Below, one piece after another: positions 1 through 25,212 of a stretch of DNA of 25,212 bases (its first letter is position 1; each line of letters begins with the position of its first letter). The stretch is taken from positions 1 through 25,212 of the IMG/VR virus record IMGVR_UViG_3300044993_000360. One strand, written 5' to 3'. Below the pieces are notes generated by a model that did not search any database, was not told the origin of the DNA, and saw only the letters and a program-made list of their open reading frames with translations. This DNA comes from a virus. A program made the translations under genes and the position numbers.

Positions 1-7
1 GGCTTTC

Positions 8-946
8 TCAGTAGCTCGCAACGGTGTTGACGAGCACGACGGTGCACATGCGGGCGGGGCTGGTGGCCCTAGCCGCCTGCCAGTCGAAGGTGGCCTGGAT
101 GCCCTGCGGCCCCGAAATCTCGATCCGGGGGCGCGGCAGGTAGACCGCATGCGCGGTGAAGGTGAAGCTGGCGTCGGCCCCGAGGCTCCAGGCGAATTCC
201 AGCTCGCAGGGATCGCCGTCGATGGCCTGCGTCACCAGCGTCGTGTCCGCGAAGCGCACCTCGATCCTTCCGGTCAGCGACGCCATGCCGGGGTCGGCCC
301 CCTCGATACGCCCGTCCGCGCGGATGGTCTCGATCCGGTCGAGGCCGTTCGAGTAGGTCACTTCGGCTGAGATCACGTTGCCAAGCGGCGAGCCGTTGCG
401 CGTGATCGCCCCGTTGAAATGGCCGAAGCGTTGCAGGCCCAGCGCGGTCGGGGTTCCTGCCGCGGTGGTGGCAGCAACACTCTCGCCCTGCGCCACCAGT
501 CGGGCGGTGGCGGTCAGCAGCCCCGACCGCGCCATCTGCCACGACAGCTGATCGCAGACGCAGCCGGTGTACATCGCATAGCGCGGCACCTCGGGCATCG
601 CCGTCTCGATGGCCATGCTCGGCAGCGTCCAGTTGCCAGACTGAAAGGTGTGGGTCTTTGGCGTGGTCCCGGTGGTCGTGGGCGCACCGAAGGCCGCCTT
701 CAGCCAGAGACCGAAGTTCTCGACATCGATCGGCACCACCACATCGCCGTCGACCGTGACCGCGTCCTTGATCGGCACCAGCGGATCGCGGCCGTAGCCC
801 AGCAGCTCGCTGTTCAGCAGAGGCTGCTCCGAGCCGAGCGTGGTGCTGGCGAAAGGCACCAGGCGGTAGCCCGAGGCAGGCGCGGTGCCGTATACGGTCT
901 CGAACGCAAGCGCCATCTGCGCCCGCGCACCGTGGGCTCGTGCCAT
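8..946 (-). CDS. Phage tail tube (major tail) protein
   Basis: A 312-residue protein that I recognise as a siphovirus tail tube protein, the subunit that stacks into the inner tail tube. The start is well supported: a strong ribosome binding site (AGGAGA) lies about six bases upstream of the ATG on the minus strand. The N-terminus (MARAHGARAQMALAFETVYG) and the many short beta-strand-like, Gly/Thr-rich segments fit the family. There is no signal peptide or membrane segment. It follows the tail terminator gene by 24 bases, the expected order in lambda-like tail operons. Chaperone and tape-measure genes should lie beyond the left edge. The family call is from recognition and context; a database search would settle it. 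Confidence 0.85.
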   Translation of the reverse strand: MARAHGARAQMALAFETVYGTAPASGYRLVPFASTTLGSEQPLLNSELLGYGRDPLVPIKDAVTVDGDVVVPIDVENFGLWLKAAFGAPTTTGTTPKTHTFQSGNWTLPSMAIETAMPEVPRYAMYTGCVCDQLSWQMARSGLLTATARLVAQGESVAATTAAGTPTALGLQRFGHFNGAITRNGSPLGNVISAEVTYSNGLDRIETIRADGRIEGADPGMASLTGRIEVRFADTTLVTQAIDGDPCELEFAWSLGADASFTFTAHAVYLPRPRIEISGPQGIQATFDWQAARATSPARMCTVVLVNTVASY

Positions 947-970
947 CGTGTTCTCCTGTCGTTAGTGGGG

Positions 971-1390
971 TCAGTAGAGCGGATCGGCCGTGGAATAGTG
1001 CAAGATGACGGTGATCACCGCCGCCTTCAGGCTGGCAGCACCCTCGACGGGCAGGTCGACCGGTCGAGGCGCTTCCGCCTCGATCCAGTCGCACAGCCCG
1101 CCCAGCGTGCGGTCAGCGGCAATCGCCGTGCCGATGCCGGCGCAGAGGGCGTCGAACGCTGCGTCGCGACCAGTGCCTTGCACCACCGCCTCTATCTCCG
1201 CCCGGTGCTGATAGTGGTAGCGCAGCGGCGACAGCGTCACCTCCGGCTCCCCCGGCTCGCCTTCGCGCAGGATCAGCAGGCCATCGGCCGGCACGCGCTC
1301 GGGCAGCACGTCGCCGCGGAGCGCGGTGGCGGGCATCGCCGAGAGCCGCGCGTGCAGCGCGGCGAGGATGGTTTCGCGAAGGCTGGGCAT
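971..1390 (-). CDS. Tail terminator-like protein (gpU-type)
   Basis: A 139-residue protein beginning MPSLRETILAALHARLSAMP, an amphipathic N-terminal helix followed by a mixed alpha/beta body. This length and start are typical of the small minor tail proteins just upstream of the tail tube gene in Rhodobacterales prophages. Some relatives carry the misleading label acyl-CoA transferase. The proposed role is capping the tail tube and joining it to the head. The assignment rests mainly on size, position (between the DUF6441 gene and the tail tube gene) and overall look, because no diagnostic motif is visible. The gene upstream is a low-GC insert, so its original upstream neighbour was probably the DUF6441 gene. 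Confidence 0.65.
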   Translation of the reverse strand: MPSLRETILAALHARLSAMPATALRGDVLPERVPADGLLILREGEPGEPEVTLSPLRYHYQHRAEIEAVVQGTGRDAAFDALCAGIGTAIAADRTLGGLCDWIEAEAPRPVDLPVEGAASLKAAVITVILHYSTADPLY

Positions 1391-1403
1391 GAAGTAGACG
1401 CCT

Positions 1404-1438
1404 AAAAAAAAGCCCGCTTGGACAATTCCAAGCGGGTT
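1404..1438 (-). terminator. Rho-independent terminator of the insert gene
   Basis: On the minus strand a 10 bp perfect stem (1413-1422 with 1427-1436, loop 1423-1426) extends by two further pairs, one of them a G-T wobble. It is followed by eight T residues (the A-run at 1404-1411 on the plus strand). This is a textbook intrinsic terminator in the 84 bp gap after the low-GC gene and just before the tail terminator gene. It would stop transcription entering from the gene at 1475-1852 and, unless antiterminated, also the late operon. Confidence 0.88.
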
Positions 1439-1474
1439 CGTTAGCCGAATTGCTCAGCGTGGACGATGAGCCGG

Positions 1475-1852
1475 TCAGAACTCGAGGCTCTTTAGGTGCG
1501 GTAACTCGACAGGTGAAATCACGAAAGTGTCGCCATTATTGTCTTGTTTCCAAGCAAATCCGTAAGCAAAGGAGCCTTCGACCGGCACCTGGAAAACATG
1601 AGCTTCACCGCGAATGTCGCCCTCCCATCCTTTCGCAAGTGCGAGTTCCTTGGCCTTCTCGAAGCTTTTCACGAACTCGTCAAAGTCACCCCTTGAACCG
1701 TAGCCCATGTTGTCAAATTCAAGACGTGCGATCTGACCCGCAAATTCAGATACGGTTGGGCAATGCTCCCAGCCGAAATCAATGGGAGATATAGCATATA
1801 CGAACATTTTTTGACCACCCCGCTGCACCGTTGGATTGTAGGAAATGTGCAT
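1475..1852 (-). CDS. Low-GC hypothetical protein, moron-like insert
   Basis: I do not recognise this protein. From the ATG at 1852 it has 125 residues. The frame is open to a TTG at 1870, and an ATG at 1807 gives 110 residues starting MFVYAISPIDFGWEH. None of the three starts has a convincing ribosome binding site; the one at 1807 has a purine-rich GGGGTGG about eight bases upstream. The product is acidic and soluble, rich in Phe, Trp and Glu, with no membrane segment. Base composition is clearly lower than that of its neighbours: positions 1501-1560 are 25/60 G+C. It sits between two tail genes and is followed by its own terminator. Both are hallmarks of a phage moron, a separately acquired gene that often acts in the lysogen. 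Function unknown. Confidence 0.7.
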   Translation of the reverse strand: MHISYNPTVQRGGQKMFVYAISPIDFGWEHCPTVSEFAGQIARLEFDNMGYGSRGDFDEFVKSFEKAKELALAKGWEGDIRGEAHVFQVPVEGSFAYGFAWKQDNNGDTFVISPVELPHLKSLEF

Positions 1853-1904
1853 AGTGTTACGGTTTTTCAAGGTCCTGAATGGCGGGTCAAGGTTTCACAA
1901 AATG

Positions 1905-2546
1905 TTAGTCAACTCGTCCCTCCACCCAGTTTGCCACGATCAGCCCCGGCACCGCGTCACGCGCTCGCTCCGCATCCCGCGCCAGATCCAGCCGCTTCGG
2001 CAGTTTGACCTGCGGCACCAGCAGGAAGATCGGTGCGGTCACGAGGCCACGGCCGGTCTTTGATCGCGATGCCACGGCTCGGCCCTTCGTGTTCAGCCGC
2101 CCTTCGGCCACCAGAAGGCTCGGCCCGCGGCGCCGGTAGATGAATCGCAACCGGAGGCCGGTCCGGCGTTCCCATTCGCCGGGGGTGATCCGACCGCCGC
2201 GAGTGGATTTGCCCGCAGCCGGGGTGGGGATCGCGAGCCAAAATCCGTTCCGCGACCGGATCAGCGGCCCTGTGTCATGCGCGCCGACGATCACCGGGGC
2301 GTTCGACCAGACCAGCGCCGCTGCGTTCAAACTCTCGCAGCCCTTGGGATAGGTGGCCAGCCGGATCGAGTTGCCAAGCCGGGTGCCGAGCCCCGCGCCG
2401 ATGATCTGGCCGCGCCAGGCGGATTTGAGGCCCGCGCCTGCCACGCGCATGGCGGCGGTGACGGCGCGTTCGCCTGCCGCGACCTCGGCCGCCATCATCG
2501 CGACGATGTCGGGATCAATGTCGAGCTTCAGCTTCATCGCGGTCAT
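1905..2546 (-). CDS. DUF6441 family phage protein
   Basis: A 213-residue basic protein (MTAMKLKLDIDPDIVAMMAA) resembling the DUF6441 proteins found in the head-tail connector to tail segment of alphaproteobacterial prophages. The N-terminal third is a predicted helix with many Ala (AAEVAAGERAVTAAMRVAGA). The C-terminal half is Arg/Lys-rich with beta segments ending in APIFLLVPQVKLPKRLDL. The position suggests a tail-completion or neck role, like gp10 in HK97-type phages, but that is inference. The start overlaps the stop of the upstream gene by four bases (ATGA), so translation is probably coupled. Confidence 0.75.
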   Translation of the reverse strand: MTAMKLKLDIDPDIVAMMAAEVAAGERAVTAAMRVAGAGLKSAWRGQIIGAGLGTRLGNSIRLATYPKGCESLNAAALVWSNAPVIVGAHDTGPLIRSRNGFWLAIPTPAAGKSTRGGRITPGEWERRTGLRLRFIYRRRGPSLLVAEGRLNTKGRAVASRSKTGRGLVTAPIFLLVPQVKLPKRLDLARDAERARDAVPGLIVANWVEGRVD

Positions 2547-2854
2547 GCCGGGCGCAGGTCGACGGTCCAGACCAGCCGCTCGCGGTCGCGGACGGGCTCG
2601 CCCTGGATGAGGAAGGCGTCGCCGTCGATGTCGATCCGGTCGCCAGGGCGTGGGGCTGGAACCTCGGCGACGCGCAGGTCGATCCGGGTGGTCTCGGACC
2701 AGAGGCGCGCGTCCCCGAAGTCGGTGACCGCATCGGCACGCCGGGCGACGATGCGCACCAGGACCGGCGCGCCGCCCTCGGCGATGTAGACCGCGTCCCG
2801 CCCGATGTTCGGATCTGCGAAAAGCGCGCCGACGGCGGCGGCGAAGGCGCTCAT
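2543..2854 (-). CDS. Head-tail joining protein
   Basis: A 103-residue protein starting MSAFAAAVGALFADPNIGRD. The frame stays open upstream, but the ATG at 2854 is favoured because it overlaps the stop of the DUF2190 gene by one base (TGATG), and the sequence above it (GRGRGGGRRGRCGRPG) is low complexity. The internal segment with APRPGDRIDIDGDAFLIQGEPVRD is a beta-rich core like that of gpFII-type head-tail connectors. Gene order (capsid, decoration, this gene, DUF6441, tail terminator) supports a head-tail joining role. It is cytoplasmic and assembled into the virion. Confidence 0.7.
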   Translation of the reverse strand: MSAFAAAVGALFADPNIGRDAVYIAEGGAPVLVRIVARRADAVTDFGDARLWSETTRIDLRVAEVPAPRPGDRIDIDGDAFLIQGEPVRDRERLVWTVDLRPA

Positions 2855-3189
2855 CAGAACGCCCCGTTCAGTCGCACCCGGCCGACCACATCGCCCGCGC
2901 CGCCCGCCACCGCGACCACGGCCACGCCGATCAGGGTGTTCGAGGTGCTGGTCTTGGTCGCTTCCCTGGCGGTGTTGTCCCAATAGACCTTGTCGCCTGC
3001 AGCCCAGGCTTGCGACGCGACCTTCTTCAGGTCGTAGACGCCGGTGAGCGCGGCCTCAACGGTTTCGCCGAGGGCGGCAGTGCCCGCGGCCACGCCGAAG
3101 ATGGATCCGACGAGCAGGCCATCGCCGGAGGCGACAGCATATGGTGAGGTCAGGGTGATGGTGTTGCCGGGCTGGACGAAGTTTTTCAT
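2854..3189 (-). CDS. DUF2190 capsid cement/decoration protein
   Basis: A 111-residue protein (MKNFVQPGNTITLTSPYAVA) with the typical DUF2190 pattern: a short N-terminal strand, the stretch GDGLLVGSIFGVAAGTAALG, then VYDLKKVASQAWAAGDKVYWDN and a C-terminal RVRLNG motif. Members are encoded next to phage major capsid genes and are thought to stabilise or decorate the capsid. The start has a good ribosome binding site (AAGGA, eight bases upstream). In many phages this gene directly follows the capsid gene; here an HNH endonuclease gene lies between them. Confidence 0.85.
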   Translation of the reverse strand: MKNFVQPGNTITLTSPYAVASGDGLLVGSIFGVAAGTAALGETVEAALTGVYDLKKVASQAWAAGDKVYWDNTAREATKTSTSNTLIGVAVVAVAGGAGDVVGRVRLNGAF

Positions 3190-3203
3190 GGGGTGATCCT
3201 TTT

Positions 3204-3776
3204 TCAGACGCGCTGGTTGGTCAGGTGTTTGCGGATGCGGCCGGTCTTCAGGGCCGCGACGTGTGAGACGGTGACCCCGAACGCCCCGGCAACCTCGCGG
3301 CGGGAGAAGCCTGCACCAAGACAGTCGAGCATTCGGCTGCATTGGTGATCGGTCAGGCGCGAGAGATGTGAGCGGTCTCCGCAGGGCATCGTGCCGTGGT
3401 CGCGCTTATGCTCGACGTTCTCACGCTGCGTGACATAGGCGAGGTTTCCGACCCGGTTGTTGGCCTTGTCGCCGTCGAGATGGGCGATGACCAACCCCTC
3501 CGGTCGCGGCCCCAGGAACGTGGTCGCGACCAGAATGTGCAGGGCGATCCGCTGGCGAGTTCCAGCTTGGTCGCGGACCAGCGTGTGGTGCAGATACCCT
3601 TCGGGGTCGCGCCACGGCTGGCGCAGCGTCCACTCGAGGCGATCCAGCCAAGGCGAGCGCGCACCGCTCGGGACTCTGCCCTTGCGATGCGCGCTCCAGA
3701 CCTGACCGACCCGGTTGATATGGTAGCCGACGAAACCGGGGATCGGCACCGCGCCCTCTCGATCATCGATCGTCAT
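3204..3776 (-). CDS. Free-standing HNH homing-type endonuclease
   Basis: A 190-residue protein with three recognisable parts. Residues 12-35 (PGFVGYHINRVGQVWSAHRKG) form a NUMOD4-like element. Residues 79-128 form an HNH core with IAHLDGDKANNRVGNLAYVT, including His99, Asp101, Asn106/107 and Asn111. Residues 155-185 are a helix-turn-helix tail (SRREVAGAFGVTVSHVAALK) that would read DNA. The gene is wedged in the 30-odd bases that usually separate the capsid and DUF2190 genes. It is best read as a mobile homing endonuclease rather than a packaging HNH, which normally sits beside the terminase. All parts look intact. It starts 15 bases after the capsid stop with a weak ribosome binding site. 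Confidence 0.85.
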   Translation of the reverse strand: MTIDDREGAVPIPGFVGYHINRVGQVWSAHRKGRVPSGARSPWLDRLEWTLRQPWRDPEGYLHHTLVRDQAGTRQRIALHILVATTFLGPRPEGLVIAHLDGDKANNRVGNLAYVTQRENVEHKRDHGTMPCGDRSHLSRLTDHQCSRMLDCLGAGFSRREVAGAFGVTVSHVAALKTGRIRKHLTNQRV

Positions 3777-3791
3777 GGGAGCCAGCCCGAC

Positions 3792-5825
3792 CTACGCCCC
3801 GGGATTTTTATAGAGGCCGCGCCAGTCGATGGCCTTGGCGCCGAAGTCGAGGCGGCACTTGATCTCGACCCCGTCGACGTCGAAGCCGTTGCGCGTCTCG
3901 ATGTAGGCACCCTGCTGGCCTTCGAGATAGGCGTATTCGATGGTGTCGATCTGGTTCGGGCTCGCGGCCAGATACCAGGCGGTGGCGCTGGCGGCGTCGA
4001 GGCGCGGTTCGCTGATCGGCGAAAGGGTGCGGATCGATTGCGGCACCACCTTGGCGCTGTCGGCCGGGACGAGGTTCTGGGCCACCAGCTGCTCGGCCTT
4101 CAGTTCTAGCGCCGCGGGCACGATCAGGAAGGCGGGGCGGATGTTCAGCACCGTCTTCTTGTCGAGGCCGGTCTGCAGAGCCATCGCTGCCCGGGCCGCG
4201 CCGACGCTCGCCACATCCAGTGCAGCGCCAGTCGCGGCAAGGTTCTTGTGGGTGGCGTGGAACAGCGCATTGCCATCGGCCATCGCCGGGTTGGCGGTGA
4301 TGATGCCCCAGACCACGTCGCTTTCCAGCTGCGCGATGGAGTTGCCGTATATGGCGGGGATCCGGGTGAAGGCATCGAGATCGTCGTTGATCAGCACCTG
4401 CCGGGTGATGGCGACGACCCGGCCATAGGTCTTGACCTTGTAGCTCTCCTTGCTCTCGCCCAGCGTCCCGCGCTTGAACTCGCCGCTTTCGCCCACTTCC
4501 AGAAGCTGCGGCGCCTCGCCCAGCTGGACGCGGTGCATGGACTTGAAGTCGGTGGCCAGCACCTGGCGGCAGAAGAGCGCGAAGGTGCGAGGATAGGCAT
4601 CATAGGCCTGCCGCAGCGTCTTGTTGGTGACGGCTGAGAGGATCTCGGGGAAGTCCGAGGTCGAGTGCAGCGCGCGCGTCGCCACCTCGTCACGCGACAG
4701 GCCACGCGTGTTGACACCGGCATTGCCGAGGCTTTCGCGGGCCAGTTCCAGCAGGGTCATGCCGCGGTACTGGCGCGCGGCATCCTCGAGCGGGAACAGC
4801 GTCGGGCTGTAGCGGTGCAGCAGCGCATTGGCCACGGCGTCGCGGCGGGTGATCCGCTCGTCGCGGCCGCCGAGGGGGACCGAGATATGCGGGAAGGTCC
4901 GGGTCTCGTCCGACTTCGCCGCCAACTGGTCGAGGATGAGGCGGCGAGACTCGTCCACGCTGACGCCGCGCTTGACCAGATCCTCGGCGAAGCTGCGCTC
5001 GAGGTTCAGGCGACCGGTCAGATCATAGATCGTGGACACACGGTCGCGCTCGGCCTCGCGGGCGCGGGTCGCGATGGCCTCGGTATCGGGTGCCGGAGCA
5101 GGTTCCTGCATGCGCGCGGTCGTCGGTTCGGGGTGTGCCGGGGCCGCGACGGGCTGCTGGCGGGTCTCATGGCTGGCGGGGACATCCCCGGCCACGGTGG
5201 TCGTGCTCTCAGGCATGGATGCCTCCTTTTGCATGCGGCTGTCGACGATCTCGACGGGATAGCTGGCCTGATCGGCCGCGCGGACCTGCGCGCGAGGATC
5301 GGCGGGAACGGTCACGAAGCTGACCTCGAGCGGGGTCCAGCGCTCGACGATGCGCTGCTCGACCTCGCCCTTGGCGGCGGGCTCGACCACCTTCACACGC
5401 TCGATGGAATAGCCGACCGAGACGTTGCGGATGATCCCGTCGCTGATCAGGCCGAACATGCGGTCGGCGGCCTGGTCGAGCCCCTCGCGGGGGAAACGGA
5501 TGGTGGCCTTGCCTTCCTTGCCCTCGATCCAGGCGCGTTCGACCACGCCCACTTGCGAATGCGAGGACCAGACGGAATGGCTGTCGAGCGCCGGGGCGCC
5601 GGCATTGAGGCGCGTCAGGTCCACCGCCTTGTCGCTGACTTCGAGGATTTCGTCGAAGGGCACGGATGTGTCCCAGCCGGTCCACCGTCGCCGCCGGACG
5701 GCCGCGCCGGTGGTAAAGACGACGTCGACGGAGCGGGCCTCGGTATTGACGGTGGCGGGCAGGATGGGTGCGCGCCGCAGCTGCATCGGCAGGGCGACCG
5801 GGGCCGCCGTGATCGTGTCGGGCAT
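3792..5825 (-). CDS. Prohead protease/major capsid protein fusion
   Basis: A 677-residue fusion. The first ~190 residues are an HK97-type prohead protease: a strand-rich start, LDSHSVWSSHSQVGVVERAW with the likely catalytic His, and SVGYSIERVKVVE followed by EVSFVTVPADPRAQ with the likely Ser region. A Pro/Ala/Glu-rich linker follows. Residues from about 330 form the major capsid domain (FKRGTLGESKESYKVKTYGR; AFTRIPAIYGNSIAQLESDV; C-terminal EIKCRLDFGAKAIDWRGLYK). The fusion architecture is known in Mu-like and alphaproteobacterial phages, and the protease is expected to release itself from the capsid protein. I chose the ATG at 5825, not the upstream one at 5870, because it follows the portal stop by four bases and has AGAAGGA about eight bases before it. 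Confidence 0.9.
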   Translation of the reverse strand: MPDTITAAPVALPMQLRRAPILPATVNTEARSVDVVFTTGAAVRRRRWTGWDTSVPFDEILEVSDKAVDLTRLNAGAPALDSHSVWSSHSQVGVVERAWIEGKEGKATIRFPREGLDQAADRMFGLISDGIIRNVSVGYSIERVKVVEPAAKGEVEQRIVERWTPLEVSFVTVPADPRAQVRAADQASYPVEIVDSRMQKEASMPESTTTVAGDVPASHETRQQPVAAPAHPEPTTARMQEPAPAPDTEAIATRAREAERDRVSTIYDLTGRLNLERSFAEDLVKRGVSVDESRRLILDQLAAKSDETRTFPHISVPLGGRDERITRRDAVANALLHRYSPTLFPLEDAARQYRGMTLLELARESLGNAGVNTRGLSRDEVATRALHSTSDFPEILSAVTNKTLRQAYDAYPRTFALFCRQVLATDFKSMHRVQLGEAPQLLEVGESGEFKRGTLGESKESYKVKTYGRVVAITRQVLINDDLDAFTRIPAIYGNSIAQLESDVVWGIITANPAMADGNALFHATHKNLAATGAALDVASVGAARAAMALQTGLDKKTVLNIRPAFLIVPAALELKAEQLVAQNLVPADSAKVVPQSIRTLSPISEPRLDAASATAWYLAASPNQIDTIEYAYLEGQQGAYIETRNGFDVDGVEIKCRLDFGAKAIDWRGLYKNPGA

Positions 5826-5829
5826 TGCC

Positions 5830-7341
5830 CTATTCCTTCTCTGGTTCGGATGCGGGTGTGGCCGGGTCACTGGTCGCGTCGCCCGCCTGCGCGCTGCCGG
5901 TCTTGGTGACGCGGCGCGGATCGCTGTCGAGCACGAGGCCGAGGCCGTCGAGCTTGGCGTTGGTCGCGGCGATCTCGGCCAGCACGGCGTCCGGGTTGTG
6001 GCCCTGTCGGGCGATGGCCTGCGCCAGCGTCATGGTGCCGGTCCGGATCGCCAGCAGATCGGCCATCGCGTCCTTGTAGGGATCGACGGCATCGAACTTC
6101 GGCGGCGACCATTCCACCGGCACATCCGGCGTCGGGATCTGCCCCGCTGCCCATGCGGCTTCCGTGAACCAGCGCCAGACGGGGGCGCAGAGCATCGGGA
6201 TGAACAACTGCCACTGCACGGCGTCGATCATGCGCCGGAACTCGACGAGCCCCGCCCGGATGGAGGAATAGTTGACCAAGGACAGGTCCCCGGTCAGCAA
6301 CTCGTAGGGCACCCGGAACCCGGCCGAGATCGTGTGCAGGCTCGCGCGCTTGTATTCGCCGTAGCCGCCCGTCGCCGAAGGCTGGTTGAACCGGATGTCC
6401 TTGCCGCCGCGCGCATAGGCGATCAGCCCGGGCTCGAACTGCTCCACCCGGTTGCCATCCGCATCGACCACGGAGGGCGCGATGCCCTGATGGGATTCAT
6501 CATCGCCGAATACGATGGCGGTGACGCAGGCCTCGGTCTTCTTCCGGACCAGTTCGGCGACCTCGTAGTCGTCGAGATCGCGCAAGCTGCGGATCACCGG
6601 CGCGCCCCAGGGAACGCCGCGCGCCTGCGTGCGCTGCTTCTCGTAGACATGGGCGATCTCGGTCGCCGGGACCGGGCGGCTCTGCAACCCGTTCTGCAAG
6701 GCCCCGTAGGCGTCGCCCGGATGCTCCGCGTGCAGCCAATAGGCCCGGCGCTTGCCGACCGGGTCGAACTCGATCCCCTGAACGAGGCGTCCCGCCCCGA
6801 TGGCGCCGGATTTCGTGGCGTCGAGGAAGTCGGCCTCCAGCACCTGCAGCTGCAGCGGCACCGGCAGGCCGTCGCTCGCCCGCCGCAGTCTGCGGCGCAC
6901 CAGGACCTCGCCCGCCTCGACCATCTCGCGGCAGATCAGCGTCTGCAGGCCGTAGAAGTCGAGCTGACCGTCGGCGTCGCAGTCCGCCGTCCAGCGTTCG
7001 AAGAGCGCATCGACCCTCCGGTCGAGCTTGTCGTCGCCGCTGGCGGCGCGCGGCATGATGCCCGCGCCGATGATGTTGTTGACCAGCACCGCGACAGCCT
7101 TCGCCGCGTGCGGGTTGTTACGCACCAGATCGCGCATCCGGTCGCGCAAGAGCGCCCCGGCCACACCGATCTCGGTGTCGGCCGAGGATCCCGGCGCCCG
7201 CCAGCCGTCCGTCCGTCGCCCTTTTGCCGCCCCGTCATAGCCCCGTGTCAGGGTCTCGAATGCCTGCCGCGCCAGCACACGGCGGGCCGCCATGCGCGGC
7301 GCCACCGATGCGATGGCGTGGTCGAACCAGGTCGCCGACAT
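5830..7341 (-). CDS. Phage portal protein, lambda family
   Basis: A 503-residue protein matching lambda gpB-type portals, the dodecameric ring at the capsid vertex through which DNA is packaged. Family features are visible in order: VRNNPHAAKAVAVLVNNIIG near residues 70-95, FYGLQTLICREMVEAGEVLVRRR around 150-170, EFDPVGKRRAYWLH, then AGFRVPYELLTGDLSLVNYS and the downstream FIPMLCAPVWRWFTEAAWAA. The length is close to lambda gpB. Its start overlaps the gpW-type gene stop by one base. Because the protease is fused to the capsid gene, no separate ClpP-like protease follows, unlike in lambda. Confidence 0.93.
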   Translation of the reverse strand: MSATWFDHAIASVAPRMAARRVLARQAFETLTRGYDGAAKGRRTDGWRAPGSSADTEIGVAGALLRDRMRDLVRNNPHAAKAVAVLVNNIIGAGIMPRAASGDDKLDRRVDALFERWTADCDADGQLDFYGLQTLICREMVEAGEVLVRRRLRRASDGLPVPLQLQVLEADFLDATKSGAIGAGRLVQGIEFDPVGKRRAYWLHAEHPGDAYGALQNGLQSRPVPATEIAHVYEKQRTQARGVPWGAPVIRSLRDLDDYEVAELVRKKTEACVTAIVFGDDESHQGIAPSVVDADGNRVEQFEPGLIAYARGGKDIRFNQPSATGGYGEYKRASLHTISAGFRVPYELLTGDLSLVNYSSIRAGLVEFRRMIDAVQWQLFIPMLCAPVWRWFTEAAWAAGQIPTPDVPVEWSPPKFDAVDPYKDAMADLLAIRTGTMTLAQAIARQGHNPDAVLAEIAATNAKLDGLGLVLDSDPRRVTKTGSAQAGDATSDPATPASEPEKE

Positions 7342-7547
7342 CAGCGATCCCCGCGCGAGAAGCCCGCGAGCCCCGCGACCGGCAGCGGACGCGTGGTCCC
7401 CGCGATGGCGCGCTCGATGGTGCGGATGCGGGCGAGCAGATCTTCGGCCGAGCCGTAGTCCACCGACTTGCCGTCATAGCTGACGCGGGTCGTGCCGCTG
7501 GCATAGGCCCGGCGCAGCGCCGAGAGTTCGGTTTCCGTCCAGTGCAT
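7341..7547 (-). CDS. gpW-type head-tail joining protein
   Basis: A 68-residue protein (MHWTETELSALRRAYASGTT) with the gpW fold pattern: helix 1 (ELSALRRAYASG), a short beta hairpin (RVSYDGKSVDYGS) and helix 2 (AEDLLARIRTIERAIAG). The length equals that of lambda gpW. It lies between the large terminase and portal genes, exactly where gpW is found in lambda-like phages, and seals the portal or joins head to tail. The 82 bp between it and the terminase stop hold copy A of the hairpin repeat. Confidence 0.85.
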   Translation of the reverse strand: MHWTETELSALRRAYASGTTRVSYDGKSVDYGSAEDLLARIRTIERAIAGTTRPLPVAGLAGFSRGDR

Positions 7548-7560
7548 GCCCTTCGCTCCC

Positions 7561-7628
7561 GCTCAGTGCGTTCGTTCCCTCACGAGGCTCCACTGGAGCC
7601 TCGCATCCGCTGCGCGGACCGGTCCTCA
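7561..7628. repeat. Hairpin repeat, copy A (downstream of terL)
   Basis: A 68 bp element aligning with 9595-9664 over its whole length, with conserved ends (GCTC at one end, CCGGTCCTCA at the other). Its centre is a perfect inverted repeat, 10 bp arms CGAGGCTCCA (7583-7592) and TGGAGCCTCG (7594-7603) around one base. Reading on the minus strand it begins immediately after the large terminase stop codon. Arm sequences differ from those of copy B but stay self-complementary. Confidence 0.85.
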
Positions 7629-7629
7629 C

Positions 7630-9717
7630 TCAGAACCATCCTCCGCGCCGCCCGAGCCAGTCGGAGCGGCGCTTGCCCTGCGGGGCCTGTCCCGGCCGGT
7701 TGATCTGCCCGGCGGGATCGGTGTCGGTGGGGGCGGCCCCGAGCTGATCCTCGAGGTCGCGCCATTTCGCCTCAGACCAGCGGTCCGCGCCTGCGATCCA
7801 GGCGGCGGCGCGCGCGTAGACCCGGCAGTCCAGCGCCTCGTTACGCTCGCGCAGCTTCTGCCATTCCAGCCGGGCGAAGCCGCGCTTCGTTCGCACCGTC
7901 ACCAGCTGCTCGGCGACGAACTGCTTCAGCCATTCGTTCTCGACCCAATGCGGCAGATGCACCGAGCCGGGCGGGAAAGCCGCGCCCTCTGCGCGTTCCT
8001 CGGTCGTGGGCCTCTCTAGCCGCAGGAAGCGGTAGGTCTCGGCCTTGAAGGTCGAGACCGCCACGGTCCAGAGCCGCGCCCCGCGCCGCAGGCGTTTGCC
8101 ACCCTCGGTCGCATCGACAAACGTGGGCCCCGAGACCGGGCTCGAGCGATTGAACCCCTCGACGCCCTTGACCGGCGACACCTGCGCGAAGCCTTGCGCC
8201 CGCGACCAGGAATAGACCGCCGGGGCCTCGTAGCCGGTGTCGATGGCCAGCCGCGCGATCCGCAGATGCGCGCCGCGTTCGTGGGGCCAGGACCGGTCCA
8301 GCAGCGCCGTCAGTTCCGACCAGGCATCATGCCGTTCGGGTCCGCCCTCGATCACGACATGATCGACGAGCCAGCTTTCCAGCCCGCGGCCCCAGGCCCA
8401 GACATCGACCTCGATCCGGTCCTTCTGGACGTCGGCACCGGCGGTCAGGAACAGCCCGCCAGCGGGCACCGTGCCGGAGGTCCAGCGCTCGCGGCGATCG
8501 TAAAGCCGCTGCCAGTCGGGGGCTTCTCCCGTCTCGACCCAGGTCTCGCCGAGGATGGTGTTGCGGAACGCCTTGATCGCCTCGTCCGAGCCCTGCGCCG
8601 CGTCCCATGCCCGCACGATCCGCTCCCAGCTCAGCCAGCCGATCGGCGAGTAGAGCGCCGAGAGGTGATACCCGACCGTGGTCGGATCGGCGGCCGTGGC
8701 GGTCGCCCGCCATTCGCCGCCCTCCAGCATCGCCGTCTTGTGGTGCTCTGCGATGGGCGTCTCGCAGCCCTCGCAATGGTAGGCGGCGGTCTCCGGCCTT
8801 CCCTTGTCCCAGCGCAGCCGGTCGAACTTCAGCCATTGCATCGTGCCGCAATGCGGGCACGGCACGAAGAACCGGCGCTGATCGCTGGCCTCGTATTCCC
8901 GTTCGATCCGGCTCAGCCCCCGGATGGTGGGCGTCGAGACCAGGAACACCTTGCGCCGGTGCGCGAAGGTCAGCGACCGAGCTTCGGCCAGCGTAACCGG
9001 ATCGCCTTCCTCGTCAGCGGACGCCGGATAGGCGTCGACCTCGTCGAGGAAGATGTAACGCGCCGGGGTCGAGCGCAGCCCGACCGCCGAGTTGGCGCCG
9101 GTCATTATCAGGATGCCGCCCGCGAATTCCTTCGACAGCATCGTGTTGCCCGCGTCCCGCGACCGGGCAGGTTTGACCCGCTCCCGCAGCTCCGGGCTCT
9201 CGTCGATCAGCGGGTCGATCCGCTGGCGCGAGTTGCGCTTGGCCAGTTCGACCGTCGGCTGGACCGCCAGCATAGGGCCCGGCGCCTGGTGGATCGCGAA
9301 CCCGATCCAGTTGTTGCCCGCCTCGGTCGCACCGACCTGCGCGGCCTTCATGAACACGATGCGCTGCATCACGTCGCCGGGCGACAGCCGGTCCATGATC
9401 TCGCGCATGTAGGGCGTGCGTGCCGTGCGATACCGCCCGGGCTCGGCCGAGGCGCGGCCCGACAGCATCCGGTGCCGGTCCGCCCATTGCGAGACCGTCA
9501 GATCCGGGTCTGGCGTCAGCCCCGCGCCCCAGGTGCGCAGGATTTCTGCCGCGCCGTCGAAAGCTGTCAGGCCATCGTCCGGCCCTGCGCTTGCGCTCCG
9601 GGCATTCGTCCCTCGCAAGGGTCCACTGGACCCTTGCGTTTCGCTGGCGCGAAACCGGTCCTCATCACCGGAAGTCGGGCCGGACCTCGGCAAGTTCGTC
9701 GAGGTGGGCGCGTACAT
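7630..9717 (-). CDS. terL: Phage terminase large subunit, GpA family
   Basis: About 695 residues; the ATPase-nuclease motor that packages phage DNA. From the ATG at 9717: an atypical Walker A, KAAQVGATE (about 124-132), as in lambda gpA; Walker B, IFLDEVD (222-228); a zinc-ribbon-like set Cys287, Cys290, Cys315, Cys318 (CPHC and CEGC); and a C-terminal nuclease region with ADVQKDRIEVDVWAWG and the later LAIDTGYEA. The start is uncertain. The frame is open to a TTG at 9726, and both candidate starts lie inside the small terminase gene. The first recognisable family sequence (FDGAAEILRTWGAGL) begins only near residue 53. In between, about 25 residues are encoded by repeat copy B. A TTG inside the repeat (9616-9618) is another possible start. 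Confidence 0.92.
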   Translation of the reverse strand: MYAPTSTNLPRSGPTSGDEDRFRASETQGSSGPLRGTNARSASAGPDDGLTAFDGAAEILRTWGAGLTPDPDLTVSQWADRHRMLSGRASAEPGRYRTARTPYMREIMDRLSPGDVMQRIVFMKAAQVGATEAGNNWIGFAIHQAPGPMLAVQPTVELAKRNSRQRIDPLIDESPELRERVKPARSRDAGNTMLSKEFAGGILIMTGANSAVGLRSTPARYIFLDEVDAYPASADEEGDPVTLAEARSLTFAHRRKVFLVSTPTIRGLSRIEREYEASDQRRFFVPCPHCGTMQWLKFDRLRWDKGRPETAAYHCEGCETPIAEHHKTAMLEGGEWRATATAADPTTVGYHLSALYSPIGWLSWERIVRAWDAAQGSDEAIKAFRNTILGETWVETGEAPDWQRLYDRRERWTSGTVPAGGLFLTAGADVQKDRIEVDVWAWGRGLESWLVDHVVIEGGPERHDAWSELTALLDRSWPHERGAHLRIARLAIDTGYEAPAVYSWSRAQGFAQVSPVKGVEGFNRSSPVSGPTFVDATEGGKRLRRGARLWTVAVSTFKAETYRFLRLERPTTEERAEGAAFPPGSVHLPHWVENEWLKQFVAEQLVTVRTKRGFARLEWQKLRERNEALDCRVYARAAAWIAGADRWSEAKWRDLEDQLGAAPTDTDPAGQINRPGQAPQGKRRSDWLGRRGGWF
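9595..9664. repeat. Hairpin repeat, copy B (upstream of terL)
   Basis: A 70 bp element homologous to 7561-7628, with 12 bp arms CGCAAGGGTCCA (9614-9625) and TGGACCCTTGCG (9627-9638) around one base. On the minus strand it starts directly after the small terminase stop codon at 9665. It is read through in frame by the large terminase frame, giving residues such as RASETQGSSGPLRGTNARSA. Stem changes relative to copy A are compensatory (GAGGCTCCA against AAGGGTCCA, each matched on the other arm). Confidence 0.85.
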
Positions 9718-10267
9718 GTTTCTCAAGGACCTTCTGCATCGCGGCTGGCTCGACGCCCAGATCGGCCGCCATCAGCGCAGACGAGCGCGCAGGCCAGTTC
9801 ACCCATGCATCCCGAACTTCCCGCGCCAGGCGGAACACAAGCGACAGGGCGCGGGCCCGCTCGATCAGTTCCCCCTTCAGCTTCTGGAGCCGGATGCGAC
9901 GCTCCTGCGCCTTCAGCACCTCGTTTGCCGTCTTCGCCTGCAGGAACGTCATGGCCCCGCTGGCCACGGGGGCCGCGAGACCCTGTTCGCGCAAGGTGTC
10001 GCCGACCGCCGTGACGGCCGCCTCGGGGACCGGCTTCATGATCGGCGCCGGTGGCTTGATGACACGCGAATGCGCGCGCCTGTCTTCCGTGCCCGCGCTC
10101 CGCTCGCCCCGCACCTTCGACGGGTCTGTCATCTCGGCCCGGCGCGCATCCGAGGCCTCCGCGTCGATGGAACCGTCGGGGAACAGGACCAATCGCTCGG
10201 CCGTCTTCGCCTTCTGGATCGCGCCCCGCGACAGGCCGACATGCGCGGCGTATTGGCGCTCGCTCAT
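9665..10267 (-). CDS. terS: Phage terminase small subunit
   Basis: About 200 residues. The N-terminus (MSERQYAAHVGLSRGAIQKA) is a helix-turn-helix of the gpNu1/small terminase type, followed by RLVLFPDGSIDAEASDARRA, a stretch characteristic of this family, which recognises the packaging site and feeds DNA to the large subunit. A Pro-rich linker and a long helix (ANEVLKAQERRIRLQKLKGELIE) for oligomerisation follow. An ATG three codons upstream (10276) is equally possible; neither has a strong ribosome binding site. The stop codon abuts repeat copy B. Confidence 0.85.
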   Translation of the reverse strand: MSERQYAAHVGLSRGAIQKAKTAERLVLFPDGSIDAEASDARRAEMTDPSKVRGERSAGTEDRRAHSRVIKPPAPIMKPVPEAAVTAVGDTLREQGLAAPVASGAMTFLQAKTANEVLKAQERRIRLQKLKGELIERARALSLVFRLAREVRDAWVNWPARSSALMAADLGVEPAAMQKVLEKHVRAHLDELAEVRPDFR

Positions 10268-10464
10268 GCCCCGCATCGCACATCCGGAAAATAGATCAGG
10301 ATCATCTGCTTGTCCGCGTTGATGTGTGCCAACGACAGAGCGAAGCTGTGCCTCGACAGGACGATGCAACTCACCCCCGGCGGTGCCTGGAACCCGCGCA
10401 GACCGCGGGCTCGGGGTCGTAGAAGGGACGCGATGGTCGCGGCCTGACGACGGAGACGACCCCC
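10268..10464. promoter_or_regulatory. Divergent intergenic region
   Basis: These 197 bp separate the minus-strand packaging operon from the plus-strand pair at 10465-11238, so they should hold promoters for both directions. I cannot point to a convincing -35/-10 pair. A short inverted repeat (CCCGCG and CGCGGG, five bases apart, near 10392-10410) is the only structure I see. A ribosome binding site (GGAG) sits before the ATG at 10465. Confidence 0.4.
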
Positions 10465-10662
10465 ATGACACTTTTGCACTCCCAACCCTGCCTCGTGCTC
10501 ACCGACCGTGGCGGAGAGATCGGCTGGCTTGGTCAGTTCCCTGACGTTGCCACCGGCCAAGCCGCCATGGCACACTGGCTGAAAGCGCCGGATCGCGACC
10601 CCGAGGACGCAGCCTTCATCCTTCCGATCCTCGGCTTCGGCCGCGCCGCAATGGAGGGATGA
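10465..10662 (+). CDS. Small conserved-looking hypothetical protein
   Basis: A 65-residue protein (MTLLHSQPCLVLTDRGGEIG) that I do not recognise as a named domain. It has a GGAG ribosome binding site upstream, gene-like codon use and a coherent start, and is followed three bases later by the DUF3489 gene behind a strong GGAGGG site that overlaps its end. The pair is therefore a two-gene operon on the plus strand. The region with AAMAHWLKAPDRDPEDAAF is likely helical. There is no membrane segment or known catalytic motif. Confidence 0.65.
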   Translation: MTLLHSQPCLVLTDRGGEIGWLGQFPDVATGQAAMAHWLKAPDRDPEDAAFILPILGFGRAAMEG

Positions 10663-10665
10663 ACC

Positions 10666-11238
10666 ATGACCCAGCTTTCCGACACCCAAGCCCTGATCTT
10701 GAGCGCCGCCGCCCAGCGGCCCGAGCGCATCGCCCTGCCGCTGCCCGAAAGCCTGCGCGGCGGAGCCGCCGCCAAGGTGGTCGGCGCTATGCTGGCCAAG
10801 GGCCTCCTTCAGGAGGTCGATGCCAACCTGCGCAAGGGCGAACCCGTGTGGCGCCAGACCGGCGATGGCCACGGCACCACGCTGGTCGCCACCGATGCAG
10901 GGCTCGCCGCCATCGGCATCGAGCCCGAGGACGCGAACCGCGCGCCTGCGGGCGCGACGGACGCGCCGACCGACGAGCCCGCGCCGGTACCCCCCACCGA
11001 ACCAGAGGCTGCGCCCAAGGCGCGCACGCCGCGCGAGGGCACCAAGCAGGCCACGCTGATCGCCATGCTGCGCGCGCCGGACGGCGCGACCATCGAGGAG
11101 GTCATGGCTGCGACGGGCTGGCAGTCGCACACGGTGCGCGGCGCGATGGCCGGGGCGCTGAAGAAGAAACTCGGGCTCGAGGTGACCTCGGAGAAGGTCG
11201 AGAACCGGGGGCGCGTGTACAAGCTCCCCGCCGCCTGA
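10666..11238 (+). CDS. DUF3489 domain protein, winged-helix-like
   Basis: A 190-residue protein. The N-terminal half (MTQLSDTQALILSAAAQRPE; GAAAKVVGAMLAKGLLQEV) and the C-terminal half (GTKQATLIAMLRAPDGATIE; MAATGWQSHTVRGAMAGALK; KKKLGLEVTSEKVENRGRVY) both look like winged-helix DNA-binding units, joined by an acidic Pro/Ala linker (about residues 88-125). The C-terminal unit matches the DUF3489 family, common in alphaproteobacterial phages and islands. A role in transcription or DNA binding is inference. A strong ribosome binding site (GGAGGG) precedes the ATG. Confidence 0.85.
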   Translation: MTQLSDTQALILSAAAQRPERIALPLPESLRGGAAAKVVGAMLAKGLLQEVDANLRKGEPVWRQTGDGHGTTLVATDAGLAAIGIEPEDANRAPAGATDAPTDEPAPVPPTEPEAAPKARTPREGTKQATLIAMLRAPDGATIEEVMAATGWQSHTVRGAMAGALKKKLGLEVTSEKVENRGRVYKLPAA

Positions 11239-11264
11239 GGCAGCAGACCCCAACAAGTCGATGG

Positions 11265-11287
11265 CCGCCGTCCCGCCGGGGCGGCGG
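11265..11287. terminator. Hairpin between convergent genes
   Basis: A 10 bp stem (11265-11274 with 11278-11287, one G-T wobble, 3-base loop) lies in the 53 bp gap between the convergent DUF3489 and DUF7220-type genes. It is very GC-rich and lacks a clear T-run on either strand, so it is a plausible but unproven bidirectional terminator. Confidence 0.5.
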
Positions 11288-11291
11288 TCGA

Positions 11292-11516
11292 TCATTTGGC
11301 GCTCCGCATCCGGATCGCCTCGAACACCCGCCGCAGGGCGAAGGATCGTGCGATGCTCACCACGGTGAACACCGCGCCCATCTTCAGGTTCTGCGCCAGC
11401 GTCGTGTGCAGCCCGAAGACCGGGAAGATCAGGATCTGCGTGACGACCGCGACGCCGTAGCCGACGATCACGTTGGCGACGGATTCGACCAGCGACATGG
11501 CGCGCGATTGCTTCAT
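11292..11516 (-). CDS. DUF7220-type small membrane protein
   Basis: A 74-residue protein with two hydrophobic segments, about residues 14-34 (VIVGYGVAVVTQILIFPVFG) and 42-57 (LKMGAVFTVVSIARSF), ending in a basic tail (LRRVFEAIRMRSAK). This suggests a two-span inner-membrane protein. It resembles the DUF7220 family seen in Rhodobacterales prophages; function unknown. Its ribosome binding site (GAGGTGG) overlaps the stop codon of the alternative methyltransferase frame ending at 11526, which implies that this frame is the natural end of the upstream gene. Confidence 0.75.
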   Translation of the reverse strand: MKQSRAMSLVESVANVIVGYGVAVVTQILIFPVFGLHTTLAQNLKMGAVFTVVSIARSFALRRVFEAIRMRSAK

Positions 11517-11525
11517 GCCGCCACC

Positions 11526-12053
11526 TCATCCATCAGCCAGCAGTTCAGCCGCCAGAGTTCGCAGCGCATGCGCCGCAACCAGGGGGATCGAGCGGGTGAA
11601 CGCCACGGGTTCGAGTGAACCCGCGAGGGCCATTGCCACAGAGCCGAAGCCGGTCCACCCGGCGGGCCAGCCCATCAGCGCTTCGACGAACAGCGGGTTC
11701 AAGGTCCGGCGCACATCGCAGGTATCGCTCCCAGCCATCGGCGTCACCAGGACCTGGCGGCCAAGCAGGCCGTTCACCGGCGTGTTCGCAAGGCTCGTCG
11801 CGCCATCCTTGTGGTCTCGAGCCGTCGGCGTCATCCACATCCCCGCCGCATGGGTCAGGTCGGCCGACCGGCGGTTGCGCGCGCTCGGCTTGCATCCGTC
11901 GTCCGCCATCGGCGTCGGCCACAACGCTGCCGTCGTCGCCAGGTTCATGCCGTGCTGGCCTGCTGTCTGCGAGGGCGTCGGCTTGGTCTGCCGGTTCTCG
12001 TTGCCGCTGGCCCTCGGCGTCGGCCAGAGCCGCAGCAGTTCCGTCCGGTTCCC
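11526..12053 (-). CDS. C-terminal half of cytosine methyltransferase, shifted frame
   Basis: This frame is one base out (+1) from the methyltransferase frame starting at 12660, and from about 12050 onward it is the one that looks coding. In two stretches that I counted codon by codon, G/C at third positions is about 34/38 and 59/68 here, against 25/40 and 39/68 in the other frame. It encodes a motif series known from phage cytosine methyltransferases: LWPTPRASGNENRQTK, LWPTPMADDG, WMTPTARDHKDG, then LNPLFVEALMGWPAGWT (11652-11702). There is no plausible independent start codon with a ribosome binding site. I therefore take it as the continuation of the upstream gene across a frame change. Removing one G of the triplet complementary to 12051-12053 would join the frames. 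Confidence 0.6.
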   Translation of the reverse strand, partial: GNRTELLRLWPTPRASGNENRQTKPTPSQTAGQHGMNLATTAALWPTPMADDGCKPSARNRRSADLTHAAGMWMTPTARDHKDGATSLANTPVNGLLGRQVLVTPMAGSDTCDVRRTLNPLFVEALMGWPAGWTGFGSVAMALAGSLEPVAFTRSIPLVAAHALRTLAAELLADG

Positions 12054-12660
12054 GCCACTCGACCGGGTGCCAGAGCAGGCGCGCGGGGTCGGCCAGGTGG
12101 TCTCCCTCGCGGACGGCGAGGATAAAGAGCCGCTCGCGCTTGTGCGGTGCGCCGACTTCCGCCGCCGTGAAGAGGCCTGCCGCAAGGCGGTAGCCCATGC
12201 CGACCAGTCCGCTGGCGACTTCGGGGAAGCCGAGGCGGAGATGATGGGCGACGTTCTCAAGGAAGACGAAGGGCGGCCGGACCTCGTCGATGATGCGGGC
12301 GACATGTGGCCAGAGGTGGCGCGGGTCGTCGGCACCCCGGCGCTTGCCTGCGACGGAGAACGGCTGGCACGGATAGCCCGCAGTGACGATGTCCACCGCG
12401 CCGCGCCACGGGCGGCCGTCGAAGGTTCCAACGTCGTCCCAGACAACAGCCTGATCCAGGGACGCGTCTTCCATCCGCGCCACGAGGATGGCCGCGGCGT
12501 AGGTTTCCCGTTCGACATGGCCCACAGCACGATATCCGGGGATGGCGATGGCGAGCCCGAGGTCGAGCCCGCCTGCGCCAGAGCAGAGGGAGAGGCCGAA
12601 GAGGCATGCGTCTCCGGCCCCGGAAGCGCATCCGGAGGAAGGTAAAGCCAGGTCATGCAT
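11545..12660 (-). CDS. DNA (cytosine-5-)methyltransferase, frame-disrupted
   Basis: A C5-cytosine DNA methyltransferase that transfers methyl from S-adenosylmethionine. From the ATG at 12660: motif I SLCSGAGGLDLG (24-35), motif IV GYPCQPFS with catalytic Cys98, motif VI LENV (134-137) and motif VIII KRERLFIL (174-181). These are intact and confidently in this frame. Beyond about residue 203 this frame stays open to 371 residues and even contains ADGLARRVDRLRLCGNG (328-344), resembling motif X. But third-position G+C drops there and the overlapping +1 frame looks coding instead. The start is one base after the upstream methyltransferase stop with no ribosome binding site, so coupling is likely. 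Probable roles are protection from host restriction or modification of phage DNA. Confidence 0.8.
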   Translation of the reverse strand: MHDLALPSSGCASGAGDACLFGLSLCSGAGGLDLGLAIAIPGYRAVGHVERETYAAAILVARMEDASLDQAVVWDDVGTFDGRPWRGAVDIVTAGYPCQPFSVAGKRRGADDPRHLWPHVARIIDEVRPPFVFLENVAHHLRLGFPEVASGLVGMGYRLAAGLFTAAEVGAPHKRERLFILAVREGDHLADPARLLWHPVEWREPDGTAAALADAEGQRQREPADQADALADSRPARHEPGDDGSVVADADGGRRMQAERAQPPVGRPDPCGGDVDDADGSRPQGWRDEPCEHAGERPAWPPGPGDADGWERYLRCAPDLEPAVRRSADGLARRVDRLRLCGNGPRGFTRTRGVHPLDPPGCGACAANSGG

Positions 12661-12661
12661 G

Positions 12662-13999
12662 TCACGCGGCGATTTCGGGTTCGGTTTCAGACGCGGCCGG
12701 GGTATCCCCCAGCCGCTCGGTCCTCACCTGCGCGAAGGTCCGACCGTCGCCGTCAAGGATCGCGTCGCGGCCGGTCTCGGCCTGCCAGCGCTCGACGGCG
12801 ACGTCGACATAGGCGGGGCTGATCTCCATCGCGAAGACCCGGCGACCATTAGCCTCGCCCGCCATGATCTGCGAACCGGAGCCCGAGAACGGCTCGTAGC
12901 ACAGCCCTCCGCGGGCGACGTGCTGGCGCATCGGGATCCCGAAGGCGTCGAGCGGCTTCGGAGTCGGGTGGTCGGGCCGGTCGTCCTTGGCGAAGGACGG
13001 CATCTCCCAGGTCGAGGGCAGCGTCTCCTCCGCCACCTTCGGCGGACGGTTCGGTCGGCGCCAGCCCATGAAACAGGGCTCGTGCTTCCAGAGATAGTGG
13101 GAGCGGGTCAGGACGCCGCGGTCCTTCACCCAGATGATCTGCTGATGGACGAAGGCGCCCGCTTTCTCCCAGCAGGCTTCGAGCATCGCCTGGCGGCGGG
13201 ACGCGTGCCAGCAGTACCAGGCGGCGTCCTCGGTGATGGCCTCGGCAACAGCGGCGGCGATGAAGCCGTCGTAGAGCTCCGCGCCCTGCGAACTGTCATC
13301 CCAGGTCGTGCCATAGGACGCCGACCAGTCCTTGTTCCGGGTCGGATGGTTCGAGCCATCGTAATCGACGAGATACGGCGGGTCGGTCGCGAACAGGATC
13401 GCCCGTTCGCCGTTCATCAGGCGGCGCACATCAGTGGCGCTTGTGCTGTCGCCGCAAAGCAGACGGTGGTCGCCGAGGATCCACAGATCACCCGTCCGCG
13501 ACGCCGGGTTGCGCGGCGGTTCGGGGATGGTCACCGGCGGCACGGAGCCCCCGGCGCTACCTTCGTCCCCGTCTCCCTCCGGCACGAAGGCCAGCAGCTT
13601 GTCCAATTCGCCATCGGAGAAGCCGACCAGCGACAGGTCGAAATCCTCGGCCAAGAGGTTCTGGAGTTCCTCGGCAAGCAGAGCTTCGTCCCACGGACTT
13701 TCAGCCAGCCGGTTGTCCGCGATCCGATACGCCCGCCGCTGCGCCTCGGTCAGGTGCCCGAGCACGATGACCGGCGCTTCGGCCAGCCCCAGCTGCGTCG
13801 CGGCCAACACCCGGCCATGGCCTGCGATCAACTCGCCGTCCTCAGCCACGAGGCAAGGCACGGTCCAGCCGAACTCGGCCATGCTGGCGGCGATCTTCGC
13901 GACCTGCTCGGGCCCGTGCAGCTTCGCGTTCCTGGCATAGGGCTGCAGGCGCGCAAGCGGCCAGTGCTCGATCCGCTCGGGGGCGAAGGCGAGGGTCAT
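12662..13999 (-). CDS. ParB-like/N6-N4 DNA methyltransferase
   Basis: A 445-residue two-domain protein. Residues 8-135 are a ParB/Srx-like domain (PLARLQPYARNAKLHGPEQV; DGELIAGHGRVLAATQLG), often fused to phage methyltransferases. Residues 170-410 are an amino-methyltransferase of beta-type order: catalytic DPPY at 206-209, HPTPKP at 344-349, then the S-adenosylmethionine motif FSGSGS at 371-376. It should methylate adenine N6 or cytosine N4; the site cannot be read from sequence. The start at 13999 is preferred over 14032 because AGGA lies nine bases before it. It lies directly upstream of the cytosine methyltransferase, giving a two-methyltransferase operon. Confidence 0.9.
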   Translation of the reverse strand: MTLAFAPERIEHWPLARLQPYARNAKLHGPEQVAKIAASMAEFGWTVPCLVAEDGELIAGHGRVLAATQLGLAEAPVIVLGHLTEAQRRAYRIADNRLAESPWDEALLAEELQNLLAEDFDLSLVGFSDGELDKLLAFVPEGDGDEGSAGGSVPPVTIPEPPRNPASRTGDLWILGDHRLLCGDSTSATDVRRLMNGERAILFATDPPYLVDYDGSNHPTRNKDWSASYGTTWDDSSQGAELYDGFIAAAVAEAITEDAAWYCWHASRRQAMLEACWEKAGAFVHQQIIWVKDRGVLTRSHYLWKHEPCFMGWRRPNRPPKVAEETLPSTWEMPSFAKDDRPDHPTPKPLDAFGIPMRQHVARGGLCYEPFSGSGSQIMAGEANGRRVFAMEISPAYVDVAVERWQAETGRDAILDGDGRTFAQVRTERLGDTPAASETEPEIAA

Positions 14000-14058
14000 G
14001 AGTGCGATCCTGTTCGAAAGGTTGGTCAGCATGCGCCGGTTCGGGCGGAGCGGCGCGG

Positions 14059-14349
14059 TGGAGTCCGCAGGTGGCTTCCGGCCGGACCCCGCAGCTGGAC
14101 TCCGACCGGATTCCGGGGTCCAGGGTATCCACCCCGGAGTCCAGCTTCCAAGTCCTTGTTATTGCGTCATTACCAGGCGATCCGGGGGTGGACTCCAGCC
14201 GGGGTGGCTTCCCAAAAAATCGGCCCTGACGCTGGCGATATGCCGCGCTTCGCCCGCCAGCATACGAATTTCGCCCGGAAGGAACCGCAAACTGCCTCGG
14301 CGTGGACCCCGACCGGGCTCTCGTTGGATGTCGGGGTCCAGCGGACTCC
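14059..14349. repeat. Cluster of TGGACYCC / GGRGTCCA octamers
   Basis: Matches or near-matches in either orientation occur at 14059-14066, 14084-14090, 14096-14103, 14115-14122, 14136-14143, 14189-14196, 14303-14310, 14333-14340 and 14343-14349. Pairs of opposite orientation can form stems, for example 14084-14090 with 14116-14122. A longer unit ending in GGTGGCTTCC is repeated at 14059-14079 and 14190-14212. Spacing is irregular, so this is not CRISPR. Confidence 0.7.
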
Positions 14350-14360
14350 GACAACGAAAT

Positions 14361-14391
14361 GGGGAGAGCCGTCTCCCGACGCACTCTCCCC
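14361..14391. other. Two mutually exclusive hairpins
   Basis: GGGGAGAG at 14361-14368 can pair with CTCTCCCC at 14384-14391 (8 bp stem). Alternatively its inner part, GGGAGA, can pair with TCTCCC at 14372-14377 (6 bp stem, 4-base loop). The two structures exclude each other, as in attenuators. No T-run follows on either strand, so a terminator function is not shown. Confidence 0.5.
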
Positions 14392-14440
14392 ATCATGCCC
14401 TTCGGATAGCACGGACATGTTGCATGTGTCGAACACAAAA

Positions 14441-14452
14441 GTGTTGCAACAC
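14441..14452. promoter_or_regulatory. Perfect palindrome GTGTTGCAACAC, operator candidate
   Basis: A perfect 12 bp palindrome upstream of the methyltransferase operon. Its core TGTTGCAACA recurs at 20914-20923 in another intergenic control region. A related palindrome (ACATG, three bases, CATGT) lies at about 14415-14427. A perfect palindrome shared by two distant intergenic regions suggests a common dimeric regulator; that is inference. Confidence 0.5.
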
Positions 14453-14459
14453 ATTGGAG

Positions 14460-14840
14460 TCACATAGCATTCAGCCTTGCTGCGATCTTCGTCAGCGCCA
14501 GCTGCCAGCGCCGCCACGCAGTGGTACGATCCACTCCCAACTCGCCACCGATCTGCTTCCACGGCACGCGAGCGGCACGCGACCAGACCAGCTTACGCTC
14601 GTCCTCCTCGATCCAGAGCACCCAGTCGAAGGTCTGCTCGAGCCGGGTGATCGCGGCCGCCGAGGGCCAGACCCGCATCGGCTGCGGCTCCATCGCCGCA
14701 ATCTCGCGGCTGGTCCGCACGATGTCGGGCCAGGTGTTGTAGTAGCCCTGCGCCTTCACCGGCGGCAGCTTGCGGAGGGTGCGGAACGCCTCCTCGAAAT
14801 GATCGGCCACGCAGTCGGCGGTCCATTCGCGATCAGCCAT
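14460..14840 (-). CDS. DUF6362 family protein
   Basis: A 126-residue protein (MADREWTADCVADHFEEAFR) matching my recollection of the DUF6362 family in Rhodobacterales prophages. The middle contains WVLWIEEDERKLVWSRAARV and the C-terminus reads PWKQIGGELGVDRTTAWRRW, a clear helix-turn-helix resembling sigma-factor region 4 or transposase-type DNA-binding domains. A role as a phage transcription regulator is plausible but not shown. The ATG at 14840 overlaps the end of the upstream small gene by eight bases. An upstream in-frame start at 14873 is less likely because it lies inside that gene. Confidence 0.8.
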   Translation of the reverse strand: MADREWTADCVADHFEEAFRTLRKLPPVKAQGYYNTWPDIVRTSREIAAMEPQPMRVWPSAAAITRLEQTFDWVLWIEEDERKLVWSRAARVPWKQIGGELGVDRTTAWRRWQLALTKIAARLNAM

Positions 14841-15042
14841 GGCGTGCCTCCTTGGCCGCGGTCCGCTTGCCATAGATCTTCGTGCCCAGCTGCTCGACCA
14901 GTTCGCGCTCGGGCCACGTCAGCCGCTGGTCGTCGATACGGACCGCAAGCAGCCTCTGTTCGTGCCAACCGTCGCGCTTGACCTGATCGGGATCCCGGCG
15001 TCGGCCGCCGTAACCGTGGGAATGCCAACGCATCGTCTTCAT
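14833..15042 (-). CDS. Small basic hypothetical protein
   Basis: A 69-residue basic protein (MKTMRWHSHGYGGRRRDPDQ) that I do not recognise. The start at 15042 overlaps the stop of the 175-residue gene upstream by four bases (ATGA), and its end overlaps the DUF6362 start by eight bases, so it belongs to a tightly coupled operon. The C-terminal half (RLTWPERELVEQLGTKIYGK) may be a helix-turn-helix, but it is too short to be sure. A longer open frame extends upstream, but it is the out-of-frame shadow of the neighbouring gene. Confidence 0.65.
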   Translation of the reverse strand: MKTMRWHSHGYGGRRRDPDQVKRDGWHEQRLLAVRIDDQRLTWPERELVEQLGTKIYGKRTAAKEARHG

Positions 15043-15566
15043 GCACGCCCCTCCCGCCGCTCTCTTTCCATTGCCGCGCGGGCCTGCTGGGCCCGACGAC
15101 GATCCCGGTCGTTGTCGAGGTCGATCCGGCTGAGACCAGTCTCGCGATCGACATGGCTGCCTTCGCCATGGCGCGCCCAGGCGATGAAGGCGTTGCCGAT
15201 CTTGCCGTGCAGCCCGATCATGGCGCTTTGGTTGGAGACCGCTATGAGCGGCGCGAGGTGGCGGGAAAGGAACGGCAGCCAGTCGGCCGGGTCCGGGACG
15301 ACGACCTGCTCGACGAAGGCCAGTGGGGTCTCGATCAGCACGAAGATGCCGTGGATCTCGCTCGGCCAGAACCGGATCTCGAGCGCACCGCCCGGCAGGC
15401 CCTCCTCGGTCAGCAGCGTGTATTCGCAGTCGAGGACGCGCTCGAGCGCGCGATGCCAGTCCACGCGTTCGGTCTCGCTGATGCGCACGGCCGCATGGTA
15501 CCAGTCGGGCAACTCCGTGTCGTGAAATCGCCCGGCGTCGTAGAGGCGCATCCTGTCGAAACTCAT
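15039..15566 (-). CDS. Hypothetical phage protein
   Basis: A 175-residue protein (MSFDRMRLYDAGRFHDTELP) with no domain that I recognise. The middle has alternating hydrophobic strands (GGALEIRFWPSEIHGIFVLI; VVVPDPADWLPFLSRHLAPL). The C-terminal ~30 residues are a highly charged Arg-rich helix (DNDRDRRRAQQARAAMERER) that could bind nucleic acid. It is joined to both neighbours by ATGA overlaps: the upstream helicase part and the downstream 69-residue gene. Co-transcription with primase-helicase genes suggests a role in phage DNA metabolism, but this is context only. Confidence 0.7.
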   Translation of the reverse strand: MSFDRMRLYDAGRFHDTELPDWYHAAVRISETERVDWHRALERVLDCEYTLLTEEGLPGGALEIRFWPSEIHGIFVLIETPLAFVEQVVVPDPADWLPFLSRHLAPLIAVSNQSAMIGLHGKIGNAFIAWARHGEGSHVDRETGLSRIDLDNDRDRRRAQQARAAMERERREGRA

Positions 15567-16903
15567 GCCTCGGTCTCCTCTTCTGGTTGGGGGTGATGGG
15601 CGCGGCGCAGGGCGGCGGGCTTTGCGGCGTCCAGCCGGGCCGACAGCGCATCGAGGGCAGCGCGGCGCGCGGCGCGCACGGCCTGCATGCTTGCGGTCAG
15701 GCGGGATGTGAGGGTGTCGAGGTGCGCGGCGCAGGCAGGATCGGGCGGGCCAGCGTCCGCAACGTGGTCTCGCCGCATCTCGAAACTGGCAAGCGGCCCG
15801 AGGCGGTTGGTGAGCCAGGCTTCCGGATCGGGAATGCGGGAGAGATCGACGCGGGCGGACCGGGGGCGATGGCCGGATCCTTCGGGGCGATAGGTCACCT
15901 CCGCCGAGGAGTGTGACATTTGGCTATTATAGAGATCCCTATAATAGCAGTTTGTCACATTCCTCGACCGATCCTGCCGGGCTGCGGCGGCCGAGGACCA
16001 GAGCTCCGGGAAACAGGCGGCCATGTCGGCGGCGTTCTCGAGGACGATGCCGGTGAGCGCCATCAGGTCGCGCCGGGTCGGGCGGAGATCGGACCAAGGC
16101 ACCAGCGCGTCGACGGTGACGGGCAGGACCACGTCGGTGAGCAGGTCGATCTCGAGTGGCGTGGCGGCGGTGCGGTTGACGCCGCGACCGCGACCGATCG
16201 CCTGGATCAGCTCGCCTTCGCAGATGCTCCAGCGCACGGCCTCGGCGACAGGATCGGCGTGTTCCTCCATCGCGAGCGGGGCGCTCCGGTCGCCAGTAAG
16301 CCGGATACGGCGTTCGATCATCGGATACCACCAGCCCGCGTCCTGCAGGTTGGGCGCAGGCACGCGGCCGGTCAGCGCCGTGGCGATCAGTTCGACCGTC
16401 CGCGGCGCGGGCAGCGTGCGGCCGAGCACGACCATGGCGCCGATCCCGCCCCAGCGGTCGAGCCCGCTCAGCGCGTTGAAATGCACCGCCTCGACCCGCG
16501 GCGGCAGGCCGGCCGACCTGAGCGCATCGATGGCGGCCTTCTGGCCCACCACCAGGAGATCGATGGCCTGGCCGGGGCGATGGCACTGGCGGGCCCGAAG
16601 GTCGATCCACGCGCGGAGGTCGCGCAGGCGGGTCGCGGCGGCCTTGTGTTCGCGCTCGGGCGCATCGGCCGAGGGCGTCAGCGCGCGGGCCGAGGTCGGG
16701 CTGTCGGTCACCTGGCAGACGCGGACATGGGGCTGGCGCGCGGCGACGGGCGTGCCGATGTCGATCCGCGGCAGGTAGGTCTGCACGAGTTCGGGCCGCA
16801 GCGTCGCGTCGAGATGCAGGATCGGCGCCTGGGCCGCCCAGCCGGTCCGCATCGGGCTGCGCCAGCGCAGGCGGAGCGCGCGGACCGAACCCCCCTCGGT
16901 CAT
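15563..16903 (-). CDS. SF2 helicase C-terminal part of split primase-helicase
   Basis: A 446-residue segment that looks like the second RecA-like domain of the helicase whose first domain lies in the upstream frame. Visible elements are LHLDATLRPELVQ (29-41), HFNALSGLDRWGGIGAMVVL (141-160) and a motif VI-like QAIGRGRGVNR with arginine-finger candidates (234-244). The C-terminal 130 residues are helical and Ala/Arg-rich. The first ATG is at 16903, but the frame is open further back. The sequence just above it reads as natural protein (RCATLWLILAEALENGHDAA) up to the run of seven C on this strand (16988-16994). Separate translation or fusion by frameshift are both possible. A 62 bp palindrome lies inside the gene at 15905-15966. 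Confidence 0.75.
   Translation of the reverse strand: MTEGGSVRALRLRWRSPMRTGWAAQAPILHLDATLRPELVQTYLPRIDIGTPVAARQPHVRVCQVTDSPTSARALTPSADAPEREHKAAATRLRDLRAWIDLRARQCHRPGQAIDLLVVGQKAAIDALRSAGLPPRVEAVHFNALSGLDRWGGIGAMVVLGRTLPAPRTVELIATALTGRVPAPNLQDAGWWYPMIERRIRLTGDRSAPLAMEEHADPVAEAVRWSICEGELIQAIGRGRGVNRTAATPLEIDLLTDVVLPVTVDALVPWSDLRPTRRDLMALTGIVLENAADMAACFPELWSSAAAARQDRSRNVTNCYYRDLYNSQMSHSSAEVTYRPEGSGHRPRSARVDLSRIPDPEAWLTNRLGPLASFEMRRDHVADAGPPDPACAAHLDTLTSRLTASMQAVRAARRAALDALSARLDAAKPAALRRAHHPQPEEETEA
15905..15966. repeat. 62 bp AT-rich palindrome inside helicase gene
   Basis: Arms of 28 bp (15905-15932 and 15939-15966) match at 23 of 28 positions, including perfect blocks CGAGGA, TGTGACA and GCTATTATAG. 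The six-base centre contains GATC. It is strikingly AT-rich in a GC-rich gene. On the minus strand it is translated in frame as part of RNVTNCYYRDLYNSQMSHSS (helicase residues about 314-333). Confidence 0.9.
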
Positions 16904-16962
16904 CTCGTGAACGAGTTCCGCGCCGGCCGCATCGTGGCCGTTCTCCAGCGCCTCGGCAAGGA

Positions 16963-19053
16963 TCAGCCAGAGCGTCGCGCAGCGCCCGGGGGGGCCCAGG
17001 GTTCGCCCGCAGGCGGCAGGACGGCCTCGATGCGCTTGCGCCGCTCAAGCGGCGACATGCCGGGGCGCAGGCCCGCGTCGCGCATGCGCCGGCGTTCGAG
17101 CGTCGCGGCATGTCGGCAGTCGTCCGGGGTGAGACCGACCGCCTCCAGCAGCCCGAGGCGCAGCGGACCAGGCTCCGTGACCCGCAGCGCCTTGCAGAGC
17201 CGCTCGCGCGCGGCGATCAGGTCGGCCGTGGCGCCGACATCCATCCTGCCCTTGGCCCCGTAGCAGGTGACCGAGGTGCGGCCGGGCTCCAACCCGTCCT
17301 GCGTGAGCGTCGCCTTGCCGTCGAGACCGCGCAGGCCCGATTGCCAGAAAGCCTCGTCGATGACGAGCAGCCCGACCTCGCCGATGGCCTGCGGCTTCAT
17401 GTGGAAAAGGCTGTCATGGGCGCAGACGATGATCTGCGCCGCCTGCGCCAACGGCTTCTGGCGCTGATAGCCGCAATCGTGGAACCAGGGGCAGAGCAGC
17501 AGCTCCGCCCCGTTCTTGACCTTGCAGCAGCTCTGTTCGACCGGATGCTCGATCTCGAGCGCGTCGAAGGTGGCCTCGGTGTCGAGGCACATGAGCCGGT
17601 CTGGGTTGTCGTCGCTGGGATCGGGCGCGGTGCGGCCCTTCCAGAGCATGGCGCGGAGCCCCAACGCCTCGAAGGCCGCGACCTGCTCGGCGCCGAGATC
17701 GTGGCGCGGCACGGCATAGACGACCTTGCGCGTGCCGAGCCCGCCTGCCGCGATCAGTTCCGCGATGGCGGCCCGCGCGCTCGAGGTCTTGCCGAGGCCC
17801 ACGTCGACCGGAAGGCCAAGGAGCGGCGGCAGCGCGGCCCGCGCCACGATTTTGAAATCCAGCGGATCGCGACCAGCGTCGGCGGACTTCGCCTCCTCCT
17901 GCGCCGCCTCGACCGCGGCCCAGTAGTCCGGGATCGCCGCCATGAAGCTGGCGATGGCCTCGGCAAGGCTCATGCGGGCCTCGTCGGGCGTGAGAAACGG
18001 CGCGGGATAGGTCGGCGGTGGCGGCGGTATCCGGGCCGCGCCGGCAACGAGCGCTGCGACGGTGTCCGGGCCCACGGCGCAGAACAGGTCGTTGGCGTCG
18101 CCAGGGCTGTCGGGCACGGCCAGACGGCCGTCGACCGCGCGTGCGGCCTTGCGGGCCGCCTCGACACCGGGATTGGTGTCGCGGTCGGGCTTCGTGTCAT
18201 TATCGGCGATGAGGACGAGATCGGCCGCCGGAAAGCGCGCCCGCAGCGCCTCGGCCACTGGCATCAGGTTGCCCGCGTCCATCGCCGCAATCACGGTATG
18301 GCCCGTGGCGATGTGCAGGCTCGCGCCGGTGGCCCAACCCTCGCAGATCAGGACAGGGCCTGAGGGCTCCTCGATCGGCGCGGGCTCCGCGCCCACCACC
18401 GTGAAGTGGCCCTTCTTGGCACCGCCGGCCAGGAAGCGCTTTGCCCCGTCGGGCGCGATGAACTCCACGCTGTGGATACGGCCGTCGATGTCCTGCAGCG
18501 GCACGACGAGTCGGTGCCTCGCGTCCACGCGCAGGGCGAGCGGCCTTGCCCGCTTGGCGACGAGGTAGGAATGGTCCTTCGGGGCGGAACGGGTGCTGGT
18601 CCAGATGCGGGCAGCGCGCTCGGCAGCCTCGTTCGCCCGGTTTGGCGCGGGCCCGGCATCGTCATCGGGCTTGCTCACAGGCGGCGCCGTGGCCGGTGCC
18701 GTTAGCGGCTCGTCTGGATCGTTCGCGGGCGTTGCTCCCGGTGTCGACCGCTGACGGGCCGGCCGGGGATGCGCCGCCATGCCTATCCGGTCCGCGATCC
18801 AGTCGGTTGCATCCTCGCGTGCCATGCCGAGGTCGCGGCCTACGAGGTCCGGGAACCAGCCGCCCCGGCCTGCCTCGTGGTCGAACCACATTCCCGCCCG
18901 CGTGCCGCCGACCACGACCGAGAGGCTGCCCTTGCGGCCCCAGCGCCATTCCCGGCCCGCGCGGAGGGTCGGCTTGCCCAACAGTTCGACGGCCAGCTCA
19001 GGCACGCGGGCGCGCAGCTCCGCGTCGAAGGCCCGCCAGTCCCGCCCGCTCAT
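16963..19053 (-). CDS. Toprim primase / SF2 helicase N-terminal part
   Basis: From the ATG at 19053 this is 696 residues (MSGRDWRAFDAELRARVPEL). The frame is open further up, but that region is low complexity. Residues 1-90 are a phage primase-like N-terminal region. Residues 232-315 form a Toprim domain (ICEGWATG with Glu238; LIADNDTKPDRD with Asp284/286). Residues 415-570 form helicase domain 1: Walker A GLGKTS (419-424) and motif II LVIDEAFW (Asp566, Glu567). Cys509, 510, 521 and 527 lie between them, just before QIIVCAHDSLFH, like the iron-sulfur insert of XPD/DinG helicases. The frame ends soon after a run of seven C, giving a short unrelated tail (AARRSG). The second helicase domain follows in another frame. 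The likely role is phage replication initiation. Confidence 0.85.
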   Translation of the reverse strand: MSGRDWRAFDAELRARVPELAVELLGKPTLRAGREWRWGRKGSLSVVVGGTRAGMWFDHEAGRGGWFPDLVGRDLGMAREDATDWIADRIGMAAHPRPARQRSTPGATPANDPDEPLTAPATAPPVSKPDDDAGPAPNRANEAAERAARIWTSTRSAPKDHSYLVAKRARPLALRVDARHRLVVPLQDIDGRIHSVEFIAPDGAKRFLAGGAKKGHFTVVGAEPAPIEEPSGPVLICEGWATGASLHIATGHTVIAAMDAGNLMPVAEALRARFPAADLVLIADNDTKPDRDTNPGVEAARKAARAVDGRLAVPDSPGDANDLFCAVGPDTVAALVAGAARIPPPPPTYPAPFLTPDEARMSLAEAIASFMAAIPDYWAAVEAAQEEAKSADAGRDPLDFKIVARAALPPLLGLPVDVGLGKTSSARAAIAELIAAGGLGTRKVVYAVPRHDLGAEQVAAFEALGLRAMLWKGRTAPDPSDDNPDRLMCLDTEATFDALEIEHPVEQSCCKVKNGAELLLCPWFHDCGYQRQKPLAQAAQIIVCAHDSLFHMKPQAIGEVGLLVIDEAFWQSGLRGLDGKATLTQDGLEPGRTSVTCYGAKGRMDVGATADLIAARERLCKALRVTEPGPLRLGLLEAVGLTPDDCRHAATLERRRMRDAGLRPGMSPLERRKRIEAVLPPAGEPWAPPGAARRSG
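16988..16994 (-). other. Run of seven C at helicase frame change
   Basis: On the minus strand the zero frame reads GCC CCC CCG, so the heptamer C CCC CCG fits the X XXY YYZ form for -1 slippage. One extra C, or a -1 shift, would join the primase-helicase frame to the helicase C-terminal frame (APPG continuing into RCATLWLILAEALENG). A homopolymer length error is an equally good explanation. Confidence 0.65.
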
Positions 19054-19453
19054 CGCCGCCCCCGCGGAACGGGCGCATGCACACCGGTCGGCAAAGGAGC
19101 CGCGGCGGCATGGTGCAAGGTTTGGCGAGGACGGGCGGACACGGGTGCTGTGGAACCGGATAGGGGCGTCGTTGCCCCCGGTTCTGCCGTGCATCAGACC
19201 ACTCTCGCGACGTCGGAACCGGTCTGCCCGGCGACAGGCCATCGCTCCGGAAAGGGGTGACCCCTTCCGGCAAGGTTCTGAAATCACTTCAGTTCATGGG
19301 TGGACCCCAACGGGCTCAACGACCCCTGTGGAGCGTCCTCAGCGGCCGCGGCCGACCAGAGGGGTGACCCCTCGTCCGCGCGAACAGGGTGAACGGTTCA
19401 CCCCTCGATCAGGATGCCGACGCCGTGGGCTCACCCCTCGGAACTGGCCATTG
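19054..19453. promoter_or_regulatory. 400 bp non-coding region with GGGTGA/TCACCC palindromes
   Basis: There is no credible gene between the toxin remnant (ends 19454) and the primase (starts 19053). Three strong palindromes occur. At 19247-19270, CCGGAA and GGGGT are mirrored by ACCCC and TTCCGG, with one bulged A. At 19359-19373, GAGGGGT and ACCCCTC flank one G, perfectly. At 19387-19403, GGGTGAAC and GTTCACCC flank one G, perfectly. A further TCACCCCTC half-site lies near 19431-19439. They look like dimer-binding operators or iterons controlling the primase-helicase operon; this is inference. I see no clear -10/-35 boxes. Confidence 0.6.
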
Positions 19454-19797
19454 TCAGTGTTGTTCAGGATCCTTTGGCGGACCCAAGGCGGCCAGTCGGC
19501 GCGGCAGGTCCGTCCGGCTGTGGAGCACGTCCACCACGATCACCTGGTCCGGCATCTCGACGAACACGATGAAATGCTGCCCCGCCCGCGTGAAGCGCAG
19601 GTCCTCCGGCAGGGCGGGATCGATCAGGCGGCGACAGTCGTGGGACGGCGCTTCTCCCGCGGCGATGGCGGCGCAGCGCGCCATGAGGTCGGCCTCGTAG
19701 GCCTCGGCCTGGCGCGGCCCGAGGTCTCCAGCGTCCAGCGGGCGATCTCGACGAGCGCGCGTTCCGCCTGCCGCGTCAGCCGCCATGGCTTCGGCAT
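19454..19797 (-). pseudogene. ParE/RelE-type toxin, frameshifted
   Basis: A toxin of the ParE/RelE superfamily directly after a ParD-type antitoxin, its start overlapping the antitoxin stop by one base (TGATG). Reading from the ATG at 19797 gives MPKPWRLTRQAERALVEIAR followed by WTLET, a typical ParE N-terminus. The frame is then lost. The rest is in another frame: GPRQAEAYEADLMARCAAIA, the strand segment LRFTRAGQHFIVFVEMPDQV and a C-terminal VVDVLHSRTDLPRRLA. One missing base near 19722 explains it, since ACCTTCGGG is expected for TFG where ACCTCGGG is found. Unless this is a sequencing error, the toxin is inactive and the antitoxin is an orphan. Confidence 0.8.
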
Positions 19798-20054
19798 CAG
19801 GACGCGGTGCGTGCGGCGGCGAATGCCCTGCGGATCGCGTCCTCACCAGAGCCTTCGGCGAGCGCACCCGATCGCGCCTCCTCGAGCCCTGCCGCGAGCC
19901 GCGCGCGCAAGTCGGTCATCTCGGCCTCCTCACGCTCGAGCAGGCGTAGGCCGGCGCGGAGCGCCTCCGAGGCATTCTGGTAGCGACCATCGGCGATCAG
20001 CCGCTCGATCAGGTCGGTCTGGCTGTCGGTCAGGACGACATTGCGGGTCGGCAT
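19797..20054 (-). CDS. parD: ParD-type antitoxin, ribbon-helix-helix
   Basis: An 85-residue protein (MPTRNVVLTDSQTDLIERLI). The N-terminal strand followed by two helices (residues 3-45, including GRYQNASEALRAGLRLLERE) is the CopG/ParD ribbon-helix-helix DNA-binding fold. The C-terminal acidic helix would wrap the ParE toxin. ATG at 20054 has GGAG eight bases upstream; the longer frame from 20081 is rejected. It should repress its own operon, and a matching inverted repeat overlaps the promoter upstream. The gene appears intact although the partner toxin is frameshifted. Confidence 0.9.
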   Translation of the reverse strand: MPTRNVVLTDSQTDLIERLIADGRYQNASEALRAGLRLLEREEAEMTDLRARLAAGLEEARSGALAEGSGEDAIRRAFAAARTAS

Positions 20055-20072
20055 CGGTATCTCCCTCAGGCG

Positions 20073-20108
20073 CATTGGCAATATATGCCAATGAAGGGCT
20101 ATTGTCGA
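20073..20108 (-). promoter_or_regulatory. Toxin-antitoxin promoter with overlapping operator
   Basis: On the minus strand: -35 TCGACA (20103-20108), exactly 17 bp, -10 TATATT (20080-20085). A perfect inverted repeat, CATTGGCA (20073-20080) and TGCCAATG (20086-20093) separated by ATATA, covers the -10 box. This is the expected layout for autorepression by the ParD-type antitoxin. Confidence 0.85.
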
Positions 20109-20127
20109 CCAGCGGGGATCCCGCGCG

Positions 20128-20841
20128 TCAGCCGGTCTGCCGCAGATCGGGCCCCAGCACCCGCTTGGCGCCGCCGCGCTGTGCCGACGGCAGCCGGATC
20201 AGCGTGGCCATGGCATCGGCGAGCTTGTTCGACACCGGCTCACCCTCGATCTGCTGCTCGAGAAACCAGTCGACGAGGCAGTCCTTCTTGCCCTGGTCCT
20301 CGGCCGTGATCCCGAAATGTGCAATCGCCGCCTGCATCAGGTCGAGATAGGGCGTGCTGTAGATCGCATCCGCCGCGCCCTGTGTGGGCCGCACGGGCTC
20401 CGGCATGTAATCCGGCCAGATCGCCTTCACGAGAAACCGCGCCACTCGGATGTCGATAAATTCCCAATCCCGCGCGGTCAGACGACCGAACGAATACTTC
20501 CCCTCGCGCCACTGCTCCGGGCGGATGCTGGTGTGATAGCCCGAGTGCAGACCGAAGCCGCTGCTGCTGCCGCCGTTGCCCCAGCCATGGGTCCGCTCCT
20601 CGGTGTAACGTCCCTGCGCCAGAAGATCCCCGTCTCGCAGCGCGACGAGCAACTCGGTCTCCGCCTCCGCCTTCCACGCGATCGTCGGGTCCTGCGGCCG
20701 GTTCCAGTGCTGGTATTCCGACACGGGTTTCGGCGGCAGCTTTGCCGCTTCCACCGCGCGCCGGGCGACCGTCAGCTTCTGCACATGGGCCAGCGCCTCT
20801 GCAAAACTCCATTGGGTACGGTCGAGCGATTGCAGCGACAT
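20128..20841 (-). CDS. Hypothetical protein, function unknown
   Basis: A 237-residue protein (MSLQSLDRTQWSFAEALAHV) that I do not place in a named family. The N-terminal third is charged and helical. The middle has a Gly/Ser loop (GWGNGGSSSGFGLHSGYH) and aromatic-rich DWEFIDIRVARFLVKAIWPD. The C-terminal part, YLDLMQAAIAHFGITAEDQG then DCLVDWFLEQQIEGEPVSNK, reads as a helical unit that I have seen in other alphaproteobacterial accessory proteins, possibly DNA-binding. The start at 20841 has GAGG seven bases upstream and a promoter 35-60 bp above it. It diverges from the recombinase cassette, so it could be its regulator, but that is speculative. Confidence 0.75.
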   Translation of the reverse strand: MSLQSLDRTQWSFAEALAHVQKLTVARRAVEAAKLPPKPVSEYQHWNRPQDPTIAWKAEAETELLVALRDGDLLAQGRYTEERTHGWGNGGSSSGFGLHSGYHTSIRPEQWREGKYSFGRLTARDWEFIDIRVARFLVKAIWPDYMPEPVRPTQGAADAIYSTPYLDLMQAAIAHFGITAEDQGKKDCLVDWFLEQQIEGEPVSNKLADAMATLIRLPSAQRGGAKRVLGPDLRQTG

Positions 20842-20874
20842 GGGCGGCCTCGTGAATCGATTGGGGACAGGACG

Positions 20875-20903
20875 AACATAATGGGAACGCCCTGCCCCCT
20901 CAA
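20875..20903 (-). promoter_or_regulatory. Promoter for the 237-residue gene
   Basis: On the minus strand: -35 TTGAGG (20898-20903), 17 bp, -10 TATGTT (20875-20880). It lies in the 116 bp divergent region shared with the recombinase cassette. Just upstream are the TGTTGCAACA palindrome and two related units beginning GGAATGGGT, one on each side of it. Confidence 0.6.
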
Positions 20904-20913
20904 CCCATTCCGA

Positions 20914-20923
20914 TGTTGCAACA
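20914..20923. promoter_or_regulatory. Palindrome TGTTGCAACA, second copy
   Basis: A perfect 10 bp palindrome identical to the core of 14441-14452. It is flanked on the minus strand by GGAATGGGTGAACCCC on one side and GGAATGGGTTGAGG on the other. It sits between divergent genes, so it is a candidate operator for either or both. Confidence 0.5.
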
Positions 20924-20957
20924 CCGAAGGGGTTCACCCATTCCGGCCGGGCACGGG

Positions 20958-21233
20958 ATGACCCGTTCCAAGGTCGCGGTCATCGACGCATTCCTGCACC
21001 GATGGATCATGATGTTCGATCCCGGTCCCATCCGTCGCCCCAATCCACTGCCACCGGATCAGATGACCCCCACGGAGCGCCGCACCGAACTGTGCGCCTT
21101 GCTCGCTCTCGGGCTGGTGAGGCTCATGCAGCGCGAGCGGGGCGAACCTTATGACAAAACTGGAGAAATTCGCCTACACTATTCGGCCGACCGATGCCGT
21201 CATGCAACCCGGAACCCAACGGAGACCGCATGA
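20958..21233 (+). CDS. Small protein of recombinase cassette
   Basis: A 91-residue protein (MTRSKVAVIDAFLHRWIMMF) of unknown function. I recognise the segment MFDPGPIRRPNPLPPDQMTP followed by TERRTELCALLALGLVRLMQ as recurring upstream of DUF2924-recombinase genes in alphaproteobacteria. The second half contains one amphipathic helix; the tail is polar. ATG at 20958 is preferred over the upstream 20913, which would run through the palindromic control region. The stop overlaps the DUF2924 start by four bases, so the two are translationally coupled. Confidence 0.75.
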   Translation: MTRSKVAVIDAFLHRWIMMFDPGPIRRPNPLPPDQMTPTERRTELCALLALGLVRLMQRERGEPYDKTGEIRLHYSADRCRHATRNPTETA

Positions 21234-21685
21234 CGACGCACGACCCCATCCCCGCGCGCCTGGCCGCGCTGAAGACGACCCCGACACCAGACCTGAAGAA
21301 GCAGTGGCGCGATCTGTTCGACAGCGAGCCGCCGCCGTTCAACCGCCGCTATCTCGAAAGCCGCATCGCCTACCGCATCCAGGAACTTGCCTATGGCGGG
21401 TTGAAGCCCGAGACAGTCCGGCGGCTGGAACGGCTTGGCGAGGAACTCGACGGCGGCGACAAGAAGAAGCGCGGCATGCGCCTCGACCGCGACCGCCCCA
21501 TCACGGGCACGCGGCTGCTGCGGGAGTGGCAGGGCGTCGAGCAGGTGGTCACCGTCACCGCCGACGGCTTCGAGTTGCAGGGGCGGCCCTACAAGTCGCT
21601 GTCGGCCATCGCGCGGGCCATCACCGGTACGCGCTGGAACGGGGGGGTCTTCTTCGGGCTCAAGAACCACAGGGGGCGGACATGA
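21230..21685 (+). CDS. DUF2924 domain protein
   Basis: A 151-residue protein (MTTHDPIPARLAALKTTPTP) with the DUF2924 signature: LKKQWRDLFDSEPPPFNRRY, LESRIAYRIQELAYGGL, then a basic linker (KKKRGM), PITGTRLLREWQGVEQVVTV and a C-terminal SLSAIARAITGTRWNGGVFF. The C-terminal part resembles small beta domains that bind DNA, with TGTRWNG in a turn. The family is nearly always encoded just before a serine recombinase, suggesting an accessory or directionality role, which is inference. Start and stop overlap both neighbours by four bases. Confidence 0.88.
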   Translation: MTTHDPIPARLAALKTTPTPDLKKQWRDLFDSEPPPFNRRYLESRIAYRIQELAYGGLKPETVRRLERLGEELDGGDKKKRGMRLDRDRPITGTRLLREWQGVEQVVTVTADGFELQGRPYKSLSAIARAITGTRWNGGVFFGLKNHRGRT

Positions 21686-23007
21686 CGAAGCCGCCCGAAA
21701 AATCGAAGGTCGTCCGCAAGCTGCGCTGCGCGGTCTACACCCGGAAATCCTCCGAGGAAGGCCTGGAGCAGGAGTTCAACTCGCTCCACGCCCAGCGCGA
21801 GGCGTGTGAATCCTATATCGCCAGCCAGCGCTCCGAGGGCTGGGTGCTGGTCCGCGATCAGTATGACGACGGCGGCATCTCCGGCGGGACGCTGGAACGC
21901 CCCGGCCTGAAGCGGCTGCTGGAGGACATAGAGGACGGGCTGGTGGACGTGGTCGTCGTCTACAAGATCGACCGCCTCAGCCGGTCGCTGGCCGACTTCG
22001 CCAAGCTGGTCGAGGTGTTCGACCGCAACGGCGTGACCTTCGTCTCGGTGACGCAGTCGTTCAACACGACCACGTCCATGGGCCGGCTGACGCTGAACAT
22101 CCTGCTCAGCTTCGCCCAGTTCGAGCGCGAGGTGACGGCCGAGCGCATCCGCGACAAGGTCGCCGCCAGCCGCAAGAAGGGGATGTGGATGGGCGGGGTG
22201 CCGCCCTTCGGCTACCGGGTGGAAAACCGGAAGCTGGTGGTCGACGAGGACACCGCCGCGCATGTGCGCTGGATCTTCGCCCGCTTCCTCGAGATCGGGT
22301 CGGGCACCGAACTGGCGCGCGAGGTCGGAGCACGCGGCATCCGCACGCCGCGCGGCAACCGGGTCGACAAGAAATATATCTACCGTATGCTCAGCAACCG
22401 CGCCTACATCGGCGAGGCGGTCCACAAGGGCGACTGCTACCCCGGCGAACACGATGCCATCATCGAGCGCAAGATGTGGGACAAGGTTCACGCCATCCTG
22501 CAGGAAAGCCCGCGCAAGCGCGCGGCCCGCACCCGCGCCGACACGCCCGCGCTGCTGAAGGGACTGCTGTTCGGTCCGGACGGTGCGGCCTTCTCGCCGA
22601 CCCACACCCGCAAGGGCGACCGGCTGTACCGCTACTATGTGAGTCAAACCGTGCTGAAGCATGGCGCCGGGGCGTGCCCGGTCGGCCGCGTGCCCGCAGG
22701 CGAGATCGAGGCCGCCGTCATCGACCAGGTCCGCGCCGTGTTCCGCCAGCCCGAGATCGTGGCAGGGACGTGGAAGGCGGCGCGCGACCACGCCGACGAC
22801 ATAACCGAAACCGACGCCCGCGCGGCCCTGCAGCAACTCGACCCGCTGTGGGACGAACTCTTCCCCGCCGAGCAGGCGCGCATCGTGGCGCTGCTGGTTG
22901 AACGGGTGGAGATAGGCACCGAAGGGCTCAACCTCCGCCTGCGAGTGGACGGCCTTGGCAGCCTCGCGCAAGAGATGCTGTCGGGCAGCATCGGAGCAGC
23001 CGCATGA
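21682..23007 (+). CDS. Serine recombinase (resolvase/invertase family)
   Basis: A 441-residue serine recombinase. Catalytic domain, residues 14-155: YTRKSSEEG with nucleophile Ser23 (YxRxS), then YKIDRLSRSLADFAKLVEVF with Arg98 and Arg101, and FAQFEREVTAERIRDKVAAS at the start of the long helix E. Residues 160-260 form the Recombinase domain (PPFGYRVENRKLVVDEDTAA; GIRTPRGNRVDKKYIYRMLS). The C-terminal part is shorter than in large phage integrases, and I see no zinc-ribbon Cys cluster beyond an isolated Cys (GACPVGRVPAGEIE). It could be the prophage integrase or the driver of a separate island. The ATG overlaps the DUF2924 stop by four bases. Confidence 0.93.
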   Translation: MTKPPEKSKVVRKLRCAVYTRKSSEEGLEQEFNSLHAQREACESYIASQRSEGWVLVRDQYDDGGISGGTLERPGLKRLLEDIEDGLVDVVVVYKIDRLSRSLADFAKLVEVFDRNGVTFVSVTQSFNTTTSMGRLTLNILLSFAQFEREVTAERIRDKVAASRKKGMWMGGVPPFGYRVENRKLVVDEDTAAHVRWIFARFLEIGSGTELAREVGARGIRTPRGNRVDKKYIYRMLSNRAYIGEAVHKGDCYPGEHDAIIERKMWDKVHAILQESPRKRAARTRADTPALLKGLLFGPDGAAFSPTHTRKGDRLYRYYVSQTVLKHGAGACPVGRVPAGEIEAAVIDQVRAVFRQPEIVAGTWKAARDHADDITETDARAALQQLDPLWDELFPAEQARIVALLVERVEIGTEGLNLRLRVDGLGSLAQEMLSGSIGAAA

Positions 23008-23390
23008 CCCGCGCGTCGCCGATCCTCGAGACCGTCACGCTTCACGTCCCCTTCCGCATCATCAAACGCGGCGGGCGGAAAGAGATGCATTTGCCCGAAG
23101 GCGCCACGCACTCGCGCCGGACCGACCACACGCTGGTCAAGGCGCTGGCCCGCGCCTTCCGCTGGAAGCGGATGCTCGACTCGGGCGCGTTCGCCACCAT
23201 CGCCGAACTGGCCGAGCGCGAAGGAATCGCACCGTCCTACATGACGCGCGTCCTGCGGCTGACGCTGCTCGCGCCAGAGATCATCGAGGGCATCCTGGAC
23301 GGGAAGCAGGGGCCGGAGCTGACGCTCGCGCAGGTGCTGGAGCCGTTCCCGCTCACATGGCAGCATCAGTCACTGCATTTTTCTCTGTAG
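23004..23390 (+). CDS. HTH protein, fourth gene of recombinase cassette
   Basis: A 128-residue basic protein. The central part (AFATIAELAEREGIAPSYMT followed by RVLRLTLLAPEIIEGILDGK) is a helix-turn-helix of ParB/KorB type, and the N-terminus is a beta-rich RIIKRGGRKEMHLPEG. It is coupled to the recombinase by an ATGA overlap and ends the cassette. A small DNA-binding protein co-translated with a serine recombinase is a reasonable candidate for a recombination directionality factor or cassette regulator; no experiment known to me shows this. No terminator is evident in the 80 bp that follow. Confidence 0.8.
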   Translation: MTRASPILETVTLHVPFRIIKRGGRKEMHLPEGATHSRRTDHTLVKALARAFRWKRMLDSGAFATIAELAEREGIAPSYMTRVLRLTLLAPEIIEGILDGKQGPELTLAQVLEPFPLTWQHQSLHFSL

Positions 23391-23413
23391 GATAAAAACT
23401 GCGCTTTGAAGGC

Positions 23414-23465
23414 TTGACTCGAGGGACGGTCTCTCCTAGATCTCTGTAAATCGTCTTACAGAGGA
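23414..23465 (+). promoter_or_regulatory. hsdS promoter with hairpin over ribosome binding site
   Basis: -35 TTGACT (23414-23419), 17 bp, -10 TAGATC (23437-23442). A perfect 8 bp inverted repeat, CTCTGTAA (23442-23449) and TTACAGAG (23456-23463) with a 6-base loop, starts at the -10 box and overlaps the ribosome binding site AGAGGA (23460-23465). A further copy of TCTCTGTA lies at 23382-23389. It could act as an operator, a translational lock, or both. Confidence 0.65.
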
Positions 23466-23472
23466 TTCTTTT

Positions 23473-24063
23473 ATGCGGCTCGCAGAGCTCTCGGACATTC
23501 ACTCCGGCTACACGGCGCGCGGCAGGCTCGATCCGCTGTCGGAGGGTGGCGTGCCGGCGCTTCAGCTGCGTGACGTCGGAACGAACGGCGAAGCGCCAGG
23601 ACCGGACTTCCAGAGGTACGACCTGGACAACCTGTCCGACCGATACTTCGTCCGCGGCGGCGAGGTCGTCTTTCGATCGCGTGGCGAGCCGAACGCCGCG
23701 GCGGCCATTCCCGCTTCGCTGCCGGAGCCCGTCGTGGTCATCGTCCCGTTGGTGATCGTTCGCCCCGACAGGAACCGAGTTCTCCCCGAATACCTGGCAT
23801 GGGCCATAAACCAGCCCGATGCGCAGCGCAGGCTGTGCGCGGAAGCGCAGGGCACAAGCCTCAGGATGATCCCGATGGCGGTCCTCGAGAACCTCGAGAT
23901 TGCCGTGCCCGACCTGCCCACGCAGAAACGTATCGTCGAACTCGATGCCCTCGCCCGGCAGGAGGGGCGGCTGCTGCGTGAACTCGCCGCTCGCCGCGAA
24001 GAACTCGTAAGCGCCATTCTCGGCGAGGCCGCAAAGGCCGCCGACCAGAAGGACATTGCCTGA
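23473..24063 (+). CDS. hsdS: Half-size type I specificity subunit (HsdS)
   Basis: A 196-residue protein with one target-recognition domain and one conserved coiled region, about half the usual ~400 residues. N-terminal MRLAELSDIHSGYTARGRLD is the standard HsdS opening. VRGGEVVFRSRGEPNAAAAI and LAWAINQPDAQRRLCAEAQG follow the family pattern, as does LENLEIAVPDLPTQKRIVEL leading into the coiled coil (EGRLLRELAARREELVSAIL). Half-size HsdS proteins are known to dimerise and recognise palindromic sites; whether this one does is inference. It has the AGAGGA ribosome binding site seven bases upstream and its stop overlaps the HsdM start by one base. S before M is not the common gene order. Confidence 0.85.
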   Translation: MRLAELSDIHSGYTARGRLDPLSEGGVPALQLRDVGTNGEAPGPDFQRYDLDNLSDRYFVRGGEVVFRSRGEPNAAAAIPASLPEPVVVIVPLVIVRPDRNRVLPEYLAWAINQPDAQRRLCAEAQGTSLRMIPMAVLENLEIAVPDLPTQKRIVELDALARQEGRLLRELAARREELVSAILGEAAKAADQKDIA

Positions 24064-25212
24064 TGACCGATCAGATCACCCAACAGCAGATCAACCAGAC
24101 CGCCTGGGCGGCCTGCGACACCTTTCGCGGCGTCGTCGATGCCGGCCAGTACAAGGACTACATCCTCGTGATGTTGTTCCTGAAGTACATCTCCGACCTC
24201 TGGAACGACCACCTCGAGACCTACCGCAAGCAGTATGGCGACGACGAGGCCCGCATTCGCCGCCGCCTCGAGCGCGAACGCTTCATCCTGCCCGAGGGCG
24301 CCAGCTTCTACGATCTCTACGCGCAGCGGAACGAAGCCAACATCGGCGAGCTCATCAACATCGCGCTGGAGAAGATCGAGGACGCGAACCGCGCGAAGCT
24401 CGATGGCGTCTTCCGCAACATCGACTTCAACTCCGAGGCCAACCTCGGCCGCCCGAAGGATCGCAACCGCCGCCTCAAGAACCTGCTTGAGGACTTCGCC
24501 AAGCCCGCGCTCGACCTGCGCCCGTCGCGGGTGACCGAAGACATCATCGGCGAATGCTACATCTACCTGATTTCGCGCTTCGCCTCGGACGCCGGGAAGA
24601 AGGCGGGCGAGTTCTACACGCCGACCGCCGTGTCGCGCCTGCTCGCCAAGCTGGCCGCCCCGCAGCCCGGCAATACGATCTGCGACCCCGCCTGCGGGTC
24701 GGGCTCGCTGCTGATCCAGGCCGCGCAGGAGGTCGGGTCCGAGAACTTCGCCCTCTACGGGCAGGAGGTGAACGGGGCGACCTGGGCGCTGGCCCGGATG
24801 AACATGTTCCTGCACGCCAGGGACGCCGCCCGCATCGAATGGTGCGACACGCTCAACAGCCCCGCGCTGGTCGAGGGCGACCACCTGATGCGCTTCGACG
24901 TGGTGCTCGCAAATCCGCCCTTCAGCCTTGACAAATGGGGGGCCGAGAATGCCGCGACCGACCCTTACAGGCGCTTCTGGCGCGGCGTGCCGCCGAAGTC
25001 CAAGGGCGACTATGCCTTCATCACCCACATGATCGAGATCGCCAGGCGCCAGTCCGGCCGCGTGGCGGTGATCGTGCCGCATGGCGTGCTGTTCCGGGGC
25101 GGGGCCGAAGGGCGCATCCGCCAGCAGCTGATCGAGGAAAACCTGCTCGACGCGGTCATCGGCCTGCCCGCGAACCTGTTCACCACCACGGGCATCCCGG
25201 TTGCCATCCTGA
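24063..25212 (+). CDS. hsdM: Type I modification subunit (HsdM), 3' end outside window
   Basis: 383 residues are visible and the gene continues past the right edge. The N-terminal helical domain (about 1-160; NQTAWAACDTFRGVVDAGQY, YILVMLFLKYISDLWNDHLE) is typical of HsdM. The methyltransferase domain shows GEFYTPTAVSRLLAKL (182-197), S-adenosylmethionine motif I DPACGSGSLL (208-217) and catalytic motif NPPF (284-287) followed by GDYAFITHMIEIAR. It methylates adenine N6 in the site chosen by HsdS. No frame break was found in the visible part. An hsdR gene would be expected downstream, outside the window. Confidence 0.95.
   Translation, partial: MTDQITQQQINQTAWAACDTFRGVVDAGQYKDYILVMLFLKYISDLWNDHLETYRKQYGDDEARIRRRLERERFILPEGASFYDLYAQRNEANIGELINIALEKIEDANRAKLDGVFRNIDFNSEANLGRPKDRNRRLKNLLEDFAKPALDLRPSRVTEDIIGECYIYLISRFASDAGKKAGEFYTPTAVSRLLAKLAAPQPGNTICDPACGSGSLLIQAAQEVGSENFALYGQEVNGATWALARMNMFLHARDAARIEWCDTLNSPALVEGDHLMRFDVVLANPPFSLDKWGAENAATDPYRRFWRGVPPKSKGDYAFITHMIEIARRQSGRVAVIVPHGVLFRGGAEGRIRQQLIEENLLDAVIGLPANLFTTTGIPVAIL

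Follow-up and report, generated by a model that had tools for sequence, protein, structure and literature searches.

Two copies of a short, hairpin-forming repeat stand on either side of the large terminase gene of this prophage. What is the repeat, and does it belong to the terminase or has it come from elsewhere? The stretch of DNA analysed (the window) is an entire virus record of 25,212 bases. Its minus strand carries a lambda-like head module, consisting of terS, terL, a head-tail adaptor gene, a portal gene and a protease-capsid gene. The terminase small subunit gene terS lies at 9665-10471 on the minus strand (PHROG 57, E 4.5e-30). It is followed on the same strand by terL (7630-9717), which encodes a lambda gpA-type terminase large subunit (Pfam GpA_ATPase, E 5.7e-103; GpA_nuclease, E 4.1e-97); its start is probably the ATG at 9717, within terS. 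The head-tail adaptor gene (7341-7547, minus strand; PHROG 2545, E 1.9e-20) begins directly after the second copy of the repeat.

Both copies are on the minus strand. Copy B spans 9582-9665 (84 nt; 5' ATGAGGACCG... ...GCAGGGC 3') and copy A spans 7548-7629 (82 nt; 5' GTGAGGACCG... ...GAAGGGC 3'). They score 107.5 and 83.9 bits, respectively, with covariance model R1, each being a member of its training set. As an earlier note on this DNA had claimed, two repeats exist and align end to end; A and B are identical at 60 of 81 aligned positions in a structure-guided alignment. The note had the location and strand right, but its extents (7561-7628 and 9595-9664) are too short. By the family model about 13 bases are missing at the 3' end, because a third hairpin (in copy B, GCCC-GGAGCGCAAGCGCA-GGGC) is part of the unit. 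The note also placed the start of each copy right after a stop codon. This holds for A, which starts at the first base past the terL TGA, whereas B overlaps the final base of the terS TGA.

Folding and pair counts define three hairpins in copy B, all on the minus strand: H1 (9638-9655; GTTTCGC-GCCA-GCGAAAC, 7 pairs), H2 (9615-9637; a 10-pair stem, GCAAGGGTCC/GGACCCTTGC, with the loop AGT) and H3 (9582-9602; GCCC...GGGC with an inner GC/GC). The central stem of copy A is GCGAGGCTCC/GGAGCCTCGT; it differs in sequence from that of B and the pairing is kept, as had been noticed. Copy B folds far better than dinucleotide-shuffled sequence (z = -3.7); the fold of copy A, taken singly, is within chance (z = -0.9). 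Copy A fills the interval from the terL stop codon to the start of the head-tail adaptor gene, whose ATG its 3' AAGGGC abuts. A scan of 7300-9900 for intrinsic terminators (a GC hairpin followed by a T run) found none in either copy, and the sole terminator-like site is outside the elements.

Copy B also lies within a predicted coding sequence. The terL frame was correctly said to read through it; the insert is exactly 28 residues, not about 25, when compared with relatives that have an empty site. TerL is longer by these 28 residues in every carrier compared (57 versus 29 residues up to FDGA), and N-terminal comparison places copy B at about residues 18-46. Its reading frame is EDRFR...SSG...GTNAR. 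Across 110 family copies frame 3 is open in 71, which is often and not always; survival in frame within TerL thus requires no special coding design. For annotation, this N-terminal insert of TerL should not be taken for a protein domain.

The sequence around both junctions was surveyed in 80 close TerL relatives from viral contigs. Copy B was found in L003, L008 and L060, and copy A in L006, L018, L030, L043 and L079. In almost all remaining relatives whose contigs extend across the junctions, the sequence continues without interruption and the sites are empty. In L014, for example, site B reads GGTGATGATGATGGCCTG; the filled version has 84 extra bases. Copies also occur alongside more divergent proteins, with A next to a TerL that is 79% identical (L113) and B next to TerLs that are 73-78% identical (L109, L120 and L128). 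On the terL tree, the minimum number of state changes is at least 7 for B and at least 16 for A; these changes describe patchiness and are not a count of insertions, as gains, losses or recombination could each produce them. Directly after terL, site A carries a different short hairpin in L008, L032, L062 and L063 (GAGGGCCAGCGGCCCGACAGGG in L032, variants elsewhere), so the junction takes more than one kind of insert. In the Paracoccus loci L123 and L134, TerL similarity ends at residue 352 and the second half was not found in the locus, which suggests a truncated prophage.

A search with an exact DNA pattern returned prophage copies and two unexpected ones, L121 and L122. The first is an in-frame insert within a DUF3489 gene; the second is in an alphaproteobacterial MAG. 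The L121 copy (4744-4823, minus strand) apparently does without the third hairpin, and its DUF3489 host gene is homologous to window positions 10666-11238. The exact pattern gave the impression of an almost phage-only element, which was overturned by covariance model matches in chromosomes. Model R1 has about 36 matches in the MAG (genome G005); Palleronia rufa has 14 and the other genomes 1-6 each. A further model, R2, matches 7 of 289 genomes in a class sample and, within the family holding Paracoccus aeridis, 75 of the 199 genomes sampled. In another alphaproteobacterial group, searched as two sets of relatives that share most of their genomes, 12 of 41 genomes per set have matches, most of them with 5-38 copies. 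These genome counts are lower bounds, as the filters were strict. Some of the copies went into the training of both models, whose scores for them are not independent; the scores of copies in genomes outside the training set are. Rather than forming a pair specific to the terminase, copies A and B belong to a single family that is dispersed through many Alphaproteobacteria and conserved in structure. The opposite picture, in which both would be ancestral, unstructured sequence with unpaired stems and no other copies, was tested and is not what was found.

Several copies compared with Rfam at gathering and permissive thresholds matched no family, and no description of the family was found in the open-access literature (subscription journals lie outside that search). 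Tandem, partly overlapping short variants, mostly without H1, occur at L190 in Palleronia rufa and also at L192, L193 and L195. In genome G312 the element directly follows a second repeated sequence, TCCTCACCCTGAGCnTGTCGAAGG, in two places (L263 and L264).

The family fold is a three-way junction, made of a closing helix (P0) and the hairpins H1 and H2, followed by H3. From the 5' end, the element consists of a GTGA tag, P0 (five pairs, often with tandem G.A), H1 and H2, GAACGC, H3 and commonly CGG; unit length is about 65-95 nt. In a structural alignment of 40 copies, with 28 pairs in five helices, two-sided changes are seen in 25 of the 28 pairs and 90.4% of cells pair. The covariation score is 0.470, compared to 0.131 +/- 0.010 for shuffles, which ignore relatedness; slid partners, which preserve it, score no higher than 0.093. 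All five P0 pairs covary, the two middle ones being often A.G/G.A; this is a fair test of the fold because P0 was absent from the model used for alignment. The unpaired GAAC and the loop motifs are conserved. Over 110 copies the 5' end is G (94%), T (85%), G (94%), A (91%), G (90%). The consensus ends are GG|GTGAG at the 5' side and GGGC then CGG at the 3' side.

The position of 110 copies, almost all of them non-phage, was surveyed relative to genes that a simple script had called from codon usage, an approximate method and not a published gene finder. The upstream gene is on the same strand in 95 of the 102 copies with a callable upstream neighbour and on the opposite strand in 7. Thirty copies begin exactly 4 nt before the gene end, where the GTGA tag provides the TGA stop codon; 43 start within -4 to +3 of the gene end. 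Downstream neighbours are convergent in 63 of 81 cases, and proteins ending at elements look full length. Genes beside chromosomal copies include what we take, from C-termini and not from a family search, to be asd, lepA (LepA), ligA (LigA) and fumarase. Among asd orthologues, the element is exactly at the stop codon in 3 of 30 fetched genomes; all three filled genes end GGG-TGA, whereas 22 of the 27 empty ones end GGC. The first G may be brought by the element itself; alternatively, GGGTGA sites may be favoured. Old inheritance followed by loss could explain why the element recurs at asd. Insertion preference and selection can each give the positional bias seen in the survey, and both fit.

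Copies A and B probably belong to a family of short dispersed palindromic elements of Alphaproteobacteria, here provisionally called 'GTGA-tagged', which would work like REP/RPE-type elements and spread by stop-codon insertion. The earlier suggestion of mobile palindromic elements is supported by the copies in other prophages and in host chromosomes, by the empty sites in close relatives and by the in-frame insertion. From sequence comparison, we infer mobility by insertion. The unit would insert in a fixed orientation at or beside stop codons, a process which fits the fixed orientation, the RTGA start and the site polymorphism; some enzyme would mobilise it in trans. An insertion at the terS stop codon would have placed B within the overlapping terL frame, where it may be tolerated because 84 nt is 28 codons, the frame has no stop and the site is located before the conserved ATPase domain. 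Insertion of A after the terL stop codon would have left terL intact and given the following gene a Shine-Dalgarno-like motif, AAGGG, ahead of its ATG. Within a host mRNA, the fold may hinder exonucleases acting from the 3' end or slow ribosomes as they terminate, as is reported for REPs close to stop codons in E. coli. No recent transposition is seen among the sites compared; empty and filled sites have diverged and the exact ends are ambiguous.

One rival holds that the unit is chiefly a functional 3'-UTR RNA (an mRNA stabiliser, terminator partner or translation-termination modulator) that selection keeps at gene ends and that spreads incidentally. The 95:7 sense orientation, the coincidence with stop codons and the convergent neighbours would all follow, as would the covarying fold with its conserved GAAC and loop motifs. 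However, orthologous sites are occupied patchily (in 3 of 30 genomes for asd, and in a minority of relatives for the terL junctions), most sampled genomes do not have the element and neither copy has a T-run terminator; we consider this rival unlikely as the main explanation. It should be noted that such a role and mobility are compatible, not exclusive. The mRNA-processing or stability signal proposed in the earlier note is possible, given the sense orientation at gene 3' ends and the covarying fold. The position of the copies makes a role at mRNA 3' ends or in termination plausible, and so does the precedent of E. coli, in which REPs no more than 15 nt from a stop codon stall ribosomes (PMC12306157).

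Among known systems, GTAG REPs are the best functional parallel to the GTGA-tagged family. They are tagged, are found near gene ends and often provide TAG stops, and REPs are also known inside ORFs (PMC3733652). Like GTAG REPs and REPINs, the GTGA family consists of short palindromic units with a tetranucleotide tag, placed at gene 3' ends and convergent or unidirectional junctions, and the tag often gives the stop codon (TGA here, TAG in GTAG REPs). Unlike them, it has the tag GTGA over 110 copies, it folds into three hairpins and a junction helix and not one 20-40 bp palindrome, and most carriers have no RAYT (Y1). CGTC REPs (which include RPE-4, RPE-6 and dRS3) are centred on Alphaproteobacteria, have no dedicated transposase and are in some cases found in ORFs (PMC3733652); the GTGA family shares this host range, the lack of a transposase and the presence of some copies in ORFs. 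In contrast to their description in that paper, it lacks the CGTC tag, a single stem of 8-9 bp with a 4-5 nt loop, and the CCA tail. Nor are its copies predominantly head-to-head dimers, as those of CGTC REPs are. The P0 core GGAGC...GCGAC is, as we see it, reminiscent of the CGTC REP stem, and is a lead only.

Rickettsia palindromic elements (RPE) are similar in being palindromic inserts in frame, about 28 residues being added to a conserved protein (TerL in this case); the L121 copy is likewise in frame, within the DUF3489 gene. This likeness is one of insertion behaviour. Most GTGA-family copies, by contrast, are extragenic at stop codons, and the family is present in a phage terminase and in other lineages. 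On the best reading, the GTGA family is comparable with GTAG REPs and RPEs and a member of neither; REP tags and stem sizes were tested and differ, and the RPE comparison covered insertion behaviour. If the GTGA-tagged reading is right, it would add a tagged palindromic family, with a fold more elaborate than classic REPs, where REP-like DNA is thinly described. Phages would be shown to carry such elements, and TerL, a conserved motor protein of phages, would be a clear case of a protein that has absorbed one. How CGTC-type palindromes spread would also become testable, through a family that is tied to stop codons and has no obvious transposase.

HEARO (IscB-associated) RNA is likewise a structured mobile RNA/DNA starting beside RTGA, which is its target, and is much longer than the GTGA-family unit. 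The unit could be a miniature derivative of an IS200/IS605 or ISC (IscB/HEARO) element, moved by a Y1 transposase that targets RTGA. The RTGA at the 5' end, the fixed orientation, the subterminal hairpins and the lack of a visible target duplication are in keeping with this origin. Against it, permissive scans of several copies gave no match to HEARO or other Rfam models, and IscB matches all fall below the curated cut-off. No mobilising enzyme was found among 18 carriers: 15 are without a Y1 transposase (PF01797), and in the other 3 it does not have elements flanking both sides. The enzyme could have been lost later or could be missing from draft assemblies; even so, we regard this origin as doubtful. 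In genome G312 a single RAYT-like gene stands by itself, at a distance of about 1 kb from an element. There is also a small chance that the family represents a new class of structured mobile nucleic acid, which would insert in one orientation exactly at stop codons, bring its own TGA, use no Y1 enzyme, possibly pass through an RNA- or translation-linked intermediate, and be carried by phages between alphaproteobacterial hosts.

Phage packaging (cos/pac) or terminase-specific structures, also raised in the earlier note, are a very improbable explanation: the copies do bracket terL next to terS, a region where such sites can lie, but most close relatives have neither copy, and the family is mainly chromosomal, with most copies outside phage genes and adjoining unrelated ones such as asd, lepA and ligA. 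Integron sites of the attC type, which also follow stop codons, were considered; GTTRRRY/RYYYAAC ends were not seen. Elsewhere in the window, 15900-15971 contains an adjacent imperfect 36-nt inverted repeat, which is 78% complementary and A+T-rich for the window.
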